In this document: positions 1 to 64,000 of the stretch, in pieces
Layout of the letters: every line of letters starts with the position of its first letter
How positions within the stretch are numbered: position 1 is the first letter of the stretch
Source: an uncultured Ruminococcus sp.
GTDB lineage: Bacteria > Bacillota > Clostridia > Oscillospirales > Ruminococcaceae
Direction of reading: 5' to 3'
NCBI RefSeq assembly: GCF_946415235.1
Contig: NZ_CAMKRR010000007.1
Coordinates: 1-64,000 of the forward strand
Length of the DNA: 64,000 bases
Position numbers and translations under genes: made by a program
Notes under the pieces: generated by a model
Told to the model about the DNA's origin: nothing
The model's input: only the letters and a program-made list of their open reading frames with translations
The model's database searches: none

Positions 1-379
1 CCTCCTTAATGGAAATAAAGTGCAGCTCATTGAGCGGCTTCTGCATTTTGTCGGCTACTATAGCCATTATCATTGCAGCTTCCTTGTCAGGAACGTCAAA
101 GAGCTTTACATGACCTGCCGAGCCCGGTGCAAGAGGAAGCTCTGCCTTTACTTCGGCAGCAGCAGGTGCAGCCTTTACTTCGGCAGCCGCCTTCTTTGCG
201 GCTTCTTCCTTGGCATTTTTCGACTTGAAGTAAGCGCCTGTGCAGTAAAGAACTATCATAAGGCAGACAAGTCCCGCAAAAACTACGGCATAACCGAAAA
301 CAGCCGTTATTGCAGCGTCGCCGATAGTCATATCCTTTACTCCTTCGGCAGCGGCAGAAAGAACAGCATTATCAAACAT
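1..379 (-). CDS. OadG-like gamma subunit of a sodium-pump decarboxylase (3' end cut by window)
   Basis: The reading frame starts at ATG 379 behind a strong AGGAGG site and runs off the left edge after 126 codons. The N-terminus holds one membrane segment (about residues 19-42, rich in A, V, L and G). A Lys/Ala-rich cytoplasmic linker and a short conserved tail (DKEAAMIMAIVADKMQK) follow, as in OadG/MmdD-type gamma subunits. These small proteins assemble the carboxyltransferase with the membrane beta subunit, which exports Na+ as the beta-carboxylate is decarboxylated. It lies 12 bp downstream of oadA, in the same transcript. The biotin carrier and beta subunit are expected beyond the edge. 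Confidence 0.75.
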   Translation of the reverse strand, partial: MFDNAVLSAAAEGVKDMTIGDAAITAVFGYAVVFAGLVCLMIVLYCTGAYFKSKNAKEEAAKKAAAEVKAAPAAAEVKAELPLAPGSAGHVKLFDVPDKEAAMIMAIVADKMQKPLNELHFISIKE

Positions 380-391
380 AATTCTTCCTCC

Positions 392-1789
392 TTACATTGC
401 CTCGATAGTATAAACAGCTTCGTTTTCTTCCTTGGCTTTGCGCTCTTTGAGGAATTTAAGAGTCTGGTCGGGATAGCAGATGTAGCTCATTACATCCTCT
501 TCACTGCGGCAGAGGTCGCCGAGTGCTTCTCTTGCTGCCGTGAATTCCTCTCCTGTGCGCTTCTGATCCTCGATACGGCAGTCTACTGCCTCGCTGTCTC
601 CGAGAACCTTTTCAACGAGCTCCTGTGCAATAGGTGCGGGAGGATTGCCGTACTCGCCCTTGATGTAGTTCTTTATCTCCTTGGAGATATTCTTGTATCT
701 TTCGCCGACGAGAACATTTGTTACAGCCTGATTGCCGACCATCTGCGAAAGAGGTGTAACAAGCGGAGGATAGCCCATATCGGCTCTTACCTTCGGTATC
801 TCTGCAAGAGCAGCGTCAAATTTGTCCATTGCGTGCATATCAGTCAGATTTGCGATCATATTTGAAAGCATACCGCCGGGAACTTTGTATACAAGTGCCT
901 GAGCGTCTGTAGCAAGGCTCTTCGGATTGAGCTGTCCGTTGTCGATGTACTTCTGCTTGATAGGCTTGAAGTAATCGTTTACCTTATTGATTATCTCTTC
1001 GTTAAGACCGCTGTCTATGCCATACTGACTGAGTGCATAGTACATAGTCTCTGTTGAAGGCTGTGAAGTACCGCCCGAGAAGCATGATGTAGCGCAGTCG
1101 ATAACGTCGATGCCTGACTCTATAGCCTTTGTGAGAGTCATATACGCCATGCCTGTTGTACAGTGAGTATGGAGAATGAGGGTCATATCTCCGATAGCAT
1201 CCTTGATGCCCTTGATAAGGTGTTCTGCTTCATAAGGAGACATAGTACCTGCCATATCTTTGAGACAGATAGTATCAAAGCCCATAGTCTTGAGCTCCTT
1301 GCACATCTCGATGTACTTTTCAACTGTATGTACCGGGCTCTGTGTATAAGATATACATCCCGAAGCGATGGTCTTTTCCGTTGCGTACTTCTTGGTAGCG
1401 TTAAGAGCTGTCTCAATATTCCTGAAATCATTGAGAGCGTCGAAAATACGGATCACGTCGATACCGTTCTTTATTGAGAGCTCGATGAACTTCTCAACTA
1501 CATCGTCATGGTAATGCTTATATCCCAGAAGGTTCTGACCTCTGAGAAGCATCTGAAGTCTGCTGTTCGGAAGATTCTTTCTGAGATTGCGAAGTCTCTC
1601 CCATGGATCTTCGCCAAGGTAACGCAGGCATGAATCGAATGTAGCTCCGCCCCAGCATTCAATGGAGTAGTAGCCTGCCTTGTCCATATCGGAGAGGATA
1701 CCCTCATAATCCGAATACGGAAGACGTGTAGCCATCAGCGACTGATTGGCGTCACGCAAAACGGTTTCTGTCAGTTGCACTTTTTTCAT
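392..1789 (-). CDS. oadA: Oxaloacetate decarboxylase alpha subunit / pyruvate carboxylase subunit B-type carboxyltransferase
   Basis: A 465-residue cytoplasmic carboxyltransferase that moves CO2 from oxaloacetate (or a related beta-keto acid) to biotin. The HMGL-like TIM barrel begins with the family motif LRDANQSL and contains CLKDMAG (catalytic Lys region) and the metal-binding LHTHCTTG. A PYC/OADA C-terminal domain follows. It stops after the carboxyltransferase part, with no biotinyl-lysine domain (no MKM), so biotin must sit on a separate carrier. ATG 1789 is chosen because AGGAGG lies 7 nt upstream; a TTG two codons earlier is too close to it. Membership of a Na+-pump complex is inferred from the oadG-like gene just downstream. 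Confidence 0.9.
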   Translation of the reverse strand: MKKVQLTETVLRDANQSLMATRLPYSDYEGILSDMDKAGYYSIECWGGATFDSCLRYLGEDPWERLRNLRKNLPNSRLQMLLRGQNLLGYKHYHDDVVEKFIELSIKNGIDVIRIFDALNDFRNIETALNATKKYATEKTIASGCISYTQSPVHTVEKYIEMCKELKTMGFDTICLKDMAGTMSPYEAEHLIKGIKDAIGDMTLILHTHCTTGMAYMTLTKAIESGIDVIDCATSCFSGGTSQPSTETMYYALSQYGIDSGLNEEIINKVNDYFKPIKQKYIDNGQLNPKSLATDAQALVYKVPGGMLSNMIANLTDMHAMDKFDAALAEIPKVRADMGYPPLVTPLSQMVGNQAVTNVLVGERYKNISKEIKNYIKGEYGNPPAPIAQELVEKVLGDSEAVDCRIEDQKRTGEEFTAAREALGDLCRSEEDVMSYICYPDQTLKFLKERKAKEENEAVYTIEAM

Positions 1790-1897
1790 GTACAAGCCTC
1801 CTCAAAAAATAAATCTGCATAGCAGATAAAATATACATTGTTTCCCGCAAAGGGAACATGGATCGCTGCAGTCCTGCAAAAAATCCAATCAAAACTA

Positions 1898-1903
1898 ATT
1901 ATA
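1898..1903 (-). promoter_or_regulatory. Possible -10 box for the oadA operon
   Basis: A perfect TATAAT on the minus strand lies 109 bp upstream of the oadA start. No good -35 hexamer is seen 16-18 bp before it. Two short inverted repeats (AATCTGC/GCAGAT and TTCCC/GGGAA) lie in the presumed leader. Confidence 0.35.
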
Positions 1904-1983
1904 TCATATTGAAATTGAAATTTCCAGTATTTTTCCAAATTTTATATTTATTTTTTATATTAAACAAATTACAGCAAAGATAA

Positions 1984-2017
1984 AACAAAAAGACCTGCGT
2001 TATGCAAGTCTTTTTTT
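1984..2017 (-). terminator. Rho-independent terminator after the EF-G/NYN fusion gene
   Basis: AAAAAGAC-CTGC pairs with GCA-AGTCTTTTT around a 5-nt loop, with T-tracts on both sides. It starts 2 bp after the stop codon of the minus-strand gene and separates it from the oadA promoter region. Confidence 0.75.
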
Positions 2018-2018
2018 G

Positions 2019-4589
2019 CTATTTCATAGAGTCGATATACTCTTTAATTGCGGTCTCTGCCGCCAGCCACCTTTTTCTGAATTCCGAAGCCGATATCCTC
2101 ATTGCTCCGTTTCCGAGGATTATCATCTGCTCAACGCCGTCTGAGGTGGCAACACGCACTCTGTGATTTTTTGAAAGAGTATGAGTCACTCTTTCTATAT
2201 ATGTATCAGCAGTTTCGGATTCCTTAGTATAGACTATGTTTATATTGCAGTACTTCTCAACATCACGGTGCCTGCCCTTGACCTTATATGCGTCAAATAC
2301 GAGTATGAGCTCACAGCCTGCATAGCCCTGATAGTTGCACATCCTGTGGATGAGCTCTCCCCTTGCGGCGTCAAGATTATCTTCGGCTATCTTTTTCAGA
2401 TCATCCCATGAGAAAATGATATTGTAGCCGTCAACAATGAGATAATCAGGTCCTTCATATTTCGGAAGTCTTATATTTTTGTCCTCTATGTTCACAGCCT
2501 TTGTCTTTTTGAATGCACGGTTAGACTCACGGTTTATTTTCCCATATGTCATCTCGAAGATAGCCATAAGCTCCTCGTCACTCACAGCTTTTTCAATGTA
2601 TTTTGATACTTTAATAGCCTTTTGCTCCGCATCATCATCACTTTCATCATTCCGAGCCGCAAACGGAAGGTGCATATGCTCGTATACTTCGTTCCACTTG
2701 ACATTGTAGCCTGCACCGTGAGAACAGAATATGGAATCTGCGCTGTTCTCGATATCACTGTCACAGTCGTAGCCCGTTTCCGCTATTACCTTTTCAGCAT
2801 TATGGCACTCCCTGTAGCCGCAGGTATTCAGTGAGATATGTCCCCTGCCGCGGGTATACGCGATAACTTCCTTCTGATAATTATTGAGCTCGGAAACAGG
2901 TGCAGTCCCTTTTATGACAGACATTCCCCCAACAGTCTCGGGATTTCCGAACTCTGCCGACATATATTGCAGATCGGCAAGTGCCCGTCCCACATTTTCG
3001 GAAGGGACTTCAAGCTCATATTCATAATAAGGCTCAAGAAGCACTGATTCCGCAGTTCTCAGCCCCTGCCTTACAGCACGATAGGTCGCCTGTCTGAAAT
3101 CACCGCCCTCAGTGTGCTTGAGATGTGCCTTTCCCGCCACAAGAGTCAGCTTCATATCGGTTATTGGCGAGCCTGTCAGAACGCCGATATGCGTTTTCTC
3201 TGCCAGATGTGTCAGGATAAGCCTCTGCCAGTTCCTGTCAAGCTTATCCTCGGAGCATACCGTATCATATACCAGTCCGCTGCCAACAGGAAGCGGTTCG
3301 AGCAGGATATGAGCTTCAGCATAATGCCGCAGGGGTTCATAGTGTCCGACGCCCTCCACAGGAAAACGTATCGTCTCCCTGTAAGCGACCGCTCCGTCGC
3401 TGAACTCCACATGATATCCGAACTTTTCGTCTATTTTCCTTGTAAGCACTTCAAGCTGTACAGCTCCCATAAGCTGAATATGTATTTCCCTGTTCTGCTC
3501 GTTCCATACTATATGGAGCTGCGGATCCTCGTCCTCAAGACGTCGCATATCCTTCAGAGCATCATAGACGTTCTTCTCATCGGGGATCATCGCACGGTAT
3601 GTCATGACAGGCTCTATATAAGCTCTGTCAGAATTTTTTATATATCCTATTCCCTGCCCCGCAAAGGTATCCGAAAGACCTGTTACAGCACAGACCTCCC
3701 CTGCATATGAAGTTTCCGCATTTCTGAACTTTTCGCCTGTATAGAACCTTATCGAGCTTATCTTTTCGTTTTTTTCGTTTCCGTCAGTGTCGATATACGA
3801 CAGCTCATCACGCATATTGAGCTGTCCGCCCATGATCTTCATATGAGTAAGACGGGTCCCCTTGGAGTCATAGGATATTTTATAGACCTTTGCTCCGAAT
3901 TTGTCTCCTCGCTGCGGTTCGGAGGTATATTCGCACAGAACGGAGATAAACTCTTCTACGCCCTCTGTTTTGAGCGCGGAACCGAAAAAGCAAGGGAATA
4001 TCTCCCTGTTTCTTACAGCTTTCGCAATATCCTCGGAGCTTAACACTTCATCGGAAAGGAACTTTTCCATCAGAGCTTCCGAGCATGAAGCCGAATTTTC
4101 GGCGATATCGTTTATATCTCCCGAAAAATCCACGCAGTTCGGCGATAATCTGCTTTGGAGCTTACCGATAATCGAGCTTTTATCTGCGCCTATCAGATCC
4201 ATTTTATTCACGAAAATAAAAACAGGGACTTCATACTTCTGCAAAAGCTTCCATAATGTATGGGTATGGCTCTGGACTCCGTCCGTTCCGCTGATAACAA
4301 GTATGGCGTAGTCCAGCACGCACATAGTCCTCTCGGTCTCGGATGAAAAATCAACGTGTCCCGGAGTATCGAGCAAAGTGAAACGGACATCGCCCACTGT
4401 GAATTCAGCCTGTGAAGCAAAAATGGTTATTCCCCGTTCACGCTCTATAGAATCGGTATCAAGTGCCGAATTACCGTTATCAACTCTTCCGAGGCTGCGT
4501 ATAGCTCCGGTTTTATACAGTATCGCTTCGGCAAGTGTGGTCTTTCCAGAATCCACGTGTGCAGTTATTCCTACAGTAATATTTTTCAT
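2019..4589 (-). CDS. Tet(M)/EF-G-like translation GTPase fused to a YacP/Rae1-type NYN domain
   Basis: An 856-residue cytoplasmic protein. Residues 1-700 resemble ribosomal-protection/EF-G GTPases: P-loop AHVDSGKT (10-17), switch II DTPGH, NKMD, then EF-G domains II-V. Residues 716-856 form a NYN/PIN-like domain opening with YLIVDGYNII and containing the acidic motifs VFDAYK, ETADTYIE and VATSDG, as in YacP (Rae1), a ribosome-associated endonuclease that cuts mRNA in the A site. ATG 4589 is chosen because the next codons begin the GTPase fold; an in-frame GTG lies four codons upstream. It follows a PBP gene by 55 bp. The N-terminal half resembles tetracycline-resistance proteins, but the fusion and chromosomal setting argue for a housekeeping ribosome-rescue role. 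This is inferred. Confidence 0.85.
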   Translation of the reverse strand: MKNITVGITAHVDSGKTTLAEAILYKTGAIRSLGRVDNGNSALDTDSIERERGITIFASQAEFTVGDVRFTLLDTPGHVDFSSETERTMCVLDYAILVISGTDGVQSHTHTLWKLLQKYEVPVFIFVNKMDLIGADKSSIIGKLQSRLSPNCVDFSGDINDIAENSASCSEALMEKFLSDEVLSSEDIAKAVRNREIFPCFFGSALKTEGVEEFISVLCEYTSEPQRGDKFGAKVYKISYDSKGTRLTHMKIMGGQLNMRDELSYIDTDGNEKNEKISSIRFYTGEKFRNAETSYAGEVCAVTGLSDTFAGQGIGYIKNSDRAYIEPVMTYRAMIPDEKNVYDALKDMRRLEDEDPQLHIVWNEQNREIHIQLMGAVQLEVLTRKIDEKFGYHVEFSDGAVAYRETIRFPVEGVGHYEPLRHYAEAHILLEPLPVGSGLVYDTVCSEDKLDRNWQRLILTHLAEKTHIGVLTGSPITDMKLTLVAGKAHLKHTEGGDFRQATYRAVRQGLRTAESVLLEPYYEYELEVPSENVGRALADLQYMSAEFGNPETVGGMSVIKGTAPVSELNNYQKEVIAYTRGRGHISLNTCGYRECHNAEKVIAETGYDCDSDIENSADSIFCSHGAGYNVKWNEVYEHMHLPFAARNDESDDDAEQKAIKVSKYIEKAVSDEELMAIFEMTYGKINRESNRAFKKTKAVNIEDKNIRLPKYEGPDYLIVDGYNIIFSWDDLKKIAEDNLDAARGELIHRMCNYQGYAGCELILVFDAYKVKGRHRDVEKYCNINIVYTKESETADTYIERVTHTLSKNHRVRVATSDGVEQMIILGNGAMRISASEFRKRWLAAETAIKEYIDSMK

Positions 4590-4644
4590 CCTTTTCACCC
4601 CGCTCGCAAGATAGATATATTGTAGCATAAATTTTTATTTTTGT

Positions 4645-6276
4645 CTATATGCGTTCAGTTTTTTCGGAATTATCTCTCTTTTTGCCGAGAACCGTTATTT
4701 TTTCTGCAATCTCTCTGAACACGGGAGCTGCCGCATCATTTCCGTATCCGCCGTTCTCAATAAGGACCGTGACCGCATATTTTGGATCGTTCTCAGGGAA
4801 AAAGCCGGTTATCCACGCATGGCAAAGCTCCTCTCCGTTATCGCTGTAATGCCCCGTCTGAGCTGTTGAGGTCTTTGCGCCAATGCTCACAAGGCGGCTC
4901 TTCGCTTTTGAATTCTTGTTCTCGCTTACAGCAAGCACCATCATACCGCATATCTTTTCAGCAGTTTTCTCGCTCATTACCTCGGATATCAGCGGACTCT
5001 TTTCAACAACAGGCTTCTCCCCGTCGGGGGTAAGTCCTTTTATCAGCCTGAGTATCGGCATTTTACCCTTGTTCGCCACAGCACAGGTCAGCTGAGTGAT
5101 CTGGAGCGGTGTTGCCGTGACCTTTCCCTGCCCGAATGAGAAATTAGCAAGCTCGGCAGGTACTGAAAGCTCTTTTTCACTGGGAAGCACTCCGCCCGAG
5201 CCTATTATACCCGAGCAGAGATGAACTTCCTTCCCAAAGCCGATATACGCCGCCATGCGCCTGTACTCCTTAATATCGAGACAACGCGCAAGATCTATGA
5301 AATAGGTATTGCAGGAGTTCGTCATAGCCTGCGGCATATCCTGCAGACCATGACCGTCAAGCTTATGGCAGTTGAAAACTCTTCCTTCAACGTCAATGTT
5401 CCCGCAGCAGTCATACATATGGCCTCCCGCTCCCTGTTCAAGAGCAGCAGCTGCTGTTACAAGCTTGAAAACCGAACCTACACTGTATGAATAAAGAGCA
5501 CGGTTTATCAGCGGGCTCATTTCGTCCTTCAGCGCTTCCTCGATATTTTCGGGATCATAGTCGGGAAAGCTTGCCATTGCAAGGATATCTCCATTCCTTA
5601 TATCAGCGCAGACGATTGCTCCAGTCTCTATACCGCTTCCGCATTTTTCGCATATATCCTGTATATCATTGTCTATAGTAAGCACGACTCCGCTTTTATA
5701 TGATTTTGTACGAATTACTTCTTTCCTGCTGCCTTTCAATATGCGCCCGAAGCCGTCTGTATCATACGAAACGCTGTTTACGGGAAAATTGTTTCTCAGT
5801 ATGGAATCATAAGCATACTCTATGCCGTCAGCTCCTCTTTCCTCGGAAAGGTATCCTACTATATGCTGTGCCCTCTGCTCCTCCGAATAGCGGACGGGAA
5901 CTTCAAAGATAGTCAGTCCGTCGGATTCGAGCGCTTTGTCACTGCACTCGAATACGAATGGCTTTCCCTTATCGAATTCCTTATAAAAGCTATCCCTGTC
6001 AAGTGCATACTCAGCTGTCTTTTCACAGTCAAGCAGTGAAGGTACAGCAACTGCACGAAATTCTGTCTCAGCGTTTATGACAGGTCTCAGATCACGGTCG
6101 TATATCGTCCCCTGTGTCCTCCCGACCTCTATAGTGAATGTATGCTCAAGCTGAGCTGTCGAAACATATTTCTGCTGCCACGCTATGCTGTAATATCTGA
6201 AAATAAGTATTACAAACACCGCAAAAAACAGTGCTGTCAGTATAATAACGCCGTTTTCGCCGCGTTTCCTTACCAT
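4645..6276 (-). CDS. Class B penicillin-binding protein (peptidoglycan transpeptidase)
   Basis: A 543-residue membrane-anchored transpeptidase. One N-terminal membrane segment (residues 9-30) is followed by a short dimerisation-type region and the transpeptidase domain. The nucleophile tetrad is SVFK (Ser268, Lys271) and the second motif is SCN (321-323). The third motif, normally KTG, reads KTS (468-470) inside AKTSTAQTG. The length is short for PBP2/FtsI but usual for PbpA-type spore or elongation PBPs. ATG 6276 follows GAGGTGAT. It is probably co-transcribed with the GTPase-NYN gene 55 bp downstream. Whether it acts in elongation, division or sporulation cannot be told from the sequence. 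Confidence 0.88.
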   Translation of the reverse strand: MVRKRGENGVIILTALFFAVFVILIFRYYSIAWQQKYVSTAQLEHTFTIEVGRTQGTIYDRDLRPVINAETEFRAVAVPSLLDCEKTAEYALDRDSFYKEFDKGKPFVFECSDKALESDGLTIFEVPVRYSEEQRAQHIVGYLSEERGADGIEYAYDSILRNNFPVNSVSYDTDGFGRILKGSRKEVIRTKSYKSGVVLTIDNDIQDICEKCGSGIETGAIVCADIRNGDILAMASFPDYDPENIEEALKDEMSPLINRALYSYSVGSVFKLVTAAAALEQGAGGHMYDCCGNIDVEGRVFNCHKLDGHGLQDMPQAMTNSCNTYFIDLARCLDIKEYRRMAAYIGFGKEVHLCSGIIGSGGVLPSEKELSVPAELANFSFGQGKVTATPLQITQLTCAVANKGKMPILRLIKGLTPDGEKPVVEKSPLISEVMSEKTAEKICGMMVLAVSENKNSKAKSRLVSIGAKTSTAQTGHYSDNGEELCHAWITGFFPENDPKYAVTVLIENGGYGNDAAAPVFREIAEKITVLGKKRDNSEKTERI

Positions 6277-6314
6277 ATCATCACCTCATATGAAGTTTTG
6301 ACGGTAATATTTGA

Positions 6315-6342
6315 TTTATACACTTTTATTTCCACACAGCAA
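6315..6342 (-). promoter_or_regulatory. Possible promoter of the PBP gene
   Basis: On the minus strand TTGCTG and TATAAA are separated by 16 bp, about 40 bp upstream of the PBP start. The -35 box lies just past the dtd terminator stem. Confidence 0.4.
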
Positions 6343-6344
6343 AA

Positions 6345-6376
6345 CAGGTCTGAGAAATACTCAGACCTGCTGTTTT
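6345..6376 (-). terminator. Terminator of the long housekeeping operon (after dtd)
   Basis: A perfect 10-bp stem CAGGTCTGAG/CTCAGACCTG with loop AAATA, flanked by AAAA and TTTT, sits at the dtd stop codon. It ends the run of minus-strand genes that begins near 19.5 kb. Confidence 0.85.
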
Positions 6377-6809
6377 ATTCAAGTATGACTGTAAAAGGAC
6401 CGTCATTGAGAAGCTCTACCTTCATATCCGCACCGAACGAGCCTGTTTCAACGTGCCTGCCCTTGCTGCGGAGATAACCGACAAAATACTCGTAAAGCTC
6501 ATTGGCTTTCTCAGGCTTTGCAGCCTGTATGAAGTTAGGACGGTTTCCCTTGCGGCAGTCAGCATACAGCGTGAACTGCGGCACTACAAGCAGTGAACCT
6601 CCCACAGCATCAAGATCAAGATTTATCTTATCGTTTTCATCGGAAAAGATCCTGAGTCCCGATATTTTGTCCGCCAGTCTGCGGCAGTCCTCCTCCGTGT
6701 CCTCGTGTCCGACTCCGAAAAGGAGCAGAAAGCCTGTTCCGATGCTTCCAACGACTTCACCGTCAACTTTAACGCTTGCGGAAGTCACGCGCTGTAAAAC
6801 TATCCTCAT
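6375..6809 (-). CDS. dtd: D-aminoacyl-tRNA deacylase
   Basis: A 144-residue cytoplasmic enzyme that hydrolyses D-aminoacyl-tRNA and mischarged Gly-tRNA(Ala). It spans the usual full length. The start MRIVLQRV is typical, and the C-terminal Gly-Pro motif (NDGPFT) is present. The substrate loop reads [15 protein letters not shown], where the family normally has SQFTL; Pro replaces the Ser. It is the last gene of the operon, 6 bp after the GH42 gene and directly before a strong terminator. Confidence 0.93.
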
Positions 6810-6815
6810 TTATAC

Positions 6816-8786
6816 CTACTTTCTGACAATTTCCATGTCATACGGCTTTAGTGTGAACTTTTCCCTGTCGCCGCCGTCTATTATGCTGTACATTGCTTTC
6901 GGAAGCACGATATCGGCTTCCTTGTCGGAATTATTGAAGAAGAAAACATAATCGTCAAGTCCGTTTGTGCGGGTAGTGACCTCTACTCCCCTCGGAAGAT
7001 CCTTAAGACGTGGGATACCTGTCTGCTTCATGATATTTCCCGCAAAGCTTTCGTAAAACTCCTGATCGCACACAGTTCCGATATAATAGGCAACTCCGCT
7101 GCAATAGCGGTTCATGCTTACCGCAGGACTGCCGCTGTAGAAGCTGTCTGCGTATTCGGCATAGGCACGGGCTGTAGTGAGTTCAAGTATATCGCACCAC
7201 TGTCTGCATTTGAATTTATTTCCCGCAAAGTCCTTTATAGTCTGTTCGTGGCTGCCGATGGGGTCGTACTCCTTTACCTCGGCTCCGATGATCTCCCTGT
7301 AGACCGTTGGCAGCGGCTCCAATATACAGTTGTTGAACTGATCCTTAACGCCGCTTCGAGCAGTCATGACCACAGTTCCGCCCTTTATTACGTAGCGATA
7401 GATATTTTCAGCCGCATCTTTTTCGTAAATATACATAGCGGGAGCGATCACGGCTTTGTACTTTGTAAGATCTGCTGTGGGATGGATAACATCAACATTT
7501 ACTCCGCAGCGTGCAAAGGCAGCATGGAAGCTTTTAAGCTGGCTGATATAGTCAAAGCCTTCGGTCTGAGGCTGTATCCCGAATGCAAGGTGAGAATCGG
7601 GGGAATACAGCACAGCTACCTCTGATACGAGCTCCGTTGTCTCTATAACGCTCAGCTTCTGGGCAGTTCGGCAAAGGTCGGCAAACTCCGTGAATCTGCG
7701 TGACGGGACATTGCTGTGATCTATGAGTCCGTGCCAGAACATCTCAGCCCCCTTATTGGCAGTCCTCCAGCGGAAGAACATGACGGTATCAGCTCCGTGA
7801 GCCATAGCCTGCATAGCATAACCCTTTATCTGACCCGGTCTCGGAGTCGGAGACATATATGTCCAGCTTCCCGTTGCACCGCTGAGCTGCTCCATTATCC
7901 AGAAATTCTTCTGCTTGAAACCGCGTATCATATCAAGCTCAAAGGCATTGGAGGACGTTTTTCTGCCCTCTTCGGGAATGATTATCGGCGGATAATTGTC
8001 GAAGGAAGCAAAGTCCAGACATTCAAAAAGTCTATAAAAATCGGGCTGATTTGCGCTGAAGCATATATTTGCGGTGACCTTAGCCCTCGGATTTTCACGC
8101 TTTATTATCTGAGACATATCGTTTACGAATTTGGCTGCCGAATCCGAAGCAAACCTGCCGAATTCAAGGCATAGTGCAGGATTCTGCCAGTTCTTCGGAT
8201 AAGCAGTCGGAGGCTTTATCTGTGAAATATCGCTGTACTCGCCGCTCCATACACTGTTTCCGAAGGCAGCGTTGATATTCTCAAGAGTGTCATGCTTATC
8301 TATGAGCCAGTCTCTGAACTGTCCGCGGCAGGCTTCACAGGTACAGGGATAGGCTTCTATCTCATTGTCGATCTGCCATGCGGCAATAGCGGGATTATTG
8401 GCATAACGCCTTGCCATTTCCTCTGTTATGCGCTTTGCATAGTAAAGGAACATGGGTGCATTTATACATCTGTGTCCCCTTATGCCTGTCTGTATGCGCT
8501 CACCGTCAGGTCCCGCTTGTATGATATCGGGATAGGTCTCATACATCCATAGCGGAGGACAGTTTGTGGGAATACAGAGAACAATGCCGATAGCATGGCG
8601 CGAAAAAGTGCTTATGGCTTCATCGAGCCACTGAAAATCGAACTGTCCGTCACGAGGTTCGAGGCGAGACCATGAAAACTCCCCGAGCCTTACGAGCTTT
8701 ACTCCTGTTTTTGCCATCAGATCAGAATCTGCCTGCCACATGGATCTGTCCCATTGTTCGGGATAATAGTCAACGCCTATTCTCAT
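6816..8786 (-). CDS. GH42 beta-galactosidase
   Basis: A 656-residue enzyme without a signal peptide, so probably cytoplasmic, hydrolysing terminal beta-galactosides from imported oligosaccharides. The GH42 barrel starts at residue 1 (YYPEQW). The acid/base is Glu142 in WQIDNEIE and the nucleophile Glu is in FWIMEQLSG. Cysteines in GHRCIN and CTCEAC match the structural zinc site of many GH42 enzymes. A trimerisation domain and a small C-terminal beta domain follow. ATG 8786 has AGGAGGGG 6 nt upstream. It sits in a housekeeping operon between a histidine phosphatase and dtd, with no transporter beside it. Confidence 0.92.
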   Translation of the reverse strand: MRIGVDYYPEQWDRSMWQADSDLMAKTGVKLVRLGEFSWSRLEPRDGQFDFQWLDEAISTFSRHAIGIVLCIPTNCPPLWMYETYPDIIQAGPDGERIQTGIRGHRCINAPMFLYYAKRITEEMARRYANNPAIAAWQIDNEIEAYPCTCEACRGQFRDWLIDKHDTLENINAAFGNSVWSGEYSDISQIKPPTAYPKNWQNPALCLEFGRFASDSAAKFVNDMSQIIKRENPRAKVTANICFSANQPDFYRLFECLDFASFDNYPPIIIPEEGRKTSSNAFELDMIRGFKQKNFWIMEQLSGATGSWTYMSPTPRPGQIKGYAMQAMAHGADTVMFFRWRTANKGAEMFWHGLIDHSNVPSRRFTEFADLCRTAQKLSVIETTELVSEVAVLYSPDSHLAFGIQPQTEGFDYISQLKSFHAAFARCGVNVDVIHPTADLTKYKAVIAPAMYIYEKDAAENIYRYVIKGGTVVMTARSGVKDQFNNCILEPLPTVYREIIGAEVKEYDPIGSHEQTIKDFAGNKFKCRQWCDILELTTARAYAEYADSFYSGSPAVSMNRYCSGVAYYIGTVCDQEFYESFAGNIMKQTGIPRLKDLPRGVEVTTRTNGLDDYVFFFNNSDKEADIVLPKAMYSIIDGGDREKFTLKPYDMEIVRK

Positions 8787-8800
8787 GATATCCCCTCCTG

Positions 8801-9340
8801 TCAGTCGGTATCGTATTCAATAAGTCCGCAGTTGTCCATAAACCAGTTTGAAAAGCTTTCTGTTGTCATATCATTGAAATATGTCTCTATAACACGGCAG
8901 ACTCCGCCGTGAGTCACTATAAGCACCGTTTTGTCATGATACTTTTCAATAATATCGTCAAGCGCCGAATAAACTCTGTGTGCGAGCTGAAGCAGCGATT
9001 CACCGTTTTTCCCCATTCTGACGCCGAAATTCACTTTGTTTTCCGCAAAGCCCTCAGTGAAACGGGACTTCCCTTCAAAACCGCCGTAATCCCACTCTCT
9101 GAGCCTTTCATCGGCAACAAGCTCGATACCGCATTTTTCCACAACTATGCCTGCTGTCTGCATGGTGCGCTTCATGGGAGATACGATCATTATGTCGATA
9201 TTTCCTATATCAGCCACCTTTTTTGCAAGCTCCTCTGCCTGCATCTCACCTGTACCGTCAAGGAGAACGTCCGTCGTTCCGAGAATGATCTCCTTCTTGT
9301 TATATTCTGTCTGACCATGTCTGGTCATGTATATCTTCAA
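8801..9340 (-). CDS. Histidine phosphatase superfamily protein (phosphoglycerate mutase-like)
   Basis: A 179-residue cytoplasmic phosphatase of the RHG family. The motif TRHGQTEYN (residues 6-14) supplies the phosphorylated His, and the second active-site His is in IVTHGGVCR. Members include CobC, GpmB-like and broad sugar-phosphate phosphatases, and the substrate cannot be read here. The start is TTG at 9340, giving MKIYMTRHG, with GGAGG 7 nt upstream; the first ATG would cut into the motif. It lies 13 bp after recN and 14 bp before the GH42 gene. Confidence 0.85.
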   Translation of the reverse strand: MKIYMTRHGQTEYNKKEIILGTTDVLLDGTGEMQAEELAKKVADIGNIDIMIVSPMKRTMQTAGIVVEKCGIELVADERLREWDYGGFEGKSRFTEGFAENKVNFGVRMGKNGESLLQLAHRVYSALDDIIEKYHDKTVLIVTHGGVCRVIETYFNDMTTESFSNWFMDNCGLIEYDTD

Positions 9341-9353
9341 ATCAATGCCTCCA

Positions 9354-11015
9354 TTACAGCACGGCTGCCTTTTCTATCTCCGCACGGGCGTTGTCAAGCA
9401 TGAGTGCGCTTGGATCGTCACCGCCCATGATACGCGCTATCTCGGAAACTCTTCCGTCCATGCCGAGCTGCATAATGTGTGTCTCGGTGCGGTCATCAAC
9501 GATATGCTTTTCAATAAGCAGATGATTGTCCGCCATAACGGCTATCTGTGAGAGATGAGTAACGCATATCACCTGACGCACTTTTCCTATCTCACGCAGC
9601 TTTATACCGATCTTCTGAGCAGCTTTTCCGCTGACTCCCGTATCTATCTCGTCAAATATCATGGTAGGTATAGAGTCCTTGTCAGCTATTACGCTTTTGA
9701 GCGCAAGCATTATCCTTGATAGCTCGCCTCCCGACGCGATCTTTGATATTGGCTTCGGCTCTTCTCCTTTGTTGGCGGAAATAAGGAATTCTGCGGAATC
9801 CATTCCGTTTACGGTCAGTTTCCCCTTTTCATGGCGTACTTCTATTATTACGCCCTCCATATTCAGGAATTCCAGCTCGGCGGTAACGCGCTCGGTAAAG
9901 CGCTCTGCCACCTTTTCACGATACTCGTAAAGCGCCTTTGCCTGCTCTGTGACCTTGTGAAGGAGCTCCTCGCGCTTTGCCGCAAGCTCCTTTATCTCAC
10001 TGTCCGAGCTCTCAAACTGTATTATCTCACGGCAGGCATCATCATAAAGCTTTATAAGTCCGCTGCAATCTGCCGCGTATTTGCGCTTGAGCTTATTGAT
10101 ACCGTTAAGACGGGCGGCGAGGTATTCAAGGCGCTGTCCGTCCAGCTCTACCTTGTCGGCAAGAGCTTCAAGCTCGGAGGCTATGTCTGAAAGCTCTATC
10201 TCAGCCGCAGAAAGCCTCTCGTAAACAGCATTCAGCTGTGAATTCTGTTCGGTATACCCTGCTATCTCCGTTTCTGCGGAAACTATCATATCATTTGCGG
10301 CTTCCTCGCCCGTAATGGCATTCACTGCATTTTTTATGGCAATTATGGCCTTTTCGGAGTTCTTTGCAGCTTCATATTCCTTTTCAAGCTCTTCGTCCTC
10401 GCCCTCGCGCAGCTCGAGCTCACCGATGTCGTCTATGATACCGTTAAGATAAACACTTCTCTCCACGCGGGACTGCTCCAGCTTTTTGAGCTCTCCCAGT
10501 CTCCGTGCAGTCTGCTGAAGCTCACGGAAGCTAATTCTGTATTCGTTCAGAAGCCTGTCGTCACCGCCGAAATCATCAAGTATCTGCAAATGCTTCTCAC
10601 TGTCAAGCAATATCTGATTATCATGCTGTCCGTGGATATTTATAAGCATCCCGCCTATTTCCTTCAGAAGCGAAACGGGAGCCGTCCTCTGATTGATGCG
10701 TGAAACACTTCCGCCGTCAGCGCTTATCTCCCTTGTGACGGTTATTTCTCCTCCGTCATGGGAGATGCCGAGTTCATCAAGCTTTTCGCAGACTTCATGG
10801 GAAAGCTCTGTAAACAGAGCCGTTATCTCTGCCTTGTCACAGCCCGTACGTACTATGTCCTTTGTGCAGCGCTGTCCGAGAACTGCGTTTATACCATTGA
10901 TAAGTATGGATTTTCCCGCACCTGTCTCACCTGTGAATATATTGAGTTTTTCATTGAAAGGTATGACCGCTTCCCTTATAACAGCAAGATTGCGTATGTA
11001 TATTTCCTTTAACAT
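9354..11015 (-). CDS. recN: DNA repair protein RecN
   Basis: A 553-residue SMC-like ATPase for double-strand-break repair. It has the Walker A motif GETGAGKS near residue 33, a long central coiled coil (about 150-370), and the Walker B/signature region MIFDEIDTGVSG with an H-loop VTHLSQ. The length is normal. It is 9 bp downstream of argR, the usual Firmicute order. Confidence 0.96.
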   Translation of the reverse strand: MLKEIYIRNLAVIREAVIPFNEKLNIFTGETGAGKSILINGINAVLGQRCTKDIVRTGCDKAEITALFTELSHEVCEKLDELGISHDGGEITVTREISADGGSVSRINQRTAPVSLLKEIGGMLINIHGQHDNQILLDSEKHLQILDDFGGDDRLLNEYRISFRELQQTARRLGELKKLEQSRVERSVYLNGIIDDIGELELREGEDEELEKEYEAAKNSEKAIIAIKNAVNAITGEEAANDMIVSAETEIAGYTEQNSQLNAVYERLSAAEIELSDIASELEALADKVELDGQRLEYLAARLNGINKLKRKYAADCSGLIKLYDDACREIIQFESSDSEIKELAAKREELLHKVTEQAKALYEYREKVAERFTERVTAELEFLNMEGVIIEVRHEKGKLTVNGMDSAEFLISANKGEEPKPISKIASGGELSRIMLALKSVIADKDSIPTMIFDEIDTGVSGKAAQKIGIKLREIGKVRQVICVTHLSQIAVMADNHLLIEKHIVDDRTETHIMQLGMDGRVSEIARIMGGDDPSALMLDNARAEIEKAAVL

Positions 11016-11024
11016 TCTGAGCTG

Positions 11025-11468
11025 TTACCTCCTCGGAAAAAGCTCGCTGCGGAATTTCTTTGAGAGCTTCTTTGCGTCTGCTTCACTGCGGACAAGTATG
11101 AATATCGTATCATCACCTGCTATAGTACCCACTATGCCCTCATGCTCGACAGAGTCTATGGCGGCGCAGGTACCCTGAGCCATGCCTGCACGGCATTTCA
11201 GTACTATGGTGTTCATTGCATAGTCCACCGAAACGACAGCTTCTTCAAACAGTGACTTCTCAGCTACTGCCGCTGCAGGAAGTGAATAGCGGTAGACTCC
11301 GTGCTCGTCCCTCTGCTTTACAAGCGAGAGCTGCTGTATATCACGCGAAAGGGTTGCCTGCGTAGTCTTGATGCCCTTTTCCGCAAGCAGCTTGATAAGG
11401 AGTTCCTGAGTAGCAACAGGCTGTTCGGTTATTATTTCAAGTATTGCTTCGTGTCTGCGATTTTTCAT
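11025..11468 (-). CDS. argR: Arginine repressor
   Basis: A 147-residue regulator of arginine biosynthesis and catabolism. The N-terminal winged helix carries the recognition motif TQATLSRDIQQL. The C-terminal hexamerisation and arginine-binding domain carries GTIAGDDTIFI. It lies between nadK and recN, as in Bacillus and clostridia. Confidence 0.95.
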   Translation of the reverse strand: MKNRRHEAILEIITEQPVATQELLIKLLAEKGIKTTQATLSRDIQQLSLVKQRDEHGVYRYSLPAAAVAEKSLFEEAVVSVDYAMNTIVLKCRAGMAQGTCAAIDSVEHEGIVGTIAGDDTIFILVRSEADAKKLSKKFRSELFPRR

Positions 11469-11484
11469 TATTGGACCGCACTCC

Positions 11485-12339
11485 TTACTTTATTGGCTTG
11501 CACATTTTCTTGCATAGAGACTCGTGGAAGGAATTGCCGATGATATCTATAAAGTTTATATCGTTCTTTCCGCGGCATATCTCTATACTGTCGCCTTTTC
11601 TCAGACTTATGAAATGCTCTCCGTCAACATTTATGACCATACTGTCATCACGGACTGTTGTATCAGCCAGACGAAGCTTTCTTCCCGGAGAAAAGAGCGT
11701 CGCCCTTGAAAACAGTGAATGGGGGCATATCAGCGTCATCTCGATACATTCAAGGTCGGGCTCTATAACAGGGCCGCCTGCCGACAGGGCATATGCCGTA
11801 GACCCCGAGGGCGTACTGAAAAGCACTCCGTCGGCTCTGTATCTTCCCACAAGGTAATCATCGGAGTATACTTCAAAATCACATATGCGGAAGCTTCCCG
11901 AGCGGGCGGATACTTCATTAAGTACCGCAGCCGTTATATCGCCCTCCTCACTGTGATATACCACATCAAGTGTCATACGCTGGGATATTTCGAACTCTCC
12001 CGTAGTCAGCAGGCTGAGCTTGTCAAGCTGGTCGGCTTCAAGTCCTGCCATAAAACCGAGAGTTCCCGTATTTATTCCGAGCAGCTTTGTATCACTGCCG
12101 ATAAGAAGCTTTGCACAGCGCAGGATAGTTCCGTCGCCGCCTATGGCAAGGACTACGTCCGCTGTTTTTGCCGATTCCTTGATATCCTCGAACTTTATAT
12201 GAGGCTTATCCGCAAAATCATTCCTGAATATCTCGCTTACCGTTACCTCTATCCCGCAATCCGCAAGCACATCGCAGGCTTCACGGGCGCAGCTGAGCGC
12301 ATTGGGCTTCTGAAAATTAGGGTACAATGCTGCCTTCAT
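11485..12339 (-). CDS. nadK: NAD kinase
   Basis: A 284-residue cytoplasmic enzyme that phosphorylates NAD to NADP. It shows GGDGT (residues 68-72), NTGTLGF, and the second-domain motif STAYALSAGGP. Length and order (tlyA-nadK-argR-recN) are standard. Confidence 0.95.
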   Translation of the reverse strand: MKAALYPNFQKPNALSCAREACDVLADCGIEVTVSEIFRNDFADKPHIKFEDIKESAKTADVVLAIGGDGTILRCAKLLIGSDTKLLGINTGTLGFMAGLEADQLDKLSLLTTGEFEISQRMTLDVVYHSEEGDITAAVLNEVSARSGSFRICDFEVYSDDYLVGRYRADGVLFSTPSGSTAYALSAGGPVIEPDLECIEMTLICPHSLFSRATLFSPGRKLRLADTTVRDDSMVINVDGEHFISLRKGDSIEICRGKNDINFIDIIGNSFHESLCKKMCKPIK

Positions 12340-12350
12340 AAACGCACTCC

Positions 12351-13136
12351 TTAAAGTTTACTGAATGAGCTGTCAACAAGCTCCTTAAAATCATGTATCA
12401 CAGACTCTCCCGCTGTTTTACGCAGCTTCACAAGGTATTCAATATTGCCGCTGCCGCCGCGCACGGGTGAATATGTGTATTTTTCCGTCACAAAACCTAT
12501 TGACCGTGCAAAGCTGTCTATCTCTGTAAGCACACGCAGATGCACTTTTCTGTCCTTTACTATGCCGCGCTTGCCCACATCGCTCCGGCCCGCTTCAAAC
12601 TGCGGTTTTATCAGCACTGCTGCCGATGCGCCCTCCGCAAGGAGCTCATAGACCTTCGGCAGTATCTTTGTGAGAGATATGAATGAAACGTCCACCGAGA
12701 TAAAATCAGCCTTTCCACCGGTATCCTCCGCAGTGAGCTCCCGGATATCAGTCCCCTCCATATTAACGACACGGGGATCGCTCCGCAGCTTTTCCGCAAG
12801 CTGTCCGTGACCGACATCAACAGCATATACCCTCTCAGCTCCGCGCTGGAGCATCAGATCGGTAAAGCCGCCTGTTGAAGCACCTATATCAAGGCATACC
12901 TTACCGCTGAGATCGAGTCCGAATTCCTCCGCTGCCTTTTCCAGTTTCAGAGCGCCCCTGCCCACAAATACATCCTGTTCACAGGAAACTATCTCATCCG
13001 TCGCCGTTACCTCGTCGGAGGGCTTTTTTGCCGTTCTGCCGTTGACCGATATACTGCCTGAATTTATCATTTCCTTGGCACGTTCACGGCTTCTTGCAAG
13101 CCCTCTTGCTACGAGCTCGCTGTCAAGCCTCGGCAT
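12351..13136 (-). CDS. tlyA: TlyA-family rRNA 2'-O-methyltransferase
   Basis: A 261-residue protein with an N-terminal S4 RNA-binding domain (about 1-60) and an FtsJ-like SAM methyltransferase domain (motif I LDIGASTGGFTD). TlyA proteins 2'-O-methylate rRNA cytidines; they were earlier called hemolysins. The start overlaps the end of dxs by 14 bp, suggesting translational coupling. Confidence 0.92.
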   Translation of the reverse strand: MPRLDSELVARGLARSRERAKEMINSGSISVNGRTAKKPSDEVTATDEIVSCEQDVFVGRGALKLEKAAEEFGLDLSGKVCLDIGASTGGFTDLMLQRGAERVYAVDVGHGQLAEKLRSDPRVVNMEGTDIRELTAEDTGGKADFISVDVSFISLTKILPKVYELLAEGASAAVLIKPQFEAGRSDVGKRGIVKDRKVHLRVLTEIDSFARSIGFVTEKYTYSPVRGGSGNIEYLVKLRKTAGESVIHDFKELVDSSFSKL

Positions 13137-15003
13137 CGTTCCTGCTCCTGTCCATAATATATGATACCATTTTACCGCTTGTCAATCCAAGCTTTTCAAG
13201 ACATGACCTTACGGAGGCCTGCTTTACAAATCCGTCCGCAGTCACTCTGCTGTAATCTCCGCAGTATCCAAGCTCAGAAAGCATATCGCCCACCTTTTCG
13301 GAAATGCTTCCTTCACCCATAGACTCTTCAAAAAAGACGATACGCTTGTACTGTATGATCTTCTCGCCAAGCTCACTGTCGAGGGGGTGTATCCTTGTAA
13401 GCTTGAGTATATCGCAGTTTATGCCCTCTTTCATAAGCTTTTTCTGAGCCTTGAAAGCATTATTATAAAGCCTGCCGTATGTGATAATAAGAGTTTCGCT
13501 GCCGCAGACCTGCTTGAAAAGCCAGTCCTCGGTGATATCGGACTGATCGAATTCCACCTTTTCCGCGCCGCGGGGATATCGCACGGCAGCAAGTCCTTTA
13601 TCTTCATTTATGGCCTTTCTCATGCACATTTTCAGTTCCATATAGCATGAGGGCGAATAAACTACAGTGTTCGGTATGGACGTCAGCATAGGAACGTCGA
13701 GCAGTCCCTGATGAGTTTCACCGTCCTCGCCCACAATGCCTGCACGGTCAACTCCGAGGACAACGTGGAGCTTTCCTATAGCCACATCATGAACGAGCTG
13801 ATCGTATGAACGCTGCAAAAAAGTGGAATATACAGCAAAAACAGGTATCATCCCCATTGATGCAAGTCCGCCCGCAAAGGTAACTGCGTGCTGCTCGGCA
13901 ATACCGACATCAAAGAACCTGTCTGGGTACTTGAAATGGAAGAACTGCAGACCTGTACCGTACTTCATAGCCGCTGTAATGGCGCATATCTTTTCATTTT
14001 TGTCGGCAAGCTTTACGAGCTCCTTGCCGAAAACAGTAGAAAAGCTGTCAGCAGCAGCGACCTCGGGATTTCCCGTGGCAATATCAAATTTGGAGATACC
14101 GTGGTATTCGCCTGGGTTCTCCTCGGCAGGACGGTAGCCCTTGCCCTTTATGGTCTTAACATGGATAAATACGGGCTGATGATAGGTTTTCGCCATATGG
14201 AATACTTCCTCGAGCTCGGAGAGGCTGTGTCCGTTCACGGGTCCGAGGTAAATAAATCCCAAATCCTCAAACATGGTGCTCTGCTCGAGAATGTTTGACT
14301 TTACGGAGTCCTTGACATTCTTTATTCCCTTTGCAACACTTGTTCCCACAAGCGGGATCTTGCCAAGTCCGCGCTCAACGGCGCGCTTTGTATTGAGGTA
14401 CTTCTCTGTATTTCTAAGTGATGTAAGATACTTTGAAAGAGAACCTACGCTCTTGGAAATAGACATATTATTATCGTTAAGGATAACTATAAGATTGCTG
14501 CTCTTATCTCTTCCGCAGTTGTTGATAGCTTCATAGAACATACCGCCCGTCATTGCACCGTCGCCAATAACAGCTACTGCATAATTATCCTTGCCCTGGA
14601 GCTTCATTGCCTCGGCTATGCCGCAGGCTACGGAAACAGATGTGCTGCTGTGACCGCTGATGAACGTATCATGAGGTGATTCCTCGGGCTTTGGAAATCC
14701 TGAGATGCCGCCCTCCTGACGAAGCGTGGAAAACTGTTCAAGCCTGCCGGTAAGTATCTTATGTGTGTAGGACTGATGCCCCACGTCCCATACTATCTTA
14801 TCCTCGGGAGAATTGAAATTACGGTGCAGAGCCATTGTAAGCTCTACGACACCGAGATTTGAAGCAAGATGTCCGCCTGTCTTTGACACAGTGGAGATAA
14901 GTATATTTCGGATCTCCTTACAGAGAACGGAACACTGGGAGAGAGAAAGCTTTTTCAGGTCCTGCGGGAGCTGAAGCTCCTCAAGTCTGACCTTTTCATT
15001 CAT
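13123..15003 (-). CDS. dxs: 1-deoxy-D-xylulose-5-phosphate synthase
   Basis: A 626-residue thiamine-diphosphate enzyme that condenses pyruvate with glyceraldehyde-3-phosphate, the first step of the MEP isoprenoid pathway. Visible motifs are GHQSYTHKILTGR, the ThDP motif GDGAMTGG...NDNNMSIS and the transketolase domain GIAEQHAV. ATG 15003 is preferred because AAGGA lies 10 nt upstream; an ATG six codons earlier has no ribosome-binding site. It follows ispA and overlaps tlyA. Confidence 0.95.
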   Translation of the reverse strand: MNEKVRLEELQLPQDLKKLSLSQCSVLCKEIRNILISTVSKTGGHLASNLGVVELTMALHRNFNSPEDKIVWDVGHQSYTHKILTGRLEQFSTLRQEGGISGFPKPEESPHDTFISGHSSTSVSVACGIAEAMKLQGKDNYAVAVIGDGAMTGGMFYEAINNCGRDKSSNLIVILNDNNMSISKSVGSLSKYLTSLRNTEKYLNTKRAVERGLGKIPLVGTSVAKGIKNVKDSVKSNILEQSTMFEDLGFIYLGPVNGHSLSELEEVFHMAKTYHQPVFIHVKTIKGKGYRPAEENPGEYHGISKFDIATGNPEVAAADSFSTVFGKELVKLADKNEKICAITAAMKYGTGLQFFHFKYPDRFFDVGIAEQHAVTFAGGLASMGMIPVFAVYSTFLQRSYDQLVHDVAIGKLHVVLGVDRAGIVGEDGETHQGLLDVPMLTSIPNTVVYSPSCYMELKMCMRKAINEDKGLAAVRYPRGAEKVEFDQSDITEDWLFKQVCGSETLIITYGRLYNNAFKAQKKLMKEGINCDILKLTRIHPLDSELGEKIIQYKRIVFFEESMGEGSISEKVGDMLSELGYCGDYSRVTADGFVKQASVRSCLEKLGLTSGKMVSYIMDRSRNDAEA

Positions 15004-15059
15004 ACTTGTATTGTCCTTCATTTTTTACGAATGCGGAACAGCGTCCGCAGCTCCTTATT

Positions 15060-15950
15060 TTAATTCTTTCTTTTCAGAAGCATCTCGGTAAGCTCGGTAA
15101 GGAACCCGTCATTTCCGAATACCTTAAGACAGCTCAGTGCTTCGTCCGTTACAGCATTTGCGATCTCCTGTGCCTTTTCGACTCCGTAAAGAGTTACGAA
15201 AGTGGTCTTGTTCTCCTCTTCGTCACTGCCCACAGGCTTTCCGAGCTCCTCAGTGGTGCTCGTAACATCGAGTATATCGTCTATTATCTGGAAGGCAAGT
15301 CCCAGCTTAAAGCCGTAATCTGCTGCCGCACGAATTTTTTCATCGTCAGCTCCCGCACATATGCAGCCCATCATACATGAAACAGCAATGAGCTGTCCGG
15401 TTTTATGCCTGTACATATTACGTAGATTAGCCTCATCAACGTCGCTGCGCTCCTCATTTTCCATGTCGATGACCTGACCGCCTATCATTCCTTCCCTGCC
15501 CACAGCCTTTGCAAGACATGAGATCATTTTTACTTTCTGCTCACTGCTGAGTTCGTCAGCATTTGCAATTATCTCAAAGGGAAGAACTGACAGTGCGTCA
15601 CCCGCAAGTATTGCCATAGCCTCTCCGAAAGCCTTATGGCACGACGGCTTTCCGCGGCGGAAGTCATCATTGTCCATTGCAGGAAGATCGTCATGTATGA
15701 GAGAAAATGTATGTATCATCTCAATAGCTGCCGCAGGCGCACAGGCCTTCCTGTAGTCGCCGCCGAGAGCGCTGCAGAAGGCATAAACAAGCACGGGTCG
15801 TATCCTTTTTCCGCCTGCTTCAAGGGAATAATTCATTGCGTCGATAAGATTTTTCTGTGCCTTCATGGTATCCGAATGTGCATTGTATCTTCTGAGGTTA
15901 TCCTCTGTGAACTTTATATATTCGCCGAACTTTTCATTAAAATCACTCAT
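15060..15950 (-). CDS. ispA: Farnesyl diphosphate synthase (geranyltranstransferase)
   Basis: A 296-residue trans-prenyltransferase with both Asp-rich motifs (DDLPAMDND and DDILD). It makes farnesyl diphosphate for undecaprenyl phosphate and other isoprenoids. It overlaps xseB by 8 bp and precedes dxs. The 56-bp gap to dxs holds a small GCGGA/TCCGC hairpin. Confidence 0.95.
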   Translation of the reverse strand: MSDFNEKFGEYIKFTEDNLRRYNAHSDTMKAQKNLIDAMNYSLEAGGKRIRPVLVYAFCSALGGDYRKACAPAAAIEMIHTFSLIHDDLPAMDNDDFRRGKPSCHKAFGEAMAILAGDALSVLPFEIIANADELSSEQKVKMISCLAKAVGREGMIGGQVIDMENEERSDVDEANLRNMYRHKTGQLIAVSCMMGCICAGADDEKIRAAADYGFKLGLAFQIIDDILDVTSTTEELGKPVGSDEEENKTTFVTLYGVEKAQEIANAVTDEALSCLKVFGNDGFLTELTEMLLKRKN

Positions 15951-16143
15951 TTTCCGTTTCTCCGCCGTCCTCTGTTATCTTTATCCTTGCCTTGTCGAGC
16001 TGTTTTCTGCAAGCCGCCGTGAGCTTTACTCCGTCTCCGTACAGCTGTACTGCCTTTTCAAGAGGGATATCACCTTTTTCAAGCTCCGAAACAATCCTGC
16101 CGAGCTCGGTCATGTTTTCTTCAAATGTAGCTTTTTCCTTCAT
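15943..16143 (-). CDS. xseB: Exodeoxyribonuclease VII small subunit
   Basis: A 66-residue helical protein matching the XseB core (TFEENMTELGRIVSELE...GDIPLEKAVQLYGDGVKL). It pairs with XseA to degrade single-stranded DNA. ATG 16143 follows GGTGAT by a few bases. It starts 4 bp after the xseA stop and overlaps ispA. Confidence 0.95.
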   Translation of the reverse strand: MKEKATFEENMTELGRIVSELEKGDIPLEKAVQLYGDGVKLTAACRKQLDKARIKITEDGGETENE

Positions 16144-16147
16144 TTTA

Positions 16148-17338
16148 TCACCATTTATCTTTGATCTCGGCTTCAGCACCGCCGCTGCCGAATGTTATCC
16201 TGATACTGTCGCCCGCACTGATGCTCTCCGAAGAGTTCAGCAGCTTTTCGCCCTTGTATACAAGGGAATAACCGCGCGAAAGCACTTTTAGCGGACTCAG
16301 GCTGTCAAGTCTTGCTGCTTTTTCCGCAAGGCTGTGTTCAAGCCTGTCCATATATCTTAAAAGCGCTGTTTCACTGCGCTTTTCGAGGGCTGAGAGCCGC
16401 TCATCCGTAAGCTTGAGTCGCTTTTCGGGCGACTGAGAAAGAAGCCTTGCATTAAGCGCTGTGAACCGATCGGCTGCCTTGTCAAAACTCAATGATGCTG
16501 CTTTTTCCAAGCGACGCTCCAGAACAGATATCTTCTCATAGAGCAGTGCTGCATCGGGAGCTGCAAGCTCTGCCGCTGCCGAAGGCGTGGGAGCCCTGAG
16601 GTCAGCTGCAAGATCCGCTATGGTAAAATCTGTCTCGTGGCCAACAGCAGATATAACAGGCACATTGCAGTTATATATGGCATAAGCTACCTTTTCGGTA
16701 TTGAAAACACTGAGGTCCTCGCTTGAACCTCCGCCTCTGCCCACGATTATAACGTCACAGCCTGCCGCTTCTGCCCTGAGTATGCCCCTGCATACCGACT
16801 CCGCAGCGCCTTCCCCCTGCACCAGCGCATTTACCGCATATACCTCGCCAAGCGGATACCGACGCGAAAGGACATTTATGATATCGCGCACCGCCGCTCC
16901 GTTCAGCGAAGTGACCGCGCCTATCTTCTTTGGCATAGCAGGGATAGGTCTTTTATGAGCAGTATCGAATATTCCTTCTTTCCGAAGCTTCTTTTTCAGC
17001 TGTTCAAGGGCAGCGCCTGCCGCACCTGCTCCTTCGGGGATTATATCATTGACGTAGAGCTGATAAGCTCCGTCACGCTCGTAAACTCCTATACTTCCCG
17101 ATACGATAACGGACATACCGTCCTCAGGCTCGAATTTCAGGCGTGAAGCCGAGCCTGCGAACATTACCGCCTTAAGGGCGCTTTCACTGTCCTTAAGGGT
17201 AAAATATACATGGCCGCTGCGGAAATGCTTCACATAATCGGATATCTCTCCGCGCACCATTACGCACTGAATATTTCTGTCATTTTTCAATATAGAACCG
17301 ATGTATCTGTTTATCTGTGTAACTGTAATTACAGGCAT
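16148..17338 (-). CDS. xseA: Exodeoxyribonuclease VII large subunit
   Basis: A 396-residue subunit with an N-terminal OB-fold (1-100), the catalytic core with GRGGGSSEDL and VGHETD (about 185-250), and a coiled-coil tail that binds XseB. The start overlaps the preceding TsaD-like gene by 10 bp. Confidence 0.96.
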   Translation of the reverse strand: MPVITVTQINRYIGSILKNDRNIQCVMVRGEISDYVKHFRSGHVYFTLKDSESALKAVMFAGSASRLKFEPEDGMSVIVSGSIGVYERDGAYQLYVNDIIPEGAGAAGAALEQLKKKLRKEGIFDTAHKRPIPAMPKKIGAVTSLNGAAVRDIINVLSRRYPLGEVYAVNALVQGEGAAESVCRGILRAEAAGCDVIIVGRGGGSSEDLSVFNTEKVAYAIYNCNVPVISAVGHETDFTIADLAADLRAPTPSAAAELAAPDAALLYEKISVLERRLEKAASLSFDKAADRFTALNARLLSQSPEKRLKLTDERLSALEKRSETALLRYMDRLEHSLAEKAARLDSLSPLKVLSRGYSLVYKGEKLLNSSESISAGDSIRITFGSGGAEAEIKDKW

Positions 17339-18285
17339 CCTTTTTCTCCTGTACTCTTCAAATATCCGTATATAGCCACTCCTGCCGCGTTGTCGCAGGA
17401 ATACTGCGGCTCGGCAAAGCCTGCTGACGGAAAACGGGAAATAATACTGTCGCGTATTATAACGTCCGACATTACTCCGCCTGCAAAAATGAGCGGCAGC
17501 TCGCCGAACCTGTCCTCTGCATGAGCTGTCATGGCAATTATCGTCTCTGCTATGAAATCAAGGCAATACCTTGCGATATTCTCAGGCTTTTCACCGTTTT
17601 TAAGCATTAAACCGCATTTATTCTCGACTCCCGAAAGACAGCAGCTGCCGTCTTTCAGAACAGGTCTTACCTTAAAGCTCCTATCTGCATTTACCGCAAG
17701 CTTTTCAAGCTCTGCACCGCAGGGGAAATGAAGTCCAAGCATAAGGCCTGTGCGGTCAACAGCCTGTCCCGCCTTTAGGTCAAGGGAAGTTCCGACCTCC
17801 GTTATTTTCATAATGCTATCCGCATCAGGCTCGCAAAGCAGACAGTCGGTAGTCCCACCGCTGACATGAAAGGCTATGAAGCGCTCCTTCACAAGTTCAA
17901 GCCTGTCAGCTGAATACAGCGCTGCAAGGATATGTCCCACCTGATGAGAGGTCGAGTAAAGCCTTGCTCCCGTCACAGCCGCATATGAACGTGCAAAGCC
18001 TTCGCCGCACAGAAAACACGGCATATATGAGCCGTCAATGCTGCGGGGCCTTGCAGAAGCCGTAACGACTTTTGGCATATCAAGGCTGTTTTCACCAAAA
18101 AGCTGCTCTATCATATCGGGGAGCTGTTTCGTGTGATGAAAAACCGCGTCGCTCTGACGAAGCCCGAGCTCTCCCTCTTTTACAGGAAGGAGCTTTTTGC
18201 ACTGATATACTTTGTTTTCCTCACTTACATAAACAGCCGCCGAAGTAGTATAGTTACTCGTGTCAATACCGAGGAATTCAGGCAT
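17329..18285 (-). CDS. TsaD/Kae1-like paralogue (glycoprotease family) of unknown role
   Basis: A 318-residue ASKHA-fold protein of the TsaD/Kae1 family (old name peptidase M22), beginning FLGIDTSNYTTS and containing HVSGGTTD and FAGGVMSDV. The metal-binding motif, normally HxEGH in TsaD, reads HQVGH (His114, His118). TsaD makes threonylcarbamoyl-adenosine at tRNA position 37. This copy is shorter (TsaD is usually about 340) and lies between nusB and xseA, away from tsaB/tsaE. It is more likely a second, diverged family member than the essential enzyme. It overlaps nusB by 8 bp. Confidence 0.8.
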   Translation of the reverse strand: MPEFLGIDTSNYTTSAAVYVSEENKVYQCKKLLPVKEGELGLRQSDAVFHHTKQLPDMIEQLFGENSLDMPKVVTASARPRSIDGSYMPCFLCGEGFARSYAAVTGARLYSTSHQVGHILAALYSADRLELVKERFIAFHVSGGTTDCLLCEPDADSIMKITEVGTSLDLKAGQAVDRTGLMLGLHFPCGAELEKLAVNADRSFKVRPVLKDGSCCLSGVENKCGLMLKNGEKPENIARYCLDFIAETIIAMTAHAEDRFGELPLIFAGGVMSDVIIRDSIISRFPSAGFAEPQYSCDNAAGVAIYGYLKSTGEKGCL

Positions 18286-18694
18286 TTTCTTTTTCTTCCT
18301 TCTGAGAATCCCTTGAAAAAGCTCCGAGAACGCCGTTGATAAAGGCGGTATCCTCCTGATAGGTATACATCATGGAAAGCTTTATCGCCTCGCTTATAGC
18401 CGCATTCATGGGAGTGTTGTCATCATAGAGCGACTCAAACATAGCTATGCGGAGAATGGCAAGATTGAGCTTTGATATTCTCGATATACTTCTTGATCTG
18501 CTGTATTTTGAGATTATTCCGTCAATCTCCTCGGCGTGTTCGAGTGTTCCTTCAACGATTTTCTTGACCTCATCGTTCACGGTTATCTCGTCTATCTCCT
18601 CAGCTATCTCATACAGCTCATTTATATCATCATCGCGCAGAAGCTGCTCGAAAACCAGCTTGAATGCGCTGTCTCTTATTTCACGTCTGGTCAT
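18278..18694 (-). CDS. nusB: Transcription antitermination factor NusB
   Basis: A 138-residue all-helical RNA-binding protein that joins NusE (S10) at boxA in rRNA antitermination. MTRREIRDSAFKLVFE and the C-terminal helix INGVLGAFSRD are typical. It overlaps both neighbours by 8-14 bp. Confidence 0.94.
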   Translation of the reverse strand: MTRREIRDSAFKLVFEQLLRDDDINELYEIAEEIDEITVNDEVKKIVEGTLEHAEEIDGIISKYSRSRSISRISKLNLAILRIAMFESLYDDNTPMNAAISEAIKLSMMYTYQEDTAFINGVLGAFSRDSQKEEKENA

Positions 18695-19145
18695 TTATAC
18701 TCTCCTTTTTTTCAAAGAAACAGTACATGAATATCATATCGTCTATCCCTTTGAATCCGTTTTTTATATAAAATCTTTCACTCGGCTTGCCCCTGCCTGT
18801 CAGAAGTGCCATTGCAGCAATATTCTCACAGGCAAGGTCTTTCCTTGCATAGTCAAGCACAGCTGTACCAATGCCGCTTTGCTGGATATCAGGCGATACG
18901 CAGAACTCGTCTATGACGTATTCCACACCGTGGAGATATGTGAGCTTTCTTCCGCAGAGTACAGCCTGTATGACGCCGTTCTCCTCGGACACATAGCCTA
19001 TGGACTGCGGAGCTGACATAAGCTCCTTTATTCTGGTCTCGGCAAGCTCAAGGGACCATTCCTCGTTCCACGGCTCAGCAGCAAAGGCTGCGCGGAATAC
19101 CTCGGCAGCCATTTTCAGGTCGGACGGTATGTATCGTCTTATCAT
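18681..19145 (-). CDS. GNAT-family N-acetyltransferase
   Basis: A 154-residue acetyltransferase with the acetyl-CoA motif region QQSGIGTAVLDYAR and the C-terminal motif NGFKGIDDMIFMYC. The start ATG overlaps the Asp23 stop as ATGA. The substrate is unknown. Its place between asp23 and nusB hints at a conserved local function but does not show one. Confidence 0.85.
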   Translation of the reverse strand: MIRRYIPSDLKMAAEVFRAAFAAEPWNEEWSLELAETRIKELMSAPQSIGYVSEENGVIQAVLCGRKLTYLHGVEYVIDEFCVSPDIQQSGIGTAVLDYARKDLACENIAAMALLTGRGKPSERFYIKNGFKGIDDMIFMYCFFEKKESINDQT

Positions 19146-19483
19146 TCAAATACAACGCCGCTGACTGTTACGTTGACTCTTGCTACAGGAACGCCTGTCA
19201 TATTCTGGACGTTCTCCTTTACTGCTGTCTGGACTTCCTGTGCTATATTGCACGCCTTTTCGCCGCTCTTTATGATTATCCTCATATCAACAGCCGCAAC
19301 ATCGCCCATCATGCTTATTTTAATGGGACCGTTCTTTCTCAGCTTGCTCATCTTGCCAACTTCTCCGCCAAGTCCCGCAACTCCCTTTACATCAAGGGCT
19401 GCGATCCTGGCTATAGCGATTATAACGTCTTCTGACACTTTAAGCTTGCTTGAAACCTGAGGCTTCATATCTTCAACTTCCAT
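19142..19483 (-). CDS. Asp23/Gls24 family protein
   Basis: A 113-residue alkaline-shock (DUF322) protein with the family start KVSEDVIIAIARIAALDVKG and C-terminal VARVNVTVSGV. Such proteins form membrane-associated scaffolds linked to envelope homeostasis. ATG 19483 follows GGAGGT by 5 nt. It heads the housekeeping operon, as in many clostridia. Confidence 0.92.
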   Translation of the reverse strand: MEVEDMKPQVSSKLKVSEDVIIAIARIAALDVKGVAGLGGEVGKMSKLRKNGPIKISMMGDVAAVDMRIIIKSGEKACNIAQEVQTAVKENVQNMTGVPVARVNVTVSGVVFE

Positions 19484-19553
19484 AGCGGACCTCCGTCGGA
19501 ACATATTTGAGTGTATCTTTTAATCAAAACATCGCATACACCCTTACTATTAT

Positions 19554-19582
19554 ATTATACCAAATAATTATTCTCAATTCAA
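19554..19582 (-). promoter_or_regulatory. Sigma-A-type promoter of the asp23-nusB-...-dtd operon
   Basis: TTGAAT and TATAAT with 17-bp spacing on the minus strand, immediately after the spoIIIAH stop codon and about 70 bp upstream of the asp23 start. Confidence 0.7.
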
Positions 19583-20134
19583 CTATTTCACCTCAAAAAT
19601 TCTGATATTTTCTGCGGCGACCGATGTTTCGCCGAGAATTATCTCTTTTATGAAAGCTGCCTGTGCCTTGTCGAGCCCTTCCGTCTTTACGACTACCTTA
19701 GCGTTTTCCCCGTCAAGATAGGCTACGCAGTCCTGAAATCCCTGAGCTTTTATCAATGATTCGATAGTTCCTTCGCTTTCGATTAGCTTTGATACCTGTA
19801 CCGCATCAAGAGCGTTCACAATTGCCTCGTCCTTGGTAACATCACCGCCGCCTATCATGGTCTGAAGCGTCTGCACTGCTTCATCGCGGTCTTTCATTTT
19901 GTCGAGCCTTGCCTGAGCAAAATAATCTCCTGCCATCGGCTCGGCTTCCGCATTCACGAACTCTGTCTCACCGTATTTCACATCATCAGCTCTATCGTGA
20001 AATACTGCCGAACCGTTTTCCCTGCCAAGCTCGGGAGCTGTTGCGTAGTTTATATATACGGCTACCGCAAGCATAAGCGTCAGGCAAGTCATGATTATCT
20101 GTTTCTTTCCTATTATAATAGATGGTTTTTTCAT
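19583..20134 (-). CDS. spoIIIAH: Stage III sporulation protein AH
   Basis: A 183-residue protein with one N-terminal membrane segment (about 12-30) and an extracellular C-terminal domain related to YscJ/FliF ring proteins. In sporulating Firmicutes it is made in the mother cell and binds SpoIIQ across the intermembrane space (the feeding-tube channel). It is the last gene of the spoIIIA operon. Confidence 0.92.
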   Translation of the reverse strand: MKKPSIIIGKKQIIMTCLTLMLAVAVYINYATAPELGRENGSAVFHDRADDVKYGETEFVNAEAEPMAGDYFAQARLDKMKDRDEAVQTLQTMIGGGDVTKDEAIVNALDAVQVSKLIESEGTIESLIKAQGFQDCVAYLDGENAKVVVKTEGLDKAQAAFIKEIILGETSVAAENIRIFEVK

Positions 20135-20146
20135 AATAATTCTCCT

Positions 20147-20674
20147 TTATCTGAGTTTTGTGACATAAATATGTGCAGTCGGAAGATCAAGCGCCGCTGA
20201 TACGGCACTGTACAGCTTTTCTCTGACCGCTGCACTGTCACCGCCGCTGCATAGTATAACTGCTCCCGTTATTTTCGGGATCTTTACGGATTCTATAAGA
20301 GCTTTTTTTTCGCTCCCGCTCCCTATCATAACATATTTTTCTTCCTCCTCCGTTTTATTTTCCGCAATGCTGCGTCTGCCCTCAGTGGCGTATACGTATC
20401 GTTCGCTGCTTTCTGCTGTGATATAAGCCTTTACCTCTCCTGCTCCGTCTATCCTTCCGAGAAAATCCTCAAGGCTTTTTTCGGTCCTCATGCAGTAATC
20501 CTGCACATCGCTCAGCTTCTGAGTGAGATCTCTTTCGGTATTTACTTCCGCAGCCTTATCAGGCAGAACCGCCGATATCATTATCAGAAGCAGTCCCGCG
20601 ATACCGCAAACGGTCATAAATACAGCCCAGTTCCTTTTCTTTACAAGCTCTTTAGCTTTTTCGATCAGTTCCAT
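20147..20674 (-). CDS. spoIIIAG: Stage III sporulation protein AG
   Basis: A 175-residue protein with an N-terminal membrane segment (about 18-38) and a ring-building motif-like C-terminus (PKITGAVILCSGGDSAAVREKLYSA, shown in part as GAVILCSGG). SpoIIIAG forms a large ring in the mother-cell membrane. The start overlaps spoIIIAF by 23 bp. Confidence 0.9.
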   Translation of the reverse strand: MELIEKAKELVKKRNWAVFMTVCGIAGLLLIMISAVLPDKAAEVNTERDLTQKLSDVQDYCMRTEKSLEDFLGRIDGAGEVKAYITAESSERYVYATEGRRSIAENKTEEEEKYVMIGSGSEKKALIESVKIPKITGAVILCSGGDSAAVREKLYSAVSAALDLPTAHIYVTKLR

Positions 20675-21137
20675 TTATGACCTCCGTTTCCTGTCCGAGA
20701 CTTTTGCGGATAAGCTCCTCAGCCGCCGCAGGATCTGCTGAACTGATAATGACTCTACTAATATCTATGCTGCCGTCCTCTGAAATATTAACCTCTGTCT
20801 TTATTTCTTTTATGTCTATCCCTGCTGCCTTAAGCTGTGAATACAGGATATCAGAAATATTGTCCGCCGCCTTATGTGCTACCTCGTTTCGGTAAACTTC
20901 AGCTGCCGCGCTGTAATCCGATACCTCATATCCGCCGATCTCGGGGAGACTGAATTCCCTGCAGCCCTTTATAACAGCCGATGCAAACACAACTGCGAAA
21001 ACAAGCTTAAGGATAAATGCAGCCTGAGCCTTCAGCCTTGTACCGTCTGTAATGAGCCTTAGAAGATATATCCCTGCGGAAACATAGCACACGCTCCTTA
21101 CCGATTCAATAAGATCATCCGTATCATCACCCCCCAT
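20652..21137 (-). CDS. spoIIIAF: Stage III sporulation protein AF
   Basis: A 161-residue protein with two N-terminal membrane segments (about 12-30 and 38-56) and a soluble C-terminal domain related to ring proteins. It overlaps spoIIIAE by 11 bp and spoIIIAG by 23 bp, so translation is probably coupled. The start could shift by a few codons. Confidence 0.85.
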   Translation of the reverse strand: MGGDDTDDLIESVRSVCYVSAGIYLLRLITDGTRLKAQAAFILKLVFAVVFASAVIKGCREFSLPEIGGYEVSDYSAAAEVYRNEVAHKAADNISDILYSQLKAAGIDIKEIKTEVNISEDGSIDISRVIISSADPAAAEELIRKSLGQETEVINGTDRKS

Positions 21138-22215
21138 TCCTCATAAGTACTGCCGTACACAGAATAAACATCACTCCGTAGCATATAAGCACGCTCTGAG
21201 CTACTGACAGAGCGGAGTCAAATGATCTCAGCAGCTTTGACATTGATCCCTCGCCAAGAAGCTCCGCAGAAGCAGAGCCTATCCACATCACAAGACGGAA
21301 TATCATTATCTGTACCACAGGCGGAAGCAATATGAGTATTATGGCAAAACAACCGGCTGTCCCAACAGTACCGCGTATAACATCAAGGCTGCTGCGTACT
21401 GTGGAATATGCGTCGTTGACAGCTCCGCCGACCACGGGAACAAGTCCCGAGATCATAAAACGCACCGTTTTTGATGCCGCTCCGTCTGCCTTTCCCGCCA
21501 AAGTGCATTTCAGCGTGACAAATCCAGTAAAAAGCAGCATTGAAGCTGTAAGCAGCCATGTTACCGTTTTCCTGATAAGCTGAACTATACCGCTCAGGTC
21601 CTGACCCGTGAATACGCTTCCCGTGACCGAAAGCATTGCAGAAGCCGACAGCAGCGGCATAAGAAAGCTGCCCGAGAGCTGCAATATGAGCTCCGATGCT
21701 GCAAGCACAGCAATATCATAAACTCCTGCCGAAGCAATACCGCCCGAAACTGCCGTTATTCCTGCGAATACCGGTATAAATGCCGTAATGAAGCTGCCGC
21801 TGAGCTTAACAGCTTCAAGAGTACAGGAAAAAGCTTTGAAAACAGGAGGTGCTATCACCGACGCAGCCGTGATCGTACATACGGCGCTGTATACCTCGGA
21901 GGAAGAATCCAGTATCCCTTTGCCTGTATTTTTAAGCACAGCCGAAATGACAGTCACGATCATCAGCGTTCCAAGCATACTGATAACATTCTCTTTTGAG
22001 ACTCCCGATCTTTCAGCAACTTTTTCCGCAATTCCGCCAAATGTAGCTTCATTTATCTCCTCAGAGCTTAATCCTATACCGTAATCGCTCAGTACCTCGT
22101 CAAGTTCTTCGCTGTAGCTTTCCTCTGTGCTGCTATCAAGTGCGTACACCTTCGTTTCGACGCAGAAGCTGAATACCAGCAAAGCTATAAATAATATTTT
22201 TGCTATCCTTTCCAT
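21127..22215 (-). CDS. spoIIIAE: Stage III sporulation protein AE
   Basis: A 362-residue polytopic membrane protein with an N-terminal signal-like segment (residues 5-24), an acidic extracellular stretch with repeated EESYSEELDE-type residues, and about seven later membrane helices. The length is slightly below Bacillus SpoIIIAE (about 399). It belongs to the mother-cell channel apparatus. Confidence 0.92.
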   Translation of the reverse strand: MERIAKILFIALLVFSFCVETKVYALDSSTEESYSEELDEVLSDYGIGLSSEEINEATFGGIAEKVAERSGVSKENVISMLGTLMIVTVISAVLKNTGKGILDSSSEVYSAVCTITAASVIAPPVFKAFSCTLEAVKLSGSFITAFIPVFAGITAVSGGIASAGVYDIAVLAASELILQLSGSFLMPLLSASAMLSVTGSVFTGQDLSGIVQLIRKTVTWLLTASMLLFTGFVTLKCTLAGKADGAASKTVRFMISGLVPVVGGAVNDAYSTVRSSLDVIRGTVGTAGCFAIILILLPPVVQIMIFRLVMWIGSASAELLGEGSMSKLLRSFDSALSVAQSVLICYGVMFILCTAVLMRNGG

Positions 22216-22222
22216 TTCTCAC

Positions 22223-22612
22223 CTATATAAGCTTGTCTATCAGTCCGATAAAGCCTCTGACTATCGGCAGACTTATCACAACTACCGCTGCCCGTCCCCA
22301 TAGTTCGGCAGCCGCCCCCATGGCAGCTTCGCCGCTGTCCCTGCAAAGCTCCCCTGATATATGCGTGATGCAGCATATCGCAAGAGCCTTGAACATTGAT
22401 GAAATGTAGCTTTCAGGGATGCCTGCCGTTAAAAATATATCCCTTATCTCTGATACAGGATATTCAAGCATTATCACAGCTCCTGTGAATATTACAGAGC
22501 ATACTGCCAGCGAAAGAAGGAGTGAATGCTCCGAGCAGTACTGCCTGAGCAGCAGCGACAGCAAAGCTCCCCCGACGCAGAAAGCTCCGACTGTTAAGCA
22601 ATTTCCTACCAT
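22223..22612 (-). CDS. spoIIIAD: Stage III sporulation protein AD
   Basis: A 129-residue membrane protein with about four hydrophobic helices and the conserved stretch SYISSMFKALAICCITH. It overlaps spoIIIAC by 7 bp. Confidence 0.9.
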   Translation of the reverse strand: MVGNCLTVGAFCVGGALLSLLLRQYCSEHSLLLSLAVCSVIFTGAVIMLEYPVSEIRDIFLTAGIPESYISSMFKALAICCITHISGELCRDSGEAAMGAAAELWGRAAVVVISLPIVRGFIGLIDKLI

Positions 22613-22803
22613 AGCCCGAATACAGTTTTTACTCTGTCGAACAGGTCGCCTATCTCATCAACAATGATTATCAGAACAACGATGAGCCCTGCAAGTGTTG
22701 TCATCATTGCCTGTTCTTCGCGTTCCGCACGTTTCAGAACAAGATTGAGGACAGCTACGATTATACCTGTACCCGCTATCTTAAAAATCAGATCTATGTT
22801 CAT
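22606..22803 (-). CDS. spoIIIAC: Stage III sporulation protein AC
   Basis: A 65-residue protein with two membrane helices and the family core FKIAGTGIIVAVLNLVLK. Its length matches SpoIIIAC of Bacillus (68 residues). Confidence 0.92.
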   Translation of the reverse strand: MNIDLIFKIAGTGIIVAVLNLVLKRAEREEQAMMTTLAGLIVVLIIIVDEIGDLFDRVKTVFGLW

Positions 22804-22812
22804 TTCCTATCC

Positions 22813-23316
22813 TCAAATCACCATTATTGCAGCAGTTACCCCCGCAAGCAGTCCGAGACTTCTGTAAAGCCTGCCCTTTGCAGTATATTCCGCATTTCTC
22901 TGTTCATAAAGAGCCTTTGCTCTTTCACGATAGAAAGACAAAGCCTTCAGCTGCCCCTCTGTATCGGTAGTTCCGAGAGAAGAGCCTATCTCTATGATAA
23001 GCTCACGCTCTTCCGCGGCAAATCCGCGGCTTTTCAATACGGATCCACGCCATTCATCATGGAAATCCGCGCTTTCTCCATAGCTTTGCGGAAGCTCACC
23101 AAGAAAAGTCAGCATATTAAGGTCGGCCTCCCTGAGCTTTGCTGCTATTCCATAAACATCGGTCTCACAGCCTCGTATATAAAGCTCGCATATCCGAAGC
23201 ATTTTTTCGATCTCACGGCATATCTCAGTTCTTTTTCTGAGATTTTCCGAGCTGTTAAGTCCGCAGAAAGCTCCGCACAGTATTATTGATATGACTGCCA
23301 ACGCCCTAATGAACAT
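22813..23316 (-). CDS. spoIIIAB: Stage III sporulation protein AB
   Basis: A 167-residue protein with a membrane segment at each end and a helical middle related to the GspF cytoplasmic domain. It overlaps spoIIIAA by 11 bp. Confidence 0.9.
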   Translation of the reverse strand: MFIRALAVISIILCGAFCGLNSSENLRKRTEICREIEKMLRICELYIRGCETDVYGIAAKLREADLNMLTFLGELPQSYGESADFHDEWRGSVLKSRGFAAEERELIIEIGSSLGTTDTEGQLKALSFYRERAKALYEQRNAEYTAKGRLYRSLGLLAGVTAAIMVI

Positions 23317-24223
23317 TTCTCAGCCTCTTTATTTCCCTGATCTCTGAGGGTGCAGAAGCTCCCTCAAGAAACGCGATACAGTCAAACAGACCGCTGTTTA
23401 CAAGAAATGCAATGTCTTTTCTTTTCATCAGGTCATTATAGTTTTCGCCGTGAGCCGTGACTGCAAATCTGACACCGCAGCCGATACCGTTCAGTATTGC
23501 TTCCGAGTCTTCTGTTGAGGATATCTCGTCGCAGAAAATGACCTCGGGAGATAAAGTCCTGACAGCGGACATTATACCTTCTGCACGGCTGAGATTTACT
23601 ATCAGATCGGTCATAGCTCCGATATCGTTCTGCGGCTCACCGCCGAACAGACCAGCTACCTCGTTCCTCTCGTCTATCAATGCTGTCTTTCGGCAGCTTC
23701 CCGTTAATCTGCAAAGCTCTCTGAGAACTGTTGTCTTTCCCGAATTTACACTGCCGCAGATAATGATGTTTTGATCGAAAGTTTCCGCAAAAAGCTCGTC
23801 CGCACAGCCTTTTACACATCTCGGGATACGAAAATTCAGAGATGCAAATTCATAGAGCACAGGTCTTTCCGCAGAGGAATATACTCCCGAAATTCCGACT
23901 CTAACTGCGTTTTCGAGCATAAAATATCCCTCTTCGAGCTGCTTTTTACAGCTGTGGACAGAAAAATGACATAATCTTTCGACTGTTTCTTTTACAGCTC
24001 CTGTACCGACAAGATAAGCTTCTTCAGTATATTTTTCAGACAGACTTCCGTCCTTTTGCAGGAATCTTATCCTGTCAGGATAAACCATATAAACAGGTCC
24101 GCCTGCACGCATCCTGATCTCTGTAAGACAACTAAGCTCTCTCTCATGCAGAGCAGACATAAGTCCGCGTATCTTTTCGGGCAGATAGCTCAGTACGGTC
24201 TTATAGCTTGTACTGTCATTCAT
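23306..24223 (-). CDS. spoIIIAA: Stage III sporulation protein AA (secretion-type ATPase)
   Basis: A 305-residue cytoplasmic ATPase related to type II/IV secretion ATPases, with Walker A GSVNSGKTT and Walker B-like VIFCDEIS. It energises the SpoIIIA channel. ATG 24223 is preferred because GGAG sits 8 nt upstream; another ATG lies two codons earlier. It is the first gene of the complete eight-gene operon. Confidence 0.94.
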   Translation of the reverse strand: MNDSTSYKTVLSYLPEKIRGLMSALHERELSCLTEIRMRAGGPVYMVYPDRIRFLQKDGSLSEKYTEEAYLVGTGAVKETVERLCHFSVHSCKKQLEEGYFMLENAVRVGISGVYSSAERPVLYEFASLNFRIPRCVKGCADELFAETFDQNIIICGSVNSGKTTVLRELCRLTGSCRKTALIDERNEVAGLFGGEPQNDIGAMTDLIVNLSRAEGIMSAVRTLSPEVIFCDEISSTEDSEAILNGIGCGVRFAVTAHGENYNDLMKRKDIAFLVNSGLFDCIAFLEGASAPSEIREIKRLRNVH

Positions 24224-24243
24224 TTTCATCACTCCTTTACTTA

Positions 24244-24272
24244 ATATTATGTCCGTGAAAGCCTTGATAGAA
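24244..24272 (-). promoter_or_regulatory. Weak candidate sigma-E promoter for spoIIIA
   Basis: On the minus strand CATAATAT (6 of 8 to the sigma-E -10) lies 14 bp after TTCTATC (weak -35), about 20 bp upstream of the spoIIIAA start. The match is only partial. Confidence 0.3.
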
Positions 24273-24273
24273 C

Positions 24274-24295
24274 AAAAAAGGGCGCTGAAGCGCCC
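24274..24295 (-). terminator. Second tandem terminator between the sugar ABC operon and spoIIIA
   Basis: GGGCGC-TTCA-GCGCCC followed by TTTTTT on the minus strand. Confidence 0.85.
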
Positions 24296-24296
24296 A

Positions 24297-24329
24297 TAAA
24301 AAAACAGCACACATATTGTGTGCTGTTTT
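24297..24329 (-). terminator. First terminator after the sugar ABC permease gene
   Basis: A 10-bp stem ACAGCACACA/TGTGTGCTGT with a 3-nt loop and a following T-run on the minus strand, 7 bp after the permease stop. Confidence 0.85.
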
Positions 24330-24335
24330 CCGAAC

Positions 24336-25235
24336 TCATTCCTTTACACCGCCGAGTGCAACACCCGCAATGATAAATCTTGAAAGAGCTACATATGCAA
24401 TTATGATCGGAATAATAGAAAGTGCGATCGCCAGATAGATCGTTCCGTAATCGCTGAACTTATCAGATGACTGAAGAGAAGCCACCATCATAGGAAGTGT
24501 CTTCTTCTTAAGAGGTACATTGATAAGGATCATGTTAGCATTATAGAAGTTGTTCCAGCTTGCGATGAAAGCGAATATAGCCTGAACTGCTATAGCGGGT
24601 TTCATCATAGGAATTGCAATAGATAAGAAAGTCCTGAACTCACTGCATCCGTCTATACGCGCTGCTTCAACGATATCCAGCGGGAATGATGACTTCATGT
24701 ATGACCTCATGAAGTATACTACCGCAGGAGCTGCAACAGACGGGATTATCAAAGGCCAGTATGTATTTGTAAGCTTAAGGTCTGCCATAAACTTTACAAA
24801 ACCGGCAGCTGTTACCTGCATAGGCACCATCATAACAAGGAGAATCACTGTGTAGGATACTTCCTTGAGTTTGAAATCGTAAACATGTATTCCGTAAGCA
24901 GTAAGCGCTGAAAAGAATACTGTAAGGAATGTGGAACAGCAGGTGATGAACAAGCTGTTCTTATAACCATGGAAAATATTGAAAGCAAACTTGAAAGCAG
25001 GCTCGTTAAGCACCTTATCAAGATTTGATTTCAGATATGTACTCGGTACAAAGCTGATACCTGTTGAAATAGCCTGATGTGAACGTGTGGCATTAATAAC
25101 AAGTATATAAATAGGAAGCAAACAGATTATCGTCAGAAAAAGGAACCACAGAAAAAGTATTGTGGACTTCAGCTTGATCTTGAGTGCATAGCTGTCCTTA
25201 GCCTTGCCGTAGACAGATTTCATATTATTGCTCAT
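24336..25235 (-). CDS. Sugar ABC transporter permease, MalG/CUT1 type
   Basis: A 299-residue membrane protein with six predicted helices and the EAA loop EAARIDGCSEFRTFLSIAIP that docks the ATPase. It is the inner-membrane partner of the upstream MalF-type permease, overlapping it by 4 bp. Such CUT1 systems import oligosaccharides; the substrate cannot be read here. Confidence 0.93.
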   Translation of the reverse strand: MSNNMKSVYGKAKDSYALKIKLKSTILFLWFLFLTIICLLPIYILVINATRSHQAISTGISFVPSTYLKSNLDKVLNEPAFKFAFNIFHGYKNSLFITCCSTFLTVFFSALTAYGIHVYDFKLKEVSYTVILLVMMVPMQVTAAGFVKFMADLKLTNTYWPLIIPSVAAPAVVYFMRSYMKSSFPLDIVEAARIDGCSEFRTFLSIAIPMMKPAIAVQAIFAFIASWNNFYNANMILINVPLKKKTLPMMVASLQSSDKFSDYGTIYLAIALSIIPIIIAYVALSRFIIAGVALGGVKE

Positions 25236-26290
25236 AATCTTATACCTCCAAACTGCCTGTTTTCCTGTCTGGCTTCTTTAGCAGCCTTCTTACGCATTTT
25301 CTTCTTGGCGATCTCGTCCTTGTCTCGTGTCATATAGAACGCGATAAGTCCGAGCGCAAGAGTTACGAAGAACAGAAGTACGGAAGCAGCACCTGCATAA
25401 CCCATTTTGTTCTCATTGGATTGTGCATGGAAGTACTGGAAGATCATAACGGCGACCGTCTTGATATGATCTCTTACATTAAGGTCCTTATTATAAAGGA
25501 ACGGGATATCGAACATCTGGAGACCGCCGATCATGGAAGTGATAAGTGTATATGCCATGATAGGAGTCAGAAGAGGCAGAGTGATCTTTCTGAACACCTG
25601 TCCCGAGCTTGCACCGTCGATGCTTGCAGCCTCGAACAGTGAAGGATTGATGCCCTGGATACCTGACATGAGCATGATCATCGTATTACCGAACCACATC
25701 CATGTCTGAATAAACATAATAACGATACGTGACTGCCACTTGCCCTCAACAAACTTTACAGTGCTGTACAGTCCTGCGCCGATAACGTCCCTCTTGACGA
25801 TACCGAGCTTGTAAAGCAGGAGGTTTATTGCACCCGGGTTTGTTTCCGACTGTCCGCAGAGCTGAAGGAAAAGAACAGCTACAGAAGCAGCAGTAATGAT
25901 ATTCGGAAGATACATTACTACCTTAAAGAAGCCCTTTCCGGGGATCTTTAACTGAGCTTCCGTAAACCATACAGCCAGCGAAAGCGAAAGAGCAAGCTGT
26001 GGTATAAAGTTGCCTATCCACAGAATGAAAGTGTTGCCGAGACACCTGAAGAAGCTCTCGTGGATAACACGGACTTTACGTCCCTCACCGCCAAAAAGAA
26101 TATCCTTATAATTCTGTAAGCCTATCCACTGAGCGACATCCTTGCCGTTGCCGTGAAAGCTTACAAGAAAGGTATTTATGAGCGGCCATAACTGGAAAAA
26201 GAAATAAACAAGAAAAAACGGTAAAATAAAGTAATAGCCATACTTAGCGTAGCTTACAGACTTTATACGTCTATGCGCGTTAGATGACAT
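25232..26290 (-). CDS. Sugar ABC transporter permease, MalF/CUT1 type
   Basis: A 352-residue membrane protein with an N-terminal helix, five or six more helices and the EAA loop EAASIDGASSGQVFRKITLP. The charged C-terminal tail is lysine-rich and cytoplasmic. ATG 26290 has GAGAGGG upstream; a GTG three codons earlier abuts that site. It lies 102 bp after the binding-protein gene, past an intercistronic hairpin. Confidence 0.93.
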   Translation of the reverse strand: MSSNAHRRIKSVSYAKYGYYFILPFFLVYFFFQLWPLINTFLVSFHGNGKDVAQWIGLQNYKDILFGGEGRKVRVIHESFFRCLGNTFILWIGNFIPQLALSLSLAVWFTEAQLKIPGKGFFKVVMYLPNIITAASVAVLFLQLCGQSETNPGAINLLLYKLGIVKRDVIGAGLYSTVKFVEGKWQSRIVIMFIQTWMWFGNTMIMLMSGIQGINPSLFEAASIDGASSGQVFRKITLPLLTPIMAYTLITSMIGGLQMFDIPFLYNKDLNVRDHIKTVAVMIFQYFHAQSNENKMGYAGAASVLLFFVTLALGLIAFYMTRDKDEIAKKKMRKKAAKEARQENRQFGGIRL

Positions 26291-26328
26291 AAAACACACC
26301 CTCTCGAATTAGTATAAATAAATATAGA

Positions 26329-26356
26329 CCTACGGAATACCTGAGTATTCCGTAGG
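26329..26356 (-). promoter_or_regulatory. Intercistronic hairpin between binding protein and permease
   Basis: A perfect 12-bp stem CCTACGGAATAC/GTATTCCGTAGG with a 4-nt loop. No strong T-run follows, so partial termination or mRNA stabilisation, giving more binding protein than permease, is the likely effect. Confidence 0.7.
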
Positions 26357-26392
26357 CATATTTATTATGTTGTACTGTTAATTAATCAATGA

Positions 26393-27826
26393 TTAGTCAA
26401 CGTCGAGATCAGGTGCAGCCTCAGCAGCCTTGTCGAGGAACTCTTCCTTAGTTTCTTCCCAAGTTGCGCCGCCCTCAAGGTACTTGTCCTTAACAGCGTT
26501 CTGGAATGCGCCCTTGAGTGTTGAGTCATAAGGTGTGATAAGGCCGTTGAAGTTGATCTTCTTAGCGTTATCAGCAAGAGCCTTGAAGTAGTTCTGGTTG
26601 TCAACAAAAATACCTGAGATATCCTGATTGAATACTGTATCGCTTGCGATAAGCTCATCCATAACCTTTGAGTTGTTTACATACTCAGGCTTCTTAACAG
26701 CGTAATCCTTCATAGCTGCCTCATCAGATGTAGCTGAGAGGATAAGAGCCTTAGCCTCTTCCTTATTATCGGAAGCAGGGTTAACAACCATCCAAGTACC
26801 GCCCCAGTAGTAAGGAACAGGTCCCTGGCATACTGCCCACTTGCCGTACTGCTCGCCGCCTACGCCGCCAACAGCATCCATGAAGAAGTTACCGAAGCCC
26901 CATGTAGAAACGAAGTAACCCATGCAGTTTCCTGTAACACCGGCAGCCTTCCACTCGTCTGTCCACTGTGTGTTCTTTGTGATACCGCCGCAGTCCCAGA
27001 GAGCCTTAGCTGTATCAGCGAAGTCCTTGCATGAATCGTCGATCTCTACCTTGTTATCCTTAACCCAAGGTGTTGTACGTCCGCAAGCATATGCCTGCCA
27101 GAGACCACCGAGTGTATCAGCAAGAGCAACGCCCTTGTTTGTCTGCTCAGAGATTGACTGTGCAGCAGCAATAAAGTCTTCCCAGCTGCCGATCTTAGCC
27201 TGCATCTCATCAGGTGTCTTAACACCGAGGTACTGCTCAGCGAGGTCAGCTCTGTAAGCAAATCCGCCTGCAGCAGCCTGCCATGAAACACCTACACGCT
27301 TGCCTGCGTTTGCACCCTCTGTAGCCTTACCGATATCATCTGTGTAGCTGTAGATGTTCGGGAAAGCAGAATCGTCGATTCCGAGATCCTCAAGAGCCAT
27401 TGTTCTTGTATCATCGTTAACGAACTTGAGTGCCCAGTCAGCCTCGCAGAAGTAAACGTCGAGATCCTCGTTGTTGTTGAACATCTGATCGTACTTCTCA
27501 GCAGCTTCGCCGCCGCCGCAGCTCATGTCGATGAAGTGTACGCCTTCAACCTTGTCGTCAGAAAGGTCACCAACGATTGTATCAAAGCTGAGGCCCTTCC
27601 ACTGAGCGATGAGGTAAGGTGCATCATCGTGGTTCCAAGCAGCAACTGTGAATACCTTCTCGTCAGACTTCTTGTCACCGTCGTTGTTGTCGTCTGCCTT
27701 AGCAGCAGTTGTTGTCTGAGTGTCCTTTGTGTCATTGTTCTTTGCATCGTCACCGCAGCTTGCGAGTGATGCAGCAGCCATAGCGATTGTAGCTGCTAAT
27801 GCTAATGTTCTCTTAAGTGTGTTCAT
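26393..27826 (-). CDS. Sugar ABC transporter solute-binding lipoprotein
   Basis: A 477-residue extracytoplasmic lipoprotein. The signal peptide ends in a lipobox LASC (Cys24), followed by a D/N/T/K-rich linker (25-60) and an extracellular solute-binding domain of family 1 (CUT1). It captures the sugar for the two downstream permeases. AGGAGG lies 8 nt before ATG 27826. No ATPase gene is nearby, so a shared MsmK-like ATPase encoded elsewhere is expected. Confidence 0.93.
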   Translation of the reverse strand: MNTLKRTLALAATIAMAAASLASCGDDAKNNDTKDTQTTTAAKADDNNDGDKKSDEKVFTVAAWNHDDAPYLIAQWKGLSFDTIVGDLSDDKVEGVHFIDMSCGGGEAAEKYDQMFNNNEDLDVYFCEADWALKFVNDDTRTMALEDLGIDDSAFPNIYSYTDDIGKATEGANAGKRVGVSWQAAAGGFAYRADLAEQYLGVKTPDEMQAKIGSWEDFIAAAQSISEQTNKGVALADTLGGLWQAYACGRTTPWVKDNKVEIDDSCKDFADTAKALWDCGGITKNTQWTDEWKAAGVTGNCMGYFVSTWGFGNFFMDAVGGVGGEQYGKWAVCQGPVPYYWGGTWMVVNPASDNKEEAKALILSATSDEAAMKDYAVKKPEYVNNSKVMDELIASDTVFNQDISGIFVDNQNYFKALADNAKKINFNGLITPYDSTLKGAFQNAVKDKYLEGGATWEETKEEFLDKAAEAAPDLDVD

Positions 27827-27850
27827 TAGAATTTTCCTCCTTAAATATCT

Positions 27851-27892
27851 ATATTATACTTTTGTATAATATTAACGTTAACAATCCTTTGC
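27851..27892 (-). promoter_or_regulatory. Proximal promoter with LacI/CcpA-like operator for the sugar ABC operon
   Basis: On the minus strand TTAACG and TATAAT are 17 bp apart (27876-27881 and 27853-27858), ending about 27 bp before the start codon. The palindrome TTAACGTTAA (27872-27881) overlaps the -35 and fits a cre/LacI-type site with one mismatch (27870-27883). A second inverted repeat ATATTATAC/GTATAATAT (27851-27872) covers the -10. This suggests repression by a LacI-family protein or CcpA. Confidence 0.5.
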
Positions 27893-28200
27893 GGTATCAT
27901 CGCGGTAACTATCAGTCCGATGATTGTCCTCACCGCCGACGATCGCAGCCGTTATGCATACCCCCTGCTTCTGTTCTCCGAAGCTTTACCCGAGACGATT
28001 GTCTCATTTTTATTTTATATGCAGAGCAGTCTCTTGCGGAGTTGTCTGTCTCACGGCTCATACACAGGCTGTTGTCCCCCACCCGTACTCAAAAGAGTCT
28101 GAGAAAGCTTCTCCTGTGTCACAGCCTCCTGCTCATTCTGTTTTGACACATTTGTCATTTCAGTATGTCAGAGTATGACTGTGCAACAATTGCTCTTGCA
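27893..28200 (-). promoter_or_regulatory. Possible structured 5' leader of the sugar ABC operon
   Basis: This stretch has no convincing gene. On the minus strand it shows nested complementary segments: GAGCAG/CTGCTC at 28024-28029 with 28129-28134 encloses ACACAGG/CCTGTGT (28062-28068 with 28113-28119). An alternative pairing AGGCTGT/ACAGCCT (28066-28072 with 28121-28127) uses some of the same bases. Nearer the gene, GCGGT/ACCGC encloses ATCATCG/CGATGAT (27891-27936). It would be transcribed from the upstream promoter. It matches no riboswitch class I can name. Confidence 0.35.
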
Positions 28201-28206
28201 GTTACA

Positions 28207-28235
28207 AATATACCGTATTTTGCGGTCAAAGTCAA
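28207..28235 (-). promoter_or_regulatory. Distal promoter of the sugar ABC operon
   Basis: TTGACT and TATATT with 17-bp spacing on the minus strand. It would give a leader of roughly 370 nt before the binding-protein gene. Confidence 0.6.
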
Positions 28236-28450
28236 TCCTTTGTATCGTTCCTTAATCTTTTTTGAGCACATTGTATACTTTCAACACTGCTTTTTGACAG
28301 TTCTTACATAAATACGAGCAGTATAATTTAAAAGTTACAAATCGGTAAAAGCATTTTAGACACTAATTACACAAATTACTGCTCATTCTTTTAGAGCAAT
28401 TGCCTAACGGATACAAAAGAACGTCCCTGATACAGTAAATTTTTGACAAT

Positions 28451-28470
28451 AAAAACGAACATACGTTTTT
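28451..28470 (-). terminator. Weak terminator after the dockerin peptidase gene
   Basis: AAAAACG/CGTTTTT forms a 7-bp stem with its own T-tract on the minus strand just after the stop codon. A neighbouring GGTTAT/ATAACC hairpin overlaps the stop codon. Confidence 0.5.
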
Positions 28471-28472
28471 GG

Positions 28473-31400
28473 TTATGTGATAACCGATCTTTTTGAGTAG
28501 ATGACAAGTATGGCCGCCGCATCAACAGCATCTATGCGTCCGTTCTCGTCAACGTCGGCGTATTTCTGCATTTCCTTTGGAATATAGCCGTCTTTCCCCG
28601 TTGAAACAGCCGCATAGTGCTTCAGTACCTTTGCTGCGTCAACTGCATCGACATATCCGTCAGAATTCACATCCCCGATATCAGGCTCTACAGGCGGTAT
28701 ATACAGCGACTGAGAAGCAAATGCGGAATCCGATGCAATATAACGGATATAACAGCCCTTTGACCTGTCTATGTTCCTGCTGAGCTTGTATTCCATACCA
28801 ATAAGCTTGCCGATCTGCTCCTCCGTGATACCGTTCCTTTTAGTTAAAAGCCCGCTGAATTCTTCTATACTGTAGCCATAGTCCTCGGCAAGAGCTTCAA
28901 TAGCCATCTGCGGAACATATCCCTCATAGGTTATCTCACATTCATATAAGCCGTCATATGTATATTTCCCTTTGCTTTCCATACGTATATCCGACATATC
29001 GGGCTTTAACGCGGGAGCCTCGGGTATCTCAAATCTGACGGGCTCGCTTTCAAACCTGCCGTCGCCGCCTCTGACTATAAGGGTAAAGGTCTCTCCGGGG
29101 ATAACATTGATATAGCACAGTCCGAAGGTGTTCGGGTCTACAGTATCTCCCGATATCAGTCTTCCCTTTGCCTTTACCAGCTCCATTATCTGTCCGTGCT
29201 CTATCATGAGCTCAGCTCTTTCGGCAGCCTCCGCGTCGATGGGACCGATAGCTTCGCTTTTGAAATTTATGGAAATATTGGAAATGTCATACCTTTCGGG
29301 TACCTGAACAGGGATCTCGACTCCGTTTTTTATGGCTGTGAGCTCCATGCCTGCGTAGTCAATGACTTTATCAGACACGGAAAGCTCCTTGCCGTCGGGG
29401 GCGATGATCTTATCGGCAATCGACGAGCTTATTGAGCCTTTTTCATCGTCGAAGCCAATGAGCGATCTGTTGACGTGCAGCGTTACCGTATTTTCAAGCA
29501 CATTCTCCCCCGAGAGCTTCATAATGATATCAGTTGTACCAAACTGTACAGGCACGCTCTCTATCCATTCTCCTGATCTGTATTTTTTTCCGTCATATTC
29601 GACATCATATACGGTACCGAGACAAAGAGAGATCTTTTCAGTGCTTGTAGGGATATAGATGCTGAACTCCTTTTCCGATTCCCTCTCCGCATACCGAAGG
29701 ATGCCGTTGTTTTTATAGGCTGTGGGAATATATCCCACCCAGTTGAATTCAGCGGTTTTCGGGTAGTAGGTCCGCTGTGTAAAGTTCTTCGCTCCCTCGC
29801 AGTCACAGATGGCGCTGACAGTGTTTTTTTCTTTTATTGCGATCGGCTCCTTGTAATCCTCGGCTTCGCCGCTGTCTTTATACCAGCGTATATTTTCGGA
29901 GCTGCCGCCGTATGAGAGAGCGATCTTTTCATCAAGGGAAACAGCTCCCTCATGGTGCGAAAAGCTCACCTTGCCCACAGGATCGGTATAAGCCTTTAAA
30001 GTAAGATTTCCCAGTCTTATCTTTACATCGCCCCTGGAAAAGGTGTCTCTGTAGCTCTTTTCGTTTTCGGCAGCTTTCTCGAGAAGCTCTGTATCTGTAT
30101 CCTCGAGTCCGTCATAAAACTGCTCGATAAAGGACTCAAGCAGAGCCTGTTTCTCGTCCTCATCCAAAGTCACGTCCTCATCCACGACGTCATTCCATTC
30201 CCTGCCGTCAACGCTGAAAAAGCTTTCATTTCTGCCTGTATATTCCTTTATCTTTGACTCTCTTGTATATGAACTGATATCGTAATATGTATCTTCGCTC
30301 TCCCTTATGTAGAGACTGCTCTCTACAGGCAGAACAAATGGTGAATCCTCACAGTAAAGCTTCACGACAACCGAAAATTTCTCGTTCTTTTCAAGTATAA
30401 CAGGTCTGTCAAGGTCAAGCGTGAAAAATCCTGTATAGTCACATCTTCCCTTTGTTACCTCCGAGGCTGTGCCCGATGACGGATCGCTTTCATCCTTAAG
30501 GTCAGTATATATAGTTATTTCGTAATCCGTACCTGCGTTGTATATGTATGTGCCCACAGCGCTTATCTGCTCGTCACGTTCAGCCTTGAATATATCCGCC
30601 ATATATGACGATCCCTGTTCATCGGCAGTATCATAAGCAGACAGAGTCTGTATCGGTATAAAACTGTCATACTGATATATTTTTTCGTGTTCATCAGCGT
30701 CGTCAAGCTCGAACACGGCAAAATCCTCAAGGGTCCTGTCATAGTAGGATATCCATATATAGCCGTTCTCGCCTTCAAGTGTTCCCCAGCTGTTCTTGCA
30801 CAGCCATGCGCCGTCGCCCTCGGGGGAATTGCAGAATTTATCCGCGGAGAAAGTATCGTCCCAGCCGACTATGGTTACTGCATGGTTGGCAAAACGCGGC
30901 TTTCTCTTTGAATTAGAGGTGCTGTATTCCTTGTTCCAGTTGCGCTTCTTGTCTGACATATAAGAAACATCAACAGCATTTCCTTTATATATGAACCCCT
31001 TTATCATACTGTTTATATCGTCGAAGTTCTCTCTGTCATCATCATAGTCAAAGCTGTAGGCATTTCTCATATGATAGTCAGCCTGTCGCTGCATATGATC
31101 AACTTCAGACATATTATCAAAAAACTTTGTGTCCGAATATGGCAGTCTGCTTTCGCTGACAGGTCCGATCCACTGAGACCAGATATTCGATACCATCCTT
31201 GAAGTTCCGCCCTCTGCCATGACTTCCTCCACATCAGTTGACTTGGAATACAGCTGGTCATACCCGTAATACGGATAATAAGCTGTATGGAGCTCTGAAA
31301 GGTCGATATATGGTACTTCCGACAATATGCTCGTCTCTGCGCTGGCTATTGCCGCATGAGCCCAGCAGCTTCCGAATGAGCCCTGGGACTTTACTGCTGT

Positions 31401-31709
31401 TGAACCGAAGACCTTTCTCATATCAAAGCTTTCGGGAAAAGAAGCACTTTCGGGAGTTCCCTTTACCGCTGACGGACAAACCGCTCCGTATGCAGCCATT
31501 GGTTCAAATTCCGTACCGTCTCCGCCCACGCATCTTAATACAGGCATTGAAAAAGAACACGACTGTGACTGTACCGCTGCTCCTTTGAGCCCTTCTTTAT
31601 AAAAATCAAGTCCTTTTACAGCTTCCGCAAATGCTGGAAGCGGTACCGAAGCCGCCGCAATGACAAATGACACAGCCGCAGCTGTAAATTTTAATGCCCT
31701 GTTTACCAT
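28473..31709 (-). CDS. Secreted C1A (papain-like) cysteine peptidase with C-terminal dockerin
   Basis: A 1078-residue exported protein. A signal peptide ending PLPAFA is followed by a papain domain with QGSFGSCWAH (catalytic Cys), NHAVTIVGWDD (His) and KNSWG (Asn). Several beta-rich, Ig-like regions follow (about residues 330-1000). A type I dockerin covers the last ~70 residues, with two Ca-binding repeats (DVNSDGYVDAVDAAKVLKHY and DVDENGRIDAVDAAAILVIY). The dockerin should attach it to a cellulosome scaffoldin. ATG 31709 follows GGGAGA and lies downstream of the promoter, which excludes the upstream in-frame ATG. It may process cellulosome parts, degrade plant protein, or act in defence. 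Confidence 0.9.
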   Translation of the reverse strand: MVNRALKFTAAAVSFVIAAASVPLPAFAEAVKGLDFYKEGLKGAAVQSQSCSFSMPVLRCVGGDGTEFEPMAAYGAVCPSAVKGTPESASFPESFDMRKVFGSTAVKSQGSFGSCWAHAAIASAETSILSEVPYIDLSELHTAYYPYYGYDQLYSKSTDVEEVMAEGGTSRMVSNIWSQWIGPVSESRLPYSDTKFFDNMSEVDHMQRQADYHMRNAYSFDYDDDRENFDDINSMIKGFIYKGNAVDVSYMSDKKRNWNKEYSTSNSKRKPRFANHAVTIVGWDDTFSADKFCNSPEGDGAWLCKNSWGTLEGENGYIWISYYDRTLEDFAVFELDDADEHEKIYQYDSFIPIQTLSAYDTADEQGSSYMADIFKAERDEQISAVGTYIYNAGTDYEITIYTDLKDESDPSSGTASEVTKGRCDYTGFFTLDLDRPVILEKNEKFSVVVKLYCEDSPFVLPVESSLYIRESEDTYYDISSYTRESKIKEYTGRNESFFSVDGREWNDVVDEDVTLDEDEKQALLESFIEQFYDGLEDTDTELLEKAAENEKSYRDTFSRGDVKIRLGNLTLKAYTDPVGKVSFSHHEGAVSLDEKIALSYGGSSENIRWYKDSGEAEDYKEPIAIKEKNTVSAICDCEGAKNFTQRTYYPKTAEFNWVGYIPTAYKNNGILRYAERESEKEFSIYIPTSTEKISLCLGTVYDVEYDGKKYRSGEWIESVPVQFGTTDIIMKLSGENVLENTVTLHVNRSLIGFDDEKGSISSSIADKIIAPDGKELSVSDKVIDYAGMELTAIKNGVEIPVQVPERYDISNISINFKSEAIGPIDAEAAERAELMIEHGQIMELVKAKGRLISGDTVDPNTFGLCYINVIPGETFTLIVRGGDGRFESEPVRFEIPEAPALKPDMSDIRMESKGKYTYDGLYECEITYEGYVPQMAIEALAEDYGYSIEEFSGLLTKRNGITEEQIGKLIGMEYKLSRNIDRSKGCYIRYIASDSAFASQSLYIPPVEPDIGDVNSDGYVDAVDAAKVLKHYAAVSTGKDGYIPKEMQKYADVDENGRIDAVDAAAILVIYSKRSVIT

Positions 31710-31759
31710 ATTATCTCTCCCTTCGCTGCCATCTCTTCCGTTGAAGCAAATATACAATC

Positions 31760-31788
31760 ATTATACCACATAAGGCTGTTTTTGTAAA
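31760..31788 (-). promoter_or_regulatory. Promoter of the dockerin peptidase gene
   Basis: TTTACA and TATAAT with 17-bp spacing on the minus strand, about 50 bp upstream of the start codon. Confidence 0.7.
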
Positions 31789-31790
31789 GC

Positions 31791-31823
31791 AAAAGTACCC
31801 TTGACCGGATAGCCAAGGGTACT
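31791..31823 (-). terminator. Terminator after the isomerase/acyl-CoA synthetase gene
   Basis: A 10-bp stem AGTACCCTTG/CAAGGGTACT with a 10-nt loop and TTTT on the minus strand, 29 bp after the stop codon. Confidence 0.75.
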
Positions 31824-31851
31824 ATGTGTTATCAGTATATTACTTCTGAGC

Positions 31852-34389
31852 TTACGCTGTGACTATGCTGTCAGCCTTGTGGAGCTTGAGCTTCTCAACA
31901 GCCTGTTCTCTCATCTTGTATTTGAGTATCTTTCCTGCCGCATTCATTGGGAAGCTGTCAACAAAGTCAATATATCTCGGACACTTGTGCTTAGCCATAC
32001 GTGCAAGGCAGAATTCCCTTATCTCCTTTTCGGTAGCGGTAACGCCGTCCTGAAGAATGATGCAGGCCATTATCTCCTCGCCGTAATCCTCATCGGGAAC
32101 GCCTATTACCTGTACATCCTTTACCTTGGGATATGTATAAAGGAAGTCCTCTATCTCCTTGGGGTAGATATTCTCACCGCCGCGGATTATCATATCCTTG
32201 ATACGGCCTGTTATCTTGAAGTATCCGTCCTCGGAGCGGCGTCTTGCGAGGTCGCCCGTATGGAGCCAGCCCTCGCTGTCGATAGCAGCTGCCGTAGCCT
32301 CGGGCATTTTATAATAGCCCTTCATGATGTTGTAGCCTCTTGCTACAAACTCGCCGTCAACATCATCGGGAAGCTCTTCATTTGTCTCGGGATCAACTAT
32401 CTTGCACTCTACGCCGAAGATAGGTCCGCCGACAGTATTGACTCTCTGCTCGATAGAGTCTGTGGTCTTGCTCATGGTAGTTGCAGGTGAAGCCTCTGTC
32501 TGTCCGTAGGTTATGCATATCTCGCTCATGTGCATCTTCTCGATAACTTCCTCCATAGTCTTTATGGGACACGGAGAGCCTGCCATGATACCTGTTCTCA
32601 TATGCGAGAAATCCGTATTTTCAAAATCCTTATGGCCCAGCATTGCAATAAACATTGTAGGTACGCCGTGGAAGCAGGTTATCTTCTCCTGATTGATACA
32701 AGCAAGTCCCTTTCTCGGAGAGAAGCGTGTTATAGGTGACATAGTCGTGCCATGCGTCATGGAAGCGGTCATTGCCAGCACCATTCCGAAACAGTGGAAC
32801 ATAGGCACCTGTATCATCATGCGGTCTGCGGTCGAAAGATCCATGCAGTCGCCGATAGCCTTACCGTTGTTGACTACATTGTAATGTGTGAGCATTACGC
32901 CCTTGGGGAAGCCTGTAGTTCCCGAGGTGTACTGCATATTTGCCACATCATGGATATCAATTGTCTTTCTTACGCGCTCCACCTCACTGTAGGGAACGTT
33001 CTTTGAAAGCTCAACAGCTTCTTCCCATGTATAGCAGCCGCTGTTCTTTGAATCGACTGTGATAACATTCTTGAGATAAGGAAGTCTTGCGGAAACGAGC
33101 TTGCCCGGTTCGCAGGTATCAAGCTCGGGACAGAGCTCCTTGATGATATCCACATATTTTATATCCTTGATGCCGTCTATCATTACAAGGGTCATAGTAT
33201 CGGACTGTCTCAGCAGATACTCAGCCTCGTGGATACGGTATTCGGTGTTCATGGTAACCAGTACAGCGCCTATCTTTGTGGTCGCCCAGAAAGTAATGTA
33301 CCACTGGGGAACATTTGTAGCCCATATAGCAACATGATCGCCCTTCTTCACGCCCATTGCCAGCAGTGAACGCGCAAAGCTGTCAACATCATCGCGGAAT
33401 TCGGGGTAAGTTCTTGTATAATCAAGCTCTGTATAGCGGAAAGCATACTGATTGGGGAACTGCTCGCATATACGGTCGAGGATATCGGGAAATGTATAAT
33501 TGAGGATACGCTCCTTGGGCCACGGATACTGTCCGTCGCCTCTCATATTTGTCTGAAGAGGATGCTTGTGAGACTTCTTGTAAGGAGCCATATACTCTGC
33601 AAACTGCGGTATAACTATACCTGCGTCGCTGAGATCTCTTGCCCAGCGCTTTACCCATTCAAGAGAGATATAGCCGTTGTAGTTTATAGTGTCGAGGGCT
33701 TCTATCATAGCCTTTACAGGGATATCTCCCGTGCCCATGATGCGGTATTCTACCGTACCGTCCTCACGCATGACGCTGTCCTTTACCTGTATGTACTTTA
33801 TATACTCACCGAGGTTGGCAACAGTAGTCTCGGGAGCTTCACCGTGATAGCGGTAAGGATGATGCATATCCCAGAGAGCAGCCACCTTGCGGCTCTTTAC
33901 ATTGTCAAGGAGCTTTGCAAGACGAGCGGTATCCGAGTATACGCCGTTTGTCTCAACAAGGAGAGTAACATTGTATTCCTCTGCGATGGGAACGAGCTTT
34001 TTAAGAGCTTCCGCTATATACTCATCGTCAACTTCATCCTGAGGATCGGGATTGAGATCGGCAAGTATCCTTATGTAAGAAACGCCCAGCTTGCTTGCAA
34101 GCTTTGCGTACTCTGTTATCTCTTTTTCTGCTTCCTGATACTTGTCCTTGAATTTAAGGCAGGCACCCGAAGACAGACATGGTATTTCAAGGCCCAGAGA
34201 CTGAAGCTTAGCAATAGTGGCAGGTAGCTGAGCCTCGGTAAAAGGCTGAGCCTTGACAGAGAATATCTCGTTGCCGAGTCCTCTGATCTCGATTCCGTCG
34301 AATTTGAAATCCTTTGCCATTGAATAAATGTCTGTCCACGACCACTCGGGACAAGCAAGTGTTGAAAATCCGATTTTCAAAATAATCAT
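31852..34389 (-). CDS. Fusion of sugar-phosphate isomerase/epimerase-like TIM barrel and AMP-forming acyl-CoA synthetase
   Basis: An 845-residue cytoplasmic protein. Residues 1-270 form an AP-endonuclease-2/xylose-isomerase-like barrel (KIGFSTLACPEW) with probable metal ligands Glu146 (VETNG), Asp174/His177 (WDMHHP) and Glu244. Residues 300-845 form an ANL acyl-CoA synthetase: YTSGTTGFPKG (487-497), YGQTE, GWLHTGD, and the C-terminal Lys motif AAGKILKYK. No ribosome-binding site lies at the junction, so it is one polypeptide. ATG 34389 overlaps the upstream stop as ATGA; a TTG three codons on, 8 nt after AAGGA, is an alternative start. It is the last gene of an operon with a PHP phosphoesterase and a YdcF-like protein. 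The substrate is unknown. Confidence 0.88.
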   Translation of the reverse strand: MIILKIGFSTLACPEWSWTDIYSMAKDFKFDGIEIRGLGNEIFSVKAQPFTEAQLPATIAKLQSLGLEIPCLSSGACLKFKDKYQEAEKEITEYAKLASKLGVSYIRILADLNPDPQDEVDDEYIAEALKKLVPIAEEYNVTLLVETNGVYSDTARLAKLLDNVKSRKVAALWDMHHPYRYHGEAPETTVANLGEYIKYIQVKDSVMREDGTVEYRIMGTGDIPVKAMIEALDTINYNGYISLEWVKRWARDLSDAGIVIPQFAEYMAPYKKSHKHPLQTNMRGDGQYPWPKERILNYTFPDILDRICEQFPNQYAFRYTELDYTRTYPEFRDDVDSFARSLLAMGVKKGDHVAIWATNVPQWYITFWATTKIGAVLVTMNTEYRIHEAEYLLRQSDTMTLVMIDGIKDIKYVDIIKELCPELDTCEPGKLVSARLPYLKNVITVDSKNSGCYTWEEAVELSKNVPYSEVERVRKTIDIHDVANMQYTSGTTGFPKGVMLTHYNVVNNGKAIGDCMDLSTADRMMIQVPMFHCFGMVLAMTASMTHGTTMSPITRFSPRKGLACINQEKITCFHGVPTMFIAMLGHKDFENTDFSHMRTGIMAGSPCPIKTMEEVIEKMHMSEICITYGQTEASPATTMSKTTDSIEQRVNTVGGPIFGVECKIVDPETNEELPDDVDGEFVARGYNIMKGYYKMPEATAAAIDSEGWLHTGDLARRRSEDGYFKITGRIKDMIIRGGENIYPKEIEDFLYTYPKVKDVQVIGVPDEDYGEEIMACIILQDGVTATEKEIREFCLARMAKHKCPRYIDFVDSFPMNAAGKILKYKMREQAVEKLKLHKADSIVTA

Positions 34390-34604
34390 TCCTTTTCTTT
34401 TTTGGTATTGCTATGTTTCAAATCATCTGTCTCGACCTGAAGCTCTTCGGCGATATACGCCGACCTGTCAAAACCCGAAGATGTCATATATGCTTCCGCC
34501 TGCTTTTTTGTTTTGAAGCGGCGGGCAAACAGTTTATTATATACGGAAAAACGCGGAGAAACAACAAACATTTCCTTAGGGATATGTCTTATGATCCAAT
34601 CCAA
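34386..34604 (-). CDS. Small protein of unknown function
   Basis: A 72-residue, basic-to-charged soluble protein with no family I recognise. It contains a KTKKQAEAY helix and a charged tail. The start is probably TTG 34604, 6 nt after GGGGGAG; TTG 34610 is also possible. It is 15 bp after the YdcF-like gene and overlaps the fusion gene by 4 bp, so it is surely co-expressed with them. Confidence 0.6.
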   Translation of the reverse strand: MDWIIRHIPKEMFVVSPRFSVYNKLFARRFKTKKQAEAYMTSSGFDRSAYIAEELQVETDDLKHSNTKKEKE

Positions 34605-34619
34605 AGCCAACTCCCCCGA

Positions 34620-35378
34620 TCAGAAAAGCTTATAATACAATACTCCGAACCATTCCCTTACCCAGTATGTGGGGAGCAGATACCATCTTGTCTTTGCCGA
34701 TATATTATTCGACTCTATTCCTGTGCGTTCCGCCAGCATATCTGCTCTGAGCTGGTGAAATCCGTCCGTAACTATGGTGATCCGCTGCGGAAGTCCGTTC
34801 TCATCAATTATTTTCTTGGAAAAGCTAAGGTTTTCCTCCGTATTGACAGACTTGTCCTCCATAAATATCCTGTCGGGGGATATACCTTTCTCAACAAGCC
34901 AGTCCTTCATGCACTGAGCCTCGCTTATGGACTCGTCCTCTCCCTTGCCGCCCGAAACGACCGCCTTTACGCTTTCATGCTCCGAAAGATAATCGTATGC
35001 GGCTCTCAGTCTCTGTGCGAGCATAAGGCTCGGAGCTCCGTTCCTTACCTGACACCCGAGTACGACCACCGTTGTATTCTCGTCCTTTGGTCTGTCATTT
35101 GCGGCTTTTATCATAAATACGCTTATAACTGCGGCAGCAACAACAGCCGCAGCTGTAAACAGACCTGTTATGCAAAGCGCTGTCCTGCCGAGAGGCTTCT
35201 CCCAGCATCTTGCCACAAGCGAGCAAAATCTGTCCCAAAACAGAAGTATCAGCGCTGTAAGCATTGATACCGCCATTCCGGCGCAATTGCCCAAATTAAT
35301 GATATGTCTCGATACGGGAAGAAGAAAAACAAGGAACAAACAGAAAAATGCAGCGGCAGAGATACATCTTGCTGCCAT
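34620..35378 (-). CDS. YdcF/ElyC-like DUF218 membrane protein
   Basis: A 252-residue protein with three N-terminal membrane helices (about 5-25, 32-50, 68-92) and a DUF218 domain (VVVLGCQV...GGKGEDE...SVNTEENL...VTDGFHQLRA). Relatives such as ElyC and SanA act in envelope integrity and undecaprenyl-carrier metabolism. The start is adjacent to the PHP stop codon (TAA-ATG). Confidence 0.88.
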   Translation of the reverse strand: MAARCISAAAFFCLFLVFLLPVSRHIINLGNCAGMAVSMLTALILLFWDRFCSLVARCWEKPLGRTALCITGLFTAAAVVAAAVISVFMIKAANDRPKDENTTVVVLGCQVRNGAPSLMLAQRLRAAYDYLSEHESVKAVVSGGKGEDESISEAQCMKDWLVEKGISPDRIFMEDKSVNTEENLSFSKKIIDENGLPQRITIVTDGFHQLRADMLAERTGIESNNISAKTRWYLLPTYWVREWFGVLYYKLF

Positions 35379-36224
35379 TTATGCTTCCTTGCTCCTTGCA
35401 GCAGCAAGCTTAAGTATCCTGTCAAGGTTTTCCTTTGTAGTGGTCTCGCTGCCGAGATGTGTGGGGACCTTATTGTACAGTCCGTGGAAGTCGGAGCCGC
35501 CCGTTTCGATAAGATCGTATTTTTTCGCTATTGCCGAAAGCTTCTTGCGGCATTTTTCATCAGCGGAAAAATGTCCTATCTCGACGCCGTCGATCTTGCC
35601 GTTCTTTGCAAGCTCCTCAAGGAGCTCAAGATTGTCGTACTGTGCGGGATGAGCCATAACAGCGACACCTCTTGCAGTACGTATAAGGTCAACGACAAAA
35701 TTAACGTCGGGATACTCTCTTTCCACATAGCATGAACCGTCTTTGGGGTTGAACAGCTCGCGGTCAAGCTCTCCGTAAAATTCAAGGGCATAACCGTAGT
35801 CGATGAGCGCGCGCATGATATGCTGCTTGAAAATACTCTTTGAAGCAGTTGTACGCTTGAGGATACTTTCCTGAGTTATGGGGAATTTAGCCATGACCTT
35901 TTCGATCATTTCCTTTGAGCATTCCTTCCTTATCTCGCAGGATTTAAGGCAAAGCCCTTCAAGTCTGTTGGGCTTTGACGGTGCATAGCAAAGTATGTGC
36001 ACCTTGCTGTTTCTTTCCTTGTCCCACGCTGAGAGCTCAACGCCGTGAAGTATCTTTATACCTGCGCGGTCGCCAAGTACATCGGCTCTTGAAAAAGATG
36101 CCATGGTATCGTGATCGGTAATGGAAAGCCAATCAATGTTCATTCGCTTCGCCTGAGCAATGACATCCTCAATACCAAGCGAGCCGTCGGAAAGCGTGGT
36201 GTGACAGTGCAGATCGCAAATCAT
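35379..36224 (-). CDS. PHP-domain metal-dependent phosphoesterase
   Basis: A 281-residue cytoplasmic protein of the polymerase-and-histidinol-phosphatase family. Metal ligands are visible in DLHCHTTLSDG (residues 3-13), ITDHDTM, GVELSAW, MAHPAQY and GSDFHG. It resembles YciV/RNase AM, which removes phosphate from 3',5'-bisphosphonucleotides and trims RNA 5' ends; a nucleotide substrate is inferred. It heads the operon. Confidence 0.88.
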   Translation of the reverse strand: MICDLHCHTTLSDGSLGIEDVIAQAKRMNIDWLSITDHDTMASFSRADVLGDRAGIKILHGVELSAWDKERNSKVHILCYAPSKPNRLEGLCLKSCEIRKECSKEMIEKVMAKFPITQESILKRTTASKSIFKQHIMRALIDYGYALEFYGELDRELFNPKDGSCYVEREYPDVNFVVDLIRTARGVAVMAHPAQYDNLELLEELAKNGKIDGVEIGHFSADEKCRKKLSAIAKKYDLIETGGSDFHGLYNKVPTHLGSETTTKENLDRILKLAAARSKEA

Positions 36225-36342
36225 ACAGTACCTTCTTTCGCCGCTTTTTTCGCGGCAGGATATTAGTAAAATTGTATTGGTGAAACGCTTCTTTCAGAAC
36301 ATAATCGCAGTTTTTTCTGCAATTATAATAATAACGCTAATA

Positions 36343-36371
36343 ATTATACCACAAAATATTTATTATTTCAA
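36343..36371 (-). promoter_or_regulatory. Promoter of the PHP-YdcF-fusion operon
   Basis: TTGAAA and TATAAT with 17-bp spacing on the minus strand. The ~110-nt leader contains hairpins GCAG/CTGC and CCGCG/CGCGG with A- or T-rich loops. Confidence 0.65.
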
Positions 36372-36439
36372 GCTTTTTCACTAATTTTTACATTTTTATC
36401 ATATTTTATATAAAGAAGTATACCGAAACGGCAGCTATT

Positions 36440-37264
36440 TCACTGTAGTTTTGCGTAAAGCTCGCTCTTTCTGAAACCTGTCTCCTTAGCCACGGCTTTG
36501 CAGGCTTCCGTTGGCTTTTCTCCCATTCCGATAAGCCTGTTCACCTGCTCCATAGCCTGCTCTATGGTTATTTCTTCTCCGCTTCCCTCACGGGCTCCCT
36601 CAAGCACGAGTACGAACTCCCCTTTCGGCTCGTTATCATTATAATACTCCACAGCCTCCGCAAGAGTCAGTCTCAGGACCTCCTCATGCACCTTTGTAAG
36701 CTCGCGGCAGAGCGATATCCTGCGATCTCCGCCGAAAAACTCCGCAAGATCGGACAGAGTTGTTTTCAGCTTGTGGGGCGCTTCATAAAATATCATTGCC
36801 GCCGTTTCGTCACGAAGCATTTCAAGGCGCTCCGCTCGCTCCTTTTTTAGCACAGGTAGAAATCCCTCAAAGGTAAAGCGGCGGATACTGAGCCCCGATA
36901 CTGCAGCTGCCGAAACTACGGCGCTGGGTCCCGGAACTACCCTGATGTCTATATTGTTCTCGGCACAGAGCTTTACAAGGACTTCACCGGGGTCGGAAAT
37001 ACATGGCATACCTGCGTCGGTAACAATACCGCAGCTCTCACCTGCGAGAAGCCTGTCGATTATGCGCTGTGCATCGGCTTTTGAACTATGCTCATGGAAA
37101 CTTATGAGCTGCTTTTTTATCTCAAAGCGATTTAGCAGCTTCAGTGTGACTCTCGTATCCTCAGCACAGATAAAATCCACAGCTTTAAGGGTATCGAGCT
37201 GCCTTATCGTTATATCATCAAGATTTCCTATGGGTGTTCCGATAACGTAAAATGTTCCGCTCAT
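36440..37264 (-). CDS. rsmI: 16S rRNA (cytidine-1402 2'-O)-methyltransferase
   Basis: A 274-residue tetrapyrrole-methylase-fold enzyme that methylates C1402 in the decoding centre. It shows VIGTPIGNLDD at the start, CEDTRVTLKLLN, TDAGMPCISDPG and YEAPHKL. ATG 37264 follows AAAGGAG and overlaps the trmN6-like stop as ATGA. An upstream in-frame extension has no family match. Confidence 0.95.
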   Translation of the reverse strand: MSGTFYVIGTPIGNLDDITIRQLDTLKAVDFICAEDTRVTLKLLNRFEIKKQLISFHEHSSKADAQRIIDRLLAGESCGIVTDAGMPCISDPGEVLVKLCAENNIDIRVVPGPSAVVSAAAVSGLSIRRFTFEGFLPVLKKERAERLEMLRDETAAMIFYEAPHKLKTTLSDLAEFFGGDRRISLCRELTKVHEEVLRLTLAEAVEYYNDNEPKGEFVLVLEGAREGSGEEITIEQAMEQVNRLIGMGEKPTEACKAVAKETGFRKSELYAKLQ

Positions 37265-37983
37265 AGCTGCTCCTTTCCTGTGTCGTATATCTTCTGAAGC
37301 TCTTCCGAAAAACCGTCCCCGCTTCGTATGTAGAGCTGAGGCTCGACCTTCATGAACGGCTTTGAACCCTTTTTTCCCTCGATAAGGAACAGCCATGGAG
37401 CTTCATCGGCGTTTTTCGATACGAAACGAAGTCTTTTCGGCTCTATATCGTGGCTTTTCATTGCAAATACAACGTCGCTCAGACGCTCGGGACGGTTGCA
37501 GACACATAGTCTGCCGCCGAATTTCAGCAGCTTCCGAGCAGCCTCGCATACGTCATCTATGGTGCACATGATCTCGTGGCGGGCTATCTTCTGAGCCGTT
37601 ATGATGCTCTGAAAGCCTGCATTGTTCACCTTATACGGCGGATTGCAGGTCACAAGGTCGAGCTGACCGAGAGGCGCCCCATCCCACAGCTCCTTAAGGT
37701 CGGCGCACACAGGAACTACCCCTGAAGTCTCGCTCCTTTCAAGTCCGAGACGGAGCTGCTCAACAGCTCCCTCCTGTATATCCACGGCATAGGTTATCTG
37801 CGGCGGCATTTTCTTCTGCATGATGAGAGGTATTATACCGCAGCCCGTACCGAGGTCGCAGACCTTGTCCTTGGCACGGTACTGTGAGAAGTCTGCCAGC
37901 AGGAAGGCGTCCGTGCCGAAGCGGTGATCGCTGCTGGCGCAGACGTAAATTTTATCAGTTAGCTTTTCATATTTGTATTCCAT
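37261..37983 (-). CDS. TrmN6-like tRNA(Val) adenine-37 N6-methyltransferase
   Basis: A 240-residue SAM-dependent methyltransferase with motif I DLGTGCGIIPL (about 43-53) and the amino-methyltransferase motif NPPY. It begins FGTDAFLLADF, typical of YfiC/TrmN6. It stands directly before rsmI, a common clostridial order. Confidence 0.9.
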   Translation of the reverse strand: MEYKYEKLTDKIYVCASSDHRFGTDAFLLADFSQYRAKDKVCDLGTGCGIIPLIMQKKMPPQITYAVDIQEGAVEQLRLGLERSETSGVVPVCADLKELWDGAPLGQLDLVTCNPPYKVNNAGFQSIITAQKIARHEIMCTIDDVCEAARKLLKFGGRLCVCNRPERLSDVVFAMKSHDIEPKRLRFVSKNADEAPWLFLIEGKKGSKPFMKVEPQLYIRSGDGFSEELQKIYDTGKEQL

Positions 37984-37984
37984 T

Positions 37985-38389
37985 TTATTTTCCCTTTAGC
38001 TTTTCCACATTCAGATAAAGCAGATTGTCAGGTAAGAACTCATTGTTTATGTAACATCTGAAGTCATGGGAGATATATTTTCCGAATCTCTGCCAAACTT
38101 CACCGTCATCTGTAAGGTATTCAAGCACAGTCACTTCCACGGCGTTTACAACATCTTTGTCGCCTTTCCGCCACATTTCCTCGATCACGCTGCAGTAAAG
38201 TCTTATCACATCAGGGCTTTGATCTGATTTAAGCAGCACCGTAAAAGGGATGTCTGTCATATCTCCTGCCAGAACGTGCAGCAGTACTTTTCCGTACATT
38301 TCCATATGCCTGTCATATATCTTTCTGCCGTCGGGAAACTTTTCGGCAAGCATTTCCGCACATTCATTTATATCCATTTTTTCACTCAT
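37985..38389 (-). CDS. Conserved-looking soluble protein, unknown function
   Basis: A 134-residue helical, acidic protein without signal peptide or membrane segment (MSEKMDINECAEMLAEKFPDG, shown in part as INECAEML). I do not recognise a named family. It lies 14 bp after the hydrolase-GNAT gene and 1 bp before the trmN6-like gene, so it is co-transcribed. Confidence 0.65.
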   Translation of the reverse strand: MSEKMDINECAEMLAEKFPDGRKIYDRHMEMYGKVLLHVLAGDMTDIPFTVLLKSDQSPDVIRLYCSVIEEMWRKGDKDVVNAVEVTVLEYLTDDGEVWQRFGKYISHDFRCYINNEFLPDNLLYLNVEKLKGK

Positions 38390-38403
38390 GATATCTCAAC
38401 GCT

Positions 38404-39414
38404 TTATCTTTTCATCATTACAAGGTATTCTGTAGTTCCTTCTTCATATTTCTTTATATCTGTAAGGTGAAAACCATGCGCTTCGTAGAAGCGGACAGCA
38501 TCAGTGTTTTTTTCTATTGTCCATAAATAATTGACTGAATAGTTTTCTTTGGCATATTTGATCAATTCCGAGCCGACTCCCTGACCCTGAAAGAAATGAT
38601 CGACATATAATTCGAGGATCTCTTCTTTCTCTATGCGGATAAGCCCTTTTACAATACCGTCATCGTACAGGAACATATTGTTAAGAAAGCCGCTTTCAAT
38701 GTACTTTTTAGCAACAGGAAGCACTTGTAATTCACCGAATGAATATGCGTCGTCATTAAATATCGAGCGATACTTCATTCTTTTTGCAAACACAAGTATC
38801 TCCGCGATTCTCGAAGCGTCTTCTTCTGAAGCCCTTCTGATATGTGGCTCATTAACCCTGCTGATTTTTGGCATATCATCGCTGTTATGTATCATATCAA
38901 GGGCTTCTGCCATTTTTACGCACTTTGCATACCTGTTCTTCCACATGAATTCGTTATAGTAGCGGCAGGTCTGCTCCGCCGTCATAAATTCATTATCAAA
39001 GGTGGAGTTGCAGTATTCGGGAACTATCATCTCAAAACCATGCTCAAAACCGCACTTAACTGTTGCATCTATGCAGTAATCCGTCTGCAAGCCCGTAACT
39101 ATTAGCCGTTTCACGCCTTTTTTATGAAGATATCCAAGCAATCCGCTGTCACGGAAGGGACTGTTCACAAACTTATCGAAAAACCGCTCCCCAGCTTCGG
39201 GAGCAAAGCCGCTGTAGATATCAAAGCCTGTATTGCCCTTTGATAGGGACTGACCCTTTCCGTCGTCATGGCGGACATATATGACCTCAACACCTTTTTT
39301 TCGGGCTTCGGCTATGAGAGTACGGACATTCGGGATAAAACTGTCAAAGGCATACAGCTTTTCCGTGGTTATGAGCTCCTGCGCGTCTATAACAAGAAGT
39401 GCTGTTTTCGTCAT
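38404..39414 (-). CDS. Isochorismatase-like cysteine hydrolase fused to GNAT acetyltransferase
   Basis: A 336-residue soluble protein. Residues 1-185 form a cysteine hydrolase (ALLVIDAQE with catalytic Asp, VKRLIVTGLQTDYCIDATV with catalytic Cys), related to nicotinamidase and isochorismatase-like amidases. Residues 195-336 form a GNAT domain (IRRASEEDASRI, FFQGQGVGSELI, YEAHGFHLT). No internal start site is seen at the junction. It overlaps mnmA by 4 bp. The substrate is unknown. Confidence 0.85.
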   Translation of the reverse strand: MTKTALLVIDAQELITTEKLYAFDSFIPNVRTLIAEARKKGVEVIYVRHDDGKGQSLSKGNTGFDIYSGFAPEAGERFFDKFVNSPFRDSGLLGYLHKKGVKRLIVTGLQTDYCIDATVKCGFEHGFEMIVPEYCNSTFDNEFMTAEQTCRYYNEFMWKNRYAKCVKMAEALDMIHNSDDMPKISRVNEPHIRRASEEDASRIAEILVFAKRMKYRSIFNDDAYSFGELQVLPVAKKYIESGFLNNMFLYDDGIVKGLIRIEKEEILELYVDHFFQGQGVGSELIKYAKENYSVNYLWTIEKNTDAVRFYEAHGFHLTDIKKYEEGTTEYLVMMKR

Positions 39415-40487
39415 TTTATAGTTCCTCCGCCCACAACGATATCACCGTCGTACAGAACTACCGCCTGCCCGCTTGTGACAGCCCTTTGCGGCTCGTCAAA
39501 TTCCACCATGTACTCACCATTTCCCATATATGAAACGACTGCAGGCTGCTCCTGCTGACTGTAGCGCGTCTTTGCGGTAACACGCATGGGCGATTCCAGC
39601 TTTTCCACGGATATAAGGTTGAAGTCATCGGCAATTAGGCTTTTTGTGTACAGGTCGGCTTCTTCTCCGATAGTGACCGTATTCGCCTCAATATCCTTTC
39701 TTACCACGTAGGCAGGATGTCCGAGAGCAATACCGAGTCCCTTTCGCTGACCGATAGTATAATTGATGATGCCCCTGTGCTCACCGAGCACATTGCCGTT
39801 CATATCCACAAAGCTTCCGCAGGGCGTATCACAGCCTGTAAATCTGCGTATAAAGGCTGCGTAGTCACCGTCGGGGACAAAGCAGATATCCTGACTGTCA
39901 GGCTTTTGTGAATTTACGAGACCTGCGGACTCGGCAAGCTCCCTTACCTGAGTTTTTTCAAGCTTGCCAAGAGGCAGAAGAGTATGTGCAAGCTGCTCCT
40001 GAGTAAGCGCATACAGCACATAGGTCTGATCCTTGCTGCGGTCCTTTGAGCGCTTGAGCAGATAACGTCCCCTGTTTTCATCATACTCAACCACCGCATA
40101 ATGTCCCGTAGCTATATAGTCATAGCCCAGCTCCTGCGCTCTGCGGAGCATTTTATCGAATTTCACATGGCGGTTGCACTCGATACACGGATTCGGCGTC
40201 ATGCCGCGGAGGTAGCTGTCCGCAAACTGCTTCATTACGTGCTCACGGAAGTTATCCCTGAAATTGAACACAAGATGCTCAAAACCGAGCCTGTATGCAA
40301 CGCTCCTTGCGTCCTCCACATCGGAAAGCGCACAGCAGGTCTTGCCCTCCTTCTTTGCTTCGGATATATCCTCATCGGAAAAAAGCTTTAAAGTTACTCC
40401 CATGACCTCATAGCCGCTGTCACGCAGCAGCATAGCTGCCACGGAGCTGTCAACTCCGCCGCTCATTCCAACCATAACCTTTTTCAT
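39411..40487 (-). CDS. mnmA: tRNA-specific 2-thiouridylase
   Basis: A 358-residue enzyme that puts sulfur on U34 of Glu, Gln and Lys tRNAs. It has the PP-loop GMSGGVDSSVAA and the catalytic cysteines in NPCIECNRHVKF and QDICFVPDGDY. The length is standard. Confidence 0.96.
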   Translation of the reverse strand: MKKVMVGMSGGVDSSVAAMLLRDSGYEVMGVTLKLFSDEDISEAKKEGKTCCALSDVEDARSVAYRLGFEHLVFNFRDNFREHVMKQFADSYLRGMTPNPCIECNRHVKFDKMLRRAQELGYDYIATGHYAVVEYDENRGRYLLKRSKDRSKDQTYVLYALTQEQLAHTLLPLGKLEKTQVRELAESAGLVNSQKPDSQDICFVPDGDYAAFIRRFTGCDTPCGSFVDMNGNVLGEHRGIINYTIGQRKGLGIALGHPAYVVRKDIEANTVTIGEEADLYTKSLIADDFNLISVEKLESPMRVTAKTRYSQQEQPAVVSYMGNGEYMVEFDEPQRAVTSGQAVVLYDGDIVVGGGTIK

Positions 40488-40503
40488 TTATCCGCTCCTC
40501 CCG

Positions 40504-40528
40504 AAAAAGCAGCGGCGAACCTCGCCGC
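40504..40528 (-). terminator. Terminator-like hairpin between the HAD gene and mnmA
   Basis: GCGGCG/CGCCGC with a 5-nt loop, then GCTTTTT on the minus strand, directly after the HAD stop codon. It may partly end transcription before mnmA. Confidence 0.55.
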
Positions 40529-40529
40529 C

Positions 40530-41177
40530 TTAAACTATGTTCATTATCTCGTCCATTGAATCCACGTAATAGTCCGAAAGCGCTATAATACTGCTCCTGT
40601 CGGCTTCCGCCACGCTGTCGTAGACTCCGCAGACCGTAAAACCCGCTTCCTTTGCCGTTTCTATGCAGTGAAGCGAATCCTCCACCACAAGCACCTCACG
40701 CGGCTCAGCTCCGAAGTACTCCGCACCTCCGAGAAAAATATCGGGGAAATTCTTTCCTGCGGGATATTCCACATCTGTGAGCAGAAAGCGGAAACGGTCA
40801 TATATCCCGCAGCGCTTCAGCGCTGCTTCCGCAAGCCTCTTGTATGTAGCAGTAGCGATACCGTAGGGTATACCGCGGCTGTCAAGGTAGTCAAGAAGCT
40901 CCTCTACATGAGGCTTCAGAGGTATCTGCTCCTCATAGCGCTCCCTGACCATATCCTCTATGCGCCATATAACGTACTCTTTTGTGCATTTCAGCCCGAA
41001 CCTGTCTATGAAGTACTGCGACGACTCGTCAACAGTCATTTTCTTTACCACATCCGATACCTCGGCGGGCGGGTCGGTTATTCCGTTCTCTATGAGAAAT
41101 TCGCGGTCTATGCTGCTCCATACAGTCATGGAATCAAGCAAAGTACCGTCAAGATCAAAAATTATTCCCTTTATCAT
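40530..41177 (-). CDS. HAD-family hydrolase, beta-phosphoglucomutase-like
   Basis: A 215-residue HAD phosphatase: DLDGTLLDS (residues 8-16), a helical cap (about 18-85), ATATYKR, and VVEDSLHCIE. It may act on sugar phosphates as phosphatase or mutase. It starts 15 bp after the tmcAL stop. Confidence 0.88.
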   Translation of the reverse strand: MIKGIIFDLDGTLLDSMTVWSSIDREFLIENGITDPPAEVSDVVKKMTVDESSQYFIDRFGLKCTKEYVIWRIEDMVRERYEEQIPLKPHVEELLDYLDSRGIPYGIATATYKRLAEAALKRCGIYDRFRFLLTDVEYPAGKNFPDIFLGGAEYFGAEPREVLVVEDSLHCIETAKEAGFTVCGVYDSVAEADRSSIIALSDYYVDSMDEIMNIV

Positions 41178-41192
41178 TTAGACTCCCGTTTT

Positions 41193-42386
41193 TTATTCCA
41201 TATCTATCATTATTTTTGCCCTGTAATCCTTTTCGGCGGAGGTAACTGTCTCAAGTGCGAGGCCGTAAATATCCGAAGCTCTTATCTCGAGCTCCGCAAA
41301 GCGCTCCGCAGTATCGCTGAGCTGCGAAAGCTTTGCAATAGACGATGCAAAGGGTATCTTTGCCTTGTCCTTTGCACGGGCAAGCACCTCCCTGCCCCTC
41401 TCATTGAAAGCAAGTATCCTGCCATAAGGCGGGAGCTGCTTCATATCCTCCTTTGTAACGCCGATGAGAAGATCGAGCATTATCCTTCTTATTCTTGCCA
41501 TTGTGTATCTCTTGGTCTTGACCGTGAAAAGCAGCTCGTCTATCGAGCCAGCCATCCTTGCGCCGTAGATCCTGTGCTCAAGCCCCTGTCCTACGTCGCA
41601 TATCTGCTCTATTTCCTCGATCGTGCTGCTTCTCAGCTTATACAGCATTACTCTTTCGAGCCTGTTCAGTGAGGCGATCTCTCCCTTTGATACGGCAGTT
41701 TTCACAGCTTCTGCCCACTCAGGCGTCATGAACTCGTCCACAGGAGCTCCGCGGCCGATCATATCGCGTATATTTGAAGCGCTTGCAAAGCCGTTTTCGG
41801 TCTCGCCGCAGTCATGGGGAGCGTTTATGCGCTTTACCGTAAAGGGCTTCATATGCGAACCGAACTTCTTCAATGCGCGTAGATATTCCACGGCAAGGGT
41901 ATTGTTAGGCTCGGCGATTATCGCCGCTGCCTCTGCGTCGTAGCCGTTCACCACGGAGTTAAGTGCCCGCGGATAGGTATAGCCCTTTTCCATTATGCTC
42001 CTTATCTCTTCGGCGTGAGTTAAAGCAGCATTATCCACTGTTTCCATGGCTTTCAGCAGTTTTTCCGTGTCGCCGCACTCGCTGCCGAAGGAGAGCTCGT
42101 CAACAGCTCCGAGAGAATCGAGAAGATATACCGCTCCCGAAGCAAAATTCTCGGCGGAAGCAAGACAATACTGAACAGGAAGCTCTATCACAAGGTCTGC
42201 TCCCGAGCGGACGGCAAGACGGGCTCTTTCAAGCTTGTCTATGACCGCAACATCACCGCGCTGGACAAAATTGCCGCTCATTACCGCAGCTACGTGAGTA
42301 GCTCCGTTTTCACGGGTCCTGCGTATATGGTAAAGATGTCCGTTGTGGAAGGGATTATATTCGCAAACTATACCGCTGACTTTCAT
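41193..42386 (-). CDS. tmcAL: tRNA(Met) cytidine acetate ligase
   Basis: A 397-residue enzyme that makes N4-acetylcytidine at the wobble position of elongator tRNA(Met) from acetate and ATP. It has the nucleotidyltransferase motif GIVCEYNPFHNGHLYHI and the internal EPNNTLAVEYL and ASNIRDMI regions. ATG 42386 follows GAGAGGTAG. It stands divergent from acetate kinase, 259 bp away. Confidence 0.93.
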   Translation of the reverse strand: MKVSGIVCEYNPFHNGHLYHIRRTRENGATHVAAVMSGNFVQRGDVAVIDKLERARLAVRSGADLVIELPVQYCLASAENFASGAVYLLDSLGAVDELSFGSECGDTEKLLKAMETVDNAALTHAEEIRSIMEKGYTYPRALNSVVNGYDAEAAAIIAEPNNTLAVEYLRALKKFGSHMKPFTVKRINAPHDCGETENGFASASNIRDMIGRGAPVDEFMTPEWAEAVKTAVSKGEIASLNRLERVMLYKLRSSTIEEIEQICDVGQGLEHRIYGARMAGSIDELLFTVKTKRYTMARIRRIMLDLLIGVTKEDMKQLPPYGRILAFNERGREVLARAKDKAKIPFASSIAKLSQLSDTAERFAELEIRASDIYGLALETVTSAEKDYRAKIMIDME

Positions 42387-42579
42387 TTTACTACCTCTCC
42401 TGCCAAATTTCAATGATTTGAACTTATTTTTTATTTCCTCTACATATTATTTATGGATTTTTCATCCGTTTTGGGCGTTTTGTTAAACGGAGCCCTCATT
42501 TTTTGCTGTATCCGAAGCATAAAATGCTCATTTTTATACTGCTTTTTACCCTGTATTATCATCTTTTCAAAAAAAATAC

Positions 42580-42607
42580 TTGCAATTTTCCAAAAATAGT
42601 ATATAAT
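42580..42607 (+). promoter_or_regulatory. Promoter of ackA
   Basis: TTGCAA and TATAAT with 16-bp spacing, about 40 bp upstream of the start. The rest of the 42387-42645 gap is AT-rich, with a small GGGC/GCCC repeat near 42470-42500; I see no gene in it. Confidence 0.65.
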
Positions 42608-42645
42608 AATATATGCAAAATATTTTTTGAAAGGAATTTTAATAT

Positions 42646-43845
42646 ATGATCATCTTAGTTGTTAATGCGGGAAGCTCTTCCCTGAAGTATCAGCTCATCG
42701 ACATGAGTGATGAAAGCGTTATCGCAAAGGGTAACTGCGACCGTATCGGTATCGACGGACATATCAGCCACAAGACTGCCGACGGAAGAAAGCTTGATGA
42801 GGACTGTGCATTCCCGACTCACACAGAAGCATTCATGAAGCTGGTCGACTGCCTTACAAAGGGCGACGCAAAGGTTATTGACAGTATGGATGCTATTTCT
42901 GCTGTTGGTCACAGAATAGTACAGGGCGCAGACGTTTTCGACAAGTCTGTTCTCGTTACAGATGAAGTTATTGATAAGATAGACGAGCTCCGCGAGCTTG
43001 CTCCCGTACATAATCACGCTCATGCCCTCGCTCTCAGAGCCTGCAAGAGCGTAATCCCCGCAAATGTACCTCAGGTAGTTGTATTCGATACAGCTTTCCA
43101 CCAGACAATGCCTCCCAAGGCTTTCATGTTCGGTCTCCCATACGAGGACTATGAGAAGCTCCACGTAAGAAAGTACGGCTTCCACGGCACATCTCACAGA
43201 TTCGTATCCAAGGCTCTTGCAGAGGCAATGGGCAAGGACGTCAAGGACCTCAAGATCGTTTCATGTCACCTCGGAAACGGTTCTTCCATCACAGCTGTTG
43301 ACGGCGGCAAGTCAGTAGACACATCTATGGGCTTCACACCTCTCGACGGTGTAGTAATGGGTACAAGAACAGGTTCCGTAGATCCTTCTGCTGTTACATT
43401 TGTTGCTGACAAGCACGGATTTACTCCTTCACAGATGAGCGAGTACATGAACAAGAAGTCAGGCTTCCTCGGAGTATCGGGTGTAGGTTCTGATAACAGA
43501 GACATTCAGGAAGCTGCAAACAACGGCAACAAGAAGGCTCAGCTCGTTTCCGATATGCTCGCATATGAGATACAGAAGTACATCGGTGCATACACTGCTG
43601 CAATGAACGGTGTAGATGCTGTTCTCTTCACAGGCGGTATCGGCGAGAACTCATGGGAAGTAAGAGAGCAGGTATGCCGGAACATGGATTACTTCGGAAT
43701 CAAGATCGACGAAGCTCTCAACCGCACTATCAGAGGCAAGCTCACAAAGATCTCAACTCCCGATTCAAAGATCGAGGTATGGATCGTTCCTACAAATGAG
43801 GAGCTCCTCATCGCAAGAGATACTCTTGCTCTCATTTCCAAGTAA
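42646..43845 (+). CDS. ackA: Acetate kinase
   Basis: A 399-residue ASKHA-fold kinase that makes ATP and acetate from acetyl phosphate, a key step of fermentative energy conservation. It shows VVNAGSSSLKYQL, HNHAHAL, GFTPLDGVVMGTRTG and FTGGIGENS. No pta gene is adjacent. A monocistronic unit between its own promoter and a strong terminator. Confidence 0.97.
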   Translation: MIILVVNAGSSSLKYQLIDMSDESVIAKGNCDRIGIDGHISHKTADGRKLDEDCAFPTHTEAFMKLVDCLTKGDAKVIDSMDAISAVGHRIVQGADVFDKSVLVTDEVIDKIDELRELAPVHNHAHALALRACKSVIPANVPQVVVFDTAFHQTMPPKAFMFGLPYEDYEKLHVRKYGFHGTSHRFVSKALAEAMGKDVKDLKIVSCHLGNGSSITAVDGGKSVDTSMGFTPLDGVVMGTRTGSVDPSAVTFVADKHGFTPSQMSEYMNKKSGFLGVSGVGSDNRDIQEAANNGNKKAQLVSDMLAYEIQKYIGAYTAAMNGVDAVLFTGGIGENSWEVREQVCRNMDYFGIKIDEALNRTIRGKLTKISTPDSKIEVWIVPTNEELLIARDTLALISK

Positions 43846-43875
43846 TTATAACATATCAGGATAAAAAAAGCAACA

Positions 43876-43908
43876 AAGACCTGCACTTAACAGTGCAGGT
43901 CTTCTTTT
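43876..43908 (+). terminator. Terminator of ackA (bidirectional)
   Basis: A 12-bp stem AAGACCTGCACT/AGTGCAGGTCTT with a 4-nt loop and TTTT downstream. Confidence 0.85.
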
Positions 43909-43918
43909 CGGATATCAT

Positions 43919-43946
43919 AAAAGGCGTTCATAAAGAACGCCTTTTT
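43919..43946 (-). terminator. Terminator between convergent ackA and the DUF3737 gene
   Basis: AAAAGGCGTTC/GAACGCCTTTT with a 5-nt loop. It can work in both directions and lies 3 bp from the DUF3737 stop. Confidence 0.85.
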
Positions 43947-43949
43947 GAC

Positions 43950-44810
43950 TTATATGTGACTTCTTACAAGCTCGTCGTGACAGATTATCGTTGTACGCGA
44001 CGGGTCTATCTTGTCCTGTTCAAGTATCACGACTCCGATAGAATCAGCTTTTATTATACCGCCCCTCGGATTTCTTATACTGTCGATATTTCCGATTATC
44101 TCCGCATTCACCATGGAATACTCAAATGCAAATGAAGTATTCGGGAGCTTGCAGTTCTTCATCATAAGATTATCTATATAGCACATTCCCTCACGGCTCT
44201 CGATAGTGCAGTTGATAAGGGAAATATTCTTTGAATTCCAGCCGAAGCACTTGCCCTTTATAGTCGAATTGTAAATAACTACATTTTCGCTGTTCCAGAA
44301 AGCGTCACGGCAGTCTATGACCGAATCGCGCACCGTAACATTGCGGACACCGTCGAAGGCGTATGCACCTGCAAGCTCAAGACCGCTTATCTCCATGCCG
44401 TCGCAGTCCATGGCGAAATAATCGCCGTTTACCTTTACTCTGTCAATGCGTACATTATTGCATTTCCACAATACCTCGTCGCCGTTGGGAAAGCTTACAT
44501 TCCTCAGACTTATACGGTTGCAGCGGCGGAAGCACTTGGGAGCCTCGATGATGATATCATCTGCATTGACCTCCTTTGTGTACCATACAGCCGCTCTGCC
44601 GTCCTCTGTCATCATGCAGTTTTTCATCTTTATCATCTCGCTGTGCCATAACGGGAACTTTGACGAAAAAGTACTGTCTGCAAGCTTTATGTAGCTGCTG
44701 CGCTTAAGCGGAGATTCACCGTAGCCGAATGAAGTACCGCTGATATTGAGTCCATCTGCCTGATAAAGAGCTCTTTCCCCCGAAAAATGCTCATTACGGA
44801 TCTCTTTCAT
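43950..44810 (-). CDS. DUF3737 family right-handed beta-helix protein
   Basis: A 286-residue protein made of repeated short beta strands (many I/V-x-I-x-N/D-C units such as NISLINCTIES and VVIYNSTIKG), the pectate-lyase-like beta-helix of DUF3737. No signal peptide is seen. The family start reads EIRNEHFSGERALY. ATG 44810 follows AAGGAG. The function is unknown in the family as far as I know. Confidence 0.85.
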   Translation of the reverse strand: MKEIRNEHFSGERALYQADGLNISGTSFGYGESPLKRSSYIKLADSTFSSKFPLWHSEMIKMKNCMMTEDGRAAVWYTKEVNADDIIIEAPKCFRRCNRISLRNVSFPNGDEVLWKCNNVRIDRVKVNGDYFAMDCDGMEISGLELAGAYAFDGVRNVTVRDSVIDCRDAFWNSENVVIYNSTIKGKCFGWNSKNISLINCTIESREGMCYIDNLMMKNCKLPNTSFAFEYSMVNAEIIGNIDSIRNPRGGIIKADSIGVVILEQDKIDPSRTTIICHDELVRSHI

Positions 44811-44870
44811 AAATCTCACTCCTTATTCCTTATCATTAAGACATTAAAATATCCAATGATTTCATATTGT

Positions 44871-44899
44871 ATTATATCACACTTTTTGTCTAAAAGCAA
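44871..44899 (-). promoter_or_regulatory. Promoter of the DUF3737 gene
   Basis: TTGCTT and TATAAT with 17-bp spacing on the minus strand, 60 bp upstream of the start. Confidence 0.5.
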
Positions 44900-44998
44900 C
44901 ATTAATTCTAAAATAAAACTTAACTAATTGTTAATGACGCAAAAGAGATAACAATAACTTATTTATTTTACATTTTACATCTTTTTGATGTGCAACGC

Positions 44999-45027
44999 TT
45001 TACATATGTGCTCCGTATGTGTATAAT
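44999..45027 (+). promoter_or_regulatory. Promoter of the first ECF sigma operon
   Basis: TTTACA and TATAAT with 17-bp spacing, 48 bp upstream of the sigma gene. It looks like a sigma-A promoter, not an autoregulated ECF promoter. Confidence 0.65.
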
Positions 45028-45074
45028 GAAAGCAGAACGTATACGCAAAGCTTTTTATACAAGGGGGTGGGACA

Positions 45075-45629
45075 ATGAGTGAACACGAAATAAAGCTGAT
45101 GCTGCAAAAATCGAAAAATGACGGCTTTAAAGCCTTGTTTGACGAGTACTGGAGCTACGTATATACCATTGTGTACAACACTCTGCGCGGTATGGCAAGC
45201 CGCAGCGATATCGAGGACTGCACGGCGGATGTTCTCAGCGATGTGGCTCTGAGCTACAACGCTGACCATGCAGGCTCTCTCAAGGCATATATCGGAACTT
45301 CCGCAAAGCGTCGGGCGATAGACATGAAGCGCTCTATTTCATCAAAGAAAAATGTCCCGCTCAATGACGAAGGCTCTCCCGAGCTGCCGTCCGACGTTGA
45401 TCTCGAAGCACAAGCCGAAAGATCAAGCATATCCGCTATACTGCTCCGTAAGATAGAAGAGCTGGGCGAACCCGACTCCTCGATAATAATACAGAAGTAC
45501 TTCTACGACCGAAGCTCTGCCGAGACAGCAAAGGTACTCGGAATGAATCCCATAACCGTTAGGAGCAGACTGCACAGGGCACTGAAAAAGCTGAAAGCAG
45601 CTCTTGCGGATATGGATATCACATTGTAA
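45075..45629 (+). CDS. ECF-type RNA polymerase sigma factor
   Basis: A 184-residue sigma-70-family protein with region 2 (about 17-80, FKALFDEYWSYVYTIVYNTLRG and DIEDCTADVLSD, each visible in part) and region 4 with a helix-turn-helix (SSAETAKVLGMNPITVRSRLHRAL in part). AAGGGGGTGGG precedes the ATG. It lies 12 bp before a membrane protein with anti-sigma architecture, forming a sensing pair. Confidence 0.88.
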   Translation: MSEHEIKLMLQKSKNDGFKALFDEYWSYVYTIVYNTLRGMASRSDIEDCTADVLSDVALSYNADHAGSLKAYIGTSAKRRAIDMKRSISSKKNVPLNDEGSPELPSDVDLEAQAERSSISAILLRKIEELGEPDSSIIIQKYFYDRSSAETAKVLGMNPITVRSRLHRALKKLKAALADMDITL

Positions 45630-45641
45630 AGGAGGATAATT

Positions 45642-47429
45642 ATGAAAAGGAATATCTCAGATATAATGCATAACGCCGATGATGAAACGATCGAGCGTAT
45701 CGCAGATAAAAAGCAGGCTGCCGACAGCAGGACTGCCGACCGCATTTACCGCAAGTGCATTTCGCGCTTGGGAACAGACGCCGAACAGGTCGAGGTGTTC
45801 GAGGCGGAGACTGTCCGCAGAGCTCCAAGATTTTACCCTGTTTTTGCCGCGGTATTCTGCCTGATAATTATATGCGGCTCTGTTGCGGCAATGCTTAAGT
45901 TCAAAGCTCACGCCCCGCTGCCCGAGGACAATGATCCGCAGATAATGGCAACGGTAACTACTGTGACCGAAACCACAGAAGTCACAGGTACTTATATAAC
46001 TGCAAAAACATCATCAAAGACCGATGCTGCTGCAACTTCCGCAGCATCAGCAGACGATAAAACCGCTGTAACCGAAAAAACAAGTGCCGCAAACAGCGTT
46101 CGTGAAACAGATACAAACGCCAAAACCGTTACAGTTCTCGTAAACGGCACTACCGCAAAGAAGACCACAGTTTCAAAGACAACAAAAACAAGCAGGACCA
46201 CCACGACCACAACAGCCCCTTCTATAATAAATCAGAAACAAAAACTGCTTACAACAAAGGATATTATTGAGCTTGCAAAGAAGGGCGACGCTCTCACATG
46301 GTCAGACTTCGAGGGATATATCCATGAGGATGTCGGCTCAGGTATCTATATATGGGAATTCAGAATCGAAGAGGGCAGCGGCTATACTCTCCGTGTAGGC
46401 GGTGTACCGCCTCAGAAGCCTTCTTATATCATGCTGTACCGCGGTATCAATACAGCGGACTACCCAAGCATCAACGGTATAGATATTCAGAACGGCACAG
46501 ATATCAGATACGGTGATGTCAGCGGCTTCATTGACGCTCAGCAGAAGCCTGAACCTGTTTCGCAGATACTGGGAACAAAGCTGAGATACGGCAGTGATCT
46601 TATTGCCGACGGTATACAGAGCCTTGAGGTGTCAAATACCATTTATAACAAAAACGCCGCCGAAAAGCTTACATATGACCAGATAAAGCAGATACTACCG
46701 CTTATCATGAAAGTTGAGCTTATTGAGAAAAGCAATTCCTATCAGACAATGAGCATAAACTACAGCACGATAAAAATAACCACTCATAACGGAAGCAGTG
46801 CAACCCTTGTTAAACAGGGAGGTTACTTTATTATCGACGGAGAAGGATATAAAGCTGAATCCGCATCAATGAAGGAGCTTGACCAGTTCATAAATACGAT
46901 ACTGGCAAATGCGAAAGCTCCCGAAAACATTGATCTAAGCGGTCATAGTGTATGGTGCTGGCATGATTTCTTTTTCTCAAATTACGATATGCGTAATTTA
47001 AACGAAAGCATAAAGGTTTCAGCTTTCCCCGATACTACGTTTTCATGGGTCGGTATGGACTACGGCATTACAATATACAAGAACGGAACAGTTGCTGCGT
47101 CGTTTGGCGGAATGCCTTTATGGAGTGCCTATTTCACAGACCTTAACGGCGACGGTTCTCCCGAGCTGTGCATGACAGTTTCATTTGGCAGCGGCATGGT
47201 CGACGAACACATAATCGTTTATGACCTGCGAAATGAAAAGGAATACGCTCTTTGGGAAAGAATGGAATACGATTACGTTCTTTTTATAGAAAACAATGAA
47301 TTGTTTGTCCGCAAGACCGATGCCGAAAGCCTTTTAAACACCGACATGATAAATGATATGAGTATCGGCGAAAAGGGCAGACTCAAAATAAACGGCAATG
47401 ACAAACTCGTATTCGACCCCGTTTCATAA
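45642..47429 (+). CDS. Probable transmembrane anti-sigma/sensor protein with Thr-rich linker
   Basis: A 595-residue protein. A short charged cytoplasmic region (1-64) is followed by one membrane helix (about 65-85), a Thr/Lys/Ala-rich low-complexity linker (about 100-195) and a large extracellular part (200-595). The extracellular part contains a Ca-loop-like DLNGDGSPEL. This is the architecture of anti-sigma factors such as RsgI, where the outside domain senses polysaccharide, but I recognise no named binding domain. The gene starts 12 bp after its ECF partner behind AAAGGAGG. Confidence 0.65.
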   Translation: MKRNISDIMHNADDETIERIADKKQAADSRTADRIYRKCISRLGTDAEQVEVFEAETVRRAPRFYPVFAAVFCLIIICGSVAAMLKFKAHAPLPEDNDPQIMATVTTVTETTEVTGTYITAKTSSKTDAAATSAASADDKTAVTEKTSAANSVRETDTNAKTVTVLVNGTTAKKTTVSKTTKTSRTTTTTTAPSIINQKQKLLTTKDIIELAKKGDALTWSDFEGYIHEDVGSGIYIWEFRIEEGSGYTLRVGGVPPQKPSYIMLYRGINTADYPSINGIDIQNGTDIRYGDVSGFIDAQQKPEPVSQILGTKLRYGSDLIADGIQSLEVSNTIYNKNAAEKLTYDQIKQILPLIMKVELIEKSNSYQTMSINYSTIKITTHNGSSATLVKQGGYFIIDGEGYKAESASMKELDQFINTILANAKAPENIDLSGHSVWCWHDFFFSNYDMRNLNESIKVSAFPDTTFSWVGMDYGITIYKNGTVAASFGGMPLWSAYFTDLNGDGSPELCMTVSFGSGMVDEHIIVYDLRNEKEYALWERMEYDYVLFIENNELFVRKTDAESLLNTDMINDMSIGEKGRLKINGNDKLVFDPVS

Positions 47430-47437
47430 AAAACAGC

Positions 47438-47480
47438 AAAAGCAGAGAAGCTCCGCATATCGCGGAGCTTCTCTGCTTTT
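47438..47480 (+). terminator. Shared bidirectional terminator of the two sigma modules
   Basis: A perfect 19-bp stem from AAAAGCAGAG to CTCTGCTTTT with a 5-nt loop and T-runs on both strands, between convergent operons. Confidence 0.92.
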
Positions 47481-47546
47481 ATAGTGTAGGTGTTGAAAAA
47501 TTCTGTGTTCTGCACATTTATTACAGTATATCTATATCTTTATCCC

Positions 47547-49739
47547 TTATTTTCCCTCTGAGGACGTTGAAACGCGAGCATAGTACGCAAGGATATTTGA
47601 GGCGTCAACTGCATCTACAACTTCATCGCCGTTTATATCCGCTGCCTTTATCTGCTTTGCACTTAAAATGACCTCGCCGTCTGTGGAGAGCTTAGCATAG
47701 TAAGACAGTACCTTTGAAGCATCTATAGCGTCTGTTCTGCCGTCATTATTCACATCGCCGCTGTTGACGCGCTCGAAGGTCTCAGCAGGATTTTTCTTCT
47801 GATACATTGCCAGTGTTCCGTCGTCTACGCCCTTTTCCTCTATGAGTTTAAGCTTGTAATTCCTGAAACGCATGAAGTTGTTATGAGCCCATTCCCTGTA
47901 GGTCTCCACATCTGTTGCAAAATCGTCAAGGCACAGGTAATAGATCTCGATATCGTGTACATCGCCGCTGAGTCCGTTGCCGTTTATGTCGAAATCCCTC
48001 ATAAAGGTCTTCCATATCTCATCGGGAAGTATGGAGGTCTCCATGACTGCTCCTTTTTTGCGGCCCTGAATGAAGATCTGTGCATTCCAGTAATCATAAA
48101 CGTCTAACGCGCCGTCCCCGTTTGAATCGGGAAGCTTTGCTTCTCCTTTTGCAAGCTTATCGTAATAGTTTTCGTATTCGATGTCGAATAGAGGGAAACT
48201 ATAAGTCAAAGCAGCCTCGGCAGGGTGAAGCAGATCATATGTATACTTTATCTGTACGTAAATCGAGCCCTGAAGCCTTCCCTTGATACAGTCAATGTAA
48301 TGCTGCATTTCCTCCTGATCTGTCAGGAGCTCGGACTGCTCAATGCAGTACCAAAGGGGATAATCGTTATAGAACATACCGCCGATCTGATGTGCAGCTT
48401 CCTTAAATCCCGCTGGAACATCAGGATACAGATTCATAAGCCTTTCATAATCTCTTATGCTTATTATACCGTTTTTATCTATATCCATATCGACAGTGCC
48501 GTTTTCAATAAACTCGCAGAATGCGTAATAACCTGCTTTTTTATCCTTCATCATGCCTTTCAGTTTTCCCGTAAATATTTCGGAAAGCTTTCTGCCTTTC
48601 AGATAATTTCTGAAATCCGCTTCATATTCGTCAAATCTTTCAGGCTGATATCCGGGGATTTCCCTGTAATCATAGGTAGCAAAGCGATTATAATTGTCAC
48701 GGTCTATTAAACTGGTACGATCAGTTGCAATGTCGTTTGAACTGTTCGGAGCTACAGGATCAAGCCATACGAAGCTTTCCGCCTGTTCATCTGTGGCGAT
48801 CTTGTCCCACTGACTGTAGGTATCGGGATCAACATCTTTAAGAGTTATTTTATTGTTTACAACATAGTACGCGAGCAGGCATTCGGGTTCGGGAGCATAA
48901 ATATGACCGTCACCGTTGAAGTCATAGTTTTCCTTTATCTTTGCGGCTACAGCTTCGTCGGTCTCATATCCGTACTCATAGGCTATAATATCAAAGCAAT
49001 CCATGATATCAAATTTGCCGTCCATATTTATGTCTGTTCTGATATTTCCCTTGTCCATTTCCTCAAATGCAATGTACTGCCATGCAGAAGCCTTGGTTAA
49101 CGGTATTTCATCAATGGCAGCCTTTACATTTTCTGCGCTAAGGCTCGCAAGCACCAATAATGATGCTGACATAGGTCCGAGTTTATTCATACTAAAACTC
49201 CTTTCTACAACTATGGTAGTTGTTTCAGTGGTCTCCTGACCGTTTCTGGCTATGGTTGCCGTTTGAAACGCATTACCCTTGCCTGATGATGAGTTTTTGC
49301 CCTCAGCTGCGGACGTTCCTGTAGTTTTAGTATTTGTTGTGTTGGTGTATTTCGCCGTGGTTGTATTTCCGTTGGCGGTATTTGTTGCAGTTGCTGCCAT
49401 ATTTTCTGCGTCGTTTTCATTGGTCGGAGCATTATCCGAGCCGTTGTCTGTTGTTTCCTCAATGATATCTCCGCTGTCAATGCCATTAAGCTTCGGCCTG
49501 AAATAGTGCAGTGCAGATACAGAAACGCTGAGGACAGCTATTGCAGCTGCCGCAGACGCTATCACAAATATCCTGCTGCGCTTTTTCACGGGAGCTCTGT
49601 CCTGCTCTTTTATGAGAGCTGACATTTTGTCCTCAAAGCTGTCGGAGAAATCATAATCGGGCATATCACTTTCAATAAGCTCATCATAAGACTCTGTAAG
49701 CGCTTTTTCAAGAGCCTTGTCCAGAATATCCTTACTCAT
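47547..49739 (-). CDS. Anti-sigma-like membrane protein with C-terminal dockerin
   Basis: A 730-residue protein coupled to an ECF sigma gene (8-bp overlap). Residues 1-55 are cytoplasmic and helical, 57-79 a membrane helix, and 85-180 an N/T/A/G/K-rich linker. The rest is extracellular with several EF-hand-like loops (DINMDGKFD, DFNGDGHI, DIDKNGIIS, DSNGDGALD, DINGNGLSG). A full type I dockerin covers about residues 660-726 (DVNNDGRTDAIDASKVLSYY and DINGDEVVDAVDASNILAYY). ATG 49739 follows GGAGGT. An internal ATG at 49190 has AAAGGAG 7 nt upstream and starts a weak signal-peptide-like segment, so a shorter secreted product is possible. A regulator docked to the cellulosome is the inferred role. 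Confidence 0.75.
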   Translation of the reverse strand: MSKDILDKALEKALTESYDELIESDMPDYDFSDSFEDKMSALIKEQDRAPVKKRSRIFVIASAAAAIAVLSVSVSALHYFRPKLNGIDSGDIIEETTDNGSDNAPTNENDAENMAATATNTANGNTTTAKYTNTTNTKTTGTSAAEGKNSSSGKGNAFQTATIARNGQETTETTTIVVERSFSMNKLGPMSASLLVLASLSAENVKAAIDEIPLTKASAWQYIAFEEMDKGNIRTDINMDGKFDIMDCFDIIAYEYGYETDEAVAAKIKENYDFNGDGHIYAPEPECLLAYYVVNNKITLKDVDPDTYSQWDKIATDEQAESFVWLDPVAPNSSNDIATDRTSLIDRDNYNRFATYDYREIPGYQPERFDEYEADFRNYLKGRKLSEIFTGKLKGMMKDKKAGYYAFCEFIENGTVDMDIDKNGIISIRDYERLMNLYPDVPAGFKEAAHQIGGMFYNDYPLWYCIEQSELLTDQEEMQHYIDCIKGRLQGSIYVQIKYTYDLLHPAEAALTYSFPLFDIEYENYYDKLAKGEAKLPDSNGDGALDVYDYWNAQIFIQGRKKGAVMETSILPDEIWKTFMRDFDINGNGLSGDVHDIEIYYLCLDDFATDVETYREWAHNNFMRFRNYKLKLIEEKGVDDGTLAMYQKKNPAETFERVNSGDVNNDGRTDAIDASKVLSYYAKLSTDGEVILSAKQIKAADINGDEVVDAVDASNILAYYARVSTSSEGK
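49190..49204 (-). promoter_or_regulatory. Strong internal ribosome-binding site and start inside the dockerin anti-sigma gene
   Basis: On the minus strand AAAGGAG, a 7-nt spacer and ATG (49190), in the same frame as the long protein. The product would begin MNKLGPMSASLLVLASLSA and keep the dockerin. Confidence 0.5.
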
Positions 49740-50274
49740 GACCGACCTCCTCTCCTTCAAGTATTCTGCCAAGCTCAGCCTTTGCGCGCTGAATGCGCTT
49801 ATATGCATTATCAGCCGAAATACCAAGCATCTCAACGATCTCTGCTACGGAATATCCATAGACATATTTAAGTATCAGGATATCCCTGTATTCGTCCTTC
49901 AGCTGCTTAATGCCGCTGTAGACCGACTCAAAAGGATAACTGTCAAAGTGAACGGCGCCTGCTTCCTCATCGGGAGATTCACTGGCAGTTACCTTCTGAT
50001 TTTTCCTGTATCTGTCAAGAGCTGCGTTTCTGACTATTATAACGAGCAGAGACGTCAGTTTTGGACGCTCGAGCCCGGAAATTTTCGGAAATATTTTTAC
50101 TGCCTTCAAAAAAGCTTCCGAAACACAGTCCTCGGCATCTGCAAAGTTATTGAGTATATTCATTGCCGTATACATCATTAGTCTTCGGTTCGTCACATAC
50201 ATTTCTTCAAAAGATATATTACTGCTTTTATCGTCCGATATTTCTTCATCTGTAGCCCTTTTCCATGCAGACAC
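49732..50274 (-). CDS. ECF-type RNA polymerase sigma factor (second module)
   Basis: A 180-residue sigma factor with region 2 (NILNNFADAEDCVSEAFLKAV in part, about 41-61) and region 4 (YSVAEIVEMLGISADNAYKR in part). The start is GTG 50274 with GGGAG 7 nt upstream. Its stop overlaps the start of the dockerin-bearing membrane protein, so the pair is translationally coupled. It is more typical of ECF proteins than the 45.1-kb sigma factor. Its regulon is unknown. Confidence 0.9.
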   Translation of the reverse strand: MSAWKRATDEEISDDKSSNISFEEMYVTNRRLMMYTAMNILNNFADAEDCVSEAFLKAVKIFPKISGLERPKLTSLLVIIVRNAALDRYRKNQKVTASESPDEEAGAVHFDSYPFESVYSGIKQLKDEYRDILILKYVYGYSVAEIVEMLGISADNAYKRIQRAKAELGRILEGEEVGHE

Positions 50275-50392
50275 CCTATCACTCCCTTCAATATTATCCT
50301 CATTTGTTTATTATAACGCACGATACATATGATTTTGGACATGAGAATTATGAATTTTTTGTAAACTATTTCACCTCCGAAACGGTTATGCA

Positions 50393-50421
50393 TTTACTTT
50401 TTCACCTACAGGAGCTATAAT
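50393..50421 (+). promoter_or_regulatory. Promoter of the TGA-interrupted gene
   Basis: TTTACT and TATAAT with 17-bp spacing, 32 bp upstream of the start codon; GGAGG lies before the ATG. Confidence 0.6.
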
Positions 50422-50452
50422 AGCTTTAAGATATACCGACAGGAGGTAAAGT

Positions 50453-51073
50453 ATGAATACTCTTGAAATTACATCTATCATGACTTCAAAGGGCTATAAA
50501 AACGAGGTTTTCCTCATAGATAACAAGCTGCTCCATGAGTACCTGCAAGAAACAGATACGGAACTTACCGACGATCTTGCCATAACTTGGAACGGAGAAT
50601 TTGAAAACGACGGCGACGCGCGGTTCATGCGCTTTCTTCTCGAAAAAGACAAGCTCAACCTGCCTATACTTTCCTGCCCCGAGGACATGGATTTTACCTG
50701 TACGGTAATAGTGGCAGATACGGAAAAGACTGAAAATACCGTCTTATGGAAACGAATCGGCAGAGTAAATCACTCCGTTGAGGACAGGAAGGAGCAAAAA
50801 GAGCACGGTATAGTCTTTGTTGACACCTATTCGGACGAGGACTGGATAAAGTACAGAGACGCAGCCCTTTTAGAAGTTGACAGCTATGAATGACGCGAAT
50901 GGATATCCGAAAACTGGTCTGAGGAGCTCTACCGCAGACATATAAACTATACCTATCCCTGCTATCAGAGGGACGAGAATATTGATTGTTTATTCAGCTG
51001 CAACTGGTGCTTTGACAGAGCGGAATACGAAAAACTCACAGCCTCCTGCAGACCGCACTGGTGGATATATTAA
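50453..51073 (+). pseudogene. Gene of unknown function interrupted by an in-frame TGA
   Basis: The frame opens at ATG 50453 behind GACAGGAGG, runs 146 codons, meets TGA at 50891-50893, then continues open in the same frame for 59 codons to TAA at 51073. The downstream part reads as normal protein (REWISENWSEELYRRH, then Trp/Tyr/Cys-rich to PHWWIY) and a strong terminator follows the second stop, not the first. The simplest reading is a TGG-to-TGA nonsense mutation or sequencing error; the broken product could still be made as a 146-residue protein. The protein is soluble and of no family I recognise. Confidence 0.7.
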
Positions 51074-51074
51074 A

Positions 51075-51114
51075 AAACAGCCATAAAGGAACGTGCGCTC
51101 CTTTATGGCTGTTT
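51075..51114 (+). terminator. Bidirectional terminator between the TGA-interrupted gene and the SPFH gene
   Basis: A 16-bp stem AAACAGCCATAAAGGA/TCCTTTATGGCTGTTT with an 8-nt loop. Confidence 0.88.
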
Positions 51115-51134
51115 CGGTCAATGGATATTCTTTA

Positions 51135-52145
51135 TTACTTTGTGCTGTGTCCGTCATTCTCGACAAGAGCCTTGAGGCCTGTTGCAAGTCCTGCAAGTCC
51201 CTGTATCTCGCTGGGAATGATGATCTTTGTTGCCTTTCCGTCAGCAGCTTTTGCAAATGACTCAAGAGATTTGAGCTGTATAACTCTCTCGTTAGGATTA
51301 GCATTGTTCAGCTTTACGATACTCTCGGCAAGTGCCTCCTGTACCATTTCAATAGCTCTCGCTTCACCGGTAGCCTCAAGTATCTTCTGCTCTCTTACAG
51401 CGTCAGCCTTGAGTACCATTGCCTGCTTCTCAGCCTCAGCTTCGAGGATCTGAGCTTCCTTCTTAGCCTGTGCACGGAGTATCTGAGACTCCTTCTCACC
51501 TTCTGCAACGAGGATCTGTGACTTCTTGTCACCCTCTGCCTGAAGTATCTTCTCACGGCGCTCACGCTCAGCCTTCATCTGCTTCTCCATAGCGTCCTGA
51601 ATCTCACGAGGCGGGAGAATGTTCTTGAGCTCAACGCGGTTTACCTTGATACCCCAGCGGTCTGTAGCCTGATCGAGGATAGAAGTGATCTTTGTATTGA
51701 TAACGTCTCTTGAAGTAAGAGTTGCATCGAGTTCCATTTCACCGATGATGTTACGGAGAGTTGTGGCTGAAAGGTTCTCGATAGCTGCGAGAGGTCTTTC
51801 AACACCGTAGATGTACTGCTTTGCGTCTGTTACCTGATAGAATACTACTGTATCTATCTGCATGGTTACGTTATCCTTTGTGATAACAGGCTGCGGCTTG
51901 AAGTCTACCACCTTTTCCTTGAGTGATACCTTGCCGGCGATCCTGTCGATGAAAGGAACGAGGATATGAAGTCCTGTTTCCCATTCAGCATGGAACGAAC
52001 CAAGACGCTCGATAACAAAAACATGAGCCTGAGGAACGATCCTGAAACATCTGATAATGATGAAAAGCAGGAAGATTATTACTAAAAATACGATAAATAC
52101 ACCGGGATTATCCATTGCCATAAACAAGCTTAATTTGTTAAACAT
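51135..52145 (-). CDS. SPFH/band-7 membrane protein, QmcA-like
   Basis: A 336-residue stomatin/prohibitin-family protein with an N-terminal membrane helix (about 14-32), the SPFH domain (VIERLGSFHAEWETGLH in part, about 45-200) and a long Ala/Glu/Lys coiled coil (200-280). Such proteins form membrane microdomain scaffolds. It lies 45 bp after nfeD, the usual partner. GGAGGT precedes the ATG. Confidence 0.92.
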   Translation of the reverse strand: MFNKLSLFMAMDNPGVFIVFLVIIFLLFIIIRCFRIVPQAHVFVIERLGSFHAEWETGLHILVPFIDRIAGKVSLKEKVVDFKPQPVITKDNVTMQIDTVVFYQVTDAKQYIYGVERPLAAIENLSATTLRNIIGEMELDATLTSRDVINTKITSILDQATDRWGIKVNRVELKNILPPREIQDAMEKQMKAERERREKILQAEGDKKSQILVAEGEKESQILRAQAKKEAQILEAEAEKQAMVLKADAVREQKILEATGEARAIEMVQEALAESIVKLNNANPNERVIQLKSLESFAKAADGKATKIIIPSEIQGLAGLATGLKALVENDGHSTK

Positions 52146-52190
52146 TTTTAAGTACCTCCAGATAAAATAAATGATTTGTCAGATATGTAG

Positions 52191-52625
52191 CTATTTCTCG
52201 GGTGCTACAAGTAATTTTGCACCCATGACCTTTTTCACGATAACGACAGTACCCTCTGATATGACCTCGTTTTCGTTTTCAGGAACAGCACTCCAGTTTA
52301 CCCCGCTTAAAGTGACTCGTCCTGTACCCTTGTCACAGTTTATCTCTTCGATGACCGTGGCGTGTCTGCCGACGTCAAGATCGGCGTTGGTGGCAACTGC
52401 CCTGTTTTTCTTCCGCTTTCTTATGAGCGGCAGGCTCATTACCAGGAATACAGCAGAAGCAACGATAAATACTCCCAGCTGCTGTATCCACGACAGCTCA
52501 AAGAAGTATGTCGCAAACAGCGTTACAAAAGCGCCCGCTGCGAACCATATTGATACGAGCTGTATCGTAAGCACCTCTGCGATAACAAAAGCTATGACTG
52601 CCAATGCCCAGAACAGTATCTCCAT
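52191..52625 (-). CDS. NfeD-family membrane protein
   Basis: A 144-residue protein with two or three N-terminal membrane helices (about 1-75) and a C-terminal OB-fold (VGRHATVIEEI...GRVTLSGVNWSA). NfeD proteins pair with SPFH proteins encoded beside them. ATG 52625 follows GGGGG. Confidence 0.92.
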   Translation of the reverse strand: MEILFWALAVIAFVIAEVLTIQLVSIWFAAGAFVTLFATYFFELSWIQQLGVFIVASAVFLVMSLPLIRKRKKNRAVATNADLDVGRHATVIEEINCDKGTGRVTLSGVNWSAVPENENEVISEGTVVIVKKVMGAKLLVAPEK

Positions 52626-52673
52626 GGCGAGACCCCCTTTCTGCAATATTTGTAGTAATCCCTACATAAGAAC

Positions 52674-52702
52674 ATTATATCACCAAAGTATGAACTTTTC
52701 AA
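52674..52702 (-). promoter_or_regulatory. Promoter of the nfeD-SPFH operon
   Basis: TTGAAA and TATAAT with 17-bp spacing on the minus strand, 49 bp upstream of nfeD. Confidence 0.7.
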
Positions 52703-52789
52703 GTACGGGCGGCAATATTTCGACAAAATTTATATACGAAAAGTTGATAATCCGTGGTGTATTAACAATTTGTAAATAAAAATCATATT

Positions 52790-53563
52790 TCAAATACTGT
52801 TTTTTATCCTTTTTATCGCTCCCTTTTCGAGCCGCGACACCTGTGCCTGTGATATCCCTATCTCCCCTGCCACTTCCATCTGTGTTTTTCCGCGGAAAAA
52901 GCGTAGGTAAAGAATGTTCCTCTCACGTTCGTCCAGCGCCCGTATGGCATCGCGTATGGCAAGCTCGTCCATGTGGCTTTCCACGTCGTTCATATCGCTG
53001 ACCTGATCCATGATATAAAGCGTATCCTCAGAGTCGGAGTAAACAGGCTCATACAACGAGATCGGATCGCTTATGCTCTCAAGTGCGATGACAACATCTG
53101 AGCGCTTTTCGTTTATTTCCTTTGCTATCTCGTCCGTATTCGGTTCACGGCATAATGATATGGTAAGCCTTTCCTTTGCCTGTATGGCTTTATAGGCAAG
53201 GTCACGCAGTGAACGGCTCACCTTTACGTGACTGTTGTCACGGAGATAACGCCTCAGCTCGCCGCTTATCATGGGGACGCAGTATGTGGAAAAGCGCACC
53301 TCCTTTGAAAGGTCAAAATTGTTTATTGCCTTTATAAGTCCGATGACTCCTATCTGGAAAAGGTCGTCAATATCCTCTCCCCTGCCCGTAAACCGCTGTA
53401 TAACGCTCAGGACCAGCCGAAGGTTGCCGTTTATCAGCTTATCTCTGGCAGCCTTGCTCCCTGTTGCGCGTATTTCCTTTAATAATGCTATTTTTTCTTC
53501 TTCCCTGAGCACTTCCAGTTCAGATGTATTTATCCCCGCGATAACGACTTTATTATATGCCAT
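52790..53563 (-). CDS. sigG: Sporulation sigma factor, sigma-G
   Basis: A 257-residue sigma-70-family protein for late forespore genes. The N-terminus MAYNKVVIAGINTSEL matches the sigma-G-specific start, followed by NGNLRLVLSVIQRF, FSTYCVPMI, and region 4 with KTQMEVAGEIGISQAQVSRLEK. ATG 53563 has GGAGG 7 nt upstream. It stands alone here, away from sigE and spoIIGA, separated from upstream genes by a terminator. Confidence 0.92.
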   Translation of the reverse strand: MAYNKVVIAGINTSELEVLREEEKIALLKEIRATGSKAARDKLINGNLRLVLSVIQRFTGRGEDIDDLFQIGVIGLIKAINNFDLSKEVRFSTYCVPMISGELRRYLRDNSHVKVSRSLRDLAYKAIQAKERLTISLCREPNTDEIAKEINEKRSDVVIALESISDPISLYEPVYSDSEDTLYIMDQVSDMNDVESHMDELAIRDAIRALDERERNILYLRFFRGKTQMEVAGEIGISQAQVSRLEKGAIKRIKNSI

Positions 53564-53636
53564 GAAATATCCTCCGTTTTTTATTGCAAGGATATTATTG
53601 ACGCTCAGCCGCAAGGTAATCACAGGGAATAAATGG

Positions 53637-53664
53637 CATAAAAAAGAGCAGCTCCATGCTGCCC
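53637..53664 (-). terminator. Terminator between the pdx operon and sigG
   Basis: GGGCAGC/GCTGCTC with a 5-nt loop, followed by TTTTTT on the minus strand, 3 bp after the stop of the unknown gene. Confidence 0.85.
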
Positions 53665-53666
53665 TT

Positions 53667-54062
53667 TCACGCTATAAACGGGAGCTTTATCCCGTGTTTT
53701 TTGTTGAACTGCTTTATATAAACTTTATTGAAGTCAGAGACCGATCTTTTATCGCTGATAAACTTCTTTTCGGGAAGAGCCTGCAAAATGTCGGCGATAT
53801 CATATGCAAGCCCGAGATCGCGTTCATGCAGGGCTTTTCCGAGCTCCCTTATGGAAGTGACTGCAAAAGCTGTTGCTTCATTCGGAACACATTCCCTTAT
53901 TTCAAGCTGACTTTTCAGCAAAGATGATATGATCGAAACAGCATCTTCAGCAGATATTCTGCCATCTGTCAGATCAGCAAGTGTATCGGCAGCTTTCAGA
54001 GCTTCCCCGGAATCCACATTTGCCCTGATAAATACAGCCGTGATCTTTATAAGACCTGTCAT
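53667..54062 (-). CDS. Small soluble protein of unknown function
   Basis: A 131-residue helical protein (MTGLIKITAVFIRANVDSG in part) with no family I recognise, no signal peptide and no membrane helix. ATG 54062 lies 5 bp after the pyridoxal kinase stop, with AAAGGAG upstream. It is co-transcribed with the kinase and ends at a terminator. Confidence 0.6.
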   Translation of the reverse strand: MTGLIKITAVFIRANVDSGEALKAADTLADLTDGRISAEDAVSIISSLLKSQLEIRECVPNEATAFAVTSIRELGKALHERDLGLAYDIADILQALPEKKFISDKRSVSDFNKVYIKQFNKKHGIKLPFIA

Positions 54063-54067
54063 AGCCT

Positions 54068-54910
54068 TTATTTCTCCTTTACATAGCCGATGAGCTTGCC
54101 GAGACACAGCTCAAAGCAGCTTCCGTACCACATTTCCCTGAGTTCGGGGACAGTGGCTTCGATACAGTCAAGAGTAAACCTCACAGCTATATCAAGGCAC
54201 TGACGTATATCCATTCCGAGAGCACAGGCTCCCGTAAATACACTGCTGAATATGTCACCCGTTCCGTGAAAGCGGTAATTCACATTTTTGTCAAATGAGA
54301 AGTAAAACTCGTCCTTTTCAGAGTCATAAGCAGCTGCGCCCTGTTTCCTGTCGTCATAATGGATACCCGTTATAACGGGTATCTTGCAGCCAAGCTCCGC
54401 AAGCCTGCGTAAAGCGTCCATGACATAAGCTTCATCGTAGGTGTCGGTATAAGGGATACCGAGCAGAAACGAGACCTCGGTCATATTCGGGATGATAAAA
54501 TCCGCCTTTGCACAGAGCTTTTTCATTTTCTCCACAAAATCTGCCGTAAATCCCGCGTAAAGCTTTCCTGCGTCACCGAGTACGGGATCGACGATTATTA
54601 CATTGTCCTCTCTGCCGAAATCATTGAAAAAATCGGAAACTATCTCAACCTGCTCGGGAGACCCGAGGTAACCCGTGTACAAAGCGTCGAATTTCAGATC
54701 CATGCTTTTCCAGTGTGCGGCAATATCAGGGATATCGCTTGTGAGGTCGCGGAAGGTATAGTTCCTGAAGCCCTCGCCCGTATGTGTCGAGAGCACCGCA
54801 GTTGGTATCACCGCTGTCTCTATCCCCATAGCCGAAATAATAGGCAGAGCCACGGTCAGCGAGCATTTGCCGAAGCATGATATGTCCTGTATCGTTACAA
54901 TTCTTTTCAT
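54068..54910 (-). CDS. Pyridoxal/pyridoxamine kinase (PdxY/PdxK-like)
   Basis: A 280-residue ribokinase-fold enzyme that phosphorylates B6 vitamers in the salvage pathway. It shows TIQDISCFGKCSLTVALP near the start, IIVDPVLGD, and the catalytic anion-hole motif GTGDIFSSV. ATG 54910 is chosen for the family start; two ATG codons lie just upstream and the ribosome-binding site (GAAAG) is weak. It is divergent from an AraC regulator. Confidence 0.9.
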   Translation of the reverse strand: MKRIVTIQDISCFGKCSLTVALPIISAMGIETAVIPTAVLSTHTGEGFRNYTFRDLTSDIPDIAAHWKSMDLKFDALYTGYLGSPEQVEIVSDFFNDFGREDNVIIVDPVLGDAGKLYAGFTADFVEKMKKLCAKADFIIPNMTEVSFLLGIPYTDTYDEAYVMDALRRLAELGCKIPVITGIHYDDRKQGAAAYDSEKDEFYFSFDKNVNYRFHGTGDIFSSVFTGACALGMDIRQCLDIAVRFTLDCIEATVPELREMWYGSCFELCLGKLIGYVKEK

Positions 54911-54949
54911 TATCATCATTCTTTCAAAAATAATGTTTATCAAGTATTA

Positions 54950-54978
54950 ATTATACAACAAACAGGCAATATTGTCAA
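54950..54978 (-). promoter_or_regulatory. Promoter of the pyridoxal kinase operon
   Basis: TTGACA and TATAAT with 17-bp spacing on the minus strand, a consensus sigma-A promoter 40 bp upstream of the start. Confidence 0.8.
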
Positions 54979-55037
54979 TAAGAATAGAAGTATCGTGCTG
55001 AAAGCTCCTGACAGCTTATCATGATACTATAATAAAT

Positions 55038-55064
55038 ATGTCATTAAATTGTTTGAAATGTCAT
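55038..55064 (+). promoter_or_regulatory. Direct repeats in the pdx-araC divergent region (possible AraC sites)
   Basis: ATGTCAT at 55038-55044 and 55058-55064, 20 bp apart and so on about the same helix face, ending 19 bp upstream of the araC -35. This spacing is close to that of AraC-family half-sites. Confidence 0.4.
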
Positions 55065-55082
55065 GATATTACCAACACCGAT

Positions 55083-55111
55083 TTGACACCTTTGTACTAT
55101 AGTGTTAAAAT
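55083..55111 (+). promoter_or_regulatory. Promoter of the AraC regulator gene
   Basis: TTGACA and TAAAAT with 17-bp spacing, 55 bp upstream of the start codon. Confidence 0.75.
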
Positions 55112-55165
55112 AGCAATAGAGGATATTACTGTAAAAAACAGAAGCAGTAACAGGAGGACGGTTTT

Positions 55166-55969
55166 ATGAGGATCGAAAATATAGCTTCAGGTCATAAAAG
55201 AGAGCGGAATTTCTGCTTTGAGCGCAGAGACGGCGCAGGTTTATGGCTTCTTCTCGTTGTGAAAGCAAAAACGATATTTACTATCGGTGACAAGGAAATA
55301 CCTTCACCCGAACATTCCTTTATACTGCTCACTCCCGAGCAGCCCTTCAGCTACCGCAGTGATGACGTTAGCTTCGTTGAGGACAGCATCAGCTTTATTC
55401 CTACCGCCGATGAGATACAGCTCATAAATGAGCTCAATATACCGCTGAACAAGGTGGTCCCTGCCGCGGAGCTCTCGCAGATGTCGGCAATGATACAGAG
55501 CATGAGCCTTGAATACTACTCCTCCAACAAAAACAGAGACGAGTCCATCGACCTCTATTTCAGGCTGCTGCTCCGCAAACTCAACGAAAGCGTTTCCGAC
55601 CTGAGAAGATTCAACACCGTTCATGAGGGGCTTTACGTTGAAAAGCTCCTGTGGCTACGTGAGAGTATATACCGCTGGCCGTCAAAAACATGGACTATCG
55701 ACGAAATGGCTGCGGAAATATCGCTCAGCCGTTCAAGGCTTCAGCATCTCTACACCGAGACCTTCGGCATAAGTATATCAAAGGATATAATCAACAGCCG
55801 TCTCGACAAGGCTGCCGAGCTTCTCAAAATGCCCGAGTACTCAATAAATAAGATAGCCGAGCTTGTCGGATACCCGAACGCTTCGTACTTCAACAGACAG
55901 TTCAAGAACGGACTTGGTATGACGCCTACGGAATTCCGCAGGGAATGGCAGGAAAAAGAAGCAATATAA
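55166..55969 (+). CDS. AraC-family transcriptional regulator
   Basis: A 267-residue regulator. The N-terminal part (1-150) is a cupin-like sensing domain and the C-terminal part (about 168-262) holds two helix-turn-helix motifs (TIDEMAAEISLSRSRLQHLY in part; INKIAELVGYPNASYFNRQFK in part) with the final GMTPTEFRR. It follows GGAGG and is divergent from the pyridoxal kinase operon, which it may control. Confidence 0.92.
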   Translation: MRIENIASGHKRERNFCFERRDGAGLWLLLVVKAKTIFTIGDKEIPSPEHSFILLTPEQPFSYRSDDVSFVEDSISFIPTADEIQLINELNIPLNKVVPAAELSQMSAMIQSMSLEYYSSNKNRDESIDLYFRLLLRKLNESVSDLRRFNTVHEGLYVEKLLWLRESIYRWPSKTWTIDEMAAEISLSRSRLQHLYTETFGISISKDIINSRLDKAAELLKMPEYSINKIAELVGYPNASYFNRQFKNGLGMTPTEFRREWQEKEAI

Positions 55970-55980
55970 AAAAGCATCGT

Positions 55981-56010
55981 CCCCTTACCTTTTTCGGTAA
56001 GGGGATATTT
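55981..56010 (+). terminator. Terminator of the AraC gene
   Basis: A 9-bp stem CCCCTTACC/GGTAAGGGG with a 6-nt loop and ATATTTT after it. Confidence 0.8.
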
Positions 56011-56079
56011 TGTCATACACTTTCTCAGCCCGATACCTCATAAAAAACTTGAAAAAATAAAAATCTGTGTCTTTTCCTA

Positions 56080-56108
56080 TTGCAATTATTCGGATATTGT
56101 TGTATAAT
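56080..56108 (+). promoter_or_regulatory. Promoter of the MBOAT-DHHW-FkbH-ACP operon
   Basis: TTGCAA and TATAAT with 17-bp spacing. The transcript would have a ~130-nt AT-rich leader before the MBOAT start; I see no gene in it. Confidence 0.7.
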
Positions 56109-56244
56109 TGATAATATAGCATATTTATGTGCTGATATAAAAATCAGAAAAACAGATATATTTAATATGATTTTTATTGCTGCGACTGCTTTTACGCGGT
56201 AAAAAAGATATATACAAACAATTGCAGCAAGGCGGTAGAACAAA

Positions 56245-57645
56245 ATGGTATTTTCGAGACTATTCTTTATATATATATTCCTCCCTGTCTGCCTGTTGTG
56301 CTATGCACTGGCAAGAGGGACTAAACATAAAAATACGGTGTTGATCATTTTCTCGCTGATTTTTTATGCCTGGGGTGAGCCCGTTTATATTTTCCTGATG
56401 CTTGCAACAGCTGCGGTGAACTATACAGCCGCTCTTTTCATAGGGAAATATCAGGGCAAGGTCGGAGATACTGCCGCGACGATTACCGCTGTGGTGTACG
56501 ACCTTCTCATGCTCGGCGTATTCAAATACAGCGGCTTTATCTTGGAAAATATCAACGCCCTTTTTTCATCTTCGCTGCCTGTACCCGATATACGGCTGCC
56601 CATAGGTATAAGCTTTTATACCTTCCAGACTATCTCCTACATTATCGACTGTCACTGGGAAAAGGTAAAGCCTCAGAGGAGCTTCAAGGATTTCCTGCTG
56701 TTTCTCACGCTCTTTCCCCAGCTCATCGCAGGTCCTATCGTAAGGTACAGCTCCATTGAAAAGGAAATAAACGAACGCACCATCAGCATGAGCGACGTTT
56801 CATACGGTCTGAACCGTGTCGCCCTCGGTCTTGCAAAAAAGGTACTTCTTGCCGATCAGCTCAGCCTTATCGCCGAAAGCTTCCTCGGCAACATAGGCGG
56901 TTCGACTATGCTTGGTGCATGGTACGGTGCAATAGCCTATGCGATGCAGATATATTTCGATTTTTCGGGATATTCCGATATAGCCATCGGTCTCGGCAGA
57001 GTATTCGGCTTCCACTTTGATGAAAACTTCGATCATCCCTTTATGTGCAGGGACATCACGGAGTTCTGGCAGCGCTGGCATATCTCACTGGGTACATTTT
57101 TCCGCGATTATCTCCTTTATGTACCTATATTCGGAAAGCGCAGGAAATACGGCGGGCTCTTCCTCGTATGGCTCTGCACCGGTATCTGGCACGGCGCAAA
57201 CTGGAACTACATAATATGGGGGCTTTACTACGGGCTTTTCATATTCATCGAGCTCCTTATCGGAAAGAAAAAGATGAAAGTCATCCCCGTTTTCATTCGT
57301 CATATCTACAGCAAGTTTATTATAATAATAGGCTTTGCCATCTTTTACTTTGAGGACCTCGGGAAGCTTGGCACTTTCTTCAAAACCGCCTTCGGCTTCG
57401 GCAAAAATGGCTTTATCGCAGTGCAGGACAAGATATCCTTCGTAAACAATATCTTTCTTATAGCTGCGGCTGTGATATGCTGCTTCCCGCTTATACGAAG
57501 CATTAAAGACATTACGGACAGACGCTTTGCCGCAAAGGCGACAATGTCCTCGGCAGCTGCTGTGGTTTCCGCGCTGCTGCTTGTCATAACGAGCATCATA
57601 CTTGTTGATGCCACGACTTCCCCATTCCTTTATTACCAATTCTGA
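56245..57645 (+). CDS. MBOAT-family membrane O-acyltransferase (AlgI/DltB-like)
   Basis: A 466-residue polytopic membrane protein (about eleven helices). The family motifs are FYTFQTISYIIDCHW, FWQRWHISLGTFFRDYL in part, and the catalytic His motif WHGANWNYIIWG. MBOAT proteins of this type (AlgI, DltB, PatA) carry acyl groups across the membrane to wall polymers or exopolysaccharide. It is the first gene of the operon; the ribosome-binding site is weak (AAGGCGG). Confidence 0.92.
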   Translation: MVFSRLFFIYIFLPVCLLCYALARGTKHKNTVLIIFSLIFYAWGEPVYIFLMLATAAVNYTAALFIGKYQGKVGDTAATITAVVYDLLMLGVFKYSGFILENINALFSSSLPVPDIRLPIGISFYTFQTISYIIDCHWEKVKPQRSFKDFLLFLTLFPQLIAGPIVRYSSIEKEINERTISMSDVSYGLNRVALGLAKKVLLADQLSLIAESFLGNIGGSTMLGAWYGAIAYAMQIYFDFSGYSDIAIGLGRVFGFHFDENFDHPFMCRDITEFWQRWHISLGTFFRDYLLYVPIFGKRRKYGGLFLVWLCTGIWHGANWNYIIWGLYYGLFIFIELLIGKKKMKVIPVFIRHIYSKFIIIIGFAIFYFEDLGKLGTFFKTAFGFGKNGFIAVQDKISFVNNIFLIAAAVICCFPLIRSIKDITDRRFAAKATMSSAAAVVSALLLVITSIILVDATTSPFLYYQF

Positions 57646-57660
57646 CAAGAGGAACATAAA

Positions 57661-59124
57661 ATGAGCAAGAACAAAAAGAATTCGGATGCGGAAACAGATA
57701 AAAACATATCCGCTGAGACAAACAAACGCCCCGAGCCTGCTATTTCCATAGAAGCTTCGGACCGTCAGGGAGCGTCCATAGATATCCCCATAAAGGCAAA
57801 AAAGTCGAAAAAGCTTCGCCGTAAAGCAGCAATGAACAATATATCCCTCGCAAATATACTTCTTCTCGGTGCTGTTTTTGCGGGAGGCTTCACATATGTC
57901 ACACTTTTTCCCCATGAGACAAAAGCCGATGATGAGAACCGCTATCTCGCAGCTTTCCCGAAATTCAGCATAAAAGCTTATACAAGCGGTGATTTCACCG
58001 ACGGTGTCGCCGATTATTTTGATGATACGGTCCACGCAAGAGCCGATATCAAGCAGTTCATAGCAGATACGCTCATGCCGCTGAAGGGCATGAAGTACGG
58101 CGGAGAAAAAGCCGAGCTTTACGGAAAAGGCTTTGAAAAGCCCGTAACGACTGCAGCAGCAGCTTCAACTGCTCAGAGGACAACTGCAACCACCACGCAG
58201 ATGCAGACTACCACAACGACAGAGCCCGCGGAAGATACGGCTGCCGACGGAGAGCTCACAAACAATATCCTCATCGTCAACAAGCGCGGAGTGAACCTCT
58301 ACGGCGGCGCATGGGGCACGGAACAGGAATATGCTTCGTATCTCAACGCCTACAAGGAAGCTCTTCCCGATGTGAATATCTATTCAATGGTACTCCCGAC
58401 TGCAAGCTCTTTCTATCTGCCTGATGAATACAAAGACCTCTCTCAGAGCGAAAAAGAGGACTTTGACAGGATAGAAGCAGCTCTCGGCAACATTATGTCC
58501 ATTGACGCATACACACCTCTTGAAGCCCATAAGGACGAGCCTATCTACTCACGCACCGATCATCACTGGCAGCCGCTTGGCGCTTACTATGCCGCACAGC
58601 AGTTCGCCCTGACAGCAGGTGTCCCTTTCCCGGATATTTCCGAGTACGAAAAGGTAACTCTCCCCGGATATGTGGGAACGCTCTATATGTACACCCAGAG
58701 CGCTACTCTCCTGAACAATCCTGAGGACTTCGTATACTACAAGCCAAAGACCAATGTCAGCGTGACACAGTATGATACTCACTTCGGCAATCCTGTAGCC
58801 GCAGATCTGCTCCTTGATCCGTCACAGATGCCGAACTCGGGATACTACATGGTATTCGGCTCCGATGAAAGGATAGTCCACGTAAATACCGAGTGCAAGA
58901 ACGGCAGAAATCTCGTAATATTCAAGGACAGCTACGGAAATGCTCTGCTGCCGATGCTTACGGGCTCATTTGAGAATATCTATCTCTGCGATATCAGGTA
59001 TTTCGACCTCAATGCCGCAGAGTTCATAAAAAATGTTCAGGCCACCGACCTGCTTTTCACTATGTGCTCCTTCTCGGCAGTTGGAGTCAACAGACACTGC
59101 ATCTACAATAACCTGATAAAATAG
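57661..59124 (+). CDS. DHHW/AlgJ-like exported protein, partner of the MBOAT acyltransferase
   Basis: A 487-residue protein with a charged cytoplasmic start (1-60), one membrane helix (about 64-80), an extracellular region, a Thr/Ala-rich linker (about 160-195) and an SGNH-like domain with the motif TDHHWQPLGAYYA (about 299-311). DHHW/AlgJ/AlgX proteins finish acyl transfer outside the membrane in pairs with MBOAT proteins. It lies 15 bp after the MBOAT gene behind GAGGAAC. Confidence 0.88.
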   Translation: MSKNKKNSDAETDKNISAETNKRPEPAISIEASDRQGASIDIPIKAKKSKKLRRKAAMNNISLANILLLGAVFAGGFTYVTLFPHETKADDENRYLAAFPKFSIKAYTSGDFTDGVADYFDDTVHARADIKQFIADTLMPLKGMKYGGEKAELYGKGFEKPVTTAAAASTAQRTTATTTQMQTTTTTEPAEDTAADGELTNNILIVNKRGVNLYGGAWGTEQEYASYLNAYKEALPDVNIYSMVLPTASSFYLPDEYKDLSQSEKEDFDRIEAALGNIMSIDAYTPLEAHKDEPIYSRTDHHWQPLGAYYAAQQFALTAGVPFPDISEYEKVTLPGYVGTLYMYTQSATLLNNPEDFVYYKPKTNVSVTQYDTHFGNPVAADLLLDPSQMPNSGYYMVFGSDERIVHVNTECKNGRNLVIFKDSYGNALLPMLTGSFENIYLCDIRYFDLNAAEFIKNVQATDLLFTMCSFSAVGVNRHCIYNNLIK

Positions 59125-59132
59125 GAGATAAA

Positions 59133-60938
59133 ATGAAAGAACTCAGCTTTCCTTTTGACAGTAAAAATATTATACGCCGCAGCCCCGCTCTCCGAAAGCA
59201 GCTCCTTTCAGACGGGAGTACGCGCATAAAAAAGAAGGTCGCTGTGCTCGGCGGTTCCACAACAGATCATATTATCGCTTCTCTTGAACTTTTCCTGCTG
59301 AACTTCGGCATAGAGCCCGAATTTTATCAGTCAGGATACAATAAATTCTACGAGGACGCCGTTTTCGGCGATCCTAAGCTGGACAGCTTTGCTCCCGATA
59401 TCATATATATCCACACGACCTTGCGGAACATCACAAAGCTCCCGTCAGTTCCTTCTGTCAAGGCAGAACAGGTCACGAACGACCTCAACGAACAGTTCGA
59501 GCTGTTCAGGCAGGTATGGGAAAGCCTTATGAAGCGCTTTGACTGTCCCATAATACAGAACAACTTCGAGCTGCCGCTTTTCAGGCATACAGGAAGCTAT
59601 GACTGCTGGAGCACCACAGGTCATGCCGCATTCATTGAAAGACTGAATGTTATGTTCTCGGATTATGCACGTTCGGTCAGCGGTCTGTATATACACGATA
59701 TCAATTACCTTTCCGCTGTCTGCGGACTTACAAACTGGCATGACTCAGAAGCATGGTATATGTACAAATACGCCATGAGCACCTCTGTCATTCCCGACCT
59801 TGCATACAGTCTTGCCTGCATGATAAAGTCGATCTACGGCAAAAACCGTAAGGTCATTGATCTTGATCTCGACAACACCCTCTGGGGCGGAGTCATCGGC
59901 GATGACGGTCAGGACGGCATAGAAATAGGTCCCGAAACTGCTGTAGGACAGTCTTTCACGGAGTTTCAGAGCTTTATCAGAGGATATAGAGACTATGGCA
60001 TACTCCTTGCCGTATGCTCAAAAAATGATGAAGAAAATGCACTTCTCGGCCTTGAACACCCAAGCAACGTGCTTAAAAAGACGGATTTCGTATCCATAAA
60101 GGCAAACTGGGAGCCAAAAGACAGAAATATCGCCGAATCGGCACAGGAGCTCAGCCTCGGGCCTGACAGCTTCGTTTTTATAGACGATAATCCTGCGGAG
60201 TGCGCTATCGTTGAAGGACAGCTCCCCATGGTACAGACCGTAAGCTTCAGCAGCGTCCATGAAGCAATGTACAAGCTCACCCGCAGCGGATATTTCGAGG
60301 TGACAGCCATTTCCGACGACGATCTTCACCGCTCGGAAATGTATGCCGCAAACGCTCTGAGAGCCGCTCAGCAAAAGAGCTTCGGCAGCTATGAGGACTA
60401 TCTTGTGAGCCTTGAGATGCAGGCGGTTATCTGCGATTTCAAGCCTGTATACATACAGCGTATCACTCAGCTTACAAATAAGAGCAATCAGTTCAATCTG
60501 ACTACACGCCGTTACAGCGAGAATGAGATACAGGCAGTCAGTCAAAGTACGGATCATATCTGCCTCTGCGGCAGACTTATTGATAAATTCGGCGACAACG
60601 GCATAGTTTCCGTAGTTATCGGCAGGATCGACGAAGATATCCTCCATATTGAGCTCTGGCTCATGAGCTGCCGCGTCCTCAAAAGGGATATGGAGCTTGC
60701 AATGCTTGATGAGCTTGTACGCCATGCAAAAACGGCAGGTATCAGGATCATAAAGGGATACTACTACAGATCACCGAAAAACAGCATGGTCTCGGAGTTT
60801 TACGGCTCACTCGGCTTTGTACTCGATGAAAAGTCGGAAAACGGCGATTCCGTATGGCATACAGAAATTGAAAACTACAAAAACAAAAATAAAGTTATCA
60901 GGATAACAGAAAAGGAGCATCATAATGAAAACAAATGA
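59133..60938 (+). CDS. FkbH-like HAD-IIIC protein with SGNH-like N-terminus and GNAT-like C-terminus
   Basis: A 601-residue cytoplasmic protein. Residues 25-230 resemble an SGNH-like domain (VAVLGGSTTDH). Residues 240-380 form the HAD-IIIC domain (DLDLDNTLWGG, VCSKNDEENA, WEPKDRNI, FIDDNPAE). Residues 420-590 form a GNAT-like domain (TNKSNQFNLTTRRY). FkbH enzymes dephosphorylate 1,3-bisphosphoglycerate and load glycerate onto an acyl carrier protein. The carrier gene starts inside the 3' end of this gene, which supports that role here. The actual acyl group is inferred. Confidence 0.88.
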   Translation: MKELSFPFDSKNIIRRSPALRKQLLSDGSTRIKKKVAVLGGSTTDHIIASLELFLLNFGIEPEFYQSGYNKFYEDAVFGDPKLDSFAPDIIYIHTTLRNITKLPSVPSVKAEQVTNDLNEQFELFRQVWESLMKRFDCPIIQNNFELPLFRHTGSYDCWSTTGHAAFIERLNVMFSDYARSVSGLYIHDINYLSAVCGLTNWHDSEAWYMYKYAMSTSVIPDLAYSLACMIKSIYGKNRKVIDLDLDNTLWGGVIGDDGQDGIEIGPETAVGQSFTEFQSFIRGYRDYGILLAVCSKNDEENALLGLEHPSNVLKKTDFVSIKANWEPKDRNIAESAQELSLGPDSFVFIDDNPAECAIVEGQLPMVQTVSFSSVHEAMYKLTRSGYFEVTAISDDDLHRSEMYAANALRAAQQKSFGSYEDYLVSLEMQAVICDFKPVYIQRITQLTNKSNQFNLTTRRYSENEIQAVSQSTDHICLCGRLIDKFGDNGIVSVVIGRIDEDILHIELWLMSCRVLKRDMELAMLDELVRHAKTAGIRIIKGYYYRSPKNSMVSEFYGSLGFVLDEKSENGDSVWHTEIENYKNKNKVIRITEKEHHNENK

Positions 60939-61167
60939 AATAATCCCCCGTCTTAACGAAGTTTTCAGGGACGTTTTCGGTGACAGCAGCATTTCGGTCA
61001 CAGAAAAAACCACCGCAGACGATATCGAGGACTGGGACAGTCTCGCACATATCAGTCTTGTAGCCGCAGTCGAAGCCGAATTCGGCTTACGCTTCAAGAT
61101 GAGAGAGGTCTCCGCAATGAAAAACGTCGGAGATATGATAAACCTAATAGCCGAAAGAGGCAGATAA
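60925..61167 (+). CDS. Acyl carrier protein (operon-specific)
   Basis: An 80-residue four-helix carrier with the phosphopantetheine site DWDSLAH (Ser39). It overlaps the FkbH-like gene by 14 bp and the next gene by 1 bp (TAATG), with AAAAGGAG before its own start. As a DltC-like or FkbH-partner carrier it should hold the activated acyl group for the MBOAT protein. Confidence 0.92.
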   Translation: MKTNEIIPRLNEVFRDVFGDSSISVTEKTTADDIEDWDSLAHISLVAAVEAEFGLRFKMREVSAMKNVGDMINLIAERGR

Positions 61168-62009
61168 TGTCAAAAAAGCTCAAAAAGAGGCTGATCATCG
61201 CCGCAGTTCTGCTTGTCATGGCCGCACTGTCAGCATGGGGCTTTGCAATGGAAACCGTACGATATAAAGTTAGTTCGGACAAGCTTGACAGCGTTATCAA
61301 AATAGTATTCATCTCCGACCTGCACAATTGCTTTTACGGAGATACAAAGCAGTCAAAGCTCATACAGGAAGTCAAAAGCAGCTCTCCCGATATCGTCATT
61401 TTCGGAGGAGATGTGATTGATGCATGGGGAGGTACAAAATACGCTCTGCTCCTCATAAAAGAGCTGAGCAAGGATTATCCCTGCTTCTATACTCCCGGCA
61501 ATCACGAGCAGGAGCGCGATGACAAGGAAGAGTTTTACGCGAAAGTGCAAAAGCTCTGTCCCATGCTTCTCGGTGAGTATGAGCAGATAAGCATAAACGG
61601 ACAGGATATACGTATTTACGGTACTCTTGACAACTACTCATTCGGAAAGAAGAAAACTCAGCTTGAGGAATGCTTTGATACTCTTGATGATAAGTATTAC
61701 AATATACTTATCGCTCATCAGCCCGAGCAGATAGACAGCTACATCGGCAAAGGAAAAGGTTACGACACAAAGTTCGACCTTATCCTTTCGGGACACGCTC
61801 ACGGCGGACAATGGAGGATACCGAAGCTGCTGGATCAGGGCTTATATGCTCCCGATCAGGGGATCTTTCCCGATTACACAACGGGTATGTATGAATATGA
61901 CGGAACGACTCATATCATAAGCCGAGGCCTTGCAAGACCGATGCGAATGATATTTATCCCACGTATTTTCAACCGTCCCGAATTATCCGTCATTACAATA
62001 GGGCAATAA
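61167..62009 (+). CDS. Membrane-anchored metallophosphoesterase (YkuE-like)
   Basis: A 280-residue calcineurin-like phosphoesterase with an N-terminal membrane helix (about 8-28). The metal motifs are ISDLHNC, GGDVIDA, GNHEQE and SGHAHGGQW. It is coupled to the acyl carrier gene. It might release a phosphate product from a lipid-linked intermediate; the substrate is not shown by the sequence. Confidence 0.9.
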   Translation: MSKKLKKRLIIAAVLLVMAALSAWGFAMETVRYKVSSDKLDSVIKIVFISDLHNCFYGDTKQSKLIQEVKSSSPDIVIFGGDVIDAWGGTKYALLLIKELSKDYPCFYTPGNHEQERDDKEEFYAKVQKLCPMLLGEYEQISINGQDIRIYGTLDNYSFGKKKTQLEECFDTLDDKYYNILIAHQPEQIDSYIGKGKGYDTKFDLILSGHAHGGQWRIPKLLDQGLYAPDQGIFPDYTTGMYEYDGTTHIISRGLARPMRMIFIPRIFNRPELSVITIGQ

Positions 62010-62051
62010 TGATTTCTTATACGCAAGCTGTTACCCATACTAAAAAAACAC

Positions 62052-62080
62052 TTGTAATTTTACATTAATAATGGTATAAT
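62052..62080 (+). promoter_or_regulatory. Promoter of rlmB
   Basis: TTGTAA and TATAAT with 17-bp spacing. Transcription would begin near 62087, so an in-frame ATG at 62079 cannot be the start of RlmB. Confidence 0.7.
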
Positions 62081-62153
62081 GAAAATATCGTTTCCTCGAC
62101 GGAAATATGCTGTAAAATCCATAAATATACAGAACAAAAGGAGCCTGGGCATT

Positions 62154-62933
62154 TTGAGCCCTATGTTGAATATGGAAAAAGATAAAAATACAACCGAAAA
62201 AAACGAAAACCTGATCTGCGGCAGAAATCCCGTCATCGAGGCGCTGAGATCAGGCGCTAATATAGATACCGTCTACATAAACGGCAATGGCGGCAGTCTC
62301 GGTCTTATCCGAAAGCTCGCAAAGGAAAACGGTATCGTGGTAAAAGACGCAGACGATAAAAAGCTTTCAAAGCTCTGCGGCGGAGCTTCTCATCAGGGAG
62401 TTGCTGCCGAAGGTGCCTGCGGAGAATACGTCACTGTTGAGGATATCCTCGAAGTTTCACGCAGAAAAGGCACAAAGCCATTCATCATCATCTGCGACGA
62501 GATAGAAGATCCTCACAACCTCGGAGCTATCATACGTACTGCCGAGACCTCGGGCGCTGACGGCGTTATAATCCCAAAGCGCAGGAGCGCTTCCCTTAAT
62601 GCCACTGTTTTCAAGACATCGGCAGGCGCTGCGAGCTATGTTCCCGTTGCAAGAGTTTCAAACATTGCTTCATGCATCGACACTCTCAAGGAGAACGGCG
62701 TATGGATATACGGAACCGACGCTTCGGGCACCGATTACACAATGACAGACTTCACAGGCGGAGCTGCGCTTGTTGTCGGCTCTGAAGGCTTCGGTATGAG
62801 CCAGCTCGTTCAGAAGAAATGCGATTTTATGATAAAGCTTCCGATGCTCGGAAAGATCAATTCACTCAACGCTTCGGTAGCGGCAGGTATATTCATGTAC
62901 GAAATACTGCGTCAGCGCAGAAGCACTAATTAA
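62154..62933 (+). CDS. rlmB: 23S rRNA 2'-O-methyltransferase RlmB (TrmH/SpoU family)
   Basis: A 259-residue SPOUT enzyme with an N-terminal L30e-like domain (CGRNPVIEALRSG) and the knotted domain motifs NLGAIIRTAE, VVGSEGFGMS and LNASVAAGI. It methylates 23S rRNA or a tRNA site. The start is uncertain: TTG 62154 lies 10 nt after AAAGGAG, and ATG 62163 follows closely. Confidence 0.9.
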   Translation: MSPMLNMEKDKNTTEKNENLICGRNPVIEALRSGANIDTVYINGNGGSLGLIRKLAKENGIVVKDADDKKLSKLCGGASHQGVAAEGACGEYVTVEDILEVSRRKGTKPFIIICDEIEDPHNLGAIIRTAETSGADGVIIPKRRSASLNATVFKTSAGAASYVPVARVSNIASCIDTLKENGVWIYGTDASGTDYTMTDFTGGAALVVGSEGFGMSQLVQKKCDFMIKLPMLGKINSLNASVAAGIFMYEILRQRRSTN

Positions 62934-62943
62934 GGAGATAATC

Positions 62944-64000
62944 ATGTCGGATCAGAAACCATCGCTTGAGGATATTCTGGACGAATATTCTCCGGACAGC
63001 AGCGATATAAAGGCGGCAGGAAGAGTTGATACTCAGAAAATACTCAATTCGACCGTCGAAGCCCCCGATATCGTTCAGAAAGCTAAGTCCAGACCACCTA
63101 TTTCACACGAAAAATCAGCTTTATTTGACAATGCACTGAGAAATCCCAATCCCGCAGACGAGGTAAAGCCTGCCGATATCTCTCGGCATAAGATAGCAGT
63201 TGTAAGCTCTGACGCAATGAGCGAGATACGCACAAATCCTCAGAGAAAAGCGATCCCCTCAGGCACTATCACTCCTGTTCAGATGACTCCCGACGAAGCC
63301 CCTAAAATAAGGCGTATGAGCGAGTCCACCAGAGCCAAGGAGATGGAAAGCAAAAAGAACAAGAAAAAACGCCGCGGCAAGGATAATGACTATACCTATG
63401 CAAAGGAAACTCCAGACGGAGAGTATATGTATACTCCTCCCGAGTTCAAGAAGAAAAAGCGCAGCCGCATACAGATAATAAACGAGGCGGAAAGTCCCGA
63501 GGGAAAGAAGCAGATAACCGATATAGTCCCCTCGCCTGCCGCTGTAGAGGCTGCAAAGCCCGTTGAACCCGCCCCCCGTGCCGAGCTCACAAGCATAAAT
63601 CTCAGCGAAAAGGCTGATATTGACGCGGGACAGCTCGATGTACACATCACTCAGGCTGCCGACGAGTATATGTCGGTACGTTCAAAAAACAAACGTACAA
63701 AGAGAATAGTCGATTTCAACTATTACGGCGACGTTGAGGACGTCGGAAGAGACATCTACGAGCTGAAAAGCACTATTTCAGCAAGAGTTGTCATACTCGC
63801 CATGACCGCCTTCCTGAGCCTTTTCATTACGCTGTCTAATCAGTTCAACCTCCCTATCATAGACGCTTTCAGTATGTCACATATCAAGACATACCTGACG
63901 GTACACCTTGTTCTCGGAGTTGTTTCCATTCTTTCGTCTATGGCAGTGATAACAAAGGGAATTCGCAAGCTCTGCACCATGAAAGCCGACAGTGATTCCA
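62944..64000 (+). CDS. Unknown membrane protein with long charged N-terminal region (3' end cut by window)
   Basis: The frame opens at ATG 62944 behind AAGGAG, 10 bp after rlmB, and stays open to the window end (352 codons). The first ~270 residues are disordered-looking, rich in K, E, P and S (a KKNKKKRRGKD run included), without a family I recognise. Two membrane helices follow (about residues 280-300 and 318-340). It begins MSDQKPSLEDILDEY. It is probably co-transcribed with rlmB. Confidence 0.75.
   Translation, partial: MSDQKPSLEDILDEYSPDSSDIKAAGRVDTQKILNSTVEAPDIVQKAKSRPPISHEKSALFDNALRNPNPADEVKPADISRHKIAVVSSDAMSEIRTNPQRKAIPSGTITPVQMTPDEAPKIRRMSESTRAKEMESKKNKKKRRGKDNDYTYAKETPDGEYMYTPPEFKKKKRSRIQIINEAESPEGKKQITDIVPSPAAVEAAKPVEPAPRAELTSINLSEKADIDAGQLDVHITQAADEYMSVRSKNKRTKRIVDFNYYGDVEDVGRDIYELKSTISARVVILAMTAFLSLFITLSNQFNLPIIDAFSMSHIKTYLTVHLVLGVVSILSSMAVITKGIRKLCTMKADSDS

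Follow-up and report, generated by a model that had tools for sequence, protein, structure and literature searches.

A candidate Dlt-like surface acylation operon of Ruminococcus in which an FkbH protein may load the acyl carrier

Surface charge and interaction with the host are set by the esters that teichoic acids and other wall polymers carry, and the best-known machinery for attaching them adds D-alanyl or acetyl groups. The window analyzed here, a stretch of 64,000 nucleotides from an uncultured Ruminococcus sp., raises the question of whether such a machinery might be fed with another acyl group, as it encodes a membrane acyltransferase and an SGNH-type partner together with an FkbH protein and an acyl carrier protein (ACP). 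The five ORFs described in the initial annotation at 56245-62009 were confirmed by ORF calls and Pfam/NCBIfam profiles, as were their identities and the overlaps of the carrier gene with the FkbH gene (14 bp) and the phosphoesterase gene (1 bp). The features are:

56080..56108, + strand: promoter-like site TTGCAA-17-TATAAT, 5' of the MBOAT gene (consensus match only)
56245..57645, + strand: MBOAT membrane acyltransferase, 466 aa (PF03062, DltB structure match, conserved His)
57124..57144, + strand: MBOAT residues 294-300 (PIFGKRR), in the RWH-to-WHG segment (alignment with DltB)
57661..59124, + strand: DHHW-family SGNH acyltransferase-like protein, 487 aa (PF14286, motifs)
59133..60938, + strand: FkbH protein, 601 aa, with FkbH_N, HAD domain and C-terminal part (TIGR01686, PF21211)
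60925..61167, + strand: acyl carrier protein, 80 aa (PF00550, S39 in WDSL)
61167..62009, + strand: calcineurin-like metallophosphoesterase (PF00149)

From the MBOAT gene through the phosphoesterase gene to rlmB, the spacings are +15, +8, -14, -1 and +69 bp, and most gene starts are preceded by purine-rich stretches that, read by eye, resemble ribosome sites. A terminator-like hairpin (55979-56006) precedes the promoter-like site; note that promoter-like sites, scored by consensus only, numbered 18 in the region versus 10.2 expected. An AraC-type regulator gene, considered as a possible controller of the operon, lies at 55166-55969. Among 80 loci it adjoins the operon only in L024, several loci being cut upstream. 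No acceptor-polymer gene adjoins the operon, and no TagB/TagF-type gene was found in the genome.

The MBOAT matched PF03062 with 89 bits (cut-off 27) and contains the family histidines, H279 (in 67/69 aligned MBOATs) and H316 (in 69/69), the latter aligning with the WHG of DltB. DltB was its sole solved-structure match at E <= 0.001 (6bug/8jem, E 4e-26). The DHHW protein (PF14286, 133 bits versus a cut-off of 25; ALGX, 33 bits) has an N-terminal hydrophobic stretch (read by eye) and the motifs KDS (S424), DIRY at 444-447 (D444, R446) and DHHW at 300-303. S424, H302, D444 and R446 are each present in 36 of 36 aligned sequences, and structure matches were obtained to 4nzk (E 9.8e-82) and Bacillus cereus PatB1 (E 1e-7). 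The roles of the Ser, DXRY and DHHW motifs are known from PatB1 work, according to passages of PMC9487903. An alternative partner, c38 in locus L078, had no meaningful Pfam match, and its AlphaFold2 model (mean pLDDT 53) was too poor to judge an SGNH fold.

The FkbH protein matched TIGR01686 with 284 bits (cut-off 146.65) and also FkbH_N. The HAD catalytic residues, on which the initial annotation had made its reading depend, are kept in the alignment: D245, D247, S296, K329, D351 and D352 occur in 92/92 envelope-type and 27/27 other FkbH proteins. C513 in the C-terminal part, which we take to be the acyl-accepting cysteine, is similarly invariant (91/91 envelope-type, with one gap, and 27/27 others). 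These invariant residues argue for the same dephosphorylate-and-transfer chemistry. C295 of the HAD domain (CSKND), considered as an acyl carrier, was rejected, being Cys in only 30/92. The ACP matched PF00550 with 23.4 bits (cut-off 20.8), its phosphopantetheine site S39 is present in 78/78, and the genome encodes one phosphopantetheinyl transferase. As far as tested, the earlier statement that a DltA-like ligase is absent extends to the whole genome, in which the DltA model matched best at E 1.3e-33, under its 559.85-bit cut-off; this cut-off is strict, and among 291 genomes of the class just two exceeded it.

Does this gene set recur? Among 80 FkbH relatives, a carrier gene was present in 66, an MBOAT gene in 53 and both in 51 (any strand); in 60, the same-strand gene immediately 3' of FkbH encoded an ACP. 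When 291 genomes were sampled evenly across the class, this FkbH subfamily had MBOAT and ACP in 11 of 12 loci, the twelfth lying on a 4-kb contig; other FkbH types in the same sample had MBOAT in 3/31 and ACP in 9/31 loci. MBOAT, DHHW, FkbH and ACP recur as a group well above chance, and the proposed genome co-occurrence was borne out. ACP was absent from 14/80 loci and MBOAT from 27/80, and short flanks could account for only 6 and 16 of these absences, respectively. In long-flank loci, 11/42 were without MBOAT and 8/42 without ACP. At Pseudobutyrivibrio loci L058, L060-L062 and L080, FkbH adjoins an ABC transporter, with neither MBOAT nor ACP; L079, a Pseudobutyrivibrio locus of this type, is cut. 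Some relatives carry an extra MaoC+SDR cassette (L078 and L134 among them) or a methylmalonyl-CoA-epimerase-like gene, which suggests lactyl and epimerised variants, respectively.

The phosphoesterase, originally counted as the fifth member, did not survive this comparison. It matched PF00149 with 63 bits, stayed under cut-off for YaeI and LpxG, its closest NCBIfam models, and was rejected as a system member because it is present in only 16/80 FkbH loci. Within the genus, an orthologue (at least 290 bits) occurred in 26 of 35 genomes, nine of them without FkbH, in a tally that includes some incomplete genomes; it was absent from 3 of 20 genomes with a strong FkbH match (G015, G025 and G028). 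We judge it not core, a lineage-limited syntenic neighbour.

The link between carrier and acyltransferase turns on the RWH-to-WHG segment of the MBOAT, the counterpart of the helix by which DltB binds its carrier; the DltB residues that bind DltC fall in this segment, according to passages of PMC11035591. A P[LMI]GG element was present here in 50/50 readable MBOATs that had no carrier gene in their vicinity, versus 1/78 beside a carrier gene. The window's MBOAT reads PIFGKRR at this place. Fisher's test gave p 4.6e-35, a value that ignores kinship. Among six independent pairs the motif followed the carrier in five, with none opposite and one showing no difference (p 0.0625); in this kinship-aware test 81/131 rows counted as carrier-linked, since an AMP-ligase neighbour sufficed. 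Kinship-corrected support for a tie between carrier and MBOAT sequence is thus modest. Because the window's MBOAT does not conserve the residues by which DltB binds DltC and its segment is shorter (44 residues versus 54 in DltB-type proteins), we infer ACP docking from the change in the segment rather than from a motif in common with DltB.

The 51 control stretches comprised 31 (30 tabulated loci including the genome's own L001, plus L003) and 20 hand-picked from the same table in genomes without an FkbH match; the L003 segment is unreadable, leaving 50. "No carrier" applies to the 2.7-6.5 kb that were fetched, and a profile search of the 51 stretches found no carrier, AMP-ligase or FkbH (one FkbH match, E 0.074). 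The pattern was widened from PLGG after controls L204, L207, L213 and L216 showed PMGG or PIGG; strict PLGG occurs in 46/50 controls. The one exception beside a carrier is L122, which has an ACP, yet its MBOAT keeps PLGG. FkbH-linked rows without a visible ACP (L074, L101, L127 and L139) were excluded from the 78: L101 keeps PLGG, the L074 segment is unreadable, and L127 and L139, both short contigs, are without the motif. Most of the 20 AMP/Dlt stretches were chosen by a nearby DltA-family match, and six by MBOAT matches that were weak or split. An MBOAT was present in 19, and ligase plus carrier in 15. The 15 include L189, L190 and L191, chosen by weak matches; of these, L190 and L191 come close to P[LMI]GG with PLGK. 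L184, with a carrier by a later profile, is outside the 15 and likewise without the motif.

The window's 34-row MBOAT clade had a support of 100 on a tree built without the dock-segment columns. MBOATs beside FkbH+ACP and DHHW form one clade, with zero unlinked members among the rows used. A second set of FkbH-linked MBOATs has a longer segment, like that of MBOATs beside an AMP-ligase and carrier. Clostridial operons of the latter kind (for example L182, L185 and L193; AMP-ligase, carrier, ~530-aa MBOAT and SGNH protein), whose carrier is presumably loaded by the AMP-forming ligase, resemble the window's operon in being carrier-adjacent with a segment free of P[LMI]GG, but their segment, mostly of 64 residues, resembles that of the other FkbH-linked MBOATs and not the window's, which has 44.

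Taken together, recurrence, intact motifs and the changed MBOAT element support the initial proposal of a Dlt-like MBOAT/SGNH pair with a carrier and FkbH in place of DltA, shorn of the phosphoesterase. Like Dlt, the operon combines an MBOAT, an SGNH-type partner and a dedicated ~80-aa carrier. It differs in having FkbH in the place of DltA and a DHHW protein rather than DltD as partner; moreover, the MBOAT scores 152 bits with the DltB model, far under its 375-bit equivalog cut-off, and the NCBIfam models that the ACP matched at E <= 0.001 included none for DltC. That the MBOAT/DHHW pair acylates with a carrier-bound donor is very probable. The complete reading of the genes at 56245-61167, as a Dlt-like surface O-acylation system with an FkbH-loaded glyceryl carrier, appears moderately likely. 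Following family chemistry, FkbH would take the acyl-phosphate of 1,3-bisphosphoglycerate, its HAD domain would strip off the second phosphate, and the glyceryl group would pass, probably via C513, to the phosphopantetheine of the carrier, making an ATP-using ligase unneeded for loading. Gene linkage and the changed dock suggest that the loaded carrier would bind the cytosolic face of the MBOAT, as DltC does on DltB. By analogy with homologues, the MBOAT would move the acyl group through the membrane. A polysaccharide of the wall or surface would then receive it on a hydroxyl from the DHHW protein, which would be extracytoplasmic and anchored in the membrane.

The identity of the acyl group is, by the chemistry of FkbH homologues, reasonably likely to be glyceryl. 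FkbH might instead load another small hydroxyacid, or phosphoglycerate still phosphorylated, onto a carrier that feeds the same pair. Envelope-type FkbH proteins group by themselves (93 rows, support 100), apart from 27 others, on a tree that left out FkbH inside frames of at least 1300 aa, and they differ from those in the C-terminal part (N449 versus Q/V/L/I, T458 versus G/T, E521 versus E/G). However, envelope-type and other FkbH proteins are equally invariant in the HAD phosphatase residues and C513, and we consider a non-glyceryl group unlikely. The separate grouping also speaks against use of glyceryl-ACP in a small-molecule pathway, tetronate-like or otherwise. Tetronate clusters load glycerate with FkbH and ACP, according to PMC4979870, and the operon shares with tetronate and methoxymalonyl-ACP systems the adjacent ACP, the invariant HAD residues and the cysteine. 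Here, in contrast, the partner is a membrane acyltransferase pair, and no condensing enzyme, PKS, NRPS or tailoring oxidase was found with Pfam/NCBIfam profiles among the seven ORFs at 55166-62933, making such a pathway highly improbable.

Alternatively, the MBOAT/DHHW pair could be an ordinary acetyl-CoA-fed O-acetyltransferase, with FkbH and ACP making a separate product such as a glyceryl-sugar precursor or small metabolite. In the class, MBOAT/DHHW pairs often occur unlinked, and some FkbH-ACP loci (L096 and L103) carry nonulosonic-type genes and are without MBOAT. PatA1/PatB1 of B. cereus, a pair of the same type that O-acetylates SCWP according to passages of PMC9487903, shares the KDS, DXRY and DHHW motifs with the window's DHHW protein. 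The operon differs from it in adding FkbH and a carrier and in an MBOAT without P[LMI]GG, an element defined on unlinked MBOATs, not on PatA1. The MBOATs linked to FkbH+ACP and DHHW are set apart from all 50 readable unlinked ones by lacking this element and by their clade, and the further FkbH-linked MBOATs share the longer segment with those of AMP-ligase operons. We therefore regard acetyl-CoA feeding as rather improbable.

We found no description of an FkbH-loaded MBOAT/DHHW acylation system in the open-licence literature. In the parts of it available, FkbH and MBOAT were joined only for aeruginosin-type natural products, FkbH and glyceric acid, judging by titles, in natural-product work, and nothing joined FkbH with polysaccharide glyceryl or O-antigen, or HAD-IIIC/carrier with polysaccharide. 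Returning to the glyceryl-carrier reading, we tentatively suggest that the operon could represent an undescribed acylation class, widespread in gut and rumen Bacillota, that draws glyceryl-ACP straight from glycolysis without an ATP-using ligase. Plug-in genes might convert the group, with MaoC+SDR giving lactyl and the epimerase-like gene the opposite glyceryl isomer. The class would be served by two or more MBOAT lineages, the window's with P[LMI]GG rebuilt in place and another with the longer AMP-ligase-type segment.

If so, P[LMI]GG would separate carrier-fed from CoA-fed MBOATs. The element bears on whether an MBOAT of an MBOAT/SGNH system draws on CoA or on a carrier protein as its donor, and would make this choice predictable by sequence and testable by mutation. 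The supply of a glycerate-loading acylation system would track glycolytic flux, and its bearers would be gut bacteria, among them fibre degraders of the rumen (Ruminococcus flavefaciens group).

The five open reading frames from the MBOAT gene to the metallophosphoesterase gene are arranged head to tail on the + strand. From the MBOAT gene through rlmB, the gaps are +15, +8, -14, -1 and +69 bp, in that order.

Gene layout of the operon and its flanks
55979-56006, terminator-like hairpin, 5' of the MBOAT gene
56080-56108, promoter-like site (consensus match only), 5' of the MBOAT gene
56245-57645, +, MBOAT (profile match)
57661-59124, +, DHHW protein (profile match)
59133-60938, +, FkbH (profile match)
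60925-61167, +, ACP (profile match)
61167-62009, +, metallophosphoesterase (profile match)
62052-62080, promoter-like site (consensus match only), 5' of rlmB
62079-62933, rlmB, 3' of the metallophosphoesterase gene

The initial annotation had read these genes as a Dlt-like acylation system with FkbH in place of the ligase; this finding is real, and its support is now stronger than that reading could offer. An AraC-family regulator (55166-55969) lies 5' of the operon and adjoins it in just one of 80 relatives (L024; L numbers denote fetched stretches of other loci), several being cut upstream. The closest named relatives of the window FkbH are from Ruminococcus, with an 85% match in a water-buffalo omasum MAG and 74-78% to four R. 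flavefaciens strains. By sequence, the window probably derives from the R. flavefaciens group.

FkbH relatives were scanned with one genome per species, and 193 stretches yielded 153 confirmed relatives; the best 80 of 153 were kept for counts, with gene content determined by profile searches over all ORFs. Among these best 80, an ACP gene was present in 66, and in 60 of these it is the next gene 3' of FkbH and shares its strand. MBOAT was found in 53, together with ACP in 51, and DHHW in 33. The 42 loci with long flanks on both sides gave MBOAT in 31 and ACP in 34, so the lack of one or both genes is genuine in a minority of loci. These 80 loci span Ruminococcus, Pseudobutyrivibrio, Gemmiger, Acutalibacter, Lachnospiraceae and Erysipelotrichaceae, as well as MAGs labelled Synergistaceae and Flexilinea, labels that are possibly wrong. 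In two Gemmiger loci (L074, L101), FkbH adjoins SGNH and MBOAT genes with no carrier gene found within the stretch; the L101 MBOAT retains PLGG, and the L074 segment was unreadable with the pattern used. In Pseudobutyrivibrio (L058, L060-L062, L079, L080), FkbH is flanked by an ABC-2 permease and a ~660-aa protein of neighbour cluster c25 (two scanned, neither with a Pfam match), and neither carrier nor MBOAT was found within these stretches.

The linkage was also seen in 291 genomes spread evenly over the class, the window's genome included. FkbH (TIGR01686) scored over cut-off in 35 of them, and the 46 matches outside the window's genome were all covered by 43 stretches. The window subfamily (>600 bits to a profile built from the 80) occurred in 12 of the 43, 11 with both MBOAT and ACP; the one exception, L145, is a contig of 4.2 kb that shows just fragments of DHHW. 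The 31 other FkbH stretches had MBOAT in 3 and ACP in 9, and several adjoin AMP-ligase-type or NeuB-type genes; 6 of the 46 matches sit within open frames of 2,221-4,261 aa. Since 186 of the 291 genomes hold MBOAT, mostly in 1-4 copies, we estimate that one would lie within ~17 kb by chance at ~1-2% of loci.

The phosphoesterase, initially counted as an operon member, did not follow this pattern. Of 35 same-genus genomes, 26 carried an orthologue (at least 290 bits), and 9 of the 26 had no FkbH; the gene was missing from 3 of the 20 genomes in which FkbH matched strongly, and it was present in 16 of the best 80 of 153 FkbH loci. By this distribution we treat it as a neighbour rather than a system part.

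In a 120-row FkbH tree (proteins of at least 1300 aa left out), envelope-type FkbH formed a single group of 93 rows (support 100), with 27 other FkbH outside; of ten rows with a NeuB-type neighbour, 6 fell outside and 4 inside. The HAD residues D245, D247, S296, K329, D351 and D352 are kept in 92/92 envelope-type and 27/27 other rows, and C513 in the C-terminal part in 91/91 (one gap) and 27/27. FkbH/OzmB proteins use 1,3-bisphosphoglycerate and hold the glyceryl group on a cysteine. An AlphaFold2 model from 43 aligned rows (mean pLDDT 88.7) matched BF1531 (3slr) in Foldseek (TM 0.90 by target), followed by many GNAT acyltransferases, which would fall on the C-terminal part, the output being without ranges. 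3slr was the only match in a PDB sequence search (residues 26-370).

The ACP carries S39 within WDSL, kept in 78/78 aligned ACPs; its best solved match is 2lml, a putative acyl carrier protein (E 2e-16) that we take to be a specialised Geobacter ACP. The solved match of the MBOAT is DltB, and its histidines H279 and H316 are kept in 67/69 and 69/69 aligned MBOATs. The DHHW protein matched 4nzk (E 9.8e-82) and B. cereus PatB1 (E 1e-7), keeping the PatB1 blocks KDS (S424), DIRY (D444, R446) and DHHW (300-303), whose roles are described in part of PMC9487903.

The operon is probably Dlt-like in its working but lies outside Dlt membership: whereas Dlt has DltA and a DltB above the equivalog cut-off, here DltA was not found and the MBOAT falls below that cut-off. 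A genome profile search of the window's genome gave no TagB/TagF-type match (PF04464), one sulfatase-family match and three LCP-family matches. One LCP (LytR_cpsA_psr) gene, at 65529-66938 of the same contig (G000:C7), lies just beyond the window end and starts 3.5 kb 3' of the phosphoesterase gene; between them lie rlmB and the gene for a protein of 841 aa that matches no Pfam family. The 841-aa protein and the LCP gene were placed by size, order and sequence start in neighbour clusters c6 and c7, each found in 16 of the best 80 of 153 FkbH loci. A wall polysaccharide attached by LCP proteins would be a sensible guess at the acceptor, but nothing firmer.

Partners of FkbH+ACP vary: DHHW, GDSL-like cluster c9 (Lipase_GDSL_2, 26 bits, below its cut-off), c38 (333 aa, no family) and others, including an Acyl_transf_3 protein in L063 and a WcbI-family protein in L051. 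The neighbours in L096 and L103 read as probable nonulosonic-acid (NeuA/B/C-like) genes. Acyl_transf_3, WcbI-family or NeuB-type genes accompany FkbH+ACP in L063, L051, L096, L103, L104, L105, L109, L111 and L121. The presumed glyceryl-ACP module may thus feed several kinds of surface-glycan acylation. MaoC occurs in 14 of the best 80 of 153 loci, and MaoC and SDR proteins lie 3' of ACP in L067, L078, L090, L091, L094 and L134 (one representative each scanned: MaoC 62 bits, L051; SDR 125 bits, L100). Through these, glyceryl-ACP could be dehydrated and reduced to lactyl-ACP; a bryostatin loading module is reportedly interpreted likewise. In other loci, the gene next to FkbH or ACP encodes a Glyoxalase_4 protein that is close to methylmalonyl-CoA epimerase (42 bits vs 114.95) and might epimerise C2. 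Clostridial operons L182-L198 combine a stand-alone AMP-forming ligase, a carrier of 75-79 aa (e.g. L182:2772-3002), an MBOAT of ~530 aa and a c9-type SGNH protein. Two of these carriers were scanned and weakly resemble DltC; a ligase over the DltA cut-off occurred in just 2 of the 291 class genomes.

Finally, we compared the MBOAT segment matching the DltB helix that binds DltC, which sits between the histidine motifs RWH and WHG. In S. thermophilus DltB, DltC is bound at this horizontal helix via M302, V305, I306, M309, K312 and R317, according to part of PMC11035591. As controls we used 51 MBOATs without a carrier gene in the fetched stretch; a profile search of all 51 stretches found no carrier, AMP-ligase or FkbH, bar one hit at E 0.074. 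P[LMI]GG was present in all 50 readable controls (strict PLGG in 46). Beside FkbH+ACP it was present in 0/34 MBOATs with a DHHW partner and 1/29 with other partners (L122), and beside AMP-ligase+carrier, a set gathered to test the idea separately, in 0/15. Another MBOAT in the window's genome (contig C54), with a GDSL-like neighbour, retains PLGG.

The window-clade segment has 44 residues, [PT][ILV]FGK replacing PLGGN. In other FkbH-linked MBOATs it mostly has 64 residues with a basic insert, as in 10/15 AMP-ligase MBOATs, and beside DltA-like ligases 54-55. The 34 FkbH+DHHW MBOATs form one clade (support 100) with the dock columns left out; the nearest outside rows in a 98-row tree of all columns, the unlinked L174 and L175, both retain PLGG. 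On a 136-row tree, carrier linkage requires 8 changes, and among six independent pairs the motif tracks the carrier in 5, opposes it in 0 and is the same in 1 (p 0.0625). The association is thus strong by count and recurs across lineages, with few independent events. This signature separating carrier from no-carrier MBOATs is the most valuable part of the analysis, and it makes the donor question testable.
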